Below the pieces are notes generated by a model. It was not told where the DNA came from. It worked only from the letters and a program-made list of their open reading frames with translations, and made no database searches. A DNA stretch of 64,000 nucleotides, taken from Pseudomonas putida. GTDB lineage: Bacteria > Pseudomonadota > Gammaproteobacteria > Pseudomonadales > Pseudomonadaceae. Positions within the stretch are counted from its first letter, which is position 1, and each line of letters begins with the position of its first letter. Positions 1-64,000 of the stretch are shown here, in pieces. The stretch spans positions 930,001-994,000 of the forward strand of contig NZ_CP039371.1 of the NCBI RefSeq assembly GCF_005080685.1, in the 5' to 3' direction. Made by a program: the position numbers and the translations under genes.

Positions 1-2
1 CC

Positions 3-1772
3 CCGGTGCAGAGCAACGGCGTGTACGTCGAGTCGCTGCCGTTCTTCGGCGGCCAGTTCATCTGGAAGGCCAACCCGGCCATCGTCGACAAGCTGAGCGA
101 AGTCGGTGCGCTGATGCACACCGAAACCATCAGCCACAGCTACATGCACTGCTGGCGCCACAAGACCCCGCTGATCTACCGCGCCACCGCGCAGTGGTTC
201 GTCGGCATGGACAAGCAACCGAGCACCGGCGAGCCGCTGCGCGAGCGTGCCCTCAAGGCCATCGAGGACACCAAGTTCGTCCCGGCCTGGGGCCAGGCGC
301 GCCTGCACTCGATGATCGCCAACCGCCCGGACTGGTGCATCTCGCGTCAGCGTAACTGGGGTGTGCCGATCCCGTTCTTCCTCAACAAGCAGACCGGCGA
401 ACTGCACCCACGCACCGTCGAGCTGATGGAAGAAGTGGCCAAGCGCGTCGAGCAAGAAGGCATCGAGGCCTGGTTCAAGCTGGACGCCGCCGAACTGCTC
501 GGCGAGGAAGCCGGCCAGTACGACAAGATCGCCGACACCCTGGACGTGTGGTTCGACTCCGGCACCACGCACTGGCACGTGCTGCGTGGCTCGCACAACA
601 TCGGCCACGCCACCGGCCCGCGCGCCGACCTGTACCTGGAAGGCTCCGACCAGCATCGCGGCTGGTTCCACTCCTCGTTGCTGACCGGCTGCGCCATCGA
701 CGGCCATGCGCCGTACCGCGAGCTGCTGACCCACGGCTTCACCGTGGACGAGAGCGGCCGCAAGATGTCCAAGTCGCTGGGCAACACCATCGAGCCGGAG
801 AAGGTCAACAACACCCTGGGCGCCGACATCCTGCGCCTGTGGGTTGCCGCCACCGACTACTCCGGGGAGATGGCCGTGTCCGAGCAGATCCTGCAGCGCA
901 GCGCCGACGCCTACCGGCGTATCCGCAACACCGCGCGCTTCCTGCTCTCCAACCTGTCCGGCTTCGACCCTGCCCGCGACCTGCTGGCCCCAGCGGACAT
1001 GCTGGCGCTGGACCGTTGGGCCGTCGACCGCACCTTGCTGCTGCAACGCGAGCTGGAAGAGCACTACAGCGAGTACCGTTTCTGGAACGTCTATTCGAAG
1101 ATCCACAACTTCTGCGTACAGGAGCTGGGCGGCTTCTACCTCGATATCATCAAGGACCGCCAGTACACCACCGGCGCCAACAGCGTCGCCCGTCGTTCCT
1201 GCCAGACCGCGCTGTACCACATCAGCGAGGCGCTGGTGCGCTGGATCGCGCCGATCCTGGCGTTCACCGCCGACGAAATCTGGCAGTACCTGCCGGGCGA
1301 GCGTAACGAGTCGGTGATGCTCAACGGCTGGTACCAAGGCCTGACCGAGCTGCCTGAAGGCACCGAGCTGGACCGCGCCTACTGGGACCGCGTGATGGCG
1401 GTCAAGGCCGCGGTGAACAAGGAGCTGGAAAACCAGCGCAGTGCCAAGGTCATCGGCGGCAACCTGCAGGCCGAAGTCACCCTGTTCGCCGAGCAAGGCC
1501 TGAGCGCCGACCTGGCCAAGCTGGGCGACGAACTGCGCTTCGTGCTGATCACCTCGGCCGCCAGCGTGGTGCCGTTCGCGCAGGCCCCGGCTGAAGCCGT
1601 GGCCACCGAAGTCGAAGGCCTCAAGCTGCAAGTGGTCAAGTCCGGCTATGCCAAGTGCGGCCGTTGCTGGCACTTCCGCGCCGACGTCGGCAGCCATCCG
1701 GAGCATCCGGAAATCTGCTCGCGTTGCGTCGACAACCTGAGCGGCTCCGGTGAGGTGCGCCACTATGCCTAA
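3..1772 (+). CDS. ileS: Isoleucyl-tRNA synthetase, C-terminal part (5' end outside window)
   Basis: Charges tRNA-Ile with isoleucine in the cytoplasm. The open frame runs in from the left edge without a real start codon, so only about 590 of the usual ~940 residues are present. The class I signature KMSKS is encoded at 762-776, followed by the anticodon-binding helical region. The C-terminus carries the zinc-finger pair CGRC (codons near 1656-1667) and CSRC (near 1716-1727), typical of bacterial IleRS. The stop is 6 nt downstream of the lspA start codon, so translation of the two is coupled, as in the conserved ileS-lspA-fkpB-ispH gene order of gammaproteobacteria. Confidence 0.97.
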
Positions 1773-2280
1773 CCCCTCGGCAGGGCGCTTCGGGCGCCTT
1801 CCATGGCTGTGGCTGAGCTTGCTGGTACTGGTCCTCGACCAGGCCACCAAGCTGTATTTCAACAACGCACTGACCATGTATCAGCAGATCGTGGTCATTC
1901 CCGACTACTTCAGCTGGACCTTGGCCTACAACACTGGCGCCGCTTTCAGCTTCCTGGCCGACGGCGCCGGCTGGCAGCGCTGGCTGTTCGCCCTGATCGC
2001 CGTGGTGGTCAGTGCGGTGCTGGTGGTCTGGCTCAAGCGCCTGGGGCGCGGCGAGACCTGGCTGGCCGTGGCGCTGGCGCTGGTGCTCGGTGGAGCGATC
2101 GGCAACCTGTACGACCGCATCGTACTGGGCCACGTGGTCGACTTCATCCTGGTGCACTGGCAGAACCGCCATTACTTCCCGGCCTTCAACCTGGCCGACA
2201 GCGCCATCACCGTCGGTGCGGTGATGCTGGCGCTGGATATGTTCAAGAGCAAGAAGTCGGAGGATCCTGTCCATGACTGA
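1765..2280 (+). CDS. lspA: Lipoprotein signal peptidase (signal peptidase II)
   Basis: Inner-membrane aspartyl protease that cleaves the signal peptide from diacylglyceryl prolipoproteins. The product has 171 residues with four hydrophobic segments; the conserved box with NLYDRI around residue 114 is present, and the catalytic aspartates appear as D126 (GHVVDF) and D145 (NLADSA). The ATG at 1765 is chosen over an upstream GTG at 1750 because it gives the usual MPNP-type N-terminus. It overlaps the end of ileS by 8 nt and the start of fkpB by 8 nt. Confidence 0.97.
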
Positions 2281-2710
2281 CACCCGTATCGGCCAGAACA
2301 CCGAAGTCACCCTGCACTTCGCTCTGCACCTGGAAAACGGCGACACCGTCGACAGCACCTTCGACAAGGCCCCGGCCACCTTCAAGGTCGGCGACGGCAA
2401 CTTGCTGCCAGGCTTCGAAGCTGCGTTGTTCGGCTTCAAGGCCGGCGACAAGCGCACCGTGGTGGTTGAGCCGGAAAACGCCTTCGGTCAACCGAACCCG
2501 CAGAACGTGCAGACCATGCCGCGGTCCCAATTCGAGGGCATGGAGTTGTCCGAAGGCCTGCTGATCATCTTCAACGACGCCGCCAACACCGAGCTGCCGG
2601 GTGTGGTCAAAGCGTTCGACGATGGCCAGGTGACCATCGACTTCAATCACCCATTGGCTGGCAAGACCCTGACCTTCGAGGTGGAGATCCTCGAGGTGAA
2701 GGCCCTGTAA
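2273..2710 (+). CDS. fkpB: FKBP-type peptidyl-prolyl isomerase (SlpA/FkpB type)
   Basis: A 145-residue cytoplasmic FK506-binding-type cis-trans prolyl isomerase and chaperone. It has the short SlpA-like FKBP core with an inserted flap domain around the MPRSQF segment. A GGAGG ribosome binding site lies 8-10 nt before the ATG, inside the 3' end of lspA. It sits third in the ileS-lspA-fkpB-ispH operon, where this family is normally found. It has no signal peptide. Confidence 0.95.
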
Positions 2711-2724
2711 GCCTGGAGCCGAGC

Positions 2725-3672
2725 ATGCAAATCAAACTCGCCAACCCTCGCGGCTTCTGCGCGGGGGTCGACCGGGCGATCGAGATCGTCAACCGCGCGT
2801 TGGAAGTCTTCGGCCCGCCGATCTACGTGCGTCACGAAGTGGTGCACAACAAGTTCGTGGTCGAAGACCTGCGCAACCGCGGCGCCATCTTCGTCGAAGA
2901 GCTGGACCAGGTGCCGGACGATGTCATCGTCATCTTCAGCGCCCACGGTGTTTCCCAGGCCGTGCGCCAGGAAGCCGCTGGCCGTGGCCTGAAGGTGTTC
3001 GACGCCACCTGCCCGCTGGTGACCAAGGTGCACATCGAGGTCGCCAAGTACAGCCGCGATGGCCGTGAGTGCATTCTCATCGGCCACGAAGGGCACCCGG
3101 AAGTCGAAGGCACCATGGGGCAATACGACGCCAGCAACGGCGGCGCCATCTACCTTGTCGAAGACGAGGAAGACGTTGGCCAGCTGCAGGTGCGCGACCC
3201 GGACCACCTGGCCTTCGTCACCCAGACCACCCTGTCGATGGACGACACCAGTCGGGTCATCGATGCCCTGCGTGCGCGCTTCCCGAACATCGGCGGGCCG
3301 CGCAAGGACGACATCTGCTACGCCACCCAGAACCGCCAGGATGCGGTCAAGCAACTGGCCGGCGAATGCGATGTGGTGCTGGTGGTGGGCAGCCCGAACA
3401 GCTCCAACTCCAACCGCCTGCGTGAGCTGGCCGAACGCATGGGTACCCCGGCCTACCTGATCGACGGTGCCGAGGACCTGCAGCGCGGCTGGTTCGGCGA
3501 TGCCGCGCAAATCGGTATCACCGCCGGTGCCTCGGCCCCCGAGGTGCTGGTGCGTGGGGTTATCGAGCAGCTCAAGGCCTGGGGGGCTACCGGTGCCGAA
3601 GAGCTCGACGGGCGCCCGGAGAACATCACGTTCTCGATGCCCAAGGAATTGCGCGTCCGCTCGTTGATTTGA
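2725..3672 (+). CDS. ispH: 4-hydroxy-3-methylbut-2-enyl diphosphate reductase
   Basis: Iron-sulfur enzyme for the last step of the MEP isoprenoid pathway, making isopentenyl and dimethylallyl diphosphate from HMBPP. The 315-residue product has the three cluster ligands C12 (GFCAGV), C96 (DATCPL) and C198 (DDICYA), together with the active-site residues H41, H124 and E126. The ATG lies 14 nt after the fkpB stop, so it is the last gene of the operon. A strong palindrome follows the stop codon and separates it from the convergent fimT-like gene. Confidence 0.97.
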
Positions 3673-3678
3673 TCGGCG

Positions 3679-3708
3679 GCCCTATCGCCGGCTTGCCGGC
3701 GATAGGGC
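3679..3708. terminator. Perfect 14-bp palindrome between ispH and the fimT-like gene
   Basis: The arm GCCCTATCGCCGGC is followed by two bases and its exact reverse complement. It lies 6 nt after the ispH stop and just past the stop of the convergent pilin gene. There is no T-run on either strand, so it may be a REP-like or mRNA-protecting hairpin rather than a classical intrinsic terminator. Confidence 0.5.
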
Positions 3709-3709
3709 A

Positions 3710-4189
3710 TCAAGACCCTGCACACAGCGACCGTTCCACCTCATCCGTCCTCAAGCTGACCCGGCCGCTGGTCGCAAGCACCACCCGGTACTGGCTGCTC
3801 GGCGCGTCTCGCTCGCATACCTCCAGGGTGCCGTTACCCCGCCCCAGCGGAATCCCCTGTTCGCTGAATGCCACCTGGCTACCCAGATTGTCCGCGATGG
3901 TCAATTGGCGGTTGAGCCTGTGCTCGCGCAACACCTGCCGATTGTGTCGAAGCATGACCCGCCATCCCTTGCCCCAATCGTTATCCACAGCCTCCACCAT
4001 CACTGCCTGGCCTTGCAGCAAGGCATGGCTGCGGGCGCTGCGCAGCGACCGGGCGAGATCCCGGGCGGCGGCTGCGCGGTGTAGGTCATCGCTCAAGCGG
4101 GCGTAGGCGGGCATGCCGAGTTGCGTGAGCAACATGGCCACGGCCAACGCGAACAGCATTTGTATCAGTGTTACTCCCTGTTGCTTCAC
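3710..4189 (-). CDS. fimT: FimT/GspH-family minor type IV prepilin
   Basis: A 159-residue pseudopilin-like protein with a short prepilin leader ending in glycine and a hydrophobic helix at residues 6-26 (VTLIQMLFALAVAM). The GTG start at 4189 is chosen because GGGAGGAA lies 7-8 nt before it and it gives the five-residue leader; longer in-frame starts at 4234 and 4387 lack this. It is divergent from pilV, so one region drives both. The residue at position +5 of the mature protein is Gln rather than the usual Glu. The product would be cleaved by PilD and act at the inner membrane in pilus priming or DNA uptake. Confidence 0.8.
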   Translation of the reverse strand: MKQQGVTLIQMLFALAVAMLLTQLGMPAYARLSDDLHRAAAARDLARSLRSARSHALLQGQAVMVEAVDNDWGKGWRVMLRHNRQVLREHRLNRQLTIADNLGSQVAFSEQGIPLGRGNGTLEVCERDAPSSQYRVVLATSGRVSLRTDEVERSLCAGS

Positions 4190-4299
4190 CGTGCATTCCT
4201 CCCTGGAAGTGCTTGGCTTTAGCTTCTTGCTCATTGGACATGAGGTCCAGTCGGGCAGGTTCAAAGCATTTGGCGGGAAATGTCGTGAAGGGAGCAGGG

Positions 4300-4500
4300 A
4301 TGCGTGAGCAGCAACGAGGGATGACCCTGTTGGAGGTCTTGCTGGCCATGGGGGTGTTGGCAGTCGGGCTGTTCGCCGCGGCGTCACTGCAACTGCAGGC
4401 CCTGAGGGCTACCGAGGCTGCATTGGGCGATACACAGGCTGCGCTAGCCGCGCATGCCGAACAGGAGCGGGCCCGGGCAGCCAGAGGTGGACAGCCATGA
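4300..4500 (+). CDS. pilV: Very short PilV-like minor prepilin
   Basis: A 66-residue protein beginning with the prepilin leader MREQQRG followed by MTLLEVLLAMGVLAVG, with Glu at mature position +5. Known PilV proteins are roughly 150-190 residues, so this one consists of little more than the N-terminal helix and a short coil. AGGGA overlaps the start and GAAGGGAG lies just upstream. The stop overlaps the start of the pilW-like gene (ATGA), showing an operon. Either it is a trimmed but functional minor pilin, or a remnant; the open operon coupling favours the former. Confidence 0.75.
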   Translation: MREQQRGMTLLEVLLAMGVLAVGLFAAASLQLQALRATEAALGDTQAALAAHAEQERARAARGGQP

Positions 4501-5135
4501 AGCCGGGGCAACGGGGTTTCGGTCTGCTGGAAATGCTGCTGGCGCTGACCATCGGCCTGGCGTTGCTGACGACCGCTAGCCGTGTATTCGTCTCGGCCCA
4601 CGAGTCCTGGCGCCTGCAGGGCATGGCCACACGCCTGCAGGATGATGCCCGCCTGGCACTGCTGCGCATGGCCCAGGATATCCGCATGGCCGGCATGTTC
4701 GGCTGCCTGCGCCTGGAGCCTAAGGATTTCCAAGACCCTGCCGACCATGCTGCGTTCGCCCAGCCGTTGTTTGCTAACCACGATGGCCTGGCCCTTGTGG
4801 TCGCGCGGTTGCCCGGTATGCCCGGCGATCCGGACTGGACCCTGCTGACCGACTGCCTCAGCGACGTCCAGGTACGAAATGGGCGCGTGCAAGGCCAGCA
4901 TCTGGCCGTAGCGATCAGCCGGCACCGTTACCAGCTCGTCGGCACCGTGCTGATGTTTCGGCAGGGTGCAAGCAACCAGCCGCTGATCGACCATGTGCGC
5001 GACCTGCGCGTGACCGTGGTCGGAGAGGGCAGCGAGCAGCGCGTGGATATCCAGCTGACCCTGTTCGAGCCCACCTTGGGTATCGAGCAACGGCATGCGC
5101 TGAGCGTGGCAGTGCGCAACCCGGTGCTTGGCTGA
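4497..5135 (+). CDS. pilW: PilW-family minor prepilin
   Basis: A 212-residue prepilin-like protein. The leader MKPGQRG is followed by FGLLEMLLALTIGLALL, with Glu at +5, then the PilW-type region with LRMAQDIRMAGMFGC. It overlaps pilV by 4 nt and pilX by 1 nt. In P. aeruginosa PilW is part of the minor pilin complex that primes type IV pili; the PilY1 adhesin that normally accompanies it is not encoded here. Confidence 0.85.
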   Translation: MKPGQRGFGLLEMLLALTIGLALLTTASRVFVSAHESWRLQGMATRLQDDARLALLRMAQDIRMAGMFGCLRLEPKDFQDPADHAAFAQPLFANHDGLALVVARLPGMPGDPDWTLLTDCLSDVQVRNGRVQGQHLAVAISRHRYQLVGTVLMFRQGASNQPLIDHVRDLRVTVVGEGSEQRVDIQLTLFEPTLGIEQRHALSVAVRNPVLG

Positions 5136-5605
5136 TGACGCGCCAGCGCGGGGTGGTGCTGTTGCTGGCGCTGGTCATGAGCCTGCTGCTTGGCCTGCTG
5201 GCCGCCTCGGCGTTGACCGATGCGCAGCAGGAAGCACGCATGACGCGCATTCTGGGCGAAGGCTTGAAGGGGTTTGAGCAGGCCGAAGAGACGCTGTCCG
5301 TCGCAGCGGCCAGATTGCCGGCCCTGTTGCCTGGCGTGTGCAATGGCTGTCAGCCACCGAAGCATCCTCATCGATTGCTTGGCCAATGGCATGCCACGCC
5401 AAGTGGCTATTTCCAGGTGCAGAACCTCGGCATGAGCACCCGCGCCACGCACCTGAGCGACCAGCCGGCAACGCTGGTCAGGGTCACGGCGGTCAGCCGG
5501 CAGGTCGAGAACCGCCAGGTACTGGAAGCGGTGTACGCGCTACCAACCGCTCAAGCACAGGCACCCCAGCGCCTGCTCTGGCGCCAGAGACCCCGCGAGG
5601 ACTGA
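5135..5605 (+). CDS. pilX: PilX-family minor pilin assembly protein
   Basis: A 156-residue protein with N-terminal MTRQRG followed by VVLLLALVMSLLLGLLAA and then the PilX N-terminal pattern DAQQEARMTRI. As in other PilX proteins the mature +5 position is not Glu but Leu. It overlaps pilW (TGATG) and ends one nucleotide before the pilE start, so all four genes form one transcript. Predicted inner-membrane minor pilin after cleavage by PilD. Confidence 0.8.
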   Translation: MTRQRGVVLLLALVMSLLLGLLAASALTDAQQEARMTRILGEGLKGFEQAEETLSVAAARLPALLPGVCNGCQPPKHPHRLLGQWHATPSGYFQVQNLGMSTRATHLSDQPATLVRVTAVSRQVENRQVLEAVYALPTAQAQAPQRLLWRQRPRED

Positions 5606-5606
5606 C

Positions 5607-5996
5607 ATGCAGCAAGGAATGAGCCTGATCGAGTTATTGATTGTGGTGGCCGTGACCGGCATGCTGGCAGCCATTGCCTACCCCAGTTACAGCGACCAGC
5701 TCAGGCGAGCCGCACGCAGCGAAGTGGTTGGCCTGCTGCATGATGCCGCGCTGACGCTCGAGCGCCACCGTACCCGTACCGGCAGCTACGCCGAAGGCGA
5801 CCCTGCGCTGCCCGGTGGCAACCGCCATTACAGCCTGCGAGCCGAACGTGATGCCGAGCACTTCACGCTGCATGCGCGGCGCTTGGTGCCTGGCTTGATG
5901 GCGGATGACCGCTGTGGCGATTTTCAACTCGACCAGGCCGGTCGGCGAGCCAACCCGGGCAGCCGGGAAGGCGCCGAGCGCTGTTGGGGAAGCTGA
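5607..5996 (+). CDS. pilE: PilE-family minor prepilin
   Basis: A 129-residue type IV prepilin: leader MQQG, then MSLIELLIVVAVTGMLAAIAYP with Glu at +5, the classical class III signal. The C-terminal part keeps a cysteine pair (DRCGDF and ERCWGS) likely to form the pilin disulfide loop. It is the last gene of the pilV-W-X-E operon. In P. aeruginosa pilY1 lies between pilX and pilE; here they are directly adjacent. Confidence 0.85.
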   Translation: MQQGMSLIELLIVVAVTGMLAAIAYPSYSDQLRRAARSEVVGLLHDAALTLERHRTRTGSYAEGDPALPGGNRHYSLRAERDAEHFTLHARRLVPGLMADDRCGDFQLDQAGRRANPGSREGAERCWGS

Positions 5997-6029
5997 AGTT
6001 TTGTCTATTTCAAATGTTTGGATCGACGG

Positions 6030-7124
6030 ATGAGCAAGCGAGTAGTGATTGTCGGCGGCGGCGTGATCGGCCTGCTGACTGCGTTCAACCTGGCGGCGAA
6101 GGTCGGCCAGGTGGTGGTTTGTGATCAGGGTGAAGTCGGTCGTGAATCGTCCTGGGCTGGCGGCGGCATCGTCTCGCCGCTCTACCCCTGGCGCTACAGC
6201 CCGGCGGTGACGGCCCTCGCGCACTGGTCGCAGGATTTTTATCCACAGCTGGGCGAGCGCTTGTTCGCCAGTACCGGGCTCGACCCGCAAGTGCACACCA
6301 CCGGCCTGTACTGGCTGGATCTGGATGACGAAGCCGAGGCGTTGGCCTGGGCTGCCCGCCAGCAGCGGCCACTCAGTGCGGTGGATATCTCGGCGGTGTA
6401 CGACGCAGTGCCGGTGCTGGGCCCAGGCTACCAACGAGCGGTCTACATGGCTGGTGTGGCCAACGTACGCAACCCGCGCCTGGTGAAGGCGTTGAAGGCG
6501 GCGTTGCTGGCGCTGCCCAACGTGACCTTGCGCGAGCATTGCCAGGTCAGTGGATTCGAGCAGCAGGATGGGCGAGTGACTGGCGTGCAGACCGACAGCG
6601 GTGTGCTGGCCGCAGACGAGGTGGTGCTCAGCGCCGGGGCCTGGAGCGGCGACCTGCTGGCCACGCTGGGCCTGGCCTTGCCGGTAGAGCCGGTGAAGGG
6701 CCAGATGATCCTGTTCAAGTGCGCGGCGGACTTCTTGCCGAGCATGGTCCTGGCCAAGGGGCGCTATGCCATTGCGCGTCGCGACGGCCATATTCTGGTG
6801 GGGAGCACCCTGGAACATGCCGGGTACGACAAGACCCCGACCAAGGATGCGCTGGCCAGCCTCAAGGCCTCGGCGGTGGAGTTGCTGCCGCAGCTGGCCG
6901 ATGCCGAGGTGGTGGGGCATTGGGCGGGGTTACGGCCGGGCTCGCCGGAAGGCATTCCGTACATCGGGCCGGTGCCGGGGCATGCCGGGCTGTGGTTGAA
7001 CTGCGGGCACTACCGCAATGGGCTGGTGCTGGCGCCGGCATCGTGCCAGTTGTTCACCGACCTGTTGACCGGCGCCGAGCCGATCATCGACCCTGCGCCG
7101 TATGCGCCAGCGGGGCGGATTTGA
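6030..7124 (+). CDS. thiO: Glycine oxidase (FAD-dependent amine oxidase)
   Basis: Oxidises glycine to iminoacetate and hydrogen peroxide, supplying thiazole precursor for thiamine synthesis. The 364-residue product starts at ATG 6030 (an upstream in-frame TTG at 6018 is less likely) with the dinucleotide-binding motif VVIVGGGVIGLLTAF and has the DAO-family C-terminal motif GLRPGSPEGIPYIGP near residue 305. It closely resembles the characterised P. putida glycine oxidase. It stands alone, 33 nt after pilE, and is followed by a REP pair. Confidence 0.93.
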   Translation: MSKRVVIVGGGVIGLLTAFNLAAKVGQVVVCDQGEVGRESSWAGGGIVSPLYPWRYSPAVTALAHWSQDFYPQLGERLFASTGLDPQVHTTGLYWLDLDDEAEALAWAARQQRPLSAVDISAVYDAVPVLGPGYQRAVYMAGVANVRNPRLVKALKAALLALPNVTLREHCQVSGFEQQDGRVTGVQTDSGVLAADEVVLSAGAWSGDLLATLGLALPVEPVKGQMILFKCAADFLPSMVLAKGRYAIARRDGHILVGSTLEHAGYDKTPTKDALASLKASAVELLPQLADAEVVGHWAGLRPGSPEGIPYIGPVPGHAGLWLNCGHYRNGLVLAPASCQLFTDLLTGAEPIIDPAPYAPAGRI

Positions 7125-7140
7125 TCCAGCGCTGGTGTTT

Positions 7141-7239
7141 CCGGCCTCTTCGCGGGCAAGCCCGCTCCCACAGGGCCCGAGCACGCTTCCAGAGGCTGCA
7201 ATAACCTGTGGGAGCGGGCTTGTCCCGCGAAAGGGCCGG
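7141..7239. repeat. Inverted pair of REP elements (type A)
   Basis: Two inward-facing copies of the P. putida REP, with cores CGCGGGCAAGCCCGCTCC at 7151-7168 and its inverse near 7210-7230, separated by about 30 nt. They fill the space between convergent thiO and the amidase gene. Confidence 0.9.
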
Positions 7240-7254
7240 TGCAGCCAACCACGC

Positions 7255-8664
7255 TCAACCGCCAATCGGCGCCTGCAGATGCCGGCTCGGATAATGCTGC
7301 TCATACACCTTGCACACCCGCAGCACCTGCTCATCGGCGAACCGCCCGGCCACCACCTGCAACCCCACCGGCAACCCCTCCCGGGTGAACCCACAAGGCA
7401 CCGAGGCCGCTGGCTGTTGGGTGATGTTGAACGGGTAGCTGAACGGCGTCCATTCCATCCACTGCGCCATCCCCGATCCTGGCGGCACGTTGTGCCCCGC
7501 CTCGAACGCCACCAACGGCAACATCGGTGACACCAGTACGTCATAGCGCTGGTGGAAGGCATTCATCTTGGCGATCAGATCCGCCCGTGCCTCCAGCGCC
7601 TCGGTATATTCGCGCAAACCGATCCGCTCGCCCTGCTCGGCAATCCAGCGCAGGCCAGGGTCGATCATCGCCCGCTGTTCATCGGTAAAGCCGCTGGCCA
7701 AGCGCGCAGCGCCAGCGAACCACAAGGTATTGAACGTCTCCAGCGGATCAGCGAAACCCGGATCGACCGCTTCCACCTGCGCCCCCAACCGTGCCAGGCG
7801 TTCCACGGCCTGCGCGACCAACCCCGCGATCTGCGGGGCGACCTTCACATAGCCGAAGTCTGCGCTGTAGGCGATGCGCAGGCCGCTCAGGTCTTGTCGC
7901 TCACCCAGCCACGGCGCCTGCCGAGGTGCCCCGGCCAGGCCATCGCGAGCATCAGGGTGAGCCACGCAATCGAGCATCAGCACCGCGTCCTCGACCGTGC
8001 GGGTCATCGGTCCCAGGTGCGACAGCACGGTCATGGCGCTGGCCGGCCACTGCGGCACGTAGCCGAAGGTCGGCTTGATGCCGAAGGTGCCGGTGAAGGC
8101 GCAGGGAATGCGAATCGAGCCGCCTGCGTCACTGCCTTGGTGCAACACGCCAAGGTTCAGCGCTGCCGCAGCGCCAGCGCCTCCCGACGAGCCGCCAGCG
8201 GTCAGGCGCGTGTCCCACGGGTTGCGGGTAATGCCGTACAGCGGGTTGTCGGTGACCCCCTTCCAGCCGAATTCCGGCGTCGTGGTCTTGCCTACCAGCA
8301 CCGCGCCGGCTTCACGTATGAAGGCGCTGAACGGCGCATCGACTTCCCATGGCCCGGCCCCGGAGGTGGTGCGCGAGCCCTTGCGGGTCGGCATGCCGCG
8401 GGTCAGGGTCAGGTCCTTGATCGAGGCTGGCACGCCGTCCAGTCGGCCACACGGGGCACCGCGCTGCCAGCGTTGCTCGCTGGCGCGGGCGGCGGCGCGG
8501 GCGCCTTCGCCGTCGACGTGGCAGTAAGCGTTCACCGCCGGGTTGTGCAGGTCGATGCGCGCCAGCACGTCGTCGATCACTTCCATGGGCGACAGGGCGC
8601 GGCGCTGATACAGGTCGAGCAGTTCGACGGCGGTGAATTCACCGATTGCGGTTTTCTCGCTCAT
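7255..8664 (-). CDS. Amidase (amidase-signature family)
   Basis: Hydrolyses an amide bond in an unknown small substrate. The 469-residue protein has the Ser-cisSer-Lys triad of the amidase signature family: K83 (SIKD), S159 (GGSSGG) and S183 (DAGGSIR). The ATG at 8664 is preferred to a start 84 nt upstream because it begins the conserved region. It follows the carbamoyl hydrolase gene by 1 nt. The neighbouring ABC transporter and hydrolase suggest that it finishes degradation of an imported amide or ureide compound. Confidence 0.9.
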   Translation of the reverse strand: MSEKTAIGEFTAVELLDLYQRRALSPMEVIDDVLARIDLHNPAVNAYCHVDGEGARAAARASEQRWQRGAPCGRLDGVPASIKDLTLTRGMPTRKGSRTTSGAGPWEVDAPFSAFIREAGAVLVGKTTTPEFGWKGVTDNPLYGITRNPWDTRLTAGGSSGGAGAAAALNLGVLHQGSDAGGSIRIPCAFTGTFGIKPTFGYVPQWPASAMTVLSHLGPMTRTVEDAVLMLDCVAHPDARDGLAGAPRQAPWLGERQDLSGLRIAYSADFGYVKVAPQIAGLVAQAVERLARLGAQVEAVDPGFADPLETFNTLWFAGAARLASGFTDEQRAMIDPGLRWIAEQGERIGLREYTEALEARADLIAKMNAFHQRYDVLVSPMLPLVAFEAGHNVPPGSGMAQWMEWTPFSYPFNITQQPAASVPCGFTREGLPVGLQVVAGRFADEQVLRVCKVYEQHYPSRHLQAPIGG

Positions 8665-8665
8665 T

Positions 8666-9943
8666 TCAATGGGCTCCCTGGTTGGCGGCCTGGACCATGG
8701 CGCGCAGCAGCACGTCGCAGCCATCGGCCAGGTCCTGTGGCGCGGCATTCTCGATTTCGTTGTGGCTGATGCCGCCTTCGCATGGCACGAAGATCATGCC
8801 CGCCGGGCCCAGCTCGGCGAGGAAGATCGCGTCGTGGCCGGCGCCGCTGACGATGTCCATGTGGCTCAGCCCCAGGGCGCGGGCACCCTGGCGCACGGCG
8901 TCGACGCACTGTCCGGCGAAGTACAGCGGCGGGAAGTCGGCCGTTGGCGTCAGTTGGTAGCTCAACCCGTGCTTGGCGCTGGCGGCCTCGATGGCCTCGC
9001 GCACTTCGCCGACCATGGCAGCCAGGTGCTCGGGATCGAGGTGACGCAGGTCGATGGTCATTTGCACCTGGCCGGGGATGACGTTGCGCGAGCCCGGGTG
9101 CAGGGTCAGGCAGCCGACCGTGCCGCAGGCGTGCGGCTGGTGGGCATGGGCCACGCGATTGACCGCCGCGACCACCTCCGCTGCGCCGACCAGCGCATCC
9201 TTGCGCAGGTGCATCGGAGTGGGGCCGGCGTGGGCCTCGACGCCGGTGAGCACCAGGTCGAACCATTTCTGCCCGAGGCAGCCCTGGACCACGCCGATGG
9301 TGGTGCGCTGGTCTTCGAGCACCGGGCCTTGTTCGATATGCGCCTCGAAGTAGGCGCCCACGGCATGCCCGGTCGGTACGCGCGGCCCGGCGTAGCCGAT
9401 GCGCGCCAGTTCCGCGCCCACCGACAGGCCCTGGTCGTCGACCTTGTCCAGGGTTTCCTGCAGGCCGAACTTACCGGCGAACACGCCCGAGCCCATCATG
9501 CAGGGCGGGAAGCGCGAGCCTTCCTCGTTGGTCCAGACCACCACTTCCAGTGGGGCCTCGGTGGTCAGTTGCAGGTCGTTGAGGGTGCGCAGCACTTCGA
9601 GCCCGGCCATGACCCCGTAGCAGCCGTCGAACTTGCCGCCGGTGGGTTGGGTATCGATATGGCTGCCGGTCATCACGGGCGCGAGTGCCGGGTTACGGCC
9701 TGGGCGGCGGGCGAAGATGTTGCCGATGGCGTCGACGCTGACCGTGCAGCCGGCGTCCTCGCACCAGCGCACGAACAGGTCGCGGGCCTGGCGGTCGAGG
9801 TCGGTGAGGGCCAGGCGGCAGACGCCGCCCTTGGCGGTGGCGCCGAGCTGGGCGAGGTCCATCAGCGACTGCCAGAGGCGCTCGCGGCTGACCAGCGGGC
9901 CTTGGCCGAGCAGGTGTTGCGAGGGATCGATGCGGGTGTTCAT
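8666..9943 (-). CDS. Zn-dependent hydrolase of the allantoate/N-carbamoyl-amino-acid amidohydrolase family
   Basis: A 425-residue M20-type amidase of the HyuC/AllC/AtzC-like group. Metal-binding motifs are visible: GSHIDTQPTGGKFDG (His and Asp), WTNEEGSRF (Glu-Glu) and FEAHIEQGP (His). AGGAGA lies 8 nt before the ATG at 9943. It forms a two-gene unit with the amidase and lies 141 nt after livF on the same strand. The substrate cannot be read from the sequence; N-carbamoyl amino acids, ureidopropionate or allantoate are the family's usual ones. Confidence 0.88.
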   Translation of the reverse strand: MNTRIDPSQHLLGQGPLVSRERLWQSLMDLAQLGATAKGGVCRLALTDLDRQARDLFVRWCEDAGCTVSVDAIGNIFARRPGRNPALAPVMTGSHIDTQPTGGKFDGCYGVMAGLEVLRTLNDLQLTTEAPLEVVVWTNEEGSRFPPCMMGSGVFAGKFGLQETLDKVDDQGLSVGAELARIGYAGPRVPTGHAVGAYFEAHIEQGPVLEDQRTTIGVVQGCLGQKWFDLVLTGVEAHAGPTPMHLRKDALVGAAEVVAAVNRVAHAHQPHACGTVGCLTLHPGSRNVIPGQVQMTIDLRHLDPEHLAAMVGEVREAIEAASAKHGLSYQLTPTADFPPLYFAGQCVDAVRQGARALGLSHMDIVSGAGHDAIFLAELGPAGMIFVPCEGGISHNEIENAAPQDLADGCDVLLRAMVQAANQGAH

Positions 9944-9978
9944 GGGGCGTCTCTCCTGTAGCAATGGTTGTGCCTGTG

Positions 9979-10064
9979 CCGGCCTCTTCGCGGGCAAGCC
10001 CGCTCCTACAGGTACAACACAGTTCCTGAGGACAGCGGGGTACCTGTGGGATCGAAGAGGCCGG
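9979..10064. repeat. REP element plus degenerate inverted partner (type A)
   Basis: A full REP at about 9979-10012 (core CGCGGGCAAGCCCGCTCC) and a shortened inverse copy at about 10043-10064 (CCTGTGGGATCGAAGAGGCC). It lies between livF and the carbamoyl hydrolase gene and could lower expression of the two downstream enzymes. Confidence 0.8.
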
Positions 10065-10084
10065 CACAGAAAAGCAGGCCTGGA

Positions 10085-10780
10085 TCAGGCGCTCAGAGCC
10101 AGATACCGGTTCTTGATACTCGGATCCTCACGGAACTGCGCCGCGCTGCCCTGGTAGGCCACGCGTCCCTGTTCCAACACGTAATGCCGGTCGGCGAGGG
10201 CATCGCAGACCATCAGGTTCTGCTCCACCAACAGGATCGACAGCCCCTCGCCCTTGATCCGCCGCAAGATCTTCACCAGCTCATCGACGATCACCGGCGC
10301 CAGGCCCTCGGTCGGCTCGTCGAGGATCAGCAGCTTGGGGTCGTTGAGCAGGGCGCGGGCGATGGCCAGCATCTGCTGCTCGCCCCCCGACAGCGCGAAG
10401 CCGCCGTTGCGCCGCCGCTCCTTGAGCCGCGGGAACATGCCGTACACGTCTTCGAGCTGCCAGCGGCTGTCCTTGCGCACGGCGATCTTGAGGTTCTCCT
10501 CCACGCTCAACTGGCGGAAGATTCCGCGATGCTCCGGCACCAGGGCGATGCCACGCCGGGCGATGTCGAAGATCTCGCGGCCGACCAGCGCCTCGCCGTT
10601 GAAGGTGATCTGCCCCTGGCGCGGGCGGACGATGCCGAGGATGCTGCGCAAGGTGGTGGTCTTGCCGGCGCCGTTGCGCCCGAGCAGGGTCACCAGTTCG
10701 CCCGCGCCAACCTTCAGCGAGACGCCTTCGAGCACATGGCTCTTGTCGTAGTAGGAATGGATCGAATCGACGTCGAGCAT
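10085..10780 (-). CDS. livF: Branched-chain-amino-acid-type ABC transporter, ATP-binding protein LivF
   Basis: A 231-residue cytoplasmic ATPase of the HAAT uptake family. It has Walker A GRNGAGKTT near residue 37, the signature LSGGEQQ near 134, and Walker B LLILDEPTEGL. The start codon overlaps the livG stop (TGATG). It energises the LivHM permease together with LivG. The operon makes an amide, ureide or amino-acid-derived compound the likely cargo rather than leucine itself. Confidence 0.93.
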   Translation of the reverse strand: MLDVDSIHSYYDKSHVLEGVSLKVGAGELVTLLGRNGAGKTTTLRSILGIVRPRQGQITFNGEALVGREIFDIARRGIALVPEHRGIFRQLSVEENLKIAVRKDSRWQLEDVYGMFPRLKERRRNGGFALSGGEQQMLAIARALLNDPKLLILDEPTEGLAPVIVDELVKILRRIKGEGLSILLVEQNLMVCDALADRHYVLEQGRVAYQGSAAQFREDPSIKNRYLALSA

Positions 10781-11532
10781 CAGGCGGCCTCTCCAAGGTA
10801 GGCGGTGCGCACGCGTTCGTCGTTGCGCACCTGGTCCGGGGTACCCTCGACCAGGATCTGGCCGTGGCTCATGACGGTGATGCGCTGGCTGATCGACATG
10901 ACGATGCTCATGTTGTGCTCGATCAGCAGCACGGTATGGTCGCGGCCCAGGTCGCTGATCAGCTCGGTCATCACCGGGATGTCGTCGATGCCCATGCCGG
11001 AGGTGGGCTCGTCGAGCATCAGCAGGGTCGGCTTGGCGCAGATCGACATGCCCACCTCCAGCACCCGCTGCTGGCCGTGCGACAACTCGCCGGCCAGGGT
11101 ATCGGCGCGGTTGCCGAGCTTGAGCCGCTCGAGCACCTGGTCGGCGGTGTCCCAGTGGCTGCGCTTGTGCTCCACGCTGCGCCAGAAGTTCAGCGCGCCC
11201 AGGCCATCGCGGCCCTGGGCGGCCAGGCGCAGGTTCTCGCGCACGCTGAGGTTCTGGAACAGGCTGGTGAGCTGGAACGAGCGCGCCATGCCCAGCGCCA
11301 CCCGGCCGTGGGATGGCTTGCGGACGATGTCCTGGCCGTTGAACAGGATCTTGCCGCCGGTGGCCTGGCGCTCGCCGGTCAGGCAGTGGAACAGGCTGGT
11401 CTTGCCGGCGCCGTTGGGGCCGATGACCGTGTGGATGGTGCCGGCGCGGACCTTGAGGTCGACGCCATCCACCGCACGGAACGGCCCGTAGGCCAGCTCC
11501 AGGTTGTGGGTCTGCAGCAGGTAGTCGCTCAT
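10780..11532 (-). CDS. livG: Branched-chain-amino-acid-type ABC transporter, ATP-binding protein LivG
   Basis: A 250-residue ATPase with Walker A GPNGAGKTS near residue 39, signature LSHGQQR, and Walker B LLMLDEPTSGM. It starts at ATG 11532, which overlaps the livM stop by 1 nt (TGATG), and ends overlapping livF by 1 nt. It pairs with LivF in the transporter. The signature has His in place of the usual Gly (LSHGQ), as is common in the urea-type (Urt) and related HAAT transporters. Confidence 0.93.
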   Translation of the reverse strand: MSDYLLQTHNLELAYGPFRAVDGVDLKVRAGTIHTVIGPNGAGKTSLFHCLTGERQATGGKILFNGQDIVRKPSHGRVALGMARSFQLTSLFQNLSVRENLRLAAQGRDGLGALNFWRSVEHKRSHWDTADQVLERLKLGNRADTLAGELSHGQQRVLEVGMSICAKPTLLMLDEPTSGMGIDDIPVMTELISDLGRDHTVLLIEHNMSIVMSISQRITVMSHGQILVEGTPDQVRNDERVRTAYLGEAA

Positions 11533-12557
11533 CACAGGGTCTCCTTGGTCTTGGCGGCGGCCTTGGCCTCTGCCGAACGCGACGGCAGCAGGCGTTTGCC
11601 CAGGTCGGCCAGGCCGCCCCACAGGCCTCCACGCATGAACACCACCACCAGGATCAGGATCGCCCCCAGCAGCATCAGCCAGCGTGGCCACAGCTCCGAC
11701 AGCACATCGCCCAGCACCACGATGGCGCCGGCACCGAGCAGCGAGCCGAACAACGACCCGGTGCCGCCGACGATGGTCATGATCAGGATGTTTTCGCTCA
11801 TCATCAGGTCGATGTTTGACAGCGGCGCAAAATGCAGCAGCATGGCGTACAGCGCCCCGGCGATACCGGTGATGGCGCCGGACAGCATGAACACCAGGAT
11901 CTTGAAATGGCGCACGTCGTAGCCGATGGCGGCGGCGCGGGTCTCGTTCTCGCGAATGGCCAGCAGCGTGCTACCGAACGGCGAGCGGATCACCCGCAAG
12001 GCGCCGGCGAAGATCAGCAGGAACAGCACCGCCACGAACACGTAGAAATGCCGTGGGTCGGCCAGGTCCACCAGCACATGGCCGGCGACTTCGATGTTCG
12101 GCCGTGGTACGTCGAGCAGGCCGTTGTCGCCGCCGGTCCAACCGCTGAGGGTGTAGGCCAGGAAGTACGCCATCTGGCTGAAGGCCAAGGTCAGCATGAC
12201 GAAGTAGATGCCCTTGCGGCGGATGGCCAGCGCGCCCACCAGCAGCGCCAGGAAGGCGCCGAACAATGCCGCGCCCAACAGCGCCGCGAACATGCCCCAG
12301 TGCAGATGGATCATCAGCAACGCCGCGCCATAGGCCCCTACGCCGAAGAAGATGCCCTGGCCGAACGACAGCAGGCCGGTGTAGCCGAGCAGCAGGTTGC
12401 AGGCCAGCACGGCCAGGGCAAAGATCAGGATCTCGGTGGCCAGGGTGGCCGAAGGCAGCACCAGTGGCAGCGCCACCAGGCTGACGAGCACCAGCAACAG
12501 CAGGGTAGGGCTGCGGCCTTTGCCTACAGGCAATGGGTTTTTCTCGCTCATCGTCAT
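11532..12557 (-). CDS. livM: Branched-chain-amino-acid-type ABC transporter permease LivM
   Basis: An inner-membrane permease of 341 residues, with about nine hydrophobic segments and the conserved EAA-like loop around AIRENETRAAAIGYD. The ATG at 12557 overlaps the livH stop by 4 nt; an ATG at 12551 has a better spaced GGAGA and may be the true start, giving 339 residues. It forms the channel with LivH. Confidence 0.92.
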   Translation of the reverse strand: MTMSEKNPLPVGKGRSPTLLLLVLVSLVALPLVLPSATLATEILIFALAVLACNLLLGYTGLLSFGQGIFFGVGAYGAALLMIHLHWGMFAALLGAALFGAFLALLVGALAIRRKGIYFVMLTLAFSQMAYFLAYTLSGWTGGDNGLLDVPRPNIEVAGHVLVDLADPRHFYVFVAVLFLLIFAGALRVIRSPFGSTLLAIRENETRAAAIGYDVRHFKILVFMLSGAITGIAGALYAMLLHFAPLSNIDLMMSENILIMTIVGGTGSLFGSLLGAGAIVVLGDVLSELWPRWLMLLGAILILVVVFMRGGLWGGLADLGKRLLPSRSAEAKAAAKTKETL

Positions 12558-13414
12558 GCTCTCCCGAACAGGCCATAGGGACGGACCAGGATCACCGCCG
12601 CCATCGCGCCGTAGATCATCAGGCTGGCGCCTTGCGGCCAGAGGCTGGTCATCATGCTTTGCACCACGCCCACCAGCAGGCCACCGACCAGGGCGCCGCC
12701 GAACGAGCCCATGCCGCCGATCACCACCACCACGAAGGCGATGCCGAGGATCTCCGGCCCCACGAACGGCTGGGCACCGCGCAGCGGGGCGAACAACACG
12801 CCCGCGACTCCCGCCAGGCCCACGCCAAGGGCGAAGGTCAGCGAGAACAGGCGGAAGATGTTGGTGCCCAGCAGCGACACGGTTTCGGTGCTTTCACTGC
12901 CAGCGCGCACCAGGGCGCCGAAGCGCGTGCGCTCCAGCAGCAGCCACAGCCCCAGGCCGATCAGCGCGGCGAAGCCGATCAGGAACAGCCGGTAGTAGGG
13001 GTAGATGAAGTCGCCGACGATCAACACCCCGCGCAGCTCGGGCGGCACGGCGATGTTCTTGCCCACCGGGCCCCAGATCAGGATCGAGGCTTCCTGGATG
13101 ATCAACGCGATCCCCAGGGTGACCAGGATCTGGAAGGTGTGCGGCAAGTGGTAGATGCGCTTGATCAACAGCCGCTCGACCGCCCAGGCCAGCGCCGCCA
13201 CCACCAGCGGGGCGATCAGCAAGGCCAGCCAGAAGTTGCCGGTCAGCGCCACGGCGGTGTAGCACAGGTAGGCGCCCAGCAGGAAAAACGCGCCATGGGC
13301 GAAATTGACGAAGTTGAGCAGGCCGAAAATGATCGTCAGGCCAACGGCGATGAGGAAGTAGATCATCCCCAGGCCCAGGCCGTTGAGCAGTTGGAACAGG
13401 TACAAATCGAGCAT
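12554..13414 (-). CDS. livH: Branched-chain-amino-acid-type ABC transporter permease LivH
   Basis: An inner-membrane permease of 286 residues with the family start NGLGLGMIYFLIAVGLTI and the loop GSESTETVSLLGTN. It lies 66 nt downstream of livK and overlaps livM by 4 nt. It is the partner of LivM. Confidence 0.93.
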   Translation of the reverse strand: MLDLYLFQLLNGLGLGMIYFLIAVGLTIIFGLLNFVNFAHGAFFLLGAYLCYTAVALTGNFWLALLIAPLVVAALAWAVERLLIKRIYHLPHTFQILVTLGIALIIQEASILIWGPVGKNIAVPPELRGVLIVGDFIYPYYRLFLIGFAALIGLGLWLLLERTRFGALVRAGSESTETVSLLGTNIFRLFSLTFALGVGLAGVAGVLFAPLRGAQPFVGPEILGIAFVVVVIGGMGSFGGALVGGLLVGVVQSMMTSLWPQGASLMIYGAMAAVILVRPYGLFGRA

Positions 13415-13480
13415 GAGCGTGCCCTCGACAGCGCGCGAGGCGGCTGCCTGTACAGAGTGTTTGTGACTAGCGCCGTGGCG

Positions 13481-14683
13481 TCAGGCCAGGGTGCATCCGG
13501 TGTGGTCGACCTCGACGAACGAGCGGCCCGAACTGATCACTTCGGCCAGGTCGTCCTCGTCGCGCATCTGCCCCTGGGCCTTGCCCAGCAGCAGGTAATA
13601 GTCCTTGAGCACCTGGTGGTCGCCCGGGCGGATCAGCTCTTCGCCGGTCGGCCCCTGGAAGCGCATGCCCTGCAGGGCGGCGGACACCGCGGCGCCGTCC
13701 AGGCTGCCGGCCTTGACGATGGCCTCGAGCATCACCTTGGTGCCGATGTAGTCAGCGGCGAGCGGGTAGTTGGGGTTGATGCCGTAGGCCTTGCGCGTGG
13801 CGGCGACCAGTTGCTTGTTCAGCGGCGTGTCGACCTGGTGCCAGTACTGAGCGCCGAGGTACACGCCTTCGAGCATGTCGCTGCCCAGCTCCTGGAACTG
13901 ATCGAGCCCGGCCGACCACACCATCAGCACTTTCATGCGGTCCTTGATGCCGAAGTTCACCGCTTGGCGCAGGGCGTTGGACGCCTGGCTGCCGAAGTTG
14001 AGCAGCACCACCACGTCGGGCTTGGCGGCGATGGCGTTGGTCAGGTAGCCGGAAAACTCCTGCTCCTGCAGCGAGTGGTAGCTGTTGCCGATGTGCTCGA
14101 CGCCGAACTCGGCGAACACCTTGCGGGCGTTGTCCAGCAGCGCATCGCCGAACACGTATTGCGGGGTGATGGTGTACCAGCGCTTGGCCTGGGGCAGTGT
14201 GCGGATCATCGGCACCAGGGTCTCGCGGATGGCGCCGTAGGTGGGCACTGACCAGCGGAAGGTCGAGGTATTGCAGTCCTTGCCGGTGATTTCGTCGGCA
14301 CCGACGGGCGTCATGAACACGCCGCCGGCCTTGTGGATTTCCTTCGACACCGCCAGGGCCGAGGACGACAGGGTGCAGCCCTGGAAGAACCGCGCGCCAT
14401 CCTGGCCGATGGCCTCCTGCACCTTGCGCACGGCCTTGCCGGCGTTGCCCTCGGTATCGATGACCTTGTACTTGAGCGGGTGCCCGAGCAGCTGTGGGTA
14501 TTCGGCGATGGCCAGGCGCGAGCCCATGTCGGCGTACTTGCCGTAGCTGGCGAACGCGCCAGACATGGACTTGAGCCCGTAGAAGGTCAGCGGTTCGTCG
14601 GCGAATGCCCGGTGCGCCCCCAGCGGGAGGCTACCTAGGGCACCCAGGGCAAGGCCTGCCTTGAGCAGGGTACGTCTTTGCAT
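13481..14683 (-). CDS. livK: Periplasmic substrate-binding protein of the HAAT family (LivK-like), probable Tat substrate
   Basis: A 400-residue solute-binding protein with a type I periplasmic-binding fold. The N-terminus MQRRTLLKAGLALGALG contains the twin arginine motif RRTLLK and a mild hydrophobic stretch ending around AHRAFA, which fits Tat export; a Sec route is also possible. The mature region resembles the amide/urea-binding branch (FmdD/UrtA-like, for example FFQGCTLSSSALAVSKE) more than classical LivK. It is the first transporter gene after the GntR regulator, and decides the substrate of the system, which remains unknown. Confidence 0.88.
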   Translation of the reverse strand: MQRRTLLKAGLALGALGSLPLGAHRAFADEPLTFYGLKSMSGAFASYGKYADMGSRLAIAEYPQLLGHPLKYKVIDTEGNAGKAVRKVQEAIGQDGARFFQGCTLSSSALAVSKEIHKAGGVFMTPVGADEITGKDCNTSTFRWSVPTYGAIRETLVPMIRTLPQAKRWYTITPQYVFGDALLDNARKVFAEFGVEHIGNSYHSLQEQEFSGYLTNAIAAKPDVVVLLNFGSQASNALRQAVNFGIKDRMKVLMVWSAGLDQFQELGSDMLEGVYLGAQYWHQVDTPLNKQLVAATRKAYGINPNYPLAADYIGTKVMLEAIVKAGSLDGAAVSAALQGMRFQGPTGEELIRPGDHQVLKDYYLLLGKAQGQMRDEDDLAEVISSGRSFVEVDHTGCTLA

Positions 14684-14775
14684 GGGTGAACTCCTTGTTT
14701 GTGGTTATTAGGCAGGAGCGGCAATGGCAAAGCGGGTACGGCCGGGCCTGTGTGCAGGCCTCTGTCCAGGCGGTT

Positions 14776-15561
14776 TCAGTGGTTGTGGGCGAACTCCAGG
14801 AGGAAGTTGCGGGCGACCTCGCCTTCGAGCGCGGTCATATGGTGTTCGGCGTCGCACATGTGCTCGTGCATCAGCCGGCGCACGGCGGCTTCGTCACTCG
14901 CTTGCAAGGCGATGAGCAGGTGTTTGTGGTAGTCGATGTTGGCGGCGGCGAATTGCTGGCGCTTGGGCAGGTAGGCCTTTTTCAGCACCACCAGGTCGCG
15001 CAGCAGGTCGTTGAGGAAGGTGGCCATGAAGCGCAGCAGCGGGTTGGGGCAGCGGTCGGCCAGCAGGTTGTGGAACTCCAGCTCCGCCAGGCGCTGCTCG
15101 CGCTGGCCCTGTTCGCTGTCTTCCGGGGCGCTGCAGAAGTCGATGTTGGCTTGCAGCGCGGCGTAGTCCTCGGCGCTGAGCTTGCCCATCACCGACACCG
15201 CTAGCTCCACCTCGATGACCTTGCGCAGCTGGTACACCTGCTCGCCGTCGAGGTGCTGGAAGTGCAGGTAGTTGCGCAAAGCGCGGCTGGCCGGCTCGGT
15301 GCCGACCTCGTTGAGGTAGGCGCCGCCGCTGGGGCCGGTACGGGTGCTGACCAGGCCTTCGACTTCCAGCGCCTTGAGCGCTTCGCGGGCGGTGCCCTTG
15401 GAGCATTCGAAGTGTTCCATCAGCTCGCGCTCGGTGGGCAGGCGGTCGCCTGGGTGCAGGGCCTCGGTGACGATCGAGCGCTTGACCGATTCGACGATCA
15501 CATCGGACAGCTTCTGGCGCTTGCGTTTGGGTTTGGGTTTGAGCATTTCGCTATTTTTCAT
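14776..15561 (-). CDS. GntR-family transcriptional regulator (FadR/FCD subfamily)
   Basis: A 261-residue regulator: winged helix-turn-helix at about residues 20-90 with DRLPTERELMEHFECSKGT, then an FCD ligand-binding domain with the metal-site pattern ELEFHNLLADRC and HMCDAEHHM. The start may be ATG 15561 or ATG 15546 (MLKPK); neither has a strong ribosome binding site. It is the first gene of the minus-strand block leading into livKHMGF and the hydrolases, so it is the likely ligand-responsive repressor of that block. A palindrome overlaps its first start codon. Confidence 0.9.
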   Translation of the reverse strand: MKNSEMLKPKPKRKRQKLSDVIVESVKRSIVTEALHPGDRLPTERELMEHFECSKGTAREALKALEVEGLVSTRTGPSGGAYLNEVGTEPASRALRNYLHFQHLDGEQVYQLRKVIEVELAVSVMGKLSAEDYAALQANIDFCSAPEDSEQGQREQRLAELEFHNLLADRCPNPLLRFMATFLNDLLRDLVVLKKAYLPKRQQFAAANIDYHKHLLIALQASDEAAVRRLMHEHMCDAEHHMTALEGEVARNFLLEFAHNH

Positions 15562-15578
15562 ATTTATGCGGATAAATA
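15561..15578. promoter_or_regulatory. Palindrome TATTTAT-N4-ATAAATA at the GntR gene start
   Basis: A perfect 7-bp inverted repeat with a GCGG spacer overlaps the upstream start codon of the GntR gene. It stands out as AT-rich in GC-rich surroundings. Position and symmetry suggest an autoregulatory operator; binding is inferred. Confidence 0.5.
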
Positions 15579-15672
15579 GGATTTAGCGAAAGTTACCCGG
15601 CTGGGTCAATGCGAGGGGTCGCAAATGATGTGAAAGGGTCGGGGAGGGATAAGTGAGGGTTGGTCTAGCCAC

Positions 15673-15791
15673 TGTGGGAGCGGCTTTGTGTCGCGATGGG
15701 CCGCAACGCGGCCCCAGGATTTCAGCAGCGCTGCATCGATCGCTGGGGCCGCTGCGCGCCCCTATCGCGACACAAGGCCGCTCCCACAGGG
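15673..15791. repeat. Inverted repeat pair, second REP-like family (type B)
   Basis: Two convergent copies built around GGGAGCGGCTTTGTGTCGCG and GGCCGC...GCGGCC, at about 15673-15714 and 15744-15791. The same family recurs at 22571, 25825 and 53844 and differs from the type A REP in having TGTGTCGCGA in place of CTTGCCCGCGA. Confidence 0.8.
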
Positions 15792-15817
15792 ATTGCTCGG
15801 GTTTCCAGGGCTGATAC

Positions 15818-16039
15818 TCAGCCTGGCCCTTGCTCCAGGTGCTTCTGGCTGCAATACCAGTCGTTGCCCAGCTGCAGCGCCCGATCATTGGGCAGGTGCA
15901 CGCCACAGTGGGCGCAGCGCACCATCTTCAACGGCGCGTCGAGCTTGGGCTCGGGGTGCGATTGCTGGCTGATCTTGAACTTGCGCCACAGCCATACCGC
16001 GGCGGCGATCAGGGCGATCCAGAAAAGTAGGCGAACCAT
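15818..16039 (-). CDS. PP0621-family small protein with N-terminal membrane anchor and zinc-ribbon-like motif
   Basis: A 73-residue conserved Pseudomonas protein. Residues 3-19 form one membrane helix (LLFWIALIAAAVWLW). The C-terminal half has four potential metal ligands in RCAHCGVHLP and WYCSQKH, resembling a small treble-clef or zinc ribbon. The function is unknown. It lies downstream of bamD in the same orientation's opposite flank, separated by a terminator, so it is probably its own transcript. Confidence 0.8.
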   Translation of the reverse strand: MVRLLFWIALIAAAVWLWRKFKISQQSHPEPKLDAPLKMVRCAHCGVHLPNDRALQLGNDWYCSQKHLEQGPG

Positions 16040-16088
16040 GGTGTCCAGCTTGTCGAAATGGGAAGCCGACAGTCTAGGACGCGGCCAA

Positions 16089-16120
16089 TAAAAAAGGGAG
16101 GCCTCGGGCCTCCCTTTCTT
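16089..16120 (-). terminator. Intrinsic terminator of bamD
   Basis: A GGGAGGCC...GGCCTCCC hairpin at 16096-16114, with six T residues following on the minus strand. It lies about 15 nt after the bamD stop. On the plus strand it also has a short T-run, so it may act in both directions. Confidence 0.85.
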
Positions 16121-16133
16121 GTTGCAGCTGAAA

Positions 16134-17153
16134 TCAGTCGAACAGACCGAAGGTCATGTAGCTGAACCAGGAGCGGTCCTTCTCGGCGACTTTCGGGCCT
16201 TCCGGCAGGATCGGGTTGCCGTCCTCGTCCAGCGGCAACAGCTCGGTCGGCATTTCGTCGCGGGCGTCCTGGAACTGCTTGACCACATCCTGGTTGGCAC
16301 GGGTTTCACCCGGCGGCAGCGGCGTGCTGGTCTCGATCAGGCCCAGGGTGGCCTTGGACAGCCAGCCACGGCCATCGGATTCGGTCTGCTTGGGCTGGAA
16401 CTCGCCGCCGGCCAGGCTCGGGTGGTCCGGGTAGTTGAGCTTCAGGGTTTCCAGGCTGGTGGCGGCCAGTTCGTCCAGGTGCATCTTCTGGTACGACTCG
16501 ACCATGATCGCCAGGCCATCACCGACCGACGGGGTTTCCTGGAAGTTTTCCACCACGTAGCGGCCACGGTTGGCGGCGGCGACGTAGGCCTGACGGCTCA
16601 GGTAGTAGTCGGCCACGTGGATTTCGTAGGAAGCCAGCAGGTTGCGCAGGTAGATCATGCGCTGCTTGGCGTCCGGCGCGTAGCGGCTGTTGGGGAAGCG
16701 GCTGGTGAGCTGGGCGAACTCGTTGTACGAGTCGCGGGCGGCACCCGGGTCACGCTTGGTCATGTCCAGCGGCAGGAAGCGCGCCAGCAGGCCACGGTCC
16801 TGGTCGAACGAGGTCAGGCCCTTGAGGTAGTAGGCGTAGTCGACGTTCGGGTGCTGCGGGTGCAGGCGGATGAAGCGCTCGGCAGCCGACTTGGCGGCCT
16901 CGGGCTCGGAGTTCTTGTAGTTGGCGTAGATCAGCTCGAGCTGCGCCTGGTCGGCGTAGCGGCCGAACGGATAGCGCGACTCCAGGGCCTTGAGCTTGTT
17001 CACGGCGCTGGTGTAGCTGGAGTTGTCCAGGTCAGCCTGAGCCTGCTGGTACAGCTCGGCTTCGCTGAGGTTCTCGTCGATGACTTCCTTGTTGGAGGAA
17101 CAGGCCGCGGTGAGCCCGAGGATGGCGATCAGCAGCAGGTGTTTCACTTGCAT
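16134..17153 (-). CDS. bamD: Outer membrane protein assembly factor BamD
   Basis: A lipoprotein of the BAM complex that inserts beta-barrel proteins into the outer membrane. The 339-residue precursor has a lipoprotein signal with lipobox LTAAC, giving lipidated C18, then TPR-like repeats with the conserved [15 protein letters not shown] and [11 protein letters not shown]. It is longer at the C-terminus than the ~245-residue E. coli protein, as is usual in Pseudomonas. It is divergent from rluD; 147 nt separate the start codons. Confidence 0.96.
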
Positions 17154-17203
17154 AGCGGCTTGCGTCCCTTTGACGGCCGCTGTCTTGGGCGGTGCCGTCC
17201 TGT

Positions 17204-17209
17204 TATGAT
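17204..17209 (+). promoter_or_regulatory. Probable -10 element of rluD
   Basis: TATGAT lies 92 nt before the rluD start in the bamD-rluD divergent region. No good -35 is visible at 16-18 nt (only GTCTTG), so this is a weak assignment. A CCCCGG...CCCGGGG hairpin follows in the leader. Confidence 0.35.
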
Positions 17210-17300
17210 GACCACCCCGGCCGAGCCCGGGGCAAAAGAAGCCGTATTTAACCACAAGCGCGCAGCCGAAACCAAAGGCTGTGCGCCCGCCGAATCGAGC

Positions 17301-18263
17301 ATGTCCGAGATCATTCAACTTAGCGCAGAGGTACCGTCCGAACTGGGCGGGCAACGCCTCGACCAGGTCGCCGCCCAATTGTTCGCCGAGTATTCGCGTT
17401 CGCGGCTTACTTCGTGGATCAAAGAGGGCCGCCTGACGGTCGACGGCGCGGTCGTGCGTCCGCGCGACATCGTCCATGGTGGCTCGCTGCTGGCGCTGGA
17501 CGCCGAGCAGGAAGCCCAGGGCGAGTGGGAGGCCGAAGACATCGAGCTGGACATCGTCTACGAAGACGACCAGATCCTGGTGATCAACAAGCCGGCCGGC
17601 CTGGTGGTGCACCCGGCAGCCGGGCATGCCAGCGGCACCTTGCTCAACGCGTTGCTGCACCACGTGCCGGACATCATCAATGTCCCGCGTGCCGGCATCG
17701 TCCACCGCCTGGACAAGGACACCACCGGCCTGATGGTGGTGGCCAAGACCCTGCAAGCACAGACCAACCTGGTCGACCAGCTGCAAAAGCGCTCGGTCAG
17801 CCGCATCTATGAATGCATCGTGGTCGGCGTGGTGACTGCCGGCGGCAAGATCGACGCCCCGATCGGCCGTCACGGCGGCATGCGCCAGCGCATGGCGGTG
17901 ACCGACGGCGGCAAGCCTGCGATCAGCCACTACCGGGTGCTCAAGCGCTTCCGCTCGCACACCCACGTGCGGGTCAAGCTGGAAACCGGCCGTACCCACC
18001 AGATCCGCGTGCACATGGCCCACGTCGGCTTCCCGCTGGTCGGCGACCAGACCTACGGTGGCCGCTTCCGTATTCCACCGGCGGCCAGCCAGACCATGGT
18101 CCAGGCGGTCAAGACCTTCCCGCGCCAGGCGCTGCACGCACGCTTCCTGGCGCTGGTGCACCCGACCACCGGTGAACGCATGGAATGGGAATCGCCACTG
18201 CCCGACGACTTCGTCTGGCTGCTGTCGCTGCTCAACCAGGACCGCGAGAGCTTCATCGGATGA
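17301..18263 (+). CDS. rluD: 23S rRNA pseudouridine(1911/1915/1917) synthase
   Basis: Modifies helix 69 of 23S rRNA. The 320-residue product has an N-terminal S4 RNA-binding domain (residues ~18-75) and the RluA-type catalytic motif [15 protein letters not shown] near residue 133 containing the catalytic Asp, plus the conserved [10 protein letters not shown]. The stop overlaps the start of the pgeF gene (ATGA-type), so they form an operon, as commonly seen. Confidence 0.96.
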
Positions 18264-19000
18264 GCGGCCTGACCCAGGCCCTGCTGTTCCCCGACTGGCC
18301 GGCCCCGGCCTCGGTGCGGGCCTGTGTCACCACCCGCGAGGGCGGCATCAGCCAGCCGCCCTATGAATCCTTCAATCTCGGCGACCACGTGGGCGACGAG
18401 CCTGCAGCGGTCGCCGAGAACCGCCGCCGCTTGAGCCAAGCGTTCGCCATCCAGCCGGCCTGGCTCAAGCAGGTGCATGGCCTGGTGGTGGCCGACGCCG
18501 ACCCGGGCGTGGTCGCCGAGGCCGATGCCAGTTGGACCGACCAGCCCGGTATCGCCTGCACCGTGATGACTGCCGACTGCCTGCCGGCGCTGTTCTGCGA
18601 TCGCGCCGGTACCCGTGTGGCAGCGGCCCATGCCGGCTGGCGCGGTTTGGCCGGTGGTGTGCTGGAAGCCACCCTCGACCGGCTGGCGCTGGCACCTGAA
18701 GAGGTGCTGGTGTGGCTGGGCCCGGCCATCGGGCCACAGGCCTTCGAAGTGGGGCTGGAAGTGCGCGATGCCTTTACCGCCGTGCACCCGGAGGCCGCCA
18801 GGGCCTTCGTCGAGGGTGAGCGGCCGGGCAAGTTGATGGCCGACATCTATGCGCTGGCGCGGATTCGCCTGGCGGCGCGTGGGGTCACGGCTGTTTATGG
18901 GGGCGGGTATTGCACGGTCAGTGATCCGCGCTTCTTCTCCTATCGCCGGACTCCGCAAGGGGGGCGGTTCGCTTCCCTGGTGTGGCTGGAGCCGCGTTGA
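18260..19000 (+). CDS. pgeF: Peptidoglycan editing factor PgeF (YfiH, multicopper polyphenol oxidase family)
   Basis: A 246-residue YfiH/DUF152-family protein that removes misincorporated amino acids from peptidoglycan precursors. Conserved motifs are [15 protein letters not shown], and [10 protein letters not shown] with the metal-binding His. The start at 18260 overlaps the rluD stop by 4 nt. It is followed by a REP pair. Confidence 0.93.
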
Positions 19001-19007
19001 GTCAGTA

Positions 19008-19107
19008 GCGGCCCTTTCGCGGGCAAGCCCGCTCCCACAGGTCCCTCGCCTGATCCGAATCCAGTGAGGCTTTCTGTGGGAGCGGGCTGGCCTGCGAAAG
19101 GCCCAGC
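19008..19107. repeat. Inverted pair of REP elements (type A)
   Basis: Cores CGCGGGCAAGCCCGCTCC near 19018-19035 and the inverse at about 19076-19095, between pgeF and the clpB promoter. Confidence 0.85.
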
Positions 19108-19145
19108 ACCAATCTCTCAGGTTGACCCCGGTCAAACCCACTACG

Positions 19146-19175
19146 CTTGAATCTTCCAGAATCAGCCTCATCTAT
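19146..19175 (+). promoter_or_regulatory. Sigma-32 (RpoH) type heat-shock promoter of clpB
   Basis: CTTGAA at 19146-19151 and CCTCATCTAT at 19166-19175, 14 nt apart. This fits the RpoH consensus CTTGAA-N(13-15)-CCCCAT-T, and it lies 75 nt upstream of the clpB ATG, where heat-shock control is expected. Confidence 0.8.
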
Positions 19176-19249
19176 TGGTCATCTCTGGCAGGTTTCTACA
19201 TTACAGGCGCTGTCCATCGCTCCGACCTGCCCTAATAGGAAGGTATCCC

Positions 19250-21814
19250 ATGCGAATAGACCGTTTGACCAGCAAGCTGCAACTGGCGTTATCCGATTCC
19301 CAATCCCTGGCCGTGGGTATGGACCATCCGGCCATCGAACCGCTGCACCTGCTCCAGGCCCTGATCGACCAGCAAGGTGGCTCGATCAAGCCGCTGCTGA
19401 TGCAGGTCGGTTTCGACATCAACAGCCTGCGCCAGGCGTTGACCAAGGAATTGGACCAACTGCCGAAAATCCAGAACCCCACCGGCGACGTGAACATGTC
19501 GCAGGACCTTGCACGCCTGCTCAACCAGGCCGACCGCCTGGCCCAGCAGAAAGGCGACCAGTTCATCTCCAGCGAACTGGTGCTGCTCGCTGCCATGGAC
19601 GAGAACAGCAAGGTCGGTAAATTGCTGCTCGGCCAGGGCGTGAGCAAGAAGGCCCTGGAAAACGCCATCAACAACCTGCGTGGCGGCGCGGCGGTGAACG
19701 ACCCCAATGCCGAAGAATCGCGCCAGGCCCTGGACAAGTACACCGTCGACCTGACCAAGCGCGCCGAGGAAGGCAAGCTCGACCCGGTGATCGGCCGTGA
19801 CGACGAAATCCGCCGCACCGTGCAGGTGCTGCAACGCCGGACCAAGAACAACCCGGTGCTGATCGGTGAGCCTGGCGTCGGCAAGACCGCCATCGCCGAG
19901 GGCCTGGCCCAGCGCATCATCAATGGCGAAGTACCCGACGGCCTCAAGGGCAAGCGCCTGCTGGCGCTGGACATGGGCGCGCTGATCGCCGGTGCCAAGT
20001 ACCGCGGCGAATTCGAAGAGCGCTTGAAAGGCTTGCTCAACGAGCTGTCCAAGCAGGAAGGCCAGATCATCCTGTTCATCGACGAGCTGCACACCATGGT
20101 CGGCGCCGGCAAAGGCGAGGGCGCCATGGACGCCGGCAACATGCTCAAGCCGGCCCTGGCCCGTGGCGAGCTGCACTGCGTGGGCGCCACCACCCTCAAC
20201 GAGTACCGCCAGTTCATCGAGAAGGACGCCGCCCTCGAGCGCCGCTTCCAGAAGGTGCTGGTCGAAGAGCCGAGCGAGGAAGACACCATCGCCATCCTGC
20301 GCGGCCTCAAAGAGCGTTATGAGGTGCACCACAAGGTGGCCATCACCGATGGCGCGATCATCGCCGCGGCCAAGCTCAGCCACCGCTACATCACCGACCG
20401 CCAGCTGCCGGACAAGGCCATCGACCTGATCGACGAAGCGGCCAGCCGCATCCGCATGGAGATCGACTCCAAGCCGGAAGTGCTCGATCGCCTCGACCGT
20501 CGCCTGATCCAGCTGAAGGTGGAATCGCAGGCGCTGAAGAAAGAAGAAGACGAGGCCGCCAAGAAGCGCCTGGAAAAACTCACCGAGGAAATCGAGCGCC
20601 TGGAGCGCGAGTATTCCGACCTGGAGGAAATCTGGGCCTCTGAAAAAGCCGAAGTGCAGGGCTCTGCGCAGATCCAGCAAAAGATCGAGCAAGCCCGCCA
20701 GGAGCTGGAGTCGGCCCGGCGCAAGGGTGACCTCAGCCGCATGGCCGAGCTGCAGTACGGGGTGATCCCGGACCTGGAGCGCAGCCTGCAGATGGTCGAC
20801 CAGCACGGCAAGTCGGAGAACCAGCTGCTGCGCAACAAGGTGACCGAGGAAGAAATCGCCGAAGTGGTGTCGAAGTGGACCGGTATTCCGGTGTCCAAGA
20901 TGCTCGAAGGCGAGCGCGAGAAGCTGCTGAAGATGGAAGAGCTGCTGCACCAGCGCGTGATCGGCCAGGGCGAGGCAGTCACTGCCGTGGCCAACGCCGT
21001 GCGCCGTTCGCGTGCCGGCTTGTCCGACCCGAACCGGCCCAGTGGCTCGTTCCTGTTCCTCGGCCCGACCGGTGTGGGCAAGACCGAGCTCTGCAAGGCC
21101 CTGGCCGAGTTCCTGTTCGACACCGAAGAGGCCATGGTGCGCATCGACATGTCCGAGTTCATGGAGAAACACTCCGTGGCTCGCCTGATCGGCGCTCCAC
21201 CAGGCTATGTGGGTTACGAGGAGGGCGGCTACCTGACCGAAGCCGTGCGCCGCAAACCGTACTCGGTGGTGCTGCTGGACGAGGTCGAAAAAGCCCACCC
21301 GGACGTGTTCAACGTATTGCTGCAAGTGCTTGAAGACGGCCGCCTGACCGACAGCCATGGGCGTACCGTGGACTTCCGCAACACGGTGATCGTGATGACC
21401 TCCAACCTGGGCTCGGCGCAGATCCAGGAGCTGGTGGGCGATCGCGAGGCGCAACGTGCTGCGGTGATGGATGCGGTGGGTTCGCACTTCCGTCCGGAGT
21501 TCATCAACCGGATCGACGAAGTGGTGGTGTTCGAGCCACTGGGCCGCGACCAGATCGCCGGCATCACCGAAATCCAGCTCGGCCGCCTGCGCAGCCGCCT
21601 GGCCGAACGCGAGCTGGCCTTGAGCCTGAGCCCGGAGGCGTTGGACAAGCTGATCGCCGTGGGTTACGACCCGGTGTATGGCGCACGTCCGCTGAAGCGG
21701 GCGATCCAGCGCTGGATCGAGAACCCGTTGGCGCAGTTGATCCTGGCCGGCAAGTTCCTGCCGGGTACGGCGATCACCGCGAAGGTGGAAGGGGACGAAA
21801 TCGTCTTCGAGTGA
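19250..21814 (+). CDS. clpB: ATP-dependent disaggregase ClpB
   Basis: A hexameric AAA+ chaperone that dissolves protein aggregates with DnaK. The 854-residue product has the Clp N-domain (~1-150), NBD1 with Walker A GEPGVGKT near 206, the middle coiled-coil domain (~405-525) rich in Lys/Glu, and NBD2 with GPTGVGKT near 607 and Walker [19 protein letters not shown] precedes the ATG at 19250. It is monocistronic, with its own heat-shock promoter and a strong terminator. Confidence 0.97.
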
Positions 21815-21835
21815 TCGGTTGTCGCTGCTGTAAAC

Positions 21836-21862
21836 AAAAGCCCCGCATCTGCGGGGCTTTTT
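21836..21862 (+). terminator. Intrinsic terminator of clpB
   Basis: Stem AAGCCCCGC with loop ATCT and GCGGGGCTT, followed by a T-run, 22 nt after the clpB stop. Confidence 0.93.
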
Positions 21863-21873
21863 GTGTGTCTAGG

Positions 21874-21958
21874 GTGGCCCTTTCGCGGGTAAACCCGCTC
21901 CTACACGCATCGCATCGCCCCCTGTAGGGGCGGGCTTGCCTGCGAAAGGGCCGGCCCA
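21874..21958. repeat. Inverted pair of REP elements (type A)
   Basis: Cores CGCGGGTAAACCCGCTCC and GGGGCGGGCTTGCCTGCG in inverse orientation between the clpB terminator and the AT-rich tRNA promoter region. Confidence 0.85.
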
Positions 21959-21959
21959 G

Positions 21960-22256
21960 ACCCCGTAAAATCCAGGCTTTCCGGCACCCCCAGATAACTT
22001 GCTGAAAATTTTGAAATTTTTGCTTGCATCTAAAATCGAGTGCCCCTAATATACGCCCCGCTGTCAGGCACTAAGCGAATCACCAGCAACATCGGGGATC
22101 GCAAAACAACTTACAAATCAGTAAGTTGAATGAAAAAAAGTGGTTGACAAGCAAAACGAAGAATGTAGAATAGCCGGCCTCAGCAGCGACAACGCGAAAG
22201 CGGATAGCTAAAGAGTCCGAAGCTCACACAGTCTTCGGAGTTGTACGAAGTTCAGT
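21960..22256 (+). promoter_or_regulatory. AT-rich tRNA promoter region and leader
   Basis: A gene-free stretch ahead of the tRNA cluster. The best promoter is TTGACA at 22144-22149, 16 nt, TAGAAT at 22166-22171, followed by a GC-rich discriminator as in stringently controlled stable-RNA promoters. An UP-like A/T-rich tract lies at about 22000-22030 ahead of a second possible promoter (TTGCAT-N17-TAATAT, near 22023-22051). The leader up to the first tRNA contains an inverted repeat with GTCCGAAG and CTTCGGAG arms. Confidence 0.7.
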
Positions 22257-22332
22257 TCCGCGATAGCTCAGTCGGTAGAGCAAATGACTGTTAATCATTG
22301 GGTCCCTGGTTCGAGTCCAGGTCGCGGAGCCA
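22257..22332 (+). tRNA. tRNA-Asn (GTT)
   Basis: 76 nt with encoded CCA. The acceptor TCCGCGA pairs with TCGCGGA, the anticodon loop reads CTGTTAA with anticodon GTT, and the T-arm has GGTTCGAGTCC. Confidence 0.97.
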
Positions 22333-22336
22333 ATTT

Positions 22337-22413
22337 CGGGGTGTAGCGCAGTCCGGTAGCGCGCCTGCTTTGGGAGCAGGATGTCAGGAGTTCGAATCCC
22401 CTCACCCCGACCA
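22337..22413 (+). tRNA. tRNA-Pro (TGG)
   Basis: 77 nt with encoded CCA. The acceptor CGGGGTG pairs with CACCCCG, and the anticodon arm CCTGC-TTTGGGA-GCAGG gives TGG. It lies 4 nt after tRNA-Asn, in the same transcript. Confidence 0.97.
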
Positions 22414-22419
22414 TTTTCC

Positions 22420-22495
22420 GGGTCGTTAGCTCAGTTGGTAGAGCAGTTGGCTTTTAACCAATTGGTCGTAGGTTCGAATCCTACACGACCCACCA
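22420..22495 (+). tRNA. tRNA-Lys (TTT)
   Basis: 76 nt with encoded CCA. The acceptor GGGTCGT pairs with ACGACCC and the anticodon loop CTTTTAA gives TTT. Last gene of the tRNA operon. Confidence 0.97.
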
Positions 22496-22500
22496 TGTAA

Positions 22501-22531
22501 AAAGGGCATCTCGAATGAGATGCCCTTTTTC
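22501..22531 (+). terminator. Intrinsic terminator of the tRNA operon
   Basis: Perfect stem GGGCATCTC, loop GAAT, GAGATGCCC at 22504-22525, followed by five T residues. Confidence 0.95.
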
Positions 22532-22570
22532 TTTTGCCTTGGATTTATCTGCCAGAACGCTGGGCCTGCT

Positions 22571-22685
22571 TTGCAGGCCTTTCGCGACACAAGGCCGCAC
22601 TCACAACCAGATCGCGATCTCCCAGGGGGCGCGGTCAGTCTGTGGGAGCGGCCTTGTGTCGCGAAAGGGGCGCAACGCGCCCCCA
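22571..22685. repeat. Inverted repeat pair (type B REP-like)
   Basis: CCTTTCGCGACACAAGGCCGC near 22578 and its inverse GCGGCCTTGTGTCGCGAAAGG near 22648, between the tRNA terminator and the convergent ndh gene. Confidence 0.8.
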
Positions 22686-22692
22686 CCAATCT

Positions 22693-23988
22693 TCAGTGCA
22701 GCTTCAATCTAGGCTCGGTGCCCCGCCCGATCTTGCTCCCGAGCATCATCATCGCCGTCCGGAAGAACCCATACAGCGCCATCTGGTGCATCCGGTACAG
22801 CGACACATAGAACATCCGCGCCAGCCAGCCTTCCAGCTTCACGCTGCCCATCAGGTTGCCCATCAGGTTACCCACCGCCGAGAACCGCGACAGCGACACC
22901 AGCGAGCCGTAGTCCTTGTACGCATAGGTCGGCAGCGGCTTGTTCTCCAGGCGCGCCTTCAAGCTGTTGGCCAGCATCGAAGCCTGCTGGTGCGCGGCCT
23001 GTGCCCGCGGCGGCACGTTGCGATCGCTACCCGGCTGCGGGCAGGCGGCGCAGTCACCGAAGGCGAAGATATCGTCGTCGCGGGTGGTCTGCAGGGTAGG
23101 GCGCACCACCAGCTGGTTGATCCGGTTGGTTTCCAGCCCGTCGATGTCCTTGAGGAAGCCCGGTGCACGAATGCCCGCCGCCCACACCTTGAGGCTCGCC
23201 TGGATGACCTCGCCGCTGGCAGTTTTCAGACCATCTGCAGTCACTTCGCTCACTGCTGCGTTGGTCATCACCGTCACGCCGAGTTTTTCCAGGGTCTTGT
23301 GCACCGGTACACTGATGCGCTCCGGCAGGGCAGGCAGCACCCGTGGGCCAGCCTCGATCAGGGTGATGTGCATGTCCTTGGGCTGGATGCGGTCCAGGCC
23401 ATAGGCTGCCAGTTCGTGTGCGGCATGGTGCAGCTCGGCCGCCAGCTCCACGCCGGTGGCGCCGGCGCCGACGATGGCCACGCTGATCTGCTCGCTGGCC
23501 ACGTCGCCGGCGTGGGCACGCAGGTAGTGGTTGAGCAATTGCTGGTGGAAGCGCTCGGCCTGCTTGCGGGTGTCCAGGAACAGGCAGTGCTGCGCTGCGC
23601 CCAGGGTACCGAAGTCGTTGGTGTTGCTGCCCACGGCGATCACCAGGGTGTCGTAGCCCAGGGTACGCGCAGGCAGCAATTCGCGGCCCTCTTCATCGAG
23701 GGTGGCGGCCAGTTGGATCTGCTTGCCTTCGCGGTCCAGCCCGCTCATGCGTCCGAGTTGGAAGTTGAAGTGGTTCCACTTGGCCTGGGCCACGTAGTTC
23801 AGTTCGTCTTCCGAGGAGTTGAGCGAGCCTGCGGCCACTTCGTGCAACAGCGGCTTCCAGATGTGCGTGAGGTTGGCGTCGACCAGGGTGATCTCGGCCT
23901 GCTTGCGCTTGCCCAGGGTCTTACCCAGGCGGGTCGCCAGTTCCAGGCCGCCGGCGCCGCCGCCGACAATCACGATGCGATGAGTCAT
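22693..23988 (-). CDS. ndh: Type II NADH:quinone oxidoreductase
   Basis: A 431-residue membrane-associated flavoprotein that passes electrons from NADH to quinone without pumping protons. The first dinucleotide-binding motif IVIVGGGAGGLEL begins at residue 5 (FAD); the second, VAIVGAGATGVELAAEL, is near 170 (NADH). The C-terminal third contains the amphipathic membrane-binding region. It resembles the Pseudomonas Ndh paralogue next to the Asn-Pro-Lys tRNA cluster. Monocistronic, followed by a type B repeat. Confidence 0.93.
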   Translation of the reverse strand: MTHRIVIVGGGAGGLELATRLGKTLGKRKQAEITLVDANLTHIWKPLLHEVAAGSLNSSEDELNYVAQAKWNHFNFQLGRMSGLDREGKQIQLAATLDEEGRELLPARTLGYDTLVIAVGSNTNDFGTLGAAQHCLFLDTRKQAERFHQQLLNHYLRAHAGDVASEQISVAIVGAGATGVELAAELHHAAHELAAYGLDRIQPKDMHITLIEAGPRVLPALPERISVPVHKTLEKLGVTVMTNAAVSEVTADGLKTASGEVIQASLKVWAAGIRAPGFLKDIDGLETNRINQLVVRPTLQTTRDDDIFAFGDCAACPQPGSDRNVPPRAQAAHQQASMLANSLKARLENKPLPTYAYKDYGSLVSLSRFSAVGNLMGNLMGSVKLEGWLARMFYVSLYRMHQMALYGFFRTAMMMLGSKIGRGTEPRLKLH

Positions 23989-24072
23989 GGGGATATCTCA
24001 TAAGGTTTACGGAATTCGTGGCCTTTTCGGCCGGCCGCAAACTGCACGAGGGGAGGGCGAGCGCAAGGCAGC

Positions 24073-24246
24073 TCATAGCACCAGTCCACCCAGCAGGCGG
24101 CTAACGAGGCCCAGCACGATGGTCACGACCACCACCAGTACCAGGAGCAGCAGCGGCCGGAAGGGCCGGCGCTCGACTTGGTGCTGAGGGGTGCGCAGAT
24201 ACTCATCGACACGACGCTGATCGTCCGGATTCAGTCGGCTGGTCAT
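24073..24246 (-). CDS. DUF3094 small membrane protein
   Basis: A 57-residue protein with start MTSRLNPDDQRRVDEYL, then one membrane helix (PLLLLVLVVVVTIVLGLVSR). This is the pattern of the DUF3094 family of Pseudomonas. The ATG at 24246 is preferred to the 57-nt longer frame. The function is unknown. Confidence 0.8.
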   Translation of the reverse strand: MTSRLNPDDQRRVDEYLRTPQHQVERRPFRPLLLLVLVVVVTIVLGLVSRLLGGLVL

Positions 24247-24378
24247 GATGGGCCTCGTCAGATAGACGTTTGTGACTGCACAAACGCTACAGCGTTCGTG
24301 CAAGCGCTTGAAACAAATGATAATGCTTTCTATCCCTGGCGCCGAGTGTACGCCATCGCAAACACACTCGGCAGTGGA

Positions 24379-25008
24379 TCAAAGACTGATACCCACGTCG
24401 AACACGATGCTGCGCCCCAGGTTACCGCGCAGGAAGTCCGGCGCATCGGGGTGGGCGAACAGCACCCGGGCGAAGGTCGGCCCCACCAGCGACAGCGAGC
24501 GCCAACCCTGGCGCAGGTACTCGGTGGGCGGCGGGAAGTGGGTGTTGAGGTCGAGCACTTCGCGCTTTAGGCTGGAGAACGCGATGATGTCCAGTTCGCC
24601 CAGGTCCAGCCCGCGTTCCCGGTAGTTGTGCGCCTTTTTGCGCAAGGTCGGCGCCAGGCGCCCCAGCAGCTCCGCCGCGCTGATCCGCCGTGGGCGCGCC
24701 TCGCGGCGCACCAGTTGCGCCAGGGAGAACGCGCTGCGCCGGCGCTGCAGCTCTTCGCGCCACTCATCGTTCAGCCGCCGCCCCTCGTCGAGCACGAAAA
24801 ACACCTCGAACGCCGCATCGCGAAACAACACGTCGGGCGGCTCCTGGCCGGCCGGCATGAATTCTTCGCTGCGATAGGGGATGTTCAGCCCCTGCAGCAA
24901 CCGTTGGCACACCCACCGCTCACGCTCCCATTTGCGCGCATTGGAGAGAAAGGCGTTGGCTTGTTCGGCCTGGATGGTAAGCAGGCGTAGGTAGTCGGAG
25001 TCATCCAT
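24379..25008 (-). CDS. DUF1780 family protein
   Basis: A 209-residue cytoplasmic protein starting MDDSDYLRLLTIQAEQANAFL and rich in Arg/Glu. It matches the DUF1780 family, which is found in pseudomonads next to yacG and coaE; some members look nuclease-like, but no clear catalytic motif is visible here. The ATG at 25008 is chosen over one 21 nt upstream because it starts the conserved region. Divergent from the next membrane protein. Confidence 0.8.
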   Translation of the reverse strand: MDDSDYLRLLTIQAEQANAFLSNARKWERERWVCQRLLQGLNIPYRSEEFMPAGQEPPDVLFRDAAFEVFFVLDEGRRLNDEWREELQRRRSAFSLAQLVRREARPRRISAAELLGRLAPTLRKKAHNYRERGLDLGELDIIAFSSLKREVLDLNTHFPPPTEYLRQGWRSLSLVGPTFARVLFAHPDAPDFLRGNLGRSIVFDVGISL

Positions 25009-25106
25009 GGGAACAAGCTTAGTCGGCAATTGTGAACGTAAGAGCTTGTTTGGCCGTGGGAATCGGCGACAGGGTATAGACTCGAGAAAATGACAGCTCG
25101 AACGAG

Positions 25107-25796
25107 GTGGTGGTGATCAGCGCGCAGGTCTTGTCCGGCACCAGCCTGACCGTGGGTTGGCTGGTTTATCTACCGCTGTTGGGCTGGGCGGCGAGCCGTG
25201 TCCGTTGGGTGGAGTTGTTCACGGACAGACGGCGGCAGCATCTGCTGTTCGGCACGGTTTTCTGCCTGTTCGCCTTGTGGTTGGTGCGCCGCGATTTCGA
25301 CACCGGCGTGTCGTATCACTTCATCGGCATGACGGCGGTGACCTTGCTGCTGGACTGGCCGCTGGCCGTGCTCGGTGGCTTCATGGCCCAGTTGGGCTTG
25401 CTGGTGCTGGGGCGTTATGACCTGGCGGCGCTGGGCGTGAATGGCCTGTTGCTGATCGGCCTGCCGGTGCTGGTGACCGAAGTGTGCGCGATCCTGGTCG
25501 AGCGGGCGCAGCCGCGCAACCTGTTCGTCTATATCTTCTGCGCGGGGTTTTTCCCGGCGGCGCTGACCGTGCTGGTGTGCCTGTTGGCCGCGCTGGGCCT
25601 GCTGTGGTGGGATGGCCTGTTCGCCATGCCGGAATGGCTCAGCGACTTCGTCGGTTACCTGTGGCTGATGATGTTCCCGGAGGCCTTCATCAACGGCATG
25701 GTGATCAGCGCTCTGGTGGTGTTTTGCCCCGAGTGGCTCGAAACCTTCAACCGCACCCGCTACCTGCAGGCCCCGTGGAAGGACGACGAACGCTGA
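25107..25796 (+). CDS. CbiM-like energy-coupling-factor permease-type membrane protein
   Basis: A 229-residue protein with about six hydrophobic segments and the pattern SYHFIGMTAVTLLLDWPLA, typical of CbiM/ECF-S-like permeases found near yacG in Pseudomonas. It has three tandem GTG codons (25107, 25110, 25113); the GAGG at 25104-25107 spaces best to the third, so the start may be 25113. The transport substrate is unknown and no ATPase partner is nearby. Confidence 0.7.
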   Translation: MVVISAQVLSGTSLTVGWLVYLPLLGWAASRVRWVELFTDRRRQHLLFGTVFCLFALWLVRRDFDTGVSYHFIGMTAVTLLLDWPLAVLGGFMAQLGLLVLGRYDLAALGVNGLLLIGLPVLVTEVCAILVERAQPRNLFVYIFCAGFFPAALTVLVCLLAALGLLWWDGLFAMPEWLSDFVGYLWLMMFPEAFINGMVISALVVFCPEWLETFNRTRYLQAPWKDDER

Positions 25797-25824
25797 CTCC
25801 AGGCCCGCATCGGTACCCCCCACG

Positions 25825-25958
25825 TTGTGGGAGCGGCCTTGCCGGAGCGCCGGACCGGTCGGAAAGGGCTGCGCAGCAGCCCCAGGCTCGATGCAGCACT
25901 GCTGAAACCCAGGGGCCGCGTTGCGGCCCTTTCGCGACACAAGGCCGCTCCCACAAAA
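25825..25958. repeat. Type B REP-like repeat, diverged left half
   Basis: The right half CGACACAAGGCCGCTCCCAC at about 25935-25955 is intact; the left half at 25825-25870 has TTGCCGGAGCGCCGG in place of the usual TGTGTCGCG, suggesting decay or recombination. Confidence 0.65.
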
Positions 25959-25993
25959 AGCCGCTCCTGCAAAAGCCCCCCATGCCTGCGCGA

Positions 25994-26194
25994 TCAGTGC
26001 CGAGGCTCCAGATCCCCCGAATACAACTCATCTTCGGAATCTTCCGACCCCGGTATCTTGTGATCCTCCGCCGCCCAAGCCCCCAGGTCGATCAGCTTGC
26101 ATCGATCCGAACAAAACGGCCGAAACGCGCTTTTCTCGTTCCATTCCACAGGTGCGCCGCAGGTAGGGCATTCGACGGTCAATGGCTGGCTCAT
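25994..26194 (-). CDS. yacG: DNA gyrase inhibitor YacG
   Basis: A 66-residue zinc-binding protein known to inhibit GyrB. The zinc ligands are C9 and C12 (ECPTCG) and C28 and C32 (FCSDRC). The tail is acidic. It overlaps the coaE stop by 4 nt, as the last gene of the pilC-pilD-coaE-yacG operon. Confidence 0.95.
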
Positions 26195-26814
26195 GCCTGG
26201 CCTCCTCGTAAAGTCAGGTAAAAATCGTGCAGGCGATCGATCTGCCCATGCAGCGCAGCCAGGTCGTGGTCGTTCACCACCACATCGTCGGCATGCCGCA
26301 AGCGCTCTTCGCGGGCCAATTGCGCCTGCAATATGGCCTGCACCTGCTCGGGGCTGGTGTTGTCGCGCGCCAGGGTCCGCTGCACCTGCAGCGCCTGGGG
26401 CGCATCGATCACCAGCACCCGCTGGACCTTCTGGTACTGCCCCGACTCGATCAGCAACGGCGACACATACACCGCATACGGCGACTCCGCCTTGGCCAGG
26501 TAGCTGAAGATCTCCTGCCCGATCAACGGGTGCAGCAGGGCTTCCAGCCAACGCCGCTGCTCCGGGTCGGCAAAGATCTTCTGGCGCAGCGCCGAGCGAT
26601 CCAGTTGCCCATCGTCCAGCAACACGCCAGCGCCAAAGCGCTCGACGATGCTCGCCAGCGCCGGCCGGCCAGGCTCGACCACCCAGCGCGCCGCCTGGTC
26701 GGCATCGACCAGGTGCACGCCAAGCTCGACGAAGCGCTCGGCAGCCGCGCTCTTGCCGCTGCCGATGCCGCCCGTGAGGCCGAGAATCCAGGGAGTGAAA
26801 GCTGCAGTGGTCAT
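26191..26814 (-). CDS. coaE: Dephospho-CoA kinase
   Basis: A 207-residue enzyme for the last step of coenzyme A synthesis. The P-loop [11 protein letters not shown] begins near residue 12 and the [13 protein letters not shown] acceptor-site motif follows. The start overlaps the pilD stop by 1 nt. It lies within the pil operon, as is conserved in Pseudomonas. Confidence 0.96.
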
Positions 26815-27680
26815 CAGAATCCAAGCAGTTGCAGGTAAGAGGCGTACATTTCATCACCCCAGAGCAGCGCAATCCACCCCGCGATGGCCAAATAGGGCCC
26901 AAACGGTATCGCCGTGCCCAGTGCCCGGCCACGCAAACGCAACAGGCACAGGCCAACCAGCGCCCCGACCAGCGACGACAGCACCAAGGTGACCGGCAGT
27001 ATCTGCCAGCCACCCCAGGCGCCGATCATCGCCAGCAGCTTGAAGTCGCCATATCCCATGCCTTCCTTGCCCGTCACCAGCTTGAACGCCCAATACACCG
27101 TCCACAGGCTCAGATACCCGGCCACCGCTCCCCATACCGCATCGGCCAGCGGCACATAGGTGCCAAAGGCATTGGCGATCAGCCCCAGCCACAGCATCGG
27201 CAACACCAGCACATCCGGCAGTACCTGGTGCTCGGCGTCGATCAGGCTCAAGGCCAGCAGGCCCCAGGTCAATGGCAGGGCCAGCAACCCCGCGGCGCTG
27301 GCGCCGAAATGCCAGGCCACCACGCCTGACAGCAACGCGGTGGCCACTTCCACCAGCGGGTAGCGGGGGCTGATGCGCGTGTGGCAACTGGCGCACCGCC
27401 CCCGCAGGGCCACGTAGCTGAGCAGCGGGATGTTCTGCCAGGCCCGCACCGTCTGGCCACAATGCGGGCAGTGCGAAGCCGGCAAGCAGAGGTCGAAGCG
27501 CTCGTGCTCGGTGGCCGGCAGCCCGAGCACCTCCTGTGCGTCCCGCTGCCATTGCCGCTGCAGCATGATCGGCAGTCGATACACCACCACATTGAGGAAA
27601 CTGCCCACCACCAGGCCGAGCACGCAGGCCAAGGTGATGAAATAGGCTGGCTGTTGCGCCAGCAAGGTCCACGCATTCAT
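26814..27680 (-). CDS. pilD: Type IV prepilin peptidase / N-methyltransferase
   Basis: A 288-residue inner-membrane enzyme that cleaves prepilin leaders and methylates the new N-terminus, also serving type II secretion pseudopilins. The cytoplasmic CxxC pairs HCPHCG and RCASCH (about residues 70-98) and the two aspartates of the GxGD-type protease, [12 protein letters not shown] and GYGDFK, are all present. It lies 2 nt after pilC. Confidence 0.96.
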
Positions 27681-27682
27681 GA

Positions 27683-28891
27683 TCAGATCAGGCTACCCAA
27701 CTGGAAGATCGGCAAGTACATCGCCACTACCAGGCCGCCTACCAGCAGCCCGAGGATCAGCACGATGGACGGCTCCAGCAGGCGGGTCAACTGCTCCAGC
27801 GCCTGGCTGACCTGCTCGGCGTAATGCACAGCGGCCCGTTCCAGCATCTGGTCCAGCGTGCCGCTGGATTCGCCGATGCCCGTCAGTTGCACCAGCAGCG
27901 GCGGGAACAACGCCTCGCTGGCCATTGCCTGGCTCAGCCCCTGCCCATTGGCCATGGCCTGGCGGATGCGCAAAGTGGCCTGTTCATGCAACTCACTCCC
28001 ACAGGCATTGGCCACTGTGCCCAGTGCGTCCAGCAAGGGCACCCCAGCGGCATAGGCCGTGGCCAGGCTACGACAAAACCGCGCCAATGCCGCTTGCCCG
28101 AGCAGTTGGCCAACCACCGGCAAACGCAACACCTGCTGAGATATCCACAAGCGTGCTGGCGCATGCCGCCGATGGAGCACATTTATCCCCACGCCCATCA
28201 TCACCAGCAGCACCAACAAGAACAGGCCATATCGCGACAGCCCTGTGGATAAGTCGATGACCCATTGCGTATAGCCCGGCAATTCATTACCGAAGCCCGC
28301 GAACAGGTATTGGAACTGCGGGATCACCTCCAGCAGCAACAGCGTCGCCACCGCCAACCCCGTCAGCAACAGCAAGAGGGGATAGGCCATCGCCTTGCGT
28401 ACCCGGCTGCGCAGTAGCTGGCGCTGCTCCAGCATGTCGGCCAGTTGTTCGAGTTGCCGATCGAGCGTGCCCGACTGTTCACCCACCCGCACCAGGTTGC
28501 AATACAGCCCATCGAACCAGCGCGGGTGGCGCTGCAACGCATCCGCCAGCCCCAGCCCAGCGCCCACATCCTGTTGCATGCGCGTCAGCAACTCGGCCTG
28601 AGCCTTGCTGCACCCACTGCGCCCCATCACCTCGAACGCCTGCAACAACGGCACCCCGGCCTTGAGCAAGGTCGCCAACTGCCGGCTGAAGCCCGCCGGG
28701 TCTGCCTTGCTTGCCGCCTGCGGCCAACGCCAGACCCACCGGCTGGCCGGTCGCACCCGGGCGATACGAATACCCTGCCGCTGCAGCCCGGCGCGCACGT
28801 ACGCCGGGCTGCGCCCATGGGTTTCGCCGTTGATGGGCCGGCCATCGAGGTCGGTGCCGTGCCAGGCATACAGGTGTGTAGATCGTGCCAT
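27683..28891 (-). CDS. pilC: Type IV pilus inner-membrane platform protein PilC
   Basis: A 402-residue GspF/PilC-family protein with two cytoplasmic T2SSF domains (about 65-190 and 270-390) and three membrane helices. Conserved motifs GFSRQLATLLKAGVPLLQAF and ARFCRSLATAYAAGVPLLDAL are present. It starts the pilC-pilD-coaE-yacG operon, divergent from pilA. The ATPase gene pilB, found between pilA and pilC in P. aeruginosa, is absent. Confidence 0.94.
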   Translation of the reverse strand: MARSTHLYAWHGTDLDGRPINGETHGRSPAYVRAGLQRQGIRIARVRPASRWVWRWPQAASKADPAGFSRQLATLLKAGVPLLQAFEVMGRSGCSKAQAELLTRMQQDVGAGLGLADALQRHPRWFDGLYCNLVRVGEQSGTLDRQLEQLADMLEQRQLLRSRVRKAMAYPLLLLLTGLAVATLLLLEVIPQFQYLFAGFGNELPGYTQWVIDLSTGLSRYGLFLLVLLVMMGVGINVLHRRHAPARLWISQQVLRLPVVGQLLGQAALARFCRSLATAYAAGVPLLDALGTVANACGSELHEQATLRIRQAMANGQGLSQAMASEALFPPLLVQLTGIGESSGTLDQMLERAAVHYAEQVSQALEQLTRLLEPSIVLILGLLVGGLVVAMYLPIFQLGSLI

Positions 28892-29219
28892 GCAAAGGTC
28901 CTTTTCTGCCCGTGCGCCGAGCCAGTTCCAGCCCGCACAGGTTCTGCGATCTTCAGATCACCCCAAATCCTTTGGGGGCGAGTCATCGAGGCGTCGAGCT
29001 GCCGCGAAGGGGCCAAAACAGCCACCGCAAATTCACGAAACAGCTTGCTCCGCCATTCATAGGGCATGTTTCCCTGGTGCTCACTAGAGTAGTTCAGGCG
29101 AGCCCGAATCCGTGGCTTGCAGGGGTGACAAAAGGTGTCTGTTCAGGCCTACTGCGCCGCTGCCGGCTTGGGGTAAGCACGACCTCAATGCGTACATGTT
29201 TGCAAAAGGAAGAGAGTGG
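28892..29219. promoter_or_regulatory. pilC-pilA divergent intergenic region
   Basis: 328 nt with no gene, which must hold both promoters. I searched for the RpoN pattern (TGGCAC-N5-TTGC) that drives pilA in P. aeruginosa and saw no convincing match. A CCCCAAATCCTTTGGGG palindrome lies at about 28961-28978. Confidence 0.5.
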
Positions 29220-29648
29220 ATGAAAGGGCAACGCGGTATCACCCTGATCGAAATGATGATCGTCGTGGCGATCATCGGCATCCTCGCGACCATCGCCCTG
29301 CCGATGTACACCGACCACCAATCGCGCAGCAAGGCCGCGGCGGGGTTGCTGGAAATCTCGGCGCTGAAGACCCCGATGGACCTGCGCCTGAACGAAGGCA
29401 AGGACGTCGCCGACGTGGCTGCGCTGGGCGGCCAGGCGGGCACGGCGCATTGCGCGATCACCGCGCAGGGCAAGGCGGCCGAGGGCAGTGGCAGCATTAC
29501 CTGCACCCTGGTGGATGCACCGGCCAATGTAGTGGGCAAGAGCGTGACCCTGACCCGCTCGGCCACGGGGTGGAGTTGCGCCACCACGGTCGAAGAGGAC
29601 CTGGCGCCCAAAGGCTGCGCGGCAGCGGTGGGGGCGGGGAATAAGTAA
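29220..29648 (+). CDS. pilA: Type IV pilus major pilin-like protein PilA
   Basis: A 142-residue prepilin. The leader MKGQRG is followed by [22 protein letters not shown], the classical class IVa signature with Glu at +5, and the globular part ends in a cysteine pair (SITCTL, WSCATT, KGCAAA). ATG 29220 is selected by AGGAAGAG 5-12 nt upstream and by the leader length. Divergent from pilC. Confidence 0.92.
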
Positions 29649-29700
29649 GGCGAAACAGGGGTTTGCGTAACGACGGCGGCAGTGGTACGTTGCGCTACAC

Positions 29701-29776
29701 GCCGGTGTAGCTCAGTCGGTAGAGCAGCGCACTCGTAACGCGAAGGTCGCAGGTTCGATTCCTGTCTCCGGCACCA
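29701..29776 (+). tRNA. tRNA-Thr (CGT)
   Basis: 76 nt with encoded CCA. The acceptor GCCGGTG/CTCCGGC has one T-T mismatch; the anticodon loop CTCGTAA gives CGT and the T-arm reads GGTTCGATTCC. It marks the left border of the accessory region. Confidence 0.95.
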
Positions 29777-29782
29777 CACATC

Positions 29783-29810
29783 AAGGCTTGCAGCGATGCA
29801 GGCCTTTTTT
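29783..29810 (+). terminator. Intrinsic terminator of tRNA-Thr
   Basis: The stem AAGGCTTGCA with loop GCGA and TGCAGGCCTT contains one G-T pair, and is followed by T residues. Confidence 0.92.
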
Positions 29811-30205
29811 GTGTCTCGAACACGGCGATGATCTCTGCAGCTCGCCGAACACATTGCCGGGCGCAGGTAGTCTGACCTTATCCAGACAAATCCTCGAGGT
29901 TGGTCTCGGAGGGCTGCAAACGCGCTTACGAGTCCGCCGTTTTCCAGTTATGAATCGACGGTTTTTGAGATAACCGATCTCCAGCATTCCGGTTACGTCC
30001 AATGTTCACGGGGGTAAAACCCAAAGTTTTCTAGATATTGATTTCGCCGCCTAGAGATAACTCCAGGATCCCGCCCGATCCATCGCCAAGCGAGCCTCTC
30101 AAAAATCCCCCTCCTCCTGTGGGAGCGGGCTTGCCCCGCGAACACGGGCGCAGCCCGTGCCACCCACCCCCACACAAGACCTAAGCATCCGTCCCTATTT
30201 CCTTA
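29811..30205. other. Gene-free stretch with a REP element at its right end
   Basis: No open frame here is supported by a start site or family match. Base composition is more AT-rich than the flanks, as in old junction DNA. At 30115-30163 there is a single type A REP (GGGAGCGGGCTTGCCCCGCG) with an attached CGGGCGCAGCCCG hairpin. Confidence 0.6.
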
Positions 30206-30595
30206 TCAGCCCCAAAGTTTCGCAGCCTGCGGCACCCCGCCATAACCATAAGCCGTAGCTCGCACATCTATCAGGTGAACGTTCGAATGCGGATGCACAT
30301 TCCCGATACGCTCCGAAAGCAATTCATACGACTCCCGCTGATACCGCCGTTTCTGCTCCACCGTCGTCGTCTCGTCGGTGATCGTAACCTCCAGGCGAAA
30401 GCTATTCCTCCCCAAGCTCTCAAGCGATTCACTGTCGATGAACCACAATCCAGAATCGACGAACCGAACGATCACCATCGTTTGTGAAGGCTGCTTGTCC
30501 AGCACGCGTGCAGTCAGTGCAGTCAGCTCACGGCTGAGTTGGGACGCCAAGGCAGTATCTGGCGCGCCGGATAAGGTCAGGGTGATACCAGGCAT
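30206..30595 (-). CDS. Tautomerase-superfamily (4-oxalocrotonate tautomerase-like) protein
   Basis: A 129-residue protein beginning Met-Pro, where the exposed Pro would be the catalytic base of the tautomerase superfamily. Its two-domain length is that of the CHMI/MIF-like groups rather than the ~62-residue 4-OT. It is divergent from a LysR gene, 102 nt away, which probably regulates it. The substrate is unknown. Confidence 0.75.
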   Translation of the reverse strand: MPGITLTLSGAPDTALASQLSRELTALTARVLDKQPSQTMVIVRFVDSGLWFIDSESLESLGRNSFRLEVTITDETTTVEQKRRYQRESYELLSERIGNVHPHSNVHLIDVRATAYGYGGVPQAAKLWG

Positions 30596-30697
30596 TTCGG
30601 TAATCCTCGTAGGTGGTGTGCCTGTAACTTAGCCTTTGAACATCATCCTAAAAAGCGGGAAAATCAGTGCTCATCTTCCTGCTTATCCGGAACCTCC

Positions 30698-31540
30698 ATG
30701 TACCACTTCGACCTGGCCCACCTCCACGTCTACCTGGCGGTCTGTGACGCAGGCAGCATCTCTGCAGCCGCTCCATCCCTGTTTCGCTCGACCTCCGCCA
30801 TCAGCGAACAGCTGCGAAAGCTGGAAGGTGCCGTTGGCGTCGAGTTGCTCATTCGCGGCAAGCAAGGCGTTCGTCCCACTCCTGCGGGTGAACGACTTTT
30901 GCGCCACGCCAGGCAAATCCTCACCCTGGGCGAGCGGGCGCTGTCCGATGTTCGAGGCGAACAGTTCGAAGGGGAGATACGCCTGGCGATCACCGATTAC
31001 TTCCGCCCCGACGACATTGCCGGTCTGCTGAAAAAACTACGTGAATGGCATCCACGGCTTCGACTTCATGTAGTGATGAAAAAGAGCCTGGAAATTGATC
31101 AGGCCAGTGACTACCTGGACATTGGCTTGGCCATGCGTTTTAACGAGCGCGTGACCACATCCAACACCTTTGAGGTGAGGCAGGAACCACTGCAATGGGT
31201 CGCCGCTGCTGGCTGGGTTCCAGAGCCTGGGCAGCCGCTGCCACTGCTCGCGATCAGCGGGTGCGGATTGTCGGAGTACAGTTGCCAGGTGTTGGAACGG
31301 GCCCATGTCGATTACGAGATCGTTTACTCGACTTCAGGGGTGGCGGGGTTGCAGTCGGCATTGAGGGCAGGGCTTGGCATTGCGTGTCTTAATGCGAGTG
31401 CTGTACCGCAGGGGGTGGAGCCTTACAGGACTGGCTTGCCGGTGTTGGCGCAGGCCAGGTTCTTGCTGCTTCCTCCGCGCAAGGGGGAGTCTGCGCTAGT
31501 GGAAAATGTGCGGCGATTGTTGCAGGGTTATCTCGCATAG
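30698..31540 (+). CDS. LysR-family transcriptional regulator
   Basis: A 280-residue regulator with the LysR HTH at residues 5-62 (LAHLHVYLAVCDAGSISAAA, then SAISEQLRKLEGAVGVELL) and an effector domain from about 90. The middle helix keeps the usual pattern ending in RGKQGVRPTPAG. It is divergent from the tautomerase gene, its most probable target. Confidence 0.9.
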   Translation: MYHFDLAHLHVYLAVCDAGSISAAAPSLFRSTSAISEQLRKLEGAVGVELLIRGKQGVRPTPAGERLLRHARQILTLGERALSDVRGEQFEGEIRLAITDYFRPDDIAGLLKKLREWHPRLRLHVVMKKSLEIDQASDYLDIGLAMRFNERVTTSNTFEVRQEPLQWVAAAGWVPEPGQPLPLLAISGCGLSEYSCQVLERAHVDYEIVYSTSGVAGLQSALRAGLGIACLNASAVPQGVEPYRTGLPVLAQARFLLLPPRKGESALVENVRRLLQGYLA

Positions 31541-31637
31541 GGTTCGGGGCGAGACATCACAGTTTCAGGCTAATGGACATGAATGTTGGTCTTGCCCCGT
31601 GAGTATCCGGGTTGGCTTCTCAGGCTAGGGAAACGCT

Positions 31638-32093
31638 ATGACTGATGAAAAACAAGATGATCGCCCTGTTTACCAAGCCGCCTGCCATTGTGGAACAGTG
31701 CGGTTTTCACTGCGCTTGACCGATGGTCTGCGTACCGCGCGCAGGTGCAACTGCTCGCTCTGCCGTATGCGGGGGGCCGTGGTGGTGTCGGCCAATCTGG
31801 GCGATATCACTGTCACCCAAGGGGAAGAGGCGCTGACCCTTTATCAGTTCCATACACGGGAAGCCAAGCACTACTTCTGCTCGAAGTGCGGCATCTACAC
31901 CTTCCACCAACGGCGTTCTGCGCCGGACCAGTATGGGGTCAATGTTGCTTGTATTGAGGGGATGAGCCCGTTTGATTTTGCAGAGGTGGCTGTTAGTGAA
32001 GGGCGTGTTCATCCCAAGGATCGGGTAGGCGGGGGCGCGGAGGTTGCGGGATGGTTGCGGTACGAAGGTAATTCGGACTGTGGTCAAGGGTGA
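31638..32093 (+). CDS. GFA-family (glutathione-dependent formaldehyde-activating-like) zinc protein
   Basis: A 151-residue GFA/CENP-V-fold protein. Zinc ligands are CHCG near residue 17, CNCSLC near 37 and CSKCG near 77. Most members are not proven formaldehyde-activating enzymes, so only the fold is assigned. It stands alone. Confidence 0.85.
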   Translation: MTDEKQDDRPVYQAACHCGTVRFSLRLTDGLRTARRCNCSLCRMRGAVVVSANLGDITVTQGEEALTLYQFHTREAKHYFCSKCGIYTFHQRRSAPDQYGVNVACIEGMSPFDFAEVAVSEGRVHPKDRVGGGAEVAGWLRYEGNSDCGQG

Positions 32094-32261
32094 GGGCTGA
32101 TTGAGGGACATTTGCTTTGACGCTTTTGGTGAAAGCCAATCCGTCCCTTTTTTCTTCCCCTGGTTTTCGATGGCCATTGGAATAATAACGCTTGCCCATT
32201 AATTTCTGTTACGAAGGTCTGAACTGGTCGAGTGCAGTTACTCGAGATTGATCTGGGGCAT

Positions 32262-32734
32262 TCATGCGTCGTATTGCAGGGTTTTCTGCATAAATGCATT
32301 CTGCAGCGTTACACCCCGACAGACCGGAAACCTGCGCTGCACCACATGAAACCCGTGCGATACAAAGAACGCTTCAGCTGTTTTGCTGACATTTGAAGTA
32401 AGCTCGACAATATCAAGTGACTTAGCTTCTTCATGGATTCGCTTCATGAGTAAAGAGCCTATCCCTTGACGCGGATGAGTACCCGACACAAAAAAGTGGT
32501 CGATATATCCGTTCGGTTGAATATCAGCGTAACCCACTATTTCCCCGTCAATCTCAGCCACGAACGGGCGAAGATCTTGGAGGTGTTCCGCCCAGAGCTT
32601 CGGATCAAGATCGACAGGCGCCCAGGCATCGACCTGATCGTGAGTGTAATCGCGTGACGCGGTGTCATGAATGGCAGAGTAAAAGCACGGAACAGCGCAA
32701 TCTCATCTCCGGTTCTGAATCGTCGAATCATCAT
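32262..32734 (-). pseudogene. GNAT acetyltransferase broken by a one-base frameshift
   Basis: The N-terminal part MIRRFRTGDEIALFRAF and the C-terminal part YSAIHDTASRDYTHD... through GYADIQPNGYIDHFFVSG and RQGIGSLLMKR lie in different frames. Read across the break they form one normal ~156-residue GNAT protein with the acetyl-CoA-binding motif Q/RxxGxG/A. The break is at a run of four A (plus strand 32681-32684); one more base restores the frame. It is either a real inactivating mutation or a homopolymer sequencing error. Confidence 0.85.
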
Positions 32735-33038
32735 GTGATCCTCGCAAGGCTTCCTCAAAAAGGGAGAGTTTGCCATACCACCCGCATAGCTGACGCGCTA
32801 ACTGAAATCAAGCAAGCTTGAAAGGCCGTCCGTGCTGGGCATGTGGAATCGATGTAAGAATAAGAACAGGCCAGACGCAGCCTCGCGCGACTTGGAACTG
32901 CGACTAGCCTATTGAAAATCAGATTTCCCCACTTCCTTGTAGTCCATTTCCCAAAGATACTTCCCACACCTATTTTCCGTTGCGGTCCTACACACAAGCG
33001 TCCTAGTCTCGATTCGTCGCTGCAATCAGCGATCGGCT
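32735..33038. other. Gene-free stretch upstream of the DUF3077-like leader
   Basis: About 300 nt of mixed composition, AT-rich in the middle. The only open frames lack family resemblance and ribosome binding sites. I see no clear promoter. Confidence 0.4.
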
Positions 33039-33207
33039 TTGACAGGCCGCGAGGTATATAGGTATGCAGCGCCGTTTATGGCAGCTGTGCGTGCGGGCAC
33101 GCTTGCGTGCGCCGGTTCTTCCTATATCCGCCGGTCTGTCAACCCACGCACAGTTGCCACCCCTACGTTTGACAGCGACGCGGAGGCATCAAACCGGAGA
33201 TATAGGA
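33039..33207 (+). promoter_or_regulatory. Palindromic leader with three related segments ahead of a small gene
   Basis: Segment A (33039-33062) and segment C (33169-33206) both contain TTGACAG and end in ATATAGG just before an ATG. Segment B (33121-33142) is the near-complement of both. B pairs with A over most of its length and with the ACCGGAGATATAGG of C, which includes the GGAG ribosome binding site. A further stem joins GGCAGCTGTGCGTG (33080-33093) with CACGCACAGTTGCC (33145-33158). This is the layout of a leader with alternative pairings. Confidence 0.6.
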
Positions 33208-33450
33208 ATGTTGAAACTGGTTCCCGATCCACCTCAAAGCCCCAGCCCCCTGGAGGTCGCCTTCAAGATCGCCGCAGACCACAGCCTCTGCGCGGAAGGT
33301 GCCGCTCACCAGGCCGTCCTGCTGCAGTTCCACGCACCAGCCAAGCTGCTGACCATAACGTCAAAGCACGAGCCAGAAACCTTACGAAAGCCGGTCAACC
33401 CAGCGTTGCCACACATCCGGATTCCGGCGAATCGTCAAACGTTGCACTGA
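33208..33450 (+). CDS. Small DUF3077-like conserved Pseudomonas protein
   Basis: An 80-residue soluble protein starting MLKLVPDPPQSPSPLEVAF and ending RIPANRQTLH, matching a group of short paralogues that occur in several copies in P. putida. GGAG lies 8 nt before the ATG at 33208. An in-frame ATG at 33064 also has an SD-like GAGG, so a 128-residue form cannot be excluded, though it would read through the palindromic leader. The function is unknown. Confidence 0.6.
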   Translation: MLKLVPDPPQSPSPLEVAFKIAADHSLCAEGAAHQAVLLQFHAPAKLLTITSKHEPETLRKPVNPALPHIRIPANRQTLH

Positions 33451-33638
33451 GCCGAAGCCTGTTTTGTCTGGCAGGGCCTCTTCGCGGGCAAGCCCGCTCC
33501 TACAGGGTTTGGCGGCGGCTGTTGTCGTGCGGCGTTGAGCATGTGGGCACGGGGATCGCGTGACGACCAGCCCGGGCAATCCAATGGCTTCTACTCATCC
33601 GCATCGACACCAAGTTTCGCCTGGTCTGGCTCCAGTGC
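33451..33638. repeat. Single type A REP element in a gene-free gap
   Basis: The REP core CGCGGGCAAGCCCGCTCC lies at about 33484-33501. The rest of the gap up to the next leader has no supported gene. Confidence 0.7.
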
Positions 33639-33713
33639 TGGCAAACCAGCGTTCCCCTTGGGCGGCGTAACTTGACAAACCGGGCGTCGCTCCTGCGGGG
33701 CGTTGGTTTGCCA
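33639..33713 (+). promoter_or_regulatory. Long inverted repeat in the leader of the second DUF3077 gene
   Basis: TGGCAAACCAGCG at 33639-33651 and CGTTGGTTTGCCA at 33701-33713 pair over 13 bp (one G-T) around a 49-nt loop. The loop itself contains CGGGCGTCGCTCCTGCGGGG. It lies 62 nt before the ATG of the gene that follows. Confidence 0.6.
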
Positions 33714-33774
33714 TGGCAACGAGCCGAGGCGCTGGGGTCAGCCCAGGCACCTAGATAGTCAGGGAGATACAACC

Positions 33775-34044
33775 ATGTCCACGGACGATAACGACAGCAA
33801 AACCACTGTCGGCAAGACCAGGTTTTACCAGGGCGAAGGCCACACCCAACCACTGTTCTGCGTCGAATCCGGCATTCCCTGCCAGCACGCGCATGAACAG
33901 GCGTCGGAATTGATGGGCTATGTGCGTGACTTGACCCTCAATGGCCTGATGGAGGAGGACTCGTCATCGCTCTGGGCAGCACACTATCTGAGCGCGTTGG
34001 CCAAGGCACTGATGGATGATGCCGAGTTGGGGATGATGCGCTAG
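33775..34044 (+). CDS. DUF3077 family protein
   Basis: An 89-residue protein; residues 14-85 (TRFYQGEGHTQPLFCVESGI, then HEQASELMGYVRDLTL) match the DUF3077 family of small helical proteins, which are multi-copy in P. putida and often found at variable loci. AGGGAG precedes ATG 33775 by 9 nt. It faces the convergent GST gene. Function unknown. Confidence 0.8.
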   Translation: MSTDDNDSKTTVGKTRFYQGEGHTQPLFCVESGIPCQHAHEQASELMGYVRDLTLNGLMEEDSSSLWAAHYLSALAKALMDDAELGMMR

Positions 34045-34106
34045 GCGCAGGGCAGTAGCTGCGCTGCGCTCCAAACCGGCCAGGCGGATTTCGCGCGGGG
34101 ATGACT

Positions 34107-34730
34107 TCACGGCGTGCCGTTGCGACCATGAAGGCGGAAGCCGGCACGCTCGCTCAGGCGCTCGTAGTAGGCGCTCACCGCAGGAAAGTCCGTATGGCTC
34201 AGCGGCGTTTCGAACCAGCGGTTCACCGAAAGGCCGATCGGGATATCCGCCAGGGAAAACTCGCCGCCACTGACGTACGCGCCCGTGGTGTCGAGTTGTC
34301 TGTCCAGGATCGCCATGTGCCTGGTCCACTCTCGACACCCTTGTGCCAGGGCTTCTGGGTCCTGATGGGCAGCACTTCGCCTGACCAGCGACATGAAGGC
34401 GTAGCTCCATGACTTGTTGAAGTCGCTAGCCTGCCAATCCATCCACTGATCTACCCGGGCCCTGGCTTTTGCCTCTTTCGGATAAAGATGAACGGCGTCG
34501 GCCCGGTTCGCCAGGTAGCGGATGATCGTGTTGGACTCCCAGACCACGAACCCATCGTCCTCGATCACCGGCACCATCGCGTTGGGGTTCAGCGCCATGA
34601 ATTCGGGGGTGGCGGTGTCCCTGAAGCCAGAACCCCAGTCGTGTCGCTCGAAGGGAATCTGCAACTCGGCACAGGTCCAGAGCACCTTGCGCACGTTGAT
34701 CGAGGAAGCCTTGCCCAGTATTTGTAGCAT
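34107..34730 (-). CDS. Glutathione S-transferase family protein
   Basis: A 207-residue cytosolic GST. The thioredoxin-like N-domain has [19 protein letters not shown] and the cis-Pro segment [20 protein letters not shown]; the all-helical C-domain has the N-capping motif FSLADIPIG. It likely conjugates or reduces an electrophile. It is monocistronic. Confidence 0.92.
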
Positions 34731-35113
34731 TTCATGTCCTTATGATCGGGGAACGGATACTTCGTATGGATCCCGTTCTTGTCAGTAATATGTCCTGGAA
34801 TTAGAGATTGTCTACGTGTTCAGGTGCCATTCAAGCATCCACTGCAAACACAGGGACCGATGCAGGCTGTGAGGTTGGCCGTGGTTCCTGTGAGCGGGCT
34901 TGTCCTGCGAAGAGGCCGGCCCATGAAACGGCGTTGTCTGGCACGGGCTACGCCCGTGTTCGCGGGCAAGCCCGCTCCTACAGGGGAGTTGATAAAGCCA
35001 CTGAACACGCCTTTGTCACCCCCGACATGCGATTGCTGGCCCAGCATCAGTGATGCCACAATGCCGTCCACGCCTTGCGCACTAACAATAAGCGCGATTC
35101 AGGGACGATCAAT
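34731..35113. repeat. Gene-free stretch with a REP pair (type A)
   Basis: REP copies at about 34887-34918 (GAGCGGGCTTGTCCTGCGAA) and 34943-34985 (CGCGGGCAAGCCCGCTCC with an attached GGGCTACGCCC hairpin). They occupy the space between the divergent GST gene and the GGDEF protein gene, so promoters of both must lie around them. Confidence 0.75.
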
Positions 35114-36769
35114 ATGCGCAGCCTCTGTTGCTCCTCTAGCACGCCATGCCCGCCGGAGAGACTTCTGCTGGTTCGGCTGCGTCGACTGCTGTGTTTCGGG
35201 CTGCTCTGGGTTCAGGCTGCGTGGGCGAGCCCGGCCAACCAACCCAATGGCGGCCTACAGGTCATTGATGTACAGCTACGTTGGACGCACCAGTTTCAAT
35301 TTGCCGGCTACTACGCCGCCATCGCACAGGGCTATTACCGCGAAGAAGGGCTGGAAGTGCGCTTGCACGAGGGCGGCCCCAACATTACGCCGGTCGAGGA
35401 AGTGCTCTCCGGGCGGGCCCAATACGGCGAAGCCAATAGCGAACTGCTCTACGCACGCCTGAATGGAAAGCCGTTGGTTGCGCTGGCGGTAATATTCCAG
35501 CATTCCCCCTCCGTGCTGCTGGCGCGTACCGACAACGATGTTCGCACTGTGCACGACTTGATCGGCAAGCCGGTGATGTTGATGGATGCACAGACCGATG
35601 CCGATTTTCTCGCGATGTTCCGCAGCGAGGGTATACCTCCTGAGAAACTGAACCTGCTACCCAGCAGTTATAAAGTCGAGGATCTGGCCAACGGCAAAGT
35701 GACGGCGTTCAACTCGTACCTGACCAACGAGCCTTTCTACCTGCAACAGCGCGGCGTGGCGTACAACGTTATTTCGCCCGCCACCTACGGGATAGATTTC
35801 TACAGCGACATCCTGTTCACCAGCCAGTCCGAGATCGACGACAATCCGCAGCGGGTCGAGGCTTTGCGCCGCGCCACGTTACGGGGCTGGCGCTACGCGA
35901 TGGATAACCCCGAACAGATCATCGACCTGCTGATCGATCAGTATGCGGTGCAGAAAAGCCGCGCCCACCTCGAATTTGAAGCTAAAGCGATGCGTCCTCT
36001 GGTGGTATCCGACTTGATCGAGATCGGCCATATGAATCCAGGGCGCTGGCAACGTATGGCTGAAACTTTCCTCGAATTGGGCATGGTCAGCGATATCAAG
36101 GGGCTGGAAAACTTCATTTATGATCCCAACCCGCCTCAGCTCGTCGAGCGGCTGCGCAAGACGATCATCCTGATCAGTATTGGCTGCGCGCTGGCGCTGA
36201 TGTTCACGTTGGTGCTGCTGAACGTTCAGCGCCATCTGCGTAAAGAGATTAAATTACGCAAGCTCGCCGAAGAGGAAGTCCGCAAGCTGGCCTTCTATGA
36301 CAGCCTGACGGGCTTACCCAATCGCAATAGTTTCATTCCCTTCGCCAGCCAGAAGCTGCTCGACGCCAAGCGGCATGGCGAGCAATTGGCGCTGTGCTAC
36401 ATCGATTTGAACAACTTCAAGCAGATCAATGACTGTTTCGGCCATCAGGCGGGCGATGCCATCCTGATCCATGCAGCTTCGGCGATCAAATCCCATATCC
36501 GCGAGTTTGAAATCGCCGCGCGTATGGGCGGTGACGAGTTTGTCTTGCTACTCGACGGTGCGCATTGCAGAAGCGATATCCAGCGCATTACCCAGGAGAT
36601 CTGTGAGGCCGTTGCCTTGCCCATCCCTTGGAAAAACAGCCATATCAACGTCAGCGGGAGCCTAGGGTTGGCTTGGTACCCGGAAGATGGCGAACACCTC
36701 GACGAACTGATCTTCAAGGCCGACACTGCCATGTTCCAAAGCAAGGCCAGTATCACAGCGCAGGCATGA
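35114..36769 (+). CDS. NMT1/THI5-like periplasmic binding domain fused to a GGDEF domain
   Basis: A 551-residue membrane protein. It has a long N-terminal signal (to about AWA, residue 41), an NMT1/THI5-like solute-binding domain (~50-330) with LRWTHQFQFAGYYAA, a membrane helix (TIILISIGCALALMFTLVLL, ~360) and a GGDEF diguanylate cyclase domain (~390-550). The active-site GGDEF is intact at 472-476; the inhibitory RxxD site reads REFE and is weakened. The end is a few residues short of a typical GGDEF domain. Start ATG 35114 has AGGGA upstream; an earlier TTG at 35075 is less likely. It probably senses a small periplasmic ligand and makes c-di-GMP. Confidence 0.88.
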   Translation: MRSLCCSSSTPCPPERLLLVRLRRLLCFGLLWVQAAWASPANQPNGGLQVIDVQLRWTHQFQFAGYYAAIAQGYYREEGLEVRLHEGGPNITPVEEVLSGRAQYGEANSELLYARLNGKPLVALAVIFQHSPSVLLARTDNDVRTVHDLIGKPVMLMDAQTDADFLAMFRSEGIPPEKLNLLPSSYKVEDLANGKVTAFNSYLTNEPFYLQQRGVAYNVISPATYGIDFYSDILFTSQSEIDDNPQRVEALRRATLRGWRYAMDNPEQIIDLLIDQYAVQKSRAHLEFEAKAMRPLVVSDLIEIGHMNPGRWQRMAETFLELGMVSDIKGLENFIYDPNPPQLVERLRKTIILISIGCALALMFTLVLLNVQRHLRKEIKLRKLAEEEVRKLAFYDSLTGLPNRNSFIPFASQKLLDAKRHGEQLALCYIDLNNFKQINDCFGHQAGDAILIHAASAIKSHIREFEIAARMGGDEFVLLLDGAHCRSDIQRITQEICEAVALPIPWKNSHINVSGSLGLAWYPEDGEHLDELIFKADTAMFQSKASITAQA

Positions 36770-36795
36770 AGCTCCCTGCGCACCGCCCACGGTCT

Positions 36796-37269
36796 TCAGT
36801 CTTGATGCCGGATGGATGCCTGGCAACCGACCGGAAAATTCACTGAGTTTGCGATGAAACATTCGTGATGCGCCTGGTCATGTAGGCGCATGGCCAGATC
36901 GATATCCGAGTGTTTGCTGATGACGACCTGTGGCCGTAGTTGGGCCTCCCGGAAATGCCCTTTGCGCTCGCCATTCCCTTCGCTCATCCACGCAACGGGC
37001 TGGTCGACATACTCCAGCACGTTCACCTTGTTCACGGCGCAAATGTGCAGGTACCAAAGTTTGTGACAGGCAGAAAGCGAGGCGAGCAGCAGGTCTTCCG
37101 GGTTCCAGCGTTGGGCATCGCCGCGAAAGGCGGGGTCGGCGGAGCCGAGAATGGAAGCCTTGCCGGAGGCTTCGATGATGAAGTCGCGCTGGTAGGCCGT
37201 ATAGCTGGCCGTCCCTTCACCGGTGTTTCCCTGCCAGCTTACGTCGACGGTGTAAGTATGTTCCTTCAT
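36796..37269 (-). CDS. OsmC-family peroxide-reducing protein
   Basis: A 157-residue OsmC/Ohr-fold protein. The first catalytic cysteine is in LSACHKLWYL; the second is expected in HHECFIANS. It is 56 nt downstream of the arsN-like gene on the same strand, so it may be read from the ars promoter and help against oxidative stress from arsenic. Confidence 0.85.
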   Translation of the reverse strand: MKEHTYTVDVSWQGNTGEGTASYTAYQRDFIIEASGKASILGSADPAFRGDAQRWNPEDLLLASLSACHKLWYLHICAVNKVNVLEYVDQPVAWMSEGNGERKGHFREAQLRPQVVISKHSDIDLAMRLHDQAHHECFIANSVNFPVGCQASIRHQD

Positions 37270-37325
37270 ATTCCCTCGCTTATCGATGAATGAAAAACGC
37301 AGCTGTCTCCTTTATACCCGAGCTA

Positions 37326-37871
37326 TTACCCCTTTGACGTCAACTGCCCGAACGGCACGATGGAATGCGGCGGCATCGCCTGGCTCAGCCCGCGTCGCCA
37401 GTACCCCAGGTCATGCCAGCGCCCATGCTTGAACCCCACTTCCGGATACGTACCAATATGCGTGAACCCCAACGCCTCATGCAGCCCCACGCTGCCTTCG
37501 TTGGGTAGTGCGATGCCAGCATGCGCCGCATGAAACCCCTGGCGCTCCAAGATTGGCAACAACCGCTCATACAACGCCCGGCCAATGCCACTGCGATGGG
37601 CATGGCCCGCGATATACACCGTGACATCCACCGACCACTGATAAGCCTCCCGAGCACGGTGCTGGCTGGCATACGCATAGCCAACCACTTGGCCATCCCG
37701 CTCCGCCACCAGGTAGGGATACAGCGGCAACGTGGCTTCGATGCGCTTGGCCATCTCTGCAGCCGATGGCGGCTCCAGCTCGAAGGAGATTGCCGTATCC
37801 CGCACCACGGGGGCGTAGATGGCCTGGATTGCAGCGGCGTCCGCTGGCGCCGCGACTCGGATGTTGATCAT
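37326..37871 (-). CDS. arsN1: GNAT N-acetyltransferase of the phosphinothricin/arsinothricin type (ArsN1-like)
   Basis: A 181-residue GNAT protein of the Bar/Pat group with IRVAAPADAAAIQAIYAPVV, the acetyl-CoA loop HRSGIGRALYERLL, and the C-terminal VGFKHGRWHDLGYWRR. It lies 15 nt after arsH on the same strand, within the ars operon. ArsN1 enzymes of P. putida N-acetylate the arsenic antibiotic arsinothricin; that role here is inferred from family and position. Phosphinothricin or methionine sulfoximine are other possible substrates. Confidence 0.75.
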   Translation of the reverse strand: MINIRVAAPADAAAIQAIYAPVVRDTAISFELEPPSAAEMAKRIEATLPLYPYLVAERDGQVVGYAYASQHRAREAYQWSVDVTVYIAGHAHRSGIGRALYERLLPILERQGFHAAHAGIALPNEGSVGLHEALGFTHIGTYPEVGFKHGRWHDLGYWRRGLSQAMPPHSIVPFGQLTSKG

Positions 37872-37886
37872 GGGGGCTCCTGAAGG

Positions 37887-38621
37887 CTAGATGGACCGTT
37901 GGTTAACACGCGTGGAGAGCGCGTCGGCACTTTCCTTGCGTTCGGAGTACCGATCCACCATATACGCCTCCCGTCCCCGCACCAGCAGCGTGAACTTCAT
38001 CAGCTCTTCCATCACATCGACCACGCGGTCGTAGTACGAGGATGGCTTCATGCGCCCGTTTTCGTCGAACTCCAGGAATGCCTTGGGCACGGACGACTGG
38101 TTGGGGATCGTGATCATGCGCATCCAGCGGCCCAGCACACGCAGCTGATTGACCGTGTTGAACGACTGCGAGCCGCCGCACACCTGCATCACCGCCAGGG
38201 TCTTGCCCTGGGAGGGGCGCACCGCGCCCAGCGCCAGGGGTATCCAGTCGATCTGCGCCTTGAACACGGCGGACATCGCGCCGTGGCGCTCGGGCGAACA
38301 CCACACCTGGCCTTCCGACCACATCACCAGGTCACGTAGTTGCTGCACCTTTGGATGGTCGATCGGCGCGTCATCGGGCAGCGGCAGGCCGGAGGGGTCG
38401 AAGACGACCGTTTCGGCGCCCATCAGCTCCAGAATACGCGCAGCTTCCTGGGTCAGCAGACGGCTGAACGAGCGCTCGCGGGTCGACCCGTAGAGCAGCA
38501 GGATGCGCGGCTTGTGGGCTGGCGCCGCCTGCCGGGTGAGCTTGTCCAGGCTCGGCGCATCGAACAGGTCGAGGTCCAGGCTTGGGTAGTCCTGCGGGGG
38601 CTGCGTCGGGAAGTCGGTCAT
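37887..38621 (-). CDS. arsH: NADPH-dependent FMN reductase / organoarsenical oxidase ArsH
   Basis: A 244-residue flavodoxin-like protein of the ArsH family; FMN-binding [15 protein letters not shown] and the conserved [14 protein letters not shown] and [10 protein letters not shown] are present. ArsH oxidises trivalent organoarsenicals. Its start overlaps the end of arsC by 1 nt, in the order arsR-arsB-arsC-arsH. Confidence 0.95.
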
Positions 38622-39091
38622 CAGCGTTCTCCAATCCGGTCCAGTGCGAGCTTGAGCTCGGTGGGGCCGAGCGCACTGTGGTCGAGGGCGAAGAAGGCGG
38701 CGAAGCGCCTGCGGATATGGGCGACGGTGGCGTCGAAGGCCGCCTGGACGTCCTCATCGCTGCCTTGCACGTCCGACGGATCCGAAAGGCCCCAGTGGCT
38801 TTTCACCGACGGGCCGAAGAACACCGGGCAAGGCTCGCCGTTCGCCTTGTCGCACACGGTGATGACGATGTCGGGAGGGCTGTCCTGGAAGCTTTCGGAG
38901 CCTTTGCTGTACAGCGCAGAGGTATCCACCCCGAGGCCGTCGAGCGTGCTCACTGCTCGTGGGTTCAAGCGCCCGCTGGGGAAGCTGCCGGAACTCACGG
39001 CGGTCATGCCGGCGGGGGCGAGGTGATTGAACAGGCCCTCGCAGAGCACGCTGCGGCAACTGTTGGCGGTACACATGAACAAGACTTTCAT
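38621..39091 (-). CDS. arsC: Arsenate reductase (low-molecular-weight phosphatase family)
   Basis: A 156-residue ArsC of the LMW-PTP fold. The P-loop CTANSCR starts at C7 with the CX5R pattern. A further [15 protein letters not shown] region supplies cysteines for the thiol relay. It reduces arsenate to arsenite for export by ArsB, whose stop is 9 nt upstream. Confidence 0.94.
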
Positions 39092-39100
39092 GCAGGGCTC

Positions 39101-40390
39101 CTAGGCAGTGAGGCTCAGCCGCACGGCCAGCGCGGCCAGGGTCACGAGCAGGATCGGCAGGGTCAGCAGGGTGCCCACCTTGAAGTAGTAACCCCAGGTG
39201 ATGCGGATGTTCTTCTGCGCCAGCACGTGCAGCCACAGCAAGGTGGCGAGGCTGCCGATGGGGGTGAACTTCGGGCCCAGGTCGCAGCCGATGACATTGG
39301 CGTACACCATCGCTTGATGGACCACGCCGGTGGCTTCGCTGCCCTGGATCGAAAGTGCGCCGATGAGCACGCTGGGCATGTTGTTCATCACCGAGGACAA
39401 CAGCGCCGCCGCGACACCCGTGCCCAGGGTGGCGGCCCACAGGCCAAGGCCTGCGAGCAGGTTGAGCAGGGCGGTGAAGGCCTCGGTCAGCCCGGCGTTG
39501 CGCAAGCCATAGACCACCAGGTACATGCCCAGGGAAAACACCACCACTTGCCATGGCGCATGCCTGATGACCTTGCGGGTGGAGATGACGTGGCCCTTGC
39601 CGGCGATCACCAGCAGGATCACCGCGCACACCGCCGCGACCACGCTGATGGGGATGCCCATCGGCTCCAGCGCGAACAGGCCGGCCAGCAGCAGGGCCAG
39701 CACCCACCAGCCGGCGATGAACGTGGCCGGGTCGCGGATGGCGCGTTTGGGCTCGGCCAGTTGGCGGGGGTTGTATTGGGCGGGGATGTCCTTCTTGTAG
39801 AACAGCCAGAGCATCAGCAACGTAGCCGCGACGCTCACCAGGTTCACCGGCCACATCACCGAGGCGTACTCGCCGAAGCCCACGCCGAAGAAGTCGGCGG
39901 AAACGATGTTCACTAGGTTGGACACGACCATGGGCAGGCTGGCGGTGTCGGCGATGAAGCCCGCAGCCATGACGAAGGCGAGGGTGGCGGCAGGGCTGAA
40001 GCGCAGGGCGGTGAGCATGGCGATGACGATGGGTGTGAGGATCAGCGCCGCGCCGTCGTTGGCGAACAGGGCCGATACGGCAGCGCCCAGCAGCACCATC
40101 AGTGCGAACAGCCGCCCGCCGTGGCCCCGCCCCCAGCGTGCCATGTGCAGGGCCGCCCACTCGAAGAAGCCGGCTTCATCGAGCAGCAGGCTGATGATGA
40201 TGACCGCGATGAACGTGGCCGTGGCGTTCCACACGATGTGCCAGACCACGGGCACGTCGCCGAGGCTGACCACGCCGGTGAGCAGCGCCAAGATCGCCCC
40301 GGCGGCAGCGCTCCAGCCAACGCCGAGGCCCTTGGGCTGCCAGATGACCAGGGTGAGGGTGAAGATGAAGATCAGGGCGGCGATGAGCAT
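39101..40390 (-). CDS. arsB: Arsenite efflux pump ArsB
   Basis: A 429-residue inner-membrane antiporter of the ArsB/NhaD group with about twelve hydrophobic segments. Conserved [11 protein letters not shown] and the [17 protein letters not shown] motif are present. It lies 9 nt downstream of arsR in the operon. It is paired with no ArsA, so it works on membrane potential alone. Confidence 0.95.
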
Positions 40391-40399
40391 TGGCGGACC

Positions 40400-40750
40400 T
40401 CAGCAGCACGAAACGTGTCGGACGGGGCGACCTTCCATGGAGGCAAGGCGCGCTTGGTCGCCATGCACCCAATTGCGGTGCGCTTCGAGCGTTACCTGGA
40501 GGACATGGGTGATCCACTCGGGGAGTTCGGGGTGCAGCCGGTAGTAGATCCACTGGCCCTGGCGGCGATCCTCCAGCAGCCCACAGGCCCGAAGCTGGGC
40601 CAGGTGGCGGGAGACTTTCGGCTGGTTGTCATCGAGTGCCCAGATCAGCTCGCACACGCACAGCTCGCCTTCTGCGAACAGCATCAGCATGATCCGCGCC
40701 CGGGTTTCATCACCGAGGCACTTGAATACAGCAGGAGGGGAGAGGGGCAT
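40400..40750 (-). CDS. arsR: Arsenic-responsive repressor ArsR
   Basis: A 116-residue winged-helix repressor. The As(III)-binding site ELCVCEL (CxC) precedes the recognition helix QPKVSRHLAQLR. The C-terminus ends in HVSCC, an additional possible metal-binding cysteine pair. It is the first gene of the ars operon and controls it. Confidence 0.95.
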   Translation of the reverse strand: MPLSPPAVFKCLGDETRARIMLMLFAEGELCVCELIWALDDNQPKVSRHLAQLRACGLLEDRRQGQWIYYRLHPELPEWITHVLQVTLEAHRNWVHGDQARLASMEGRPVRHVSCC

Positions 40751-40766
40751 GGGGGCCTTTCATCTG

Positions 40767-40790
40767 TAGATTCGAATATTCGGATTTACG
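40767..40790 (-). promoter_or_regulatory. ArsR operator / ars promoter region
   Basis: An imperfect palindrome around ATTCGAATATTCGGAT lies about 20 nt upstream of the arsR start. Sequences of this kind are bound by ArsR in other pseudomonads. Confidence 0.6.
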
Positions 40791-40904
40791 CATATATAGA
40801 TCTGGGTTGCAAAGGCCTCCGGTCATCTGCCTTTGGCTCCTCGGAGCGGATGAATCGAATGTGATATTTTGCGCGTCCTTCAATCGACTTCAGGAAGAGG
40901 TCTC

Positions 40905-41711
40905 ATGCAATTCGCTTTTGTTGCAAACGAACTTAAAGAAGAGCAAGCACAGGACCGCAACCCCGCTTGCAGATCGGTTCAGCGCAAGGGGCTGAACATT
41001 CTGGCTGCCGCTGTGTTCGCCACTCTCACCAGCACGGCCACATTGGCAGCAGACGACATTTCGGGCGTCGCCATCGGTTCTTCGTTGGCAGAGGCCAAGG
41101 CGGCCATCGCCGAGGCGAACGCCAACTATGAAATCACCCCGTTGATGCTTACCAATGGCCAGGAAGCCGGTGTCACGGCAAAAACCAACGACCTGATGCC
41201 ATGGACGGGCTCCAACAACGCAGGCGGGCCTTCGGACGAGTTTGCAGCGTTACTCAATGATGCTGGCAAGGTCTGGTTCGTCGCCCGCGTGCAACGCTTC
41301 GACAAAGGGGGGCGCATCAAGCTCGATGCGCTCAAGGAGGCCTTGATCGAGAAGTTCGGCCAGCCTTCGGGCACGACGAAAATCGGCACGCTCGGCTTCA
41401 ACTGGCAGTACTTCCGCGACGGTAAGCAATGGACCGGATCGGGCGTGGCGCCATGTCAAGGAAACGGCACCACCACCACTATTCCGGGCGTATCGGTCAC
41501 CGCTCCGCGCTCCTTCAGCCCCAAATGCGGCAAGATCGTTTCGGTTCACGCTGCGACGCAACCTGACATGATGGTGCCGTATTACACGATCACTATCACC
41601 GATGCCAAAGGCATGTTCGATGAACTCGCGGCACGGGATGCGAAGGAAGAAGCCGACCGTAAGCAGAAACTGGCCGACGAACAAGCGAAGGCCGTGAAGC
41701 CGAAAATCTGA
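40905..41711 (+). CDS. Predicted exported protein of unknown function
   Basis: A 268-residue protein I do not recognise. AGGAAGAGG precedes the ATG at 40905. The first ~27 residues are polar, then a signal-like helix (ILAAAVFATLTSTATLA) with a likely cleavage before ADDISG, so the signal has an extended N-region. The mature part contains two cysteines far apart (APCQGN and PKCGKI) which could form a disulfide, and a charged Lys/Glu-rich helix at the end. Divergent from arsR. Confidence 0.6.
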   Translation: MQFAFVANELKEEQAQDRNPACRSVQRKGLNILAAAVFATLTSTATLAADDISGVAIGSSLAEAKAAIAEANANYEITPLMLTNGQEAGVTAKTNDLMPWTGSNNAGGPSDEFAALLNDAGKVWFVARVQRFDKGGRIKLDALKEALIEKFGQPSGTTKIGTLGFNWQYFRDGKQWTGSGVAPCQGNGTTTTIPGVSVTAPRSFSPKCGKIVSVHAATQPDMMVPYYTITITDAKGMFDELAARDAKEEADRKQKLADEQAKAVKPKI

Positions 41712-41789
41712 GGTTCAGCCTCGGCCAGAGGCATCCCTTGCGCAGCTATGCGCTCTCATAGAAAAAACATAACTAATTGATTTATCAGG

Positions 41790-41965
41790 GATCTGTAGGA
41801 GCGGGCTTGTCCCGCGAACACCGGCGAAGCCGGTGCCATCCACCGCGTCGCCCCATTCGCGGGACAAGCCCGCTCCCACAGGACCACCGCTGTCTCAGTT
41901 TCGGCGCAGTATCTGTAGGAGCGGGTTTACCCGCGAACACGGGCGCAGCCCGTGCCATACCCTGG
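41790..41965. repeat. Cluster of three REP elements (type A)
   Basis: REP copies at about 41795-41845, 41855-41882 and 41913-41960, two of them with a GCCGGTGCC- or GGGCGCAGCCC-type hairpin attached. They fill the whole gap between the exported protein and the next gene. Confidence 0.85.
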
Positions 41966-41989
41966 CGGTGTTGCCTTACGTAATTGGCA

Positions 41990-42679
41990 TCACACTCGGC
42001 GATGCTCGTTGTCGGCCACATCGGGATCCAGTTTCTTGCGCACCAGTGCCATATAGAGGGCCGATTCGCCCTTGGCTGCATCGATGTAGTTGGCGCTGTT
42101 CATGTCGAACAGCAACGTCGGCTCGGCCACCAACTCCAGTTTGGGTGCGTTTGCGTACCACTCGTTGTCGTCTTGCAGCCCATGCTTGAAGGCTTCGAGC
42201 ATGCGCTGGCAATTGTCGAAATCCTTGTGCCGGACATATCCGCCACTTTGGTCATCGTAGAAGTTATGGAACACCAGCAGCACGATACCCCAGCGATTGG
42301 CTTGCTCGTTCCATTGCGTGTTGGGGATGAATTTTTCCAGGTCGTAGCGAATTTCGTAGATCTTCTGGTAGGCATTCTTGTTGTTGTGGACAACTTTGAA
42401 TTCCAGCGCGTGTGGTGGCTGCTCAGCGAGTTGGTCTTCGACCCAGATATCCACCTTCTTGCGCTCGGCAGCCACCAGCCAGCGGGGCACATTGTGGCGC
42501 TCGCTCAAAGGCTCCCCCAGGTCGAAGCGATCACGGTGGATGTCCAGCAATGCAGCCGCCTCGAGGCTGAGCCACAACTCAGGCGCAGTGGTAACGGCCA
42601 TGGATGCGAGCATGCGACGGCGCTCTTCCTGCTGGAGGTGGGTAATCAGGAATTCAAAGAATGAAGGTACGAAAGACAT
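41990..42679 (-). CDS. Unrecognised protein with a possible PD-(D/E)XK nuclease motif
   Basis: A 229-residue cytoplasmic protein, start ATG 42679. Residues 71-97 run RKKVDIWV ... ALEFKVV; D77 and E93-x-K95 are spaced as in the catalytic core of PD-(D/E)XK nucleases, with E40 as a possible helix-1 Glu. Downstream helices are rich in charged and aromatic residues. No methylase or other restriction partner is adjacent, so it would be an orphan, and the motif could be chance. Confidence 0.5.
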   Translation of the reverse strand: MSFVPSFFEFLITHLQQEERRRMLASMAVTTAPELWLSLEAAALLDIHRDRFDLGEPLSERHNVPRWLVAAERKKVDIWVEDQLAEQPPHALEFKVVHNNKNAYQKIYEIRYDLEKFIPNTQWNEQANRWGIVLLVFHNFYDDQSGGYVRHKDFDNCQRMLEAFKHGLQDDNEWYANAPKLELVAEPTLLFDMNSANYIDAAKGESALYMALVRKKLDPDVADNEHRRV

Positions 42680-42879
42680 GGAATGGCATCTGCTATGTGA
42701 AAGCCTATGGAAGGGCGTGTGGTAATGGCTAAATAGCATTACGCGAGATTGCGTGTCGACCACAGGCGGCGTGGCGGACAGACTGCCAAGCACGGTAGAG
42801 GAGAATGACGGTTTGCATGATGGAGGGCATGTGTCGTCCCTCAGACCTCGATGACCAGTCTCGATTTCCGTGGTTTGCT

Positions 42880-43182
42880 CTAGAAGAACGTATCGGGCCA
42901 CACCAGTGGGATCCCCCCGAGCACGACCAGTACGGCCTGTACCCCGACGGTCACCAACACTTCCTTGGGTGAGCGGCGGATGAACCAGTAGACCGCGTTC
43001 AACAGCATCGATACCAGGTTGGTGAGCCACAGCACGGCGAGCGCCAGGATGCCGCGTATGTCGATAGGCGAGCTGGTGCGTGACATCAGCACATACAGCG
43101 CCAGGGCGGCGCCGAATAGCACCACCGCGATCGAGAAGAAGGCCAGGCGGCGGGTAAACCGTAGAGCGTCATCGGGCATCAT
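42880..43182 (-). CDS. Small membrane protein, unrecognised
   Basis: A 100-residue protein with three predicted membrane helices (FFSIAVVLFGAALALYVLM, ILALAVLWLTNLVSMLLNAVYW, VLVTVGVQAVLVVLGGIPLVW). AGGAAAG precedes the ATG pair at 43179-43182. It is divergent from the membrane protein at 43274 with about 90 nt between. Confidence 0.65.
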   Translation of the reverse strand: MMPDDALRFTRRLAFFSIAVVLFGAALALYVLMSRTSSPIDIRGILALAVLWLTNLVSMLLNAVYWFIRRSPKEVLVTVGVQAVLVVLGGIPLVWPDTFF

Positions 43183-43273
43183 GCCGGGTGCTTTCCTTGA
43201 ATGAAGAGCGCTTGGGACTACGCGCAGCCTGGATTATTCTGCGCAGCCTGCATCGGGGTTTACAAGGACGTCC

Positions 43274-44260
43274 ATGATCCCTATCGACATGCCGCTCATG
43301 CTGCTCGGCTACATGATCTTCATCTTTTCCGAAGTGTTCCTCTGGCTGCTGATCGCCTGGCTGGTGGCCTGGCTGATCCCGCGCAGCCGACGCTACATGC
43401 TGGCGCGGCGTTGGCGCTACGGGCTGCTGGGCGTGCTGCTGGCGGTGGGCTGCGTACCCTATGTCGAACTCAACTTCAGTCACTGGCAGGAATGGCGCGC
43501 GCACAATCCGCGCCTGGAGCATGAGGAAGTACTCGGCGACCTGGTGCTGCCGGCAGGCACCCGCGTCCACCTGGACTACCCGGAGCCGACCAACGACTGG
43601 ACGGGCAAGCCGCTTCCTTATGGCCTGCAGAGCTTGGACGGCGCCGAATTCGAGTGCGCTCCGGGCAACATCAAGGGCTTCCAGGTACGCAGCCTCAAAC
43701 TAAGGGGTTACGACGCGACGCTGCAGACGCTGGCCGCGCACGAGATAGAAGGATGGCGCTGCGAGGCCGGGCAGGTCGAGTTCAAGATCTCGCCCAAGGC
43801 GCAATTGAGGTTCGCCGACTGGCAGCTGTACCACTGCACCCTGGCGGCAGGTACGAAACTGGGGGGCATCGTCTGGCCGGGGCCGGTGACGCTGTTTCTC
43901 GACCGCGACGGATGGGATGCCAGGGCCGACGAGGCTTCGATCACCCAGCTGGGCATGGCGCTGCGCTGGTTCAGCATGCGCGGTGAGCGCCCTTACGGGC
44001 CGGCGAGAGGCTGGGACGGCACGCTCAACCAACCCGCCGATTTCGGCCCGGTGCAGTACCCCGCCGATGTTCATGTGGAGCACTACAAGGGCCAGTTGCT
44101 GTTCAGCGTGCCGGTTGATGCGCAAGCCCTGGACCGACGCACCAACACCCCCATCGAGGGCGGTAACACCGTGGTGCACAGCCTGGCGGGAGACGTGCTG
44201 CAGGTGCGTCCGAGCCGCAAGCTGGGCGATCCGTATCCCGATGCGGTCGTGGTGCCCTGA
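43274..44260 (+). CDS. Membrane-anchored protein of unknown function
   Basis: A 328-residue protein with two N-terminal membrane helices (FIFSEVFLWLLIAWLVAWLI and YGLLGVLLAVGCVPYVEL), then a large beta-rich domain likely outside the membrane. The domain has repeats of the style LPAGTRVHLDYP and LAAGTKLGGIVWPGP, suggesting a beta-solenoid or jelly-roll. Family unknown. It faces the convergent DUF1963 gene. Confidence 0.65.
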   Translation: MIPIDMPLMLLGYMIFIFSEVFLWLLIAWLVAWLIPRSRRYMLARRWRYGLLGVLLAVGCVPYVELNFSHWQEWRAHNPRLEHEEVLGDLVLPAGTRVHLDYPEPTNDWTGKPLPYGLQSLDGAEFECAPGNIKGFQVRSLKLRGYDATLQTLAAHEIEGWRCEAGQVEFKISPKAQLRFADWQLYHCTLAAGTKLGGIVWPGPVTLFLDRDGWDARADEASITQLGMALRWFSMRGERPYGPARGWDGTLNQPADFGPVQYPADVHVEHYKGQLLFSVPVDAQALDRRTNTPIEGGNTVVHSLAGDVLQVRPSRKLGDPYPDAVVVP

Positions 44261-44294
44261 ACGCCGGCAGGTGTCCAAGGTGGGGCAGCAGTGT

Positions 44295-44990
44295 TCAGTA
44301 GAAGTCGTAGTACAAAGCCCAGGCACCCGTGGTGGGGTTTTTCCAGAACATCAGGCTGCCACTGTCCACCACGTTCAGGTTTATCTTGGCATCCGAGCAG
44401 ATCTGAAACACGAACTCGAATCCTTCCTCGGGCTCCACTCCCGACTGGCAGAACGACGGGTAACCGCCGATCTTGTGCTCGTAGCAATGGGTGACCAGGT
44501 CATAGTAGCAGTCGAGCTTGCCCTGGCGTTCCAGTTCTAGGACATGGTCCTCGACCTCCACCGGAACTCCGCCGCCGTCCCACAGCGGCCAGTCCTCGGC
44601 GATCCGCTCGGCTTTCAATGGGAAGGGCTTGAGGTGCGAGTGGGGGACGGTGAGGTCTTTGCGCACCAAGGTTTGGTCATCGCGGTATTCGCGAACCAGC
44701 CAGTTGCTGCCCATTGGTTCGAAGGGCTGGGGCAGGCGCTGCGAGAGGAACACGGTCAGTACCCGTATCCCTTTCAGGGCCGGACTACAGTAGGGCAGTG
44801 CGGGCAGGTGGAACTGCGCATAGGGCAGCATCTGCTCGCCTGCTTCGTCAAGCGGGATGTCTTCGCCGGGCCGGAATAGGAAGACCTTGCCGAGCCAGCT
44901 TTCATTGTCTTGATGGGTCGGCCTGAAACCACCGGCTACGAACTTCGTGGCGGGGCGGACCAGGCATCGTTTGATCGCTTCGATGTCCAT
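44295..44990 (-). CDS. DUF1963 / YwqG-like protein
   Basis: A 231-residue cytoplasmic protein. The C-terminal region with KIGGYPSFCQSG, FEFVFQICSDAKINLNVVDSGSLMFW is the DUF1963 pattern. Some members of this family act as immunity proteins in toxin systems, but no toxin gene is adjacent. Function not assigned. Confidence 0.65.
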   Translation of the reverse strand: MDIEAIKRCLVRPATKFVAGGFRPTHQDNESWLGKVFLFRPGEDIPLDEAGEQMLPYAQFHLPALPYCSPALKGIRVLTVFLSQRLPQPFEPMGSNWLVREYRDDQTLVRKDLTVPHSHLKPFPLKAERIAEDWPLWDGGGVPVEVEDHVLELERQGKLDCYYDLVTHCYEHKIGGYPSFCQSGVEPEEGFEFVFQICSDAKINLNVVDSGSLMFWKNPTTGAWALYYDFY

Positions 44991-45158
44991 ATCGTACTCC
45001 TGCGGACAGTTTCGATGTTGCTGCCATTCATACGAGCATGTGACTCTTTCATGCGAGCCCTTATGTGTGTCTGATTGTCACTCGCTGAGGTAGCCCATCG
45101 GGTTCGCCACATCAAGGCGATCGGTAGCCGTTCTTCAGTGGGGTTCCCGGCGCCAGAG

Positions 45159-45455
45159 TCAGCCTTCCTTGCCCAGCACATAGCGGTCGAACTGCTCGAT
45201 ATGCTCGTCGAGATTGTCTTCGAGCATCAGCCGATACTGTTCGCAGAAGTACTTCATCAGTTCTGCCTTGGCCTCTGCCATCTGCGCTGCCGACTTGAAA
45301 CTGCGGGCACTCATCCAGGCGTTGAAGCGTGCGGCGGCGAAGGTCGTCGAAGCACTGACCCGGCCGAGGTCCTCGAGTTTTTCGATCTGTTCGTTGGCCA
45401 GCTGGATGTGCGCGTCGGCGCGGTCGTAGAAGGCCTGGTCGGTGGGCTGGGTCAT
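45159..45455 (-). CDS. DUF3144 family protein
   Basis: A 98-residue helical protein: DQAFYDRADAHIQLANEQIEKL, SASTTFAAARFNAWMSA and FCEQYRLMLEDNLDEHI match DUF3144. Start ATG 45455. Function unknown. Confidence 0.8.
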   Translation of the reverse strand: MTQPTDQAFYDRADAHIQLANEQIEKLEDLGRVSASTTFAAARFNAWMSARSFKSAAQMAEAKAELMKYFCEQYRLMLEDNLDEHIEQFDRYVLGKEG

Positions 45456-45561
45456 GAGGGGTACCTGTTTGCCAATGTCGGTGTTGCCTGGTCGGGAGGT
45501 GAGCCAGCAAAGCCTACCAGACCTGGTCGCAGCTGAGCGGATGCGCCCGCCTGGCAGGCGG

Positions 45562-46098
45562 TCATTCCGAACTGTGCACCACCACCAGCAACTCCGCCTG
45601 CACCTCTGAAACGGTACGAATGCGGTGCGACTTCTGCGCGTTGAAATGCAGTGCATCGCCTTGCTCCAAGGTCAGGCGCTCGTTGCCGAAATCGACCTCG
45701 ACACTGCCGCGGTGGACGAAGATGAACTCCTCGCCCAGATGCTCCTTGAACGCCGAATGCCCGAACGAGCGCGGCGGATAGACCATGAACGGCAGCAATG
45801 CGCGCTGGCCGATGTGCCGCGCCAGCGGCACGTGGGCCGACCCCGGCTGTTCGCCAGACACGCCGGGCTGCTGCCGGCGAACCAGGCTGTAGCCCTCGGC
45901 CGGCACGGCTTCGTCACTGAACAATTCCTCCGCCTGGACATTCAGCGCCTTGGCCAGTTTCAGCGCCACGGCGATCGACGGCGAGCTCATGCCGCGCTCG
46001 ACCTTGGACAGGTAGCTCTTGGTCAATCCGGTCTGCCCGGCCAACTGCTCCAGGGTCATGCCCATCTTCTTACGCAAAATTCTCAGCTGCACCGACAT
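45562..46098 (-). CDS. XRE-family regulator with C-terminal cupin domain
   Basis: A 178-residue regulator of the PuuR-like type: HTH at residues 3-58 (LRILRKKMGMTLEQLAGQTG, KSYLSKVERG) and a cupin sensor domain at ~105-172 (EEFIFVHRGSVEVDFG, LEQGDALHFNAQKSHRI). ATG 46098 is chosen with AAGGA 9 nt upstream; a longer frame to 46170 exists. It is divergent from the aldolase operon, whose probable operator lies between. Confidence 0.85.
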   Translation of the reverse strand: MSVQLRILRKKMGMTLEQLAGQTGLTKSYLSKVERGMSSPSIAVALKLAKALNVQAEELFSDEAVPAEGYSLVRRQQPGVSGEQPGSAHVPLARHIGQRALLPFMVYPPRSFGHSAFKEHLGEEFIFVHRGSVEVDFGNERLTLEQGDALHFNAQKSHRIRTVSEVQAELLVVVHSSE

Positions 46099-46142
46099 CC
46101 AGGGCTGTTCCTTCGAAATTGATGACACACACATCTTGAATA

Positions 46143-46157
46143 TGACACAAGGTGTCA
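46143..46157. promoter_or_regulatory. Operator TGACAC-AAG-GTGTCA
   Basis: A perfect 6-bp inverted repeat in the intergenic region between the XRE/cupin gene and the aldolase operon. A half-site TGACAC also lies about 20 nt to the left and AGTGTCC about 20 nt to the right. Probably bound by the XRE/cupin regulator. Confidence 0.65.
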
Positions 46158-46235
46158 TTAGGATTACCAAGTGTCCTGAAGCCGTTGCAGCGGCCGCCAG
46201 GCAAACATCGCCTACTTTTTGATCAGGTGCCGCTC

Positions 46236-47018
46236 GTGACTACGACTATGCAAACCCCCAAGGACCAGCTCGTCCAGCTCGCAGAAAAGCAGATGCTGAC
46301 GGCGCTGGTCGATAACACCTATACCCCACGGCAGAAGCTCGCGTTGACCTGCCGCATTCTCTTCGACGGCGGCCACGACTCGGGCCTGGCCGGACAGATC
46401 ACGGCGCGGGCAGAAGAGGCGGGGACCTATTATACGCAACAGCTTGGCCTGGGCTTCGACGAGATATCGGCGAGCAACCTGCTGGTGGTGGACGAGGATC
46501 TCAACGTGCTCAGCGGCCGCGGCATGGCCAATCCGGCCAATCGCTTCCACAGCTGGTTGTACCGCGCGCGCCAGGATGTGAACTGCATCATCCATACCCA
46601 TCCGTTGCACAGTGCCGCCCTGTCGATGCTCGAAGTGCCGCTGGCCATTTCACACATGGACCTCTGCCCGCTGTTCGAGGACTGCGCCTTCCTCAAGGAC
46701 TGGCCCGGCGTGCCGGTCGGCAACGAAGAGGGTGAGATCATCTCGCGGGCGATTGGCGACAAGCGCGCCATCCTGCTTTCCCACCATGGCCTGCTCATCG
46801 CTGGCGGTTCGATCGAAGAGGCCTGTGTGCTGGCGCTGCTGTTCGAGCGTGCCGCGAAGATGCAACTGCTGGCCATGGCCGCCGGCGAGATTCGCCCCAT
46901 TCCCCAAGCCTTGGGCCAGGAAGCCCATGATTGGATCTCCACGCCCAAACGTCATGGCGCTGCGTTCAGCTATTACGCACGTCGTGCCTTGCGTGCCCAT
47001 GGCGACTGCCTGGGCTGA
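46236..47018 (+). CDS. Class II aldolase / adducin-family protein
   Basis: A 260-residue protein with the metal-binding HTHPLHSAAL motif and the second His in LSHHGLLIAGGSIEEAC. The GTG at 46236 has AGGTG 7 nt upstream; ATG 46248 has none. Family members are zinc-dependent aldolases or decarboxylases of phosphosugars or hydroxyacids. First of three same-strand genes; substrate unknown. Confidence 0.8.
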   Translation: MTTTMQTPKDQLVQLAEKQMLTALVDNTYTPRQKLALTCRILFDGGHDSGLAGQITARAEEAGTYYTQQLGLGFDEISASNLLVVDEDLNVLSGRGMANPANRFHSWLYRARQDVNCIIHTHPLHSAALSMLEVPLAISHMDLCPLFEDCAFLKDWPGVPVGNEEGEIISRAIGDKRAILLSHHGLLIAGGSIEEACVLALLFERAAKMQLLAMAAGEIRPIPQALGQEAHDWISTPKRHGAAFSYYARRALRAHGDCLG

Positions 47019-47061
47019 TTGACGCTGTACTCATTCCTGGAAAACGGCAAAGGTCTCGATT

Positions 47062-47955
47062 ATGTCCACACCTCAGATTCGCGGCGTCATCGGCTACACC
47101 ATCACACCTTTCAAAGCGGACGGCTCGATCGATCTGGACGCCCTGGGCCTATCCATCGACAACCTGATCGCATCCGGCGTGCATGCCATCGCCCCGCTGG
47201 GCAGCACCGGCGAAGGTGCCTATCTCGCCGAGAGTGAGTGGGAATCGGTGGTGCGCTACAGCCAGGAGAGGATTGCCGGGCGCGTGCCCAGCGTCGTCAG
47301 CGTCTCGGACCTGACCACTGCACGCACCGTGCAACGTGCGCAACTGGCCGAGGCCTGTGGTGCCACGGCAGTGATGGTGCTGCCTGCGTCCTACTGGAAG
47401 CTGACCGACAACGAGATCGTCGATCACTACAAGGCAGTGGGCGCGGCGATCGACATCCCGATCATGCTGTACAACAACCCGGGCACCAGCGGTACCGACC
47501 TGTCGGTGGAGCTGATCCTGCGCGTTCTCGGGGAAGTCGAGAACGTCACCATGGTCAAGGAGAGCACCGGCGATATCCAGCGCATGCACCGGCTGTATCA
47601 GGCCACCAACGGCAAGGTAGCGTTCTACAACGGCTGCAACCCGCTTACCCTCGAGGCATTGGTGGCCGGGGCGAGCGGCTGGTGCACCGCCGCGCCGAAC
47701 CTGATCCCGGCGCTGAACCTGGCGTTGTGGGACGCAGTGCAGAGCGGCGATTTGCAACAAGCGCGTGCGCTGTTCTACCGCCAGTACGAGTTGCTTGAGT
47801 ACATCACCCGCCGTGGCTTGCCCACCACCGTCAAGGCCGGATTGAAGTTGCTTGGCCTGGATGTCGGAGCGCCGCGTTTGCCCCTGCAACCACTGGATAC
47901 CCAGGGCAATACCCACCTCAAGGGCCTGCTGGATGCACTGGTGCCCGGCAATTGA
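47062..47955 (+). CDS. Dihydrodipicolinate synthase-family lyase (DapA/NAL superfamily)
   Basis: A 297-residue TIM-barrel lyase. The Schiff-base lysine is K166 (VKESTGD), the catalytic tyrosine Y137 (LYNNPGTS), and the pyruvate-binding loop is LGSTGEG. The sequence is distinct from DapA, so a catabolic aldolase/dehydratase role is more likely. It lies 43 nt downstream of the class II aldolase gene and 20 nt before the amidotransferase gene. Confidence 0.88.
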   Translation: MSTPQIRGVIGYTITPFKADGSIDLDALGLSIDNLIASGVHAIAPLGSTGEGAYLAESEWESVVRYSQERIAGRVPSVVSVSDLTTARTVQRAQLAEACGATAVMVLPASYWKLTDNEIVDHYKAVGAAIDIPIMLYNNPGTSGTDLSVELILRVLGEVENVTMVKESTGDIQRMHRLYQATNGKVAFYNGCNPLTLEALVAGASGWCTAAPNLIPALNLALWDAVQSGDLQQARALFYRQYELLEYITRRGLPTTVKAGLKLLGLDVGAPRLPLQPLDTQGNTHLKGLLDALVPGN

Positions 47956-47975
47956 TGCAACTGAAGAGATCCGCC

Positions 47976-48719
47976 ATGAAAGTCCATTTCATCGTTCACG
48001 AAGCGTTCGAAGCACCTGGCGCCTATGAAACCTGGGTGCGCGAGCGCGGCTTCGAGGCCAGCTACTCCCGGGTCCATGCCCATGAGCCGCTGCCCGCAAA
48101 CGCCGATGCCATCGATTTACTGGTGGTGTTGGGCGGCCCGCAAGACCCGGCTACCACCCGCGAGCAATGCCCCCACTTCGATGCGGCAGCCGAGTGCCGG
48201 TTGATCAACCAGGCAATCGCCGCTGGCAAGGCTGTGGTGGGCGTCTGCCTTGGCTCGCAACTCATTGGCGAAGCGCTGGGTGCGCGCTTCGCGCACAGCC
48301 CGGAAAAGGAGATCGGCAAGTTTCCGATCAGCCTTACCGCTGCAGGCATGGCCAACGACAAGGTCGCGCATTTCGGCGATGTGCTGCAGGTGGGGCATTG
48401 GCACAACGACATGCCGGGGCTGACCCCTGAGGCCAAGGTGTTGGCCGTGAGCGAGGGCTGCCCGCGGCAGATCGTCGAATACGGCAACCTGGTGTACGGC
48501 TTCCAGTGCCACATGGAGTTCACCGCGCAAGTCGTCGAAGGTCTGATCGCGGCCTGCGAGCAGGAGTTGGTCACATTGACCGATCGGCGCTTCGTGCAAC
48601 AGGCCGAGGCGTTGCGAGCGCAAAGCTGGGATGAGATGAACCAGAAGCTGTTCGGGTTTCTCGACAAGCTGGTCGAGGCTTATCAGTCCCGCACCACGAC
48701 CGGCACCACGCGCACGTAA
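47976..48719 (+). CDS. Type 1 glutamine amidotransferase domain protein
   Basis: A 247-residue class I GATase-like protein. The catalytic triad is complete: C91 (GVCLGSQ), H179 and E181 (FQCHMEF). It could take ammonia or hydrolyse a gamma-glutamyl group, as PuuD does. Start ATG 47976, 20 nt after the preceding gene. The end overlaps the convergent transporter gene by 37 nt. Confidence 0.85.
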   Translation: MKVHFIVHEAFEAPGAYETWVRERGFEASYSRVHAHEPLPANADAIDLLVVLGGPQDPATTREQCPHFDAAAECRLINQAIAAGKAVVGVCLGSQLIGEALGARFAHSPEKEIGKFPISLTAAGMANDKVAHFGDVLQVGHWHNDMPGLTPEAKVLAVSEGCPRQIVEYGNLVYGFQCHMEFTAQVVEGLIAACEQELVTLTDRRFVQQAEALRAQSWDEMNQKLFGFLDKLVEAYQSRTTTGTTRT

Positions 48720-49648
48720 ACCAGTTCGCAGACCAGCTCGACCAGGGTCTGGGTGATCACCGCCGCTGCCGCCAGCGTGCGCAGGTCTTCCGGCAGCGCC
48801 AGCGCCAGTGGCAGCACCACCAGTGAGTTGCGCGTTGCCGCGCTGAAGGTCACCGAACGGGCCTGGGCCACCGGCAGGCGCAGCAGCCGCGCCGACAGCA
48901 GGCCGAGCAGCGGGGCCAGCAGCATGAAGCACAGGTACACCGGGATCACCGGCCACAGCTTGTCGAAATCGTGCAGCACCACCGCGATCTGCGAGCCGAT
49001 CACTGCCACCAGTACCAGCGCCATCGCCGGCACCGGCATCCATGCCCAGGCCGCGTTCCAGGCCGCGACAGGGCGATGCCGGCGGGCGCTGGCGCTGGTC
49101 AGCACGGCCAGCAGCAGCGGCACCACGATCAACAGCACGAAGGCTTCCACGAACGGTTTGATCGACAGCGCCACGGCGCCGCTGTCGCCGAGGATCCAGG
49201 CCAGGTACACCGGCAGCAGCAGCAATTGCAGCAGCAACAGCACCGGCGTGGCGGCGAGGGTCAGGCGTGAGTCGCCCTTGCCGATGTGGGTGAACACCAC
49301 CACGTAGTCGATGCACGGGGTCAACAGCACCAACAGCGCGCCGATGAGCAGCGCCGGGTGCTCGACCAGGCCTCGGGTAGCCGCCCAGACCAGCAGCGGC
49401 ACCAGCACGAAATTGGCCAGCAGCAGCGCTGCCATGAACCGGCGGTTGGCCACGCCTTGGCGCAGGTCGAGAAACGGGATCTGCAGGAACATCGCATACA
49501 TCAACACGGCGATGGCCGGGGTCACCCAAGCCTGCAAGTGGCTGGCGCTGGCAGGGGACGACAGGCCGAAAGCTGCGGCTGCGATGACGGCGGTGAAGTA
49601 GATCGGAATTTGCCGGGTTTCGAGTTGGTCGCGGGTCAAAAGAGACAT
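48683..49648 (-). CDS. BASS/ACR3-superfamily transporter
   Basis: A 321-residue membrane protein with about ten hydrophobic segments. The TPCIDYVVVFTHIGKGD region carries a cysteine where ACR3 arsenite carriers have their essential one, and it is usually annotated as an arsenic resistance protein, but its closest functional relatives may be bile-acid:sodium symporters. It is convergent with and overlaps the amidotransferase gene. Substrate not proven. Confidence 0.7.
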   Translation of the reverse strand: MSLLTRDQLETRQIPIYFTAVIAAAAFGLSSPASASHLQAWVTPAIAVLMYAMFLQIPFLDLRQGVANRRFMAALLLANFVLVPLLVWAATRGLVEHPALLIGALLVLLTPCIDYVVVFTHIGKGDSRLTLAATPVLLLLQLLLLPVYLAWILGDSGAVALSIKPFVEAFVLLIVVPLLLAVLTSASARRHRPVAAWNAAWAWMPVPAMALVLVAVIGSQIAVVLHDFDKLWPVIPVYLCFMLLAPLLGLLSARLLRLPVAQARSVTFSAATRNSLVVLPLALALPEDLRTLAAAAVITQTLVELVCELVYVRVVPVVVRD

Positions 49649-49724
49649 CCTGTGCCGTGGTCAAAAGCGTGTGCACAGGATAATGACTCGAATGCGCTCA
49701 GGCGCAACCCAAGCGAGGTTGTTA

Positions 49725-51284
49725 TCACCTTTGTGCTTCGGCGAAGGCCTTACTACTTCGCGTTTTACAAGGGCTGGACGATTCAGCGTTCACGCTCGCT
49801 TCCTGCCGCAGCATCGGCTCCGGGCTCAACGGCGCGCCGAACTGGGGCTGCGCCGCATCGAACCACGCCGGCCACGAACTCTGGTGGCGGCTCTCGGCGC
49901 TGATGCAGGGAATCAGCCGTTGCGTCAGCACGGCGGTTTGCTCCACTGCCATGGCGGTGCGGTACTTGACGCTGTGGATGCATTCGCGGTCGCCGAACTC
50001 GCAGCGGTTCAGCGTGGTGCCGCCGCACGGGCCATTGGCCAGGCCCTTGGGGCAGGTCTCCGGGCAGATGTACAGGGTGTCTTCCAGGCGGCAACGGCCA
50101 CAAGTATCGCAGCCCACCACTGGGCGCTTGGCGCTGCGCTCCAGGCGGTGCAAAACGCGTGCGCCAGCGGGGCTAGCCCACAACGGTTGCCGGACCGCCC
50201 AGCCAAAGGTCTTGCTCAACCAGTTCTCCCGGCTGAACAGCAGCGAATGCGCGCCGTGCAGCAGGTGGTAACGGGCCTTTTCCTTGAACGAGGCTCTGCT
50301 GCGGGTTTCGCCCAGGCGCCAGCTGCCCTGCGGGGGATGAAATGTCACGGCCGGCAGGCCGGGCATCTGCCAGCTGGCCGCCCATTCCGGGGCCCACTGC
50401 TCGAGGGTGTGCAGACGGCTTTGCCAATGTTCCAGGCGTGTTTCCAAAGCCAGCAGTTGCTCGAGTGCGTGAATGCCCGACAGGTGCACCCCGGCGTAGC
50501 CCATCAATTTGACCCCGATGATCTGCAAGGCCAGGCGATCGACGCTGCGAGCCTGGGCGTAGGCCTTGGACTCGGCCGCCTCGGCTTCGAGCATGTCCAG
50601 CATCGACGGCGTCACCGTCACCCCGGCCACGTGTTCGAGCATCGCGGCGCGGCCATGGGTCAGGCTCATCAGGCAGGCCAGCAGTGGCTTGGGCTGGGCC
50701 TGGCGCTGCATCCACAGCAAGGCTTCGTGGTGCTTGCGGGCATCGAAGCCCAGTTGCAGGGTGAGAAAGTCGGCCCCGGCGGCGAGTTTTTTCTCGGCCT
50801 TGAAATACTGCGCGCCGCCTTCTTCCTCGCGGTACTTGAACGGGTTGAGCGCCGCGCCCAGCAGCAGGTTCGGGCAGGCCTGGCGGGCGATCTGCAGCGC
50901 CGCGACCGACTCCAGGTAGCGCACCGGGCGCTCGCCGGGCTGGTGTCCAGGCAAGCGGTCGCCAGTGAGAATCAGCAGTTGCTCCTGCCCGGCAGCCTGC
51001 ATGCGCCGCAGTTGCGCCAGCAGATGATGACGCTCGCGATCCTTGCCCGAGAAGTGCGGCAGGGCCGGCAGCGGCGTGGCGAAGCTGTCCAGGGCGTCGA
51101 GCGGGGAGAGGTCCAGGGCGCTGGCCACGCGGTCGCCGATGGCAACGGTCAACGGCCAGCCGCACAACTGCTTGCGGTCCATGATCGCCTGCATCGCAGC
51201 GAAGCGCTCAGCGCTAGGTTTTGGCACGAACTCCATCACGCAGACGAAGGTGCGATCGTGCAGCGCGGTTTTCAGCAGGTTCAT
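49725..51284 (-). CDS. Methylenetetrahydrofolate reductase-like protein with C-terminal cysteine-rich domain
   Basis: A 519-residue protein: the N-terminal ~300 residues resemble MetF-type TIM barrels (MEFVPKPSAERF, AAGADFLTLQLGFD) and the C-terminal region has a zinc- or iron-sulfur-like cluster CDTCGRC ... CPETCPKG ... GPCGG. It is divergent from metE, which uses methyltetrahydrofolate, so a role in supplying methyl-folate is reasonable. It may need a separate partner flavoprotein; catalysis is not proven for this type. Confidence 0.8.
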   Translation of the reverse strand: MNLLKTALHDRTFVCVMEFVPKPSAERFAAMQAIMDRKQLCGWPLTVAIGDRVASALDLSPLDALDSFATPLPALPHFSGKDRERHHLLAQLRRMQAAGQEQLLILTGDRLPGHQPGERPVRYLESVAALQIARQACPNLLLGAALNPFKYREEEGGAQYFKAEKKLAAGADFLTLQLGFDARKHHEALLWMQRQAQPKPLLACLMSLTHGRAAMLEHVAGVTVTPSMLDMLEAEAAESKAYAQARSVDRLALQIIGVKLMGYAGVHLSGIHALEQLLALETRLEHWQSRLHTLEQWAPEWAASWQMPGLPAVTFHPPQGSWRLGETRSRASFKEKARYHLLHGAHSLLFSRENWLSKTFGWAVRQPLWASPAGARVLHRLERSAKRPVVGCDTCGRCRLEDTLYICPETCPKGLANGPCGGTTLNRCEFGDRECIHSVKYRTAMAVEQTAVLTQRLIPCISAESRHQSSWPAWFDAAQPQFGAPLSPEPMLRQEASVNAESSSPCKTRSSKAFAEAQR

Positions 51285-51430
51285 GGCGCCGTATCACCTG
51301 GTCGGGTCAGGGTTGCATTGTCCGATGAGCGCTGGCTCCAAGGCTTGTCCGGGGGCGCAAGGTGGTGCTCTGATCGAGACATCGGGAACAGGAGGGCGGT
51401 CATTCGATCATGAGTGGAACTTGATTTCAT

Positions 51431-51445
51431 CTCAAATTAAATGAG
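51431..51445. promoter_or_regulatory. Palindrome in the metE upstream region
   Basis: CTCAAATTAAATGAG forms CTCA-N7-TGAG with near-perfect symmetry, about 70 nt before the metE start, in an AT-rich patch. Possible regulator site. No cobalamin riboswitch is recognisable in this short region. Confidence 0.4.
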
Positions 51446-51512
51446 TTTGTCTCAAGATGGCGTCGAGCCGAAAATGGCCCTCATCATTTTCACCGATTCT
51501 GAGGGACAAGAC

Positions 51513-53822
51513 ATGGCACTGGCACACAACCTGGGCTTTCCGCGTATCGGCCGCGACCGCGAGCTGAAGAAGGCCCAGGAAGCCTTCTGGAAGGGCGAAC
51601 TCGACGAAGCTGGCCTGCGCGCCGTCGGCCGCGAGCTGCGTGCCAACCATTGGCAGGTGCAGAAGGACGCCGGCATCGACCTGCTGCCGGTCGGCGACTT
51701 CGCCTGGTACGACCAGGTGCTGACCCATTCGCTGACCTTCGGCGTGATCCCGCAACGTTTTCGCGGCCACGAGGGTGCCAAGCCAACGCTGCAGACCCTG
51801 TTCGCCATGGCCCGCGGCTCTGTGGCCGGCCACGACGCCAGTGCTTGCTGTGGCGGCGCCCATGCCCAGGAGATGACCAAGTGGTTCGACACCAACTACC
51901 ACTACCTGGTCCCCGAATTCACCGAAGACCAGGCCTTCGCCCTGAGCTGGGAGCAGTTGTTCGAGGAGGTCGAGGAGGCCAGGGCCCTGGGCCATGCGGT
52001 CAAGCCGGTGGTGATCGGCCCGTTGACCTACCTCTGGCTGGGCAAGACCAAGGGCGCCGACTTCGACAAGCTGGACCTGGTCGATCGCCTGCTGCCGCTG
52101 TATGACCAGATCTTCAACCGCCTGGCCGCGCAGGGCGTGGAATGGGTACAGATCGATGAGCCGATCCTGGTGCTGGACCTGCCACAGGAATGGAAAAACG
52201 CCTACGAGCGCGTCTACAACATCCTGCAGCGTGCGCCGCTGAAGAAGCTGATTGCCACGTACTTCGGCGGCCTGGAGGAAAACCTCGGCCTGGCGGCCAA
52301 CCTGCCGGTCGACGGCCTGCACATCGACCTGGTGCGTGCGCCGGATCAGTACCCGACCATCCTCGACCGCCTGCCGGCCTACAAGATCCTTTCGCTGGGC
52401 CTGGTCAACGGCCGCAACGTCTGGGCGTGCGACCTGGACAAAGCGCTGGCGGTGCTGCAACACGCTGCCGAGCGCCTGGGCGAGCGGCTGTGGGTCGCGC
52501 CTTCGTGTTCTCTGCTGCATAGTCCGGTCGACCTGGCCCGTGAAGACCAGCTCGACGCCGAACTCAAGGGCTGGCTGGCCTTCGCCGTGCAGAAGTGCCA
52601 GGAGGTGGCGCTGCTGACCCAGGCGGTCAACCAACCAGGCGCTGGCGAAGTGGTCGCGGCGCTTGAGCGAAGCCGCGCCATCCAGGCCAGTCGCGCCGCG
52701 TCGCTGCGTATCCACAAGCCCGCTGTGCAGGCGCGCCTGGCCGCCATTGCACCCGCCGACAGCCAGCGTCGCTCGGCTTTCGAGCAACGCATCGCCAAGC
52801 AGCGTGCTGGCCTGAATCTGCCGCCCTATCCGACCACCACCATCGGCTCTTTCCCACAGACGTCAGCCATTCGTCTGGCTCGGCAGGCGTTCAAGCAGGG
52901 CAAGCTGACCGAGGGCGATTATGTCGAAGCCATGCACAGCGAGATCCGCCATGCCGTGGAGATCCAGGAGAACCTCGGCCTGGATGTGCTGGTACACGGC
53001 GAGGCCGAGCGCAACGACATGGTCGAGTACTTCGCCGAGCAGCTCGATGGCTACCTGTTCACCCGTTTCGGCTGGGTGCAGAGCTATGGTTCGCGCTGTG
53101 TGAAACCGGCGGTCATCTTCGGTGACCTGAGCCGCCCGCAGGCCATGACGGTGGAGTGGATCAAATACGCTCAAGGCCTTACCAGCAAAGTGATGAAGGG
53201 CATGCTGACGGGCCCGGTGACCATGCTGATGTGGTCGTTCCCGCGCGAGGACGTGAGCCGCGAAGTGCAGGCTCGGCAGTTGGCCCTGGCGATTCGCGAT
53301 GAGGTGGTCGACCTGGAAGCTGCCGGTATCCGCATCGTGCAGATCGACGAAGCCGCGTTCCGTGAGGGCCTGCCACTGCGCAAAGGTGCCTGGGCGCATT
53401 ACCTGGAATGGGCGACCGAGGCCTTCCGCCTGTGTGCGTCCGGGGTGCGTGACGAGACGCAGATCCACACCCATATGTGCTACAGCGAGTTCAACGATGT
53501 GATCGAGTCGATCGCGGCGATGGACGCCGATGTGATCACCATCGAAACGTCGCGTTCGGACATGGAGTTGCTGGAGGCATTCGAGCGCTTTGCCTACCCC
53601 AACGAGATCGGCCCAGGCGTGTATGACATCCATTCACCGCGAGTGCCGAGCCGTGAGGAGATGGTCGCGCTGCTGCGCAAGGCAGCCCAGCGCATTCCGG
53701 CCGAGCGGCTGTGGGTCAACCCCGATTGCGGGCTGAAGACCCGCGGCTGGGCCGAGACCGAGGCGGCGCTGGTGAACATGGTCGCGGCAGCGCGGGAGTT
53801 GCGGGCGTCGCTGGCGGCCTAG
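51513..53822 (+). CDS. metE: Cobalamin-independent methionine synthase
   Basis: A 769-residue zinc enzyme that methylates homocysteine from 5-methyltetrahydropteroyltri-glutamate. It has the two barrel domains; the C-terminal barrel contains the zinc ligands (HMCYSEF His-Met-Cys and the late C in NPDCGLKTR). Start ATG 51513 with GAGG upstream is chosen over a frame 72 nt longer. Divergent from the MTHFR-like gene. Confidence 0.96.
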
Positions 53823-53843
53823 GGACGAGCTCGCTGGTGATTC

Positions 53844-53960
53844 CGTGGGAGCGGCCTTGTGTCGCGATAGGGCCGCGCAGCGGCCCCAAAATACCGCAGT
53901 GCCGTCAAATTATGGGGCCGCTATGCGGCCCTATCGCGACACAAGGCCGCTCCCACAGTC
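53844..53960. repeat. Inverted repeat pair (type B REP-like)
   Basis: Two well conserved inverse copies with GGAGCGGCCTTGTGTCGCGA and GGCCGCGCAGCGGCC-type hairpins, between metE and the convergent thiolase gene. Confidence 0.88.
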
Positions 53961-53993
53961 AGGTGCAAGGCAGGACGATTGCGCTTCAGGCGA

Positions 53994-55172
53994 TCAACGC
54001 TCGATCGCCAACGCCACGCCTTGGCCACCGCCGATGCACAACGTGGCCAGGCCTTTCTTGGCATCGCGCTTGATCATCTCGTGCAGCAGGGTCACCAGCA
54101 CCCGGCAGCCCGAGGCGCCGATCGGGTGACCCAGGGCGATCGCCCCGCCGTTGACGTTGACCCGCGCCGCATCCCACGCCAACGCCTTGCCTACCGACAA
54201 TGCCTGCGCAGCGAAGGCTTCGTTGGCCTCGATCAGGTCCAGGTCGGCCAGGGCCCAACCGGCCTTGCCCAGGCAACGCTGGGTCGCCGAAACCGGGCCG
54301 ATGCCCATGATCGCCGGGTCGACGCCGGCGCTGGCATAGGCCGCGATGCGGGCCAGCACCGGCAGGCCCAGGGCCTGGGCCTTGGCCGCGCTCATCATCA
54401 GCACCGCTGCCGCGCCATCGTTGAGGCTCGAGGCGTTGCCGGCGGTCACGCTGCCGTCCTTCTTGAACGCCGGGCGCAGCTTGGCCAGCGACTCGGCGGT
54501 CGTGTCGGCGCGCGGTTGCTCGTCGCGTTCGAACACCTTCGGCTCGCCCTTTTTCTGTGGCAGCACGATCGGCGTGATCTCGTCACTGAAACGCCCAGCC
54601 TCGATGGCCGCCACGGCCTTGCGCTGCGACTCGGCGGCGAACGCATCCTGCTGTTCACGGGTCAGGCCGTATTGCTCTACCAGGTTCTCGGCGGTGATGC
54701 CCATGTGGTAGTCGTTGAACGCATCCCACAAGCCGTCGCTGATCATGCTGTCGATCAACTGACCATGGCCCATGCGCTGGCCGGTACGGGCCGACGGCAT
54801 CACGTAGGGGGCCAGGCTCATGTTCTCCTGGCCGCCGGCGATCACCACCTCGGCATCGCCGCAGCGGATGGCCTGGGCCGCCAAGTGCAGGGCCTTGAGG
54901 CCCGAGCCACAGACCTTGTTCAGGGTCAGCGCCGGCACGCTGTAGGGCAGGCCGGCCTTGATCGCGGCCTGGCGTGCGGGGTTCTGCCCGGCACCGGCGG
55001 TGAGCACCTGGCCGAGGATCACTTCATCGACCTGCGCCGGGTCCAGCTGGGTTTGCTGCAGCAACTGCTTGATCACCGCCGCACCCAGGTCGACGGCCGG
55101 CACTTGCGCTAGCGCTCCCTGGAAACTGCCGATGGCGGTACGGGTTGCGGCGACGATGACCACGTCGTTCAT
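53994..55172 (-). CDS. Acetyl-CoA C-acetyltransferase (thiolase)
   Basis: A 392-residue biosynthetic-type thiolase. The acyl-accepting cysteine is C88 ([10 protein letters not shown]), the base His is in [10 protein letters not shown] near 348 and the second Cys in LCIGGGQG near 378. Start ATG 55172. Condenses or cleaves acetoacetyl-CoA; chain-length range is not set by the sequence. Convergent with the metE side and divergent from the PepSY gene. Confidence 0.92.
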
Positions 55173-55267
55173 GTTGTTGTTCTCCGTGCAGGGTGATGCG
55201 CCGCGAGGGCGCGGTATGTCGCCAGCATCGGTGGGTTTGGCTGATTTGTTAAGTTTGTTTTTCTGCT

Positions 55268-55294
55268 CGATTGATGTGAAAAGCCAATCAATCG
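55268..55294. promoter_or_regulatory. Inverted repeat CGATTGAT-N11-ATCAATCG upstream of the thiolase
   Basis: A perfect 8-bp inverted repeat about 95-120 nt upstream of the thiolase start, in the space shared with the PepSY gene. Its symmetry suggests a regulator binding site. Confidence 0.5.
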
Positions 55295-55394
55295 CGCTCA
55301 ACGTCAGCCCGGTGAAGGGCCGGCAGGCTGGCTAAGCTTTCAGTTGCTTGACGCGCATCGTGTCGTTTCACTCAACCGACTGGAGCTTTTCGCC

Positions 55395-55661
55395 ATGCGT
55401 ACCCTGCTTGTACTTCCCCTGCTGTTCGGCTGCGGCGCAGTGTTTGCCGCTACCCAGTGCACCGACGCCGACAAGGCCAGCTGGCAAGACCCACAGGAGT
55501 TTCAGGACCAGCTCAAGGAAGAGGGTTACACGATCACCAAGTTCAAGGTCACCCAGGGCAATTGCTACGAGATCTATGGCACCGACCCGGATGGCCGCAA
55601 GGTCGAGATCTACCACGATCCGGTCACCGGTAACGCGGTGAAGACCGAGTACGAGGACTGA
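55395..55661 (+). CDS. Small exported PepSY-domain protein
   Basis: An 88-residue protein with a signal peptide (MRTLLVLPLLFGCGAVFA) and the PepSY pattern EFQDQLKEEGYTITKFKV ... GNCYEIYGTDPDGRKVEIYHDP, common in Pseudomonas. PepSY domains bind or inhibit proteases in the periplasm. Start ATG 55395. Confidence 0.88.
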   Translation: MRTLLVLPLLFGCGAVFAATQCTDADKASWQDPQEFQDQLKEEGYTITKFKVTQGNCYEIYGTDPDGRKVEIYHDPVTGNAVKTEYED

Positions 55662-55836
55662 CCCTGCCGCCATCGCGTAGGCGTGCGCCGCCTGTGGCAC
55701 GCCTTCGCGCTTTCGAATCGCCCTCGTCACCCCTTAATATGTGTCGGATAACCTGCAGGGGTAGTCTCACCCTCTGATCAATCGGAATCGCCGCTGGCGG
55801 CGCTTCCCCCGGCATAAACCTGACGAGGTACAGACA

Positions 55837-57048
55837 TTGGCCATCATTCATCCTAAGGTCCGCGGTTTCATCTGCACCACGACCCACCCGAAGGGCTGCG
55901 AGCTCAACGTCCGTGACCAGATCGAAGCCACCCGCAAGCTGGGCGTGCGCGAGGATGGCCCGAAGAAGGTCCTGGTCATCGGTGCTTCCAGCGGCTACGG
56001 CCTGGCAGCGCGCATCACCGCAGCCTTCGGCTTCAAGGCCGACACCCTGGGCGTGTTCTTCGAGAAGCCTGGCACCGAGACCAAGGCCGGCACCGCAGGC
56101 TGGTACAACGCCGCCGCGTTCGACAAGTTCGCCAAGGCCGAGGGCCTGTACAGCAAGTCTGTCAACGGTGACGCCTTCTCCGACGAAGCCCGCGCCAAGG
56201 TCATCGAGCTGATCAAGAACGACATGGGCGGCAAGGTCGACCTGGTGATCTACTCGCTGGCTTCGCCTGTGCGCAAGCTGCCGCAGACCGGCGAACTGGT
56301 GCGCTCGGCGCTCAAGCCGATCGGCCAGCCGTACAAGTCGACCGCCATCGACACCAACAAGGACACCATCATCGAGGCCAGCATCGAGCCGGCCACCGAG
56401 CAGGAAATCGCCGACACCGTCACCGTCATGGGTGGCCAGGACTGGCAGCTGTGGATCGACGCCCTGGCCGGTGCCGACGTGCTGGCCGAAGGCGCCCGCA
56501 CCGTGGCCTTCAGCTACATCGGCACCGAGATCACTTGGCCGATCTACTGGCACGGCGCCCTGGGCCAGGCCAAGCAGGACCTGGACGAGACCGCACTGCG
56601 CCTGGACCAGAAACTGGCCGGCGAGATCAAGGGCGGCGCCAACGTGGCGGTGCTCAAGTCGGTGGTCACCCAGGCCAGCTCGGCCATTCCGGTGATGCCG
56701 CTGTACCTGTCGATGGTCTTCAAGATCATGCAGGAAAAAGGCGTGCACGAAGGCACCCAGGACCAACTCGACCGCATGTTCCGTGACCGCATGTACCGTG
56801 CAGATGGCAAGCCGGCCGAGGTCGACGAGAAGCACCGCCTGCGTCTGGACGACTGGGAACTGCGCGACGACGTGCAGGACGCCTGCAAGGCCATGTGGCC
56901 ACAGGTGACCACCGAGAACCTGTTCGAGCTGACCGACTACGCCGGTTACAAGAAGCAGTTCCTCAACCTGTTCGGTTTCGAGCGTGCTGACGTCAACTAC
57001 GACGAAGACGTGGCCACCGACGTACGGTTCGACTGCGTCGAGCTGTAA
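55837..57048 (+). CDS. fabV: Trans-2-enoyl-ACP/CoA reductase FabV
   Basis: A 403-residue NADH-dependent enoyl reductase of fatty-acid synthesis, naturally resistant to triclosan in pseudomonads. The nucleotide-binding start [18 protein letters not shown] and the Y-x8-K active site ([10 protein letters not shown], Tyr at 237) are present. It uses a TTG start at 55837, with GAGG 9 nt upstream; there is no ATG in the conserved N-terminus [10 protein letters not shown]. Confidence 0.94.
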
Positions 57049-57057
57049 GCAAGCCTT

Positions 57058-57096
57058 TGACCGGGCACCTGTTTTGCGCAGGTGTCCGGTTTCGTT
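57058..57096 (+). terminator. Hairpin after fabV
   Basis: Stem CCGGGCACCTG and CAGGTGTCCGG with one mismatch, followed by a weak T-rich tail. Likely terminator of fabV. Confidence 0.6.
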
Positions 57097-57205
57097 CCAA
57101 CCTCGTTAACATTCTGCAACACTTCTCTCGCTGGCTATTTGCTATAGCCGCCATCTATACCGCTTTCAGGGGCTGGGCAATAACGCCGTGGCCGAGGAGG
57201 CGTGC

Positions 57206-57892
57206 ATGCGCGTACTGCGACAACTACAAGAACGAATCAAGCGCAAAGGGCTCAAGCGCACCTGCAAGACGTTGTTCGAACGTTATGTGTTCTTCCATTG
57301 GGAATTGCTGTGGATGGAGCGCGACCTGGTCTCCCCGGTGCCGCCCTGCAAGCTCAAGGAGCACCCGCCGGTGACCCTGGTGACGATCACCACCGCCAAT
57401 GCTGATGCCTTCGCCCGCCATTTCGGCGACCGCGTCGAAACCATGCGTGAACTGGCCGCCGCCGGCCACACCGGGCACATGTACCTGGACGAGCAGGGCG
57501 ATGCCGTGGCTTTCATCTGGGCCAGCGTGGTCGATTATCACGACAAGCATTACTACGGCTGCACCTTCCCGGTGAAGCCAGGGGAATTCTTCGAGTTCGG
57601 CGGCGAGATGATCCGCCGCTACTTTGGCAGCGAACTGTCGGTCACCGCCCAGGTCGCATTGTGGAACACCATGCGCGAAAAGGGCTGCCACAAGGTGGTG
57701 GACGTGGTCGAGACGCACAACGTGCCGGCCATGAAGCTGCACCTGCGCATGGGCTATCACGAGCAAGGGCGGGTCATGCATGTGTACTGCCTGTTCGGGC
57801 GTTTCAAGTTGTTCCGCGAAACACGCTACCACGGCTCGCGCCTCGAAGTGCTGCGCAAGCCAGGCGTGGCGCGGGCGCTGCCGAGCGCTTGA
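57206..57892 (+). CDS. GNAT-family N-acetyltransferase
   Basis: A 228-residue protein. The basic N-terminal helix (MRVLRQLQERIKRKGLKRT) is followed by a GNAT-like core with VVDVVETHNVPAMKLHLRMGY, the usual C-terminal GNAT pattern. GAGGAGG lies 6 nt before ATG 57206, preferred over GTG 57188. Substrate unknown; an operon with the next hydrolase is possible, 66 nt apart. Confidence 0.8.
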   Translation: MRVLRQLQERIKRKGLKRTCKTLFERYVFFHWELLWMERDLVSPVPPCKLKEHPPVTLVTITTANADAFARHFGDRVETMRELAAAGHTGHMYLDEQGDAVAFIWASVVDYHDKHYYGCTFPVKPGEFFEFGGEMIRRYFGSELSVTAQVALWNTMREKGCHKVVDVVETHNVPAMKLHLRMGYHEQGRVMHVYCLFGRFKLFRETRYHGSRLEVLRKPGVARALPSA

Positions 57893-57957
57893 GCGCTTGC
57901 CGTGACCGACCCGAGGTTTTGATGCTAGCGTTGGCGCACAACGATCGAGAGCGCGCC

Positions 57958-58866
57958 ATGAGCAGCCTGACCCAACCCGCCACGCCCTTTCGCCAACCTG
58001 CCGCCGACGGCTACAGCCTAGGCGGCTTCTGTTGGCGGCATGCCGCACACGACCCACAGCGGCCGCTGGTGATCATCAACGCCGCGACCTCCGTACGCTG
58101 CCGCTACTATTCACGCTTTGCCGACTATCTGTTCGCCCAGGGCTGCGACGTGCTGACCTACGATTACCGGGGCATCGGCGAATCGCGCCCAGCTTCCTTG
58201 CGCGGATTCCAGGCATCCTGGAGCGACTGGGGGCAGTTGGATTTCGAGGCCATGCTGGTGCATGCCGCCCGGCACTTTCCCGGCCAGCCAGTGGATGTGG
58301 TGGGGCATAGTTTCGGCGGTTGCGCGGTGGGCCTGGCGCCCTCGGCGCAGCAGATACGGCGGGTGGTGATGGTGGGCGCGCAGTTCGCCTACTGGCGCGA
58401 CTATGCCGCCGACCAGCGCTGGCGGCTGTTGGGTAAATGGCATGTGCTGATGCCCCTGCTCACCGGTGTGTTCGGGTATTTCCCCGGCAAGCGCCTGGGT
58501 TGGCTGGAAGACACCCCGGCGGGTGTGGTGCGCGACTGGACCACGCGGACCCCGCGCTACGAACAGCGCCCCAGCGGGCGACTGCTGCCAGCCGTGCCGT
58601 TCGTCCAGGTTCGCGCCGCGACCCTGGCCATCAGCCTGACCGACGACCCGTTCGGCACGGTGGCCGCGACCGAGCGTCTACTGAACTACCTGGCCCACGC
58701 CGAGCGTGTGCACTTGCGTCTGGCGCCTGTGGATATCTCAGTGAGCGAGATCGGACACTTCGCGTTTTTCCATGATCGCTTCCGCCACAGCTTGTGGCCG
58801 ATTGCGCTGGAATGGTTGCAGCGCGGCGCGCTGCAGGCGGGAGGGCCAGGGCAGGTCATCGCCTGA
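57958..58866 (+). CDS. Alpha/beta hydrolase
   Basis: A 302-residue hydrolase with the nucleophile elbow GHSFGG and the conserved DYRGIGES oxyanion region. The His of the triad is expected in SEIGHFAFF and the acid in LTDDPFG. Two starts are possible: ATG 57958 (GAGAG upstream) and ATG 57922 (GAGG upstream), which would add 12 residues. Probably lipase/esterase-like; substrate unknown. Confidence 0.82.
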   Translation: MSSLTQPATPFRQPAADGYSLGGFCWRHAAHDPQRPLVIINAATSVRCRYYSRFADYLFAQGCDVLTYDYRGIGESRPASLRGFQASWSDWGQLDFEAMLVHAARHFPGQPVDVVGHSFGGCAVGLAPSAQQIRRVVMVGAQFAYWRDYAADQRWRLLGKWHVLMPLLTGVFGYFPGKRLGWLEDTPAGVVRDWTTRTPRYEQRPSGRLLPAVPFVQVRAATLAISLTDDPFGTVAATERLLNYLAHAERVHLRLAPVDISVSEIGHFAFFHDRFRHSLWPIALEWLQRGALQAGGPGQVIA

Positions 58867-58893
58867 GCGCTGCCTGCGCCTGGCCCTGGTGCA

Positions 58894-59235
58894 TCAGGCG
58901 TTGCGCGACAGCGGCTGGGCGGCGAACTTCACGCCGGCCAGGCCGTGCTGGATCAAGGCACGGATATTGGCGTGATCGCTGCCCTCGGGAGTGGCCAGCA
59001 CGCTGCGGTAATGCTCGCCGAAGGCCAGCAGGGCCTCCTGGTCGCTCAGGCCTTCGAGCAGGGCCAGGCCGAGGGTCTTGCACGAACCTTCGTTCTGCCC
59101 GGCGGCGTTTTCCACACCACCGTTGTTGAAGGCCTGGGGCTGGTAGCTGTAGTTCGCGGCGATGAAGGCCAAGGTGTCGGCGAAGGCGTGTTCGCCGCCA
59201 GCGAGGCTGGCGCGCAGGGTGTTCAGATCAGTCAC
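58894..59235 (-). CDS. HopJ-family type III effector-like protein
   Basis: A 113-residue protein of the HopJ family (ADTLAFIAANYSYQPQAFNN and GGVENAAGQNEGSCKTLGLA). It is conserved in non-pathogenic pseudomonads that lack type III secretion, so the name reflects family, not function. GTG start at 59235 with AAGGAA upstream. It overlaps the DUF1244 gene by 8 nt. Confidence 0.85.
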   Translation of the reverse strand: MTDLNTLRASLAGGEHAFADTLAFIAANYSYQPQAFNNGGVENAAGQNEGSCKTLGLALLEGLSDQEALLAFGEHYRSVLATPEGSDHANIRALIQHGLAGVKFAAQPLSRNA

Positions 59236-59524
59236 GAGGTTTTCCTTTTTCGAACGCCGCTTGCTGTTCGGCGCTGGCTTCTTTCTGGTATTGGGCTTTC
59301 CACTCGGCGTAGGGCATGCCGTACACCGCTTCACGTGCGTCATCCAGGCTCAGGTCGATCTGGCGCTCGTCGGCGGCGGCCTTGTACCACTTGGACAGGC
59401 AATTGCGGCAGAAGCCGGAGAGGTTCATCAGGTCGATGTTCTGCACGTCGGTGCGCGTCTGCAGGTGTTCGACCAGGCGCCGGAACGCGGCGGCTTCGAG
59501 TTCGAGCTGTTGTTGGGAGGTCAT
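59228..59524 (-). CDS. DUF1244 family protein
   Basis: A 98-residue helical protein with DLMNLSGFCRNCLSKWYKAA and DDAREAVYGMPYAEWKAQY, the DUF1244 signature with a CxxC pair. Found next to folM and hopJ in P. putida. Function unknown. Confidence 0.88.
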   Translation of the reverse strand: MTSQQQLELEAAAFRRLVEHLQTRTDVQNIDLMNLSGFCRNCLSKWYKAAADERQIDLSLDDAREAVYGMPYAEWKAQYQKEASAEQQAAFEKGKPRD

Positions 59525-59533
59525 GATGTTCTC

Positions 59534-60238
59534 TCAGGTCATGCGGTTCTTCAGGTGGCGGCCACCATTGATGACCACCTGGCTGCCGGTGCTGTACTGG
59601 CTGGCGAGCAGGTACTTGACCGTTTCGATCAGAGGGCCGGCGCCGGGTTCGAATTCCAGCAGGGCCTTCTTCAGGGTTTGCTGGCGGTAGGCCTCGTCGC
59701 CGCCTTCCTTGAGGATCAGCAGGCCGGGCAGGATACCGTTGACGTGCACGGCGGGCGCGTACTTCTCGGCGAAGGACAATACCATGTTCTGCAAGGCAGC
59801 CTTGGTCGCGGCATAGCCGATGTGGCTCTTGCTGCCGCGTGACGAGGTCTCGTCGCAGATGTGGATGATGTCTGCCTTGCCTGCCGCCTTGCCCTCTTTG
59901 GCCAATAGCTCGCCGAGCGCCAGGTTGAGGTGGTAGGGCGCCTCGACGTGCAGGCGGAACATGGTCTCGAGGTTGTCCAGGCCGTCGTCCAGCCACAGCG
60001 AGGCATTGTGGATGACTGCGCGCAAGCCATCGTAATGGCCATGCAGGTGGTCGATCAGCGCCTGGCGGTCTTCGGCCTGGCACAGGTCGGCCTGGAACTG
60101 CACGATATTCGGGTGCGCTGACTGTGCTTGCACGGTGCGGCTGGCAGTGACCACGGTATGGCCGGCCTGCGCCAGTTCGCGCGCCAGGGCCAGGCCGACA
60201 CGCTGGCTGGCACCGGTGATGAGGATAGGGCTGTTCAT
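59534..60238 (-). CDS. folM: Dihydromonapterin reductase FolM
   Basis: A 234-residue short-chain dehydrogenase. The cofactor motif ITGASQRVGLALA starts at residue 7 and the catalytic region has YAATKAALQNMV. FolM reduces dihydromonapterin to tetrahydromonapterin, a cofactor of phenylalanine hydroxylase in Pseudomonas. It leads the operon folM-DUF1244-hopJ and is divergent from the LitR-type regulator. Confidence 0.9.
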   Translation of the reverse strand: MNSPILITGASQRVGLALARELAQAGHTVVTASRTVQAQSAHPNIVQFQADLCQAEDRQALIDHLHGHYDGLRAVIHNASLWLDDGLDNLETMFRLHVEAPYHLNLALGELLAKEGKAAGKADIIHICDETSSRGSKSHIGYAATKAALQNMVLSFAEKYAPAVHVNGILPGLLILKEGGDEAYRQQTLKKALLEFEPGAGPLIETVKYLLASQYSTGSQVVINGGRHLKNRMT

Positions 60239-60402
60239 GTCGGGGCGGTCAACTTGTCTGTCGTTTCATCAGAGACCCAGCATACCCGAACTGTTTCCCT
60301 CTTGTATGGCCCCGCGGCGGGCTGGGCCGAGGCTTCGCCCCTACGACGCAATCCGACGTAGTAGACTACCCTTCAAATTCGCGTGTACAGGTGGCCAGGC
60401 AG

Positions 60403-61335
60403 ATGAACAAACAGGTTTCGGCCTTGCTCAACGTGGCAGGACTGGAGCACCAGGACCTGTTCCCCATTCGTGAAGTCGCTCGCCTCACCGGCGTCAACCC
60501 AGTGACCCTGCGTGCCTGGGAGCGCCGCTACGGGCTGATCCAGCCGACCCGCACCGACAGCGGCCATCGTCTTTACTCCCAGACCGATATCGATGACATC
60601 CGGCGCATTCTTGGCTGGCTGGAGCGTGGCGTGGCGGTGAGCAAGGTGGGCAGCATTCTTGCCCGCGATCGGGCGCGGCTCGGTAGCCCGCTGGCCGCCC
60701 CCGGTAATCTGCGATTGCAGGCGCAGGTGCGTGATGTGGTACGCAGCTTCGACCCGGCGCAGCTCGGCCGTTTGTTCGACCAGGTGTTCGTCAGCCACAC
60801 CCTCGACCAGGTGTTCGCCGAAATCTTCATGCCGGTGTGGCTTGGCATGGCGGCTGAGCAGGGCGCGTTCGGGCAAGCCAGCGAATGGCTGTTTCTCGAC
60901 CAGTTCCTGCGGACCCGCGTGCAGGCCCGGCTGCAGGTGTTACAAACCCCGCGTGCCCAGCGGGTGTTGCTGGCGCCGATGAGCGAGCAGTGCCGGGAGC
61001 TGGAACTGTTGGTGGCCAGCCTGCAATTGAGCGGGGATGAGGTGGAGGTCATGCCGTTGGCGCCAGGGCAGCCCATGGACGAACTGCCCCTGGTCTGCGA
61101 GCGGCTGCAGCCCGATGCTTTGGTGCTGTTTTCCAACCAAGCCCCTGGCATGGCGCTGAACAAGCGCCTGGCGCGGCTGTTGCCGGGGCTGGGCTGCCCA
61201 CTGCTACTCGCTGGCGAGGCGGCGGAAATGGCCCAAGACGACCTGGCCGACAGTGCGGTGGCCTGCCTTGGCGCCGAGGGCGGGTTGATGCGTCGACGCC
61301 TGGCGCGCTGCCTGGCAGGTCAGCTCGACAGCTGA
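60403..61335 (+). CDS. LitR/CarH-type MerR regulator without the cobalamin-ligand His (PplR-like)
   Basis: A 310-residue regulator: MerR HTH at residues 18-90 (FPIREVARLTGVNPVTLRAW, GHRLYSQTDIDDI), then a helical-bundle plus Rossmann-like domain corresponding to the B12 module of CarH/LitR. The usual axial-ligand box GExHxxGL reads SEQCRELEL with C197 at the His position, and the helix-bundle EEH reads SEW, so cobalamin binding is unlikely. P. putida has such class II LitR proteins (PplR) that work with short LOV photoreceptors. ATG 60403 preferred over GTG 60391. Confidence 0.85.
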   Translation: MNKQVSALLNVAGLEHQDLFPIREVARLTGVNPVTLRAWERRYGLIQPTRTDSGHRLYSQTDIDDIRRILGWLERGVAVSKVGSILARDRARLGSPLAAPGNLRLQAQVRDVVRSFDPAQLGRLFDQVFVSHTLDQVFAEIFMPVWLGMAAEQGAFGQASEWLFLDQFLRTRVQARLQVLQTPRAQRVLLAPMSEQCRELELLVASLQLSGDEVEVMPLAPGQPMDELPLVCERLQPDALVLFSNQAPGMALNKRLARLLPGLGCPLLLAGEAAEMAQDDLADSAVACLGAEGGLMRRRLARCLAGQLDS

Positions 61336-61973
61336 GTGTGCAGCTCGGGGTGTGCCTGGCGGTGGGCCTGGAGGATGTAGTCGCGCAGTCGCTCGACTTC
61401 GGCGCCGCGGGTCTGGCCCAGGTCATAGGCGGCGAGGTCCGGACCGATACGTCGGCGCAGCTCGCCACGCAGGAGGATCGCTGGGATACCGGCCGGAGCG
61501 AAGCGCAACTCGAAATGTGCCGGAGCCTCGGGCAGGCCGCGTACTTCCAGTAGCGCGCCGCGGAAGGAAATGTCCCTGACCAACAGGCCGCTGGCCTGGC
61601 CCTGGGCGTCGAGCAAAGCGCTGGGCTCGTCCATGGACAGACGCCAGGCGCGCAGAAGCGGGCCGTCCTCGTAGATTTCCGGCGAACCCAGCTGCAGGTG
61701 CACGGCATGGAATTCGTCTTCTACCAGTTGCAGCGGGAAGCTGATCTGCTGGTTGTTGAACTGCGCCTGCAGGGTGACCTGCTCGTTGGCAACCAGGCGG
61801 GCCAACAAGGATTGGATGCGACGGTCGCCATTGACCAGCAGGCCCGACATGGGGTCGGCCTGGTTCAATTGCGGCATGTGCTGCATGTCTTGGATGAAAT
61901 CCAGCTCATCCTGGGTCAGGATCGCTTTTGCGTGCATGGTCGAACTCTGCGGTGGAGATTTCTTCTTCGGCAT
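61320..61973 (-). CDS. PilZ-like protein with YcgR-type N-terminal domain
   Basis: A 217-residue cytoplasmic protein. Residues 45-110 (LLVNGDRRIQSLLARLVANE, FPLQLVEDEFHAVHLQLGSP) resemble the N-domain of flagellar-brake proteins; residues ~105-200 resemble PilZ with the DISFRG box (D134, S136, G139). The Arg pair RAWR (108-111) is one residue short of the canonical RxxxR, so c-di-GMP binding may be altered. It starts 23 nt after the LOV gene on the same strand; the two probably form an operon. The 3' end overlaps that of the LitR-type gene by 16 nt. Confidence 0.65.
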   Translation of the reverse strand: MPKKKSPPQSSTMHAKAILTQDELDFIQDMQHMPQLNQADPMSGLLVNGDRRIQSLLARLVANEQVTLQAQFNNQQISFPLQLVEDEFHAVHLQLGSPEIYEDGPLLRAWRLSMDEPSALLDAQGQASGLLVRDISFRGALLEVRGLPEAPAHFELRFAPAGIPAILLRGELRRRIGPDLAAYDLGQTRGAEVERLRDYILQAHRQAHPELHTQLSS

Positions 61974-61996
61974 GGACCGTGCCCGATCAACTTGGT

Positions 61997-62425
61997 TCAG
62001 ATGCGTTCGTCGGATTTTGCACTGGCACGCAATTCGGCCAGCTCCCGTTCCAGTTCGACCTGACGGGTGACGTCCTTCTGGATACCGATGAAATACAGGC
62101 GCTGGTCGGCTTCGTGGCGCACCGGGGTGATCGACAGCTCGTTCCAGAACAGGCTGCCGTCCTTGCGATAGTTGCGCAGCACTTCGCGACACGGCCGGCC
62201 CTCGGCGAGGGCCTTGCCAATACGTGCGCGGCCGAGCTGGTTGCGGTCGTCGGCCTGCAGAAAGCGGCAATCCTGGTAGAGGATTTCGTCGCGGCTGTAG
62301 CCGGTGAGGCGCTCGAAGGCGGCGTTGGCGTAGATCAGGATGGTGTCATCGCCTTCCTGTTCGGCGACCACGATGCCATCGTTGGACGCATCGACCATGG
62401 ATTGCAGCAGGTGCGCGTTGATCAT
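61997..62425 (-). CDS. Short LOV blue-light photoreceptor (PpSB1-LOV type)
   Basis: A 142-residue flavin-binding LOV protein with short N- and C-terminal helices and no output domain. The photoactive cysteine is C53 in QDCRFLQ, and the FMN contacts N85, N95 and Q116 are present. R61 and R66, which in P. putida PpSB1-LOV hold the FMN phosphate and slow dark recovery, are kept. It is nearly identical in layout to that characterised protein. Published work in P. putida found that the two LOV proteins and PplR regulators together are needed for light-induced transcription. Confidence 0.93.
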   Translation of the reverse strand: MINAHLLQSMVDASNDGIVVAEQEGDDTILIYANAAFERLTGYSRDEILYQDCRFLQADDRNQLGRARIGKALAEGRPCREVLRNYRKDGSLFWNELSITPVRHEADQRLYFIGIQKDVTRQVELERELAELRASAKSDERI

Positions 62426-62529
62426 GTTCGGGCCATTGGGCGAGAAGGGGACTTTGGTAGAGGCAGCCTTTTGCCAGCGCCGGATGCTAGTATCCTACGT
62501 TTTCAGTCAGTTTCGGAATCCTCTCCCCG

Positions 62530-62985
62530 ATGAAAGTCGTCATTATTTCCGGCTCGGTCTACGGCACCGCCGAAGAAGTCGCCCGCCATGCCCAGGGCCT
62601 GCTCAAGGCTGCCGGTTTCGATGCCTGGCACGCTGCCCGGGCTACCCAGCAGGACATCGAAGGCTTCGCCCCCGAGGCGTTCCTGGCGGTGACCTCGACC
62701 ACTGGCATGGGCGAACTGCCGGACAACTTCATGCCGCTTTACTGCAGCCTGCGCGATACCCTCCCAGCGGCCTGGCGTGGCCTGCCTGGCGCGGTGATCG
62801 CCCTGGGCGATTCCAGCTACGGCGACACTTACTGCGGCGGCGGCGAGCAGGTGCGTGAACTGTTCGCCGAACTGGGCCTGCGGGAAGTACAGCCCATGTT
62901 GCGCCTGGACGCCAGCGAGACCGTTACCCCCGAGGCCGATGCCGAACCGTGGCTGGCCGAGTTCGCCCAGGCGTTGCGCGGCTGA
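62530..62985 (+). CDS. MioC-like flavodoxin
   Basis: A 151-residue FMN-binding flavodoxin. The phosphate loop is SGSVYGTAEEV, the other flavin loops are STTGMGELPDNF and GDSSYGDTYCGGG. It is divergent from the LOV gene, with 104 nt between, so it could be a light-regulated redox protein, but its role is unknown. Confidence 0.9.
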   Translation: MKVVIISGSVYGTAEEVARHAQGLLKAAGFDAWHAARATQQDIEGFAPEAFLAVTSTTGMGELPDNFMPLYCSLRDTLPAAWRGLPGAVIALGDSSYGDTYCGGGEQVRELFAELGLREVQPMLRLDASETVTPEADAEPWLAEFAQALRG

Positions 62986-63004
62986 GCTGAAGCCGGTTTG
63001 CCCA

Positions 63005-63883
63005 CTATCCTCGTTCGCGCACCAACGCCAACCAGGCCTGCGCTGCCCGCGACAGATAGGCCCCGCGCCGCCAGATGAAGGCGATGTCCCAGCGCAGGTA
63101 GTCCGGCGCGCGCAGCGGCAGGCGCACCACCCCGGGGCGTTCCAGCGCCTGTGCCACTACACGGGGCAACAGCACCACGCCTTGGCCTGCCGCCACCAGT
63201 GCTGCGAGAAAATCCGCCTGCCCGCTGCGACCACCTTCTTTCGGGGTGAAGCCTTGTTGCAGGCAAGCCTTGAGCAGGCGGTCGTTGAGCACGAAGCTGC
63301 GCTGGTAAAGCAGAAAGGGCGTATCGGCCAATTGCCCCAGCGCCACCTCGGCGCGACCGGCCAGGGCATGCCCGGCCGGGAGCATGGCGTCCAGCGGTTC
63401 GTTGCAGAACGGCTGGTAGTCGAATGCCGGGTCGCTGGGCGTGAGGCTGCCACCCAGTTCCAACTCGCCGCTGCGTATCGCCTGCTCGACACTGCGGCTC
63501 CCACCTTCGAGCAGCTGGATGGTGATGTTCGGGTGGCGTCGCCGGTATTCGGCGAACAAGCCGGCGAACAAGGCATCGCTGCCCAGCATCGGCAACCCCA
63601 GGCGCAGCTCGCCGCGCGCCATCTGGCTGAGGTCGTCGAGTTCGGCCAGCAGCTCCTGGCGCTGGCGCAGCAGTGCCTCCCCGCGCTCCAGGACGATGCG
63701 TCCGGCCGCCGTCAGGTGCAGGTTCGATGCCTGGCGCTCGAGCAATGGCTGGCCCACATCTTGCTCGAGCTGGGCTACCTGCTTGCTCACTGCCGACTGG
63801 CTGATGTGCAGTGTTTGCGCCGCCTGGGTAAAGCCCCCGCGGTGCACCACTTCGATGAAGCTGCGCAGCTGTTTGAATTCCAT
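63005..63883 (-). CDS. LysR-family transcriptional regulator
   Basis: A 292-residue LysR regulator with HTH at residues 1-60 (MEFKQLRSFIEVVHRGGFTQ, SAVSKQVAQLEQDVGQPLL) and the effector domain from ~90. It is divergent from the gene cut by the window edge, its likely target. Confidence 0.92.
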   Translation of the reverse strand: MEFKQLRSFIEVVHRGGFTQAAQTLHISQSAVSKQVAQLEQDVGQPLLERQASNLHLTAAGRIVLERGEALLRQRQELLAELDDLSQMARGELRLGLPMLGSDALFAGLFAEYRRRHPNITIQLLEGGSRSVEQAIRSGELELGGSLTPSDPAFDYQPFCNEPLDAMLPAGHALAGRAEVALGQLADTPFLLYQRSFVLNDRLLKACLQQGFTPKEGGRSGQADFLAALVAAGQGVVLLPRVVAQALERPGVVRLPLRAPDYLRWDIAFIWRRGAYLSRAAQAWLALVRERG

Positions 63884-63890
63884 GCTCTGG

Positions 63891-63905
63891 ATTCCATTCT
63901 GGAAT
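63891..63905. promoter_or_regulatory. LysR operator ATTCCA-TTC-TGGAAT
   Basis: A perfect 6-bp inverted repeat 8 nt upstream of the LysR start codon. A second palindrome, ATTCTAGAAT, lies at 63947-63956. The pair fits a LysR recognition and activation site arrangement. Confidence 0.6.
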
Positions 63906-63981
63906 GGCGATCAGTCTAACAATTCGCTTCTGGCCTAGGCAGGCAAATTCTAGAATGTGAGCGTGTCGAGGAAACCTGTCC

Positions 63982-64000
63982 ATGAAACCCGCGTTATTGA
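63982..64000 (+). CDS. First codons of a gene divergent from LysR (truncated by window end)
   Basis: ATG at 63982 is preceded by GAGGAAA 7 nt upstream and reads MKPALL before the window ends. In pseudomonads a LysR regulator in this orientation often precedes a CidA/LrgA-type holin-like gene; with six codons this cannot be confirmed. Confidence 0.5.

Follow-up and report, generated by a model that had tools for sequence, protein, structure and literature searches.

Which element controls the small gene ORF1 on the Pseudomonas putida chromosome, and by what means, is the question raised by this locus. The window is the whole stretch of 64,000 nt that was analysed (GCF_005080685.1, NZ_CP039371.1, 930,001-994,000, + strand), and all coordinates refer to it. 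A sequence-only reading had described three interacting segments in front of ORF1: segment B could pair with segment A or with segment C, and the B-C pairing would cover the translation start. It assigned the leader to no recognised class, took the 80-residue gene for DUF3077-like, allowed for DNA operators instead, and proposed, as a test, to see whether A, B and C covary in homologues. We put the probability at roughly 0.87 that this leader forms a C4 antisense RNA module on the chromosome, silencing its own ORF1.

Anatomy and family of the leader

The three segments are located as described. According to the complementarity scan, B is complementary to A (33039-33058 against 33123-33142, 75% over 20 nt), and to C in two stretches (33127-33142 against 33169-33184, 75% over 16 nt; 33119-33128 against 33199-33208, 10/10). 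TTGACAG is common to A and C, and ATATAGG precedes an ATG in both; in the search for direct repeats, these appear as TTTGACAG and ATATAGG(T/A)ATG, each present in both segments. A stem reported as 33080-33093 with 33145-33158 was found as 33079-33093 with 33145-33159 (14/15 pairs), and it encloses segment B.

The Rfam scan of the whole window gave two matches at this place, RF01695 (C4 antisense RNA, 72.8 bits, E = 2.8e-12) and RF03163 (c4-a1b1 motif, 52.0 bits, E = 2.9e-10). The features are as follows, and the names of the sites follow the usage for phage P1.

32917-33002, + strand: upstream conserved block, presumed promoter carrier; aligned in 15 loci of this genome, with similarity to paralogous and other-species loci starting nearby
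33003-33053, + strand: c4-a1b1 motif, RF03163; 52.0 bits against a cut-off of 46.7
33039-33045, + strand: a1 (TTGACAG), within segment A; complement of a' at 33136-33142, identical to P1 a1 over 7 nt
33056-33062, + strand: b1 (ATATAGG), within segment A; complement of 33121-33127
33074-33164, + strand: putative C4 antisense RNA, RF01695; 72.8 bits against a cut-off of 45, full model 1-87
33079-33093, + strand: C4 closing stem, 5' arm; 14/15 pairs with 33145-33159
33119-33128, + strand: b' in the C4 hairpin loop, within segment B; 10/10 complementary to 33199-33208
33136-33142, + strand: a' (CTGTCAA), within segment B; exact complement of a1 and a2
33145-33159, + strand: C4 closing stem, 3' arm; pairs with 33079-33093
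33169-33175, + strand: a2 (TTGACAG), within segment C; exact complement of a', identical to P1 a2 over 7 nt
33199-33208, + strand: b2, within segment C; 10/10 with b', over AGGA and the A of ATG
33208-33450, + strand: ORF1, 80 codons (MLKLVPDPP...), presumed C4 target; 263 relatives by a profile of seven ORF1 proteins, dN/dS from paralogues
33775-34044, + strand: ORF2, 89-aa DUF3077 protein, perhaps controlled together with ORF1; PF11275, E = 2.9e-17

By each sequence feature that could be tested, the leader qualifies as a C4 antisense RNA. Segment A corresponds to a1 and b1, segment B to b' and a', and segment C to a2 and b2 over the ORF1 start. The C4 fold is matched over the full model, the a1/b1 motif lies upstream with both sites complementary to a' and b', and at the ribosome site of the small ORF a2 pairs in 7/7 and b2 in 10/10 positions, reaching the A of ATG. 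The pairing of B with C over the translation start is thus borne out. The stem that had been said to cross the A-B and B-C pairings is the C4 closing stem, which sets B apart as a compact domain. As to the regulatory leader with alternative anti-SD pairing, the pairing stands, whereas the class that had gone unrecognised is C4, RF01695.

As a positive control, the phage P1 record gave a C4 match at 48337-48422 (68.8 bits). The annotation of that record has the order a1, b1, c4, a2, b2, icd, ant1. Both a1 and a2 of P1 are TTGACAG, identical to the a sites of the window, and the b segments of P1 differ. The fold energy of the leader is ordinary (z = -1.30; equal folding in 23/200 shuffles), so that fold stability is weak as a proof of structure. 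Despite this, the E-values of RF01695 and RF03163 together with the 30 relatives in the same genome place the arrangement far beyond chance. Co-folding of C4 with its target gave a net gain of 0.0 kcal/mol in a model that leaves out loop-loop contacts, and was set aside as a proof of binding. No riboswitch is among the above-cut-off Rfam matches in the window; a sub-threshold xanthine riboswitch match (15.7 against 36 bits) lies elsewhere in the window on the other strand.

Upstream, the similarity to paralogous and other-species loci begins at about 32913-32939 (query 1314-1340), that is, 5' of segment A. In the TTGACAG class the block reads TGTAGg.CgTTTCCcAAAgATACT, as aligned in the 15 loci. 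The block varies with the class of the a site, and other classes show TATCCTAC or TAcCCTAC. No consensus sigma-70 site was found in the block 32917-33002, which may serve as a promoter or as the site of a regulator.

ORF1 showed no Pfam, NCBIfam or PHROG match at E <= 0.001. The DUF3077 domain assigned to it earlier belongs to the next gene, ORF2 (63.1 bits against 21), which starts 324 nt after the end of ORF1. With ORF1 lacking a family match and ORF2 being DUF3077, the icd/ant pair of a P1-type immI operon is absent by family assignment. As a single query, ORF1 of the window found itself alone in the protein collection, and two loci of 50% and 38% identity in the genome collection; the profile from seven ORF1 proteins found the 263 relatives. 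The structure model of ORF1 was too poor for use (pLDDT 64.0). The AlphaFold2 model of ORF2 is a confident helical hairpin (pLDDT 89.7), and it had no match in the PDB at E <= 0.001. ORF2 also matches phrog_36471 (E = 1.4e-45); by tblastn it is absent from all 50,697 phage records. Between the two genes, a palindromic stretch lies at 33476-33510, and pieces nearby recur across many genomes (query 1861-1918). This stretch looks like a Pseudomonas REP element.

Copies of the module and their presumed target genes

In its own genome (6.61 Mb), the window's C4 is one of at least 30 matches, all above the cut-off and dispersed over 0.37-6.47 Mb on one contig. The c4-a1b1 motif has 26 matches, 14 of them above its cut-off. 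The start pattern M-x-K-x-VPDPP, with at most one mismatch, occurs at 26 places (reversed control, 0), and 25 of these 26 are directly behind a C4. In 28/30 loci an ORF with VPDPP or a slightly altered motif starts 43-55 nt past the end of the C4 model; the exceptions are L010 and L025, and L025 has lost both a2 and the ORF1 start. The presence of an ORF after C4 is by itself weak evidence, as 821 of 4000 random positions in the window have an ATG ORF of at least 25 aa at equal distance. A DUF3077-type ORF, judged by sequence motif, follows ORF1 in 14/30 loci. Three modules (L025, L029 and L032) stand within 4 kb on one strand at G000:C1:1939766-1943703.

The ORF1 proteins of this genome share the VPDPP-type start and are otherwise diverse; eight of 28 are no longer than 43 aa. 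L024 and L028 are shortened to 34 and 27 aa with the VPDPP start kept, and L024 also keeps an -LLH end resembling that of full-length ORF1s, as if by an internal deletion. The dN/dS ratio (Nei-Gojobori) is 0.00-0.42 in 24/25 paralogue pairs and 0.65 in one, with some dS values near saturation. ORF1 is under purifying selection in most paralogue pairs. No DNA-binding domain was seen in ten ORF1-type proteins scanned against Pfam.

Within the genus Pseudomonas, C4 was found above the cut-off in 274/298 genomes (best 14 candidates per genome). Deeper scoring of 38 genomes gave 33 with C4 above the cut-off, and from 0 to at least 42 matches per genome (median 14). As a limited number of candidates was scored per genome, all counts per genome are lower bounds. 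Outside the genus, 10/74 genomes of the order carry C4, with 1-6 matches each; in the draw from the class, which overlaps that from the order and is counted with the window's own genome aside, the figure is 17/273, again with 1-6 matches each. There was no C4 match in 14 control genomes. In one genome of the same class (G630, 1.5 Mb, at least six C4 matches in total), four same-strand matches follow in a row at G630:C9:1700-3092, about 350-600 nt apart, as a tandem array (part in L117).

The whole 3.9-kb query is matched end to end in its own genome alone, and in pieces in other genomes. DNA similar to the leader occurs in one of the 50,697 phage records and in two plasmid records. A phage origin was not supported by similarity, with the leader in one phage and two plasmid records and ORF2 in no phage record. 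One plasmid match, NZ_CP043577.1:17886-18112 on a 19-kb P. putida plasmid, is 77% identical to the leader over 74% of the query, and no listed feature lies beneath it.

Targets were also assigned in two further complete genomes, G036 and G005. In G036, 40 of the 41 loci had a scannable ORF behind C4, and 31/40 of these ORFs are DUF6124, one is DUF3077, one is Bro-N, and seven have no family at E <= 0.001. Conversely, 33/38 DUF6124 genes in G036 and 26/30 in G005 lie at most 600 nt downstream of a same-strand C4. By eye, other Pseudomonas C4s precede ORFs of a 52-aa family or Bro/Ant-like ORFs. C4s before longer ORFs resembling Bro/Ant antirepressors were likewise noted by eye in L092, L093, L101, L103, L106 and L115 (Pseudomonas and other genera). 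From these longer ORFs behind some C4s, phage-type C4 units appear, as judged by eye, to coexist with the small-protein type.

Codes shared by each C4 and its target

Covariation was analysed in 84 Pseudomonas loci, namely the 30 of the window's genome and 54 from elsewhere, most of the latter being the top-scoring C4 of a separate genome; of the 55 available from elsewhere, L134 fell below the 3080-base minimum and was left out. The exact 7-nt complement of a' is present downstream (a2) in 81/84 loci, upstream (a1) in 81/84, and on both sides in 80. When each C4 was set against the targets of loci with another a', an exact complement occurred downstream in 6 and upstream in 8 of 6166 pairs. 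There are 21 forms of a', of which 19 have an exact partner. The exact a2 is missing in L025, L126 and L132; the latter two retain 6-nt matches, which may reflect a shift of register rather than a loss.

The b side gave the same picture. The mean energy of b' with its own b2 is -14.58 kcal/mol against -8.09 kcal/mol with the others (0/20000 permutations; 84 loci, kinship not removed), and with one locus per b' sequence (65 loci) the values are -14.48 and -8.10 kcal/mol. Ranked by b' energy, the own target comes first in 37/84 loci and within the best five in 70/84. On the upstream b1 side, 28 loci of the window's genome gave -11.85 kcal/mol for the own site against -6.85 kcal/mol for the others. 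Kinship alone would preserve sequence, but not the complementarity of two changing segments. The covariation of A, B and C that the sequence-only reading had named as its own test is thus seen in relatives, with distinct b' loops matched as well.

In the window's genome, G036 and G005, each C4 was compared with all targets of the same cell. From G036, 41 listed C4s were fetched; from G005, 39 of 42, three matches below the cut-off being left out. With a' defined by the longest match, of 6-9 nt, close to the end of C4, a procedure that favours finding one and for which a 7-nt chance match is expected in about 1% of loci, a match of at least 7 nt between a' and a2 was obtained in 40/41 loci of G036, 36/39 of G005 and 29/30 of the window's genome. 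The b' loops are distinct in 40/41, 38/39 and 29/29 loci, respectively. The mean b'-b2 energies, own against others, are -14.50 against -9.29 kcal/mol in G036, -13.27 against -9.25 kcal/mol in G005 and -16.11 against -10.07 kcal/mol in 29 loci of the window's genome (0/20000 permutations in each). The own target ranks first by b' energy in 20/41, 11/39 and 15/29 loci.

Possible cross-talk was defined by an exactly shared a site and a b pairing at most 2 kcal/mol from the cognate energy. It was found in 7/1640 ordered pairs in G036, 5/1482 in G005 and 35/812 in the window's genome. Many copies in this last genome have one a site in common. These values indicate that the predicted insulation between C4 modules is strong but incomplete, and weakest in the window's genome. 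With processing and repression taken over from P1, the C4 modules would be largely insulated, self-repressing units.

The paralogues L014 and L020 show how the codes differ between close copies. Their ORF1 sequences are 99% identical over 240 nt, and by global alignment b' is 65% and the b2 region 63% identical. The own pairings have -19.9 and -21.2 kcal/mol against -9.8 and -10.4 kcal/mol for the crossed ones. Followed in 50-column steps, this pair has an identity of 0.98 in the promoter block, drops to 0.58-0.86 between about a1 and b2, returns to 0.90 where ORF1 starts, and stays at 0.98-1.00 in the remainder of both genes. The pairs L018/L035 and L022/L027 dip in the same a1-b2 stretch, to 0.64-0.78 and 0.56-0.74. 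The a/b code thus diverges faster than the genes. The cause could be selection on the codes to differ, or equally a gene conversion that leaves them untouched.

Mechanism, alternatives and known systems

The C4 module reading is based on the above-cut-off matches to RF01695 and RF03163, the P1-like order of parts and a site, and the matched a/b codes; the purifying selection on ORF1 and the position of most DUF6124 genes behind a C4 also argue for it. One transcript would start 5' of a1, its promoter lying in the conserved block that begins near 32917. C4 would be excised from this transcript, probably by RNase P as in P1/P7. The free C4 would then pair through a' and b' with a2 and b2 of its own mRNA, and the pairing over b2 would block translation of ORF1 and perhaps expression of the DUF3077 gene too. 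In P1, transcription terminates prematurely in untranslated icd. The copies are numerous and their a/b codes differ, every code fitting the copy's own target, so that each would silence itself with limited silencing of the others. By analogy with P1 immunity, a copy that arrives in a host lacking the matching C4 would be expressed at first, and shut down as C4 accumulates. Against silencing by C4 stand the ordinary fold energy, the co-folding with no net gain, the first rank of the own target in no more than 37/84 loci, the 35/812 ordered pairs of the window's genome that could cross-talk, the missing a2 of L025, the short ORF1s (8/28), the lack of a consensus promoter, and the absence of the phage targets icd and ant.

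In the best of the alternatives, B is never released from the growing transcript and pairs now with A, now with C, depending on a ligand, a protein or the speed of transcription, and no free RNA is made. A, B and C would lie on one transcript, and the A-B and B-C pairings are mutually exclusive. Action in cis and action in trans both predict covariation of a and b, so the covariation observed fits this alternative equally. However, B is enclosed in a compact domain by the C4 closing stem, the window holds no riboswitch match at a family cut-off, and in P1/P7 the C4 RNA is processed and acts as a free molecule; for Acinetobacter baumannii, processing was inferred from read coverage in the part of PMC5320573 available to us. 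We consider such a switch improbable. ORF1 is more likely controlled by an excised RNA pairing with the mRNA it came from than by a ligand-driven switch in cis, although some part of the action may be in cis.

Still less probable is that the modules are decaying relics of phage immunity, multiplied and without present function. C4 is a phage element, and the short ORF1s (8/28) and the lost a2 site of L025 would be expected of relics. However, matching a1/a'/a2 sets are maintained through many forms, ORF1 keeps a low dN/dS in all but one of the paralogue pairs, C4 is present in most genomes of the genus, the second genome (G036) has DUF6124 targets in 31/40 cases and Bro-N in one, and leader-like DNA is found in a single phage record. 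In the last alternative, a repressor protein would bind A, B and C, which alternate in orientation. The 7-nt motifs are repeated direct and inverted, and a protein co-evolving with its sites could also keep them matched. But these sites are part of a stretch with a conserved stem that a covariance model matches, b2 coincides with the ribosome site as in P1, 21 a' forms and mostly distinct b' loops per cell would need equally many specificities, and the ten ORF1-type proteins showed no DNA-binding domain in Pfam, so that DNA operators are hardly credible and are not needed to explain the leader.

On the C4 module reading, the uncharacterised DUF6124 family becomes tied to one mode of control. 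The 30-42 antisense pairs per cell, with mostly distinct codes, are a natural library for the diversification of RNA-RNA specificity, and the code sets may be usable as orthogonal regulators. A wider proposal is speculative, and we regard it as rather unlikely. A chromosome would hold a repertoire of up to at least 42 C4 modules, with codes selected to diverge in the manner of incompatibility or immunity types. Every module would silence itself and incomers of the same code and be nearly blind to its neighbours. The set would act as a register of self and non-self for mobile modules or phages, and DUF6124/DUF3077 effectors would be released upon unmatched entry.

As for the literature, C4 antisense RNA is mentioned in passing in the accessible parts of PMC4666395, PMC11143913, PMC12189769 and PMC12696581. 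The search, which lay outside subscription papers, supplements and preprints, returned no description of Pseudomonas C4 sets, private targets or a DUF6124 link. It returned no paper for DUF6124, and for DUF3077 it returned one, PMC9630843.

The c4 and c4-a1b1 motifs are those given for Proteobacteria and phages by Weinberg et al. 2010 (PMC2864571), whereas the available part of that paper holds nothing on Pseudomonas copy number, private targets, DUF6124 or DUF3077. The Group 1 C4-like sRNAs of A. baumannii, according to the accessible portion of PMC5320573, are likewise many chromosomal C4-type RNAs per genome with a variable specificity segment. Their targets, phages or bacterial transcripts, are left open in that portion, whereas here each C4 precedes an ORF with a matching start region; such adjacent, covarying targets make the question testable by simple reporters. 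The same portion places b' at the ribosome site, in agreement with P1, and names a' as the variable specificity loop, whereas here b' is more variable.

In the case of P1/P7 immI, the order a1-b1-C4-a2-b2-small ORF and the C4 fold above the cut-off are the same as here. The P1 locus also shares the 7-nt a site TTGACAG, and ORF1, like icd with ant, has another gene behind it. According to the part of PMC5320573 at hand, C4 of P1/P7 is released by RNase P (cited there), and according to that of PMC8198154, C4 belongs to the immI region of P1, and ant is not fully repressed without it. In contrast to P1/P7 immI, the Pseudomonas modules are chromosomal, in about 30 copies here, and have another b code. 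In contrast to P1, ORF1 and ORF2 are not annotated as icd and ant, and ORF2 starts well past ORF1, while ant1 overlaps icd. Thus the setting is unlike that of P1: the modules are chromosomal and multiplied, their codes are mostly private, and their targets are uncharacterised small proteins.
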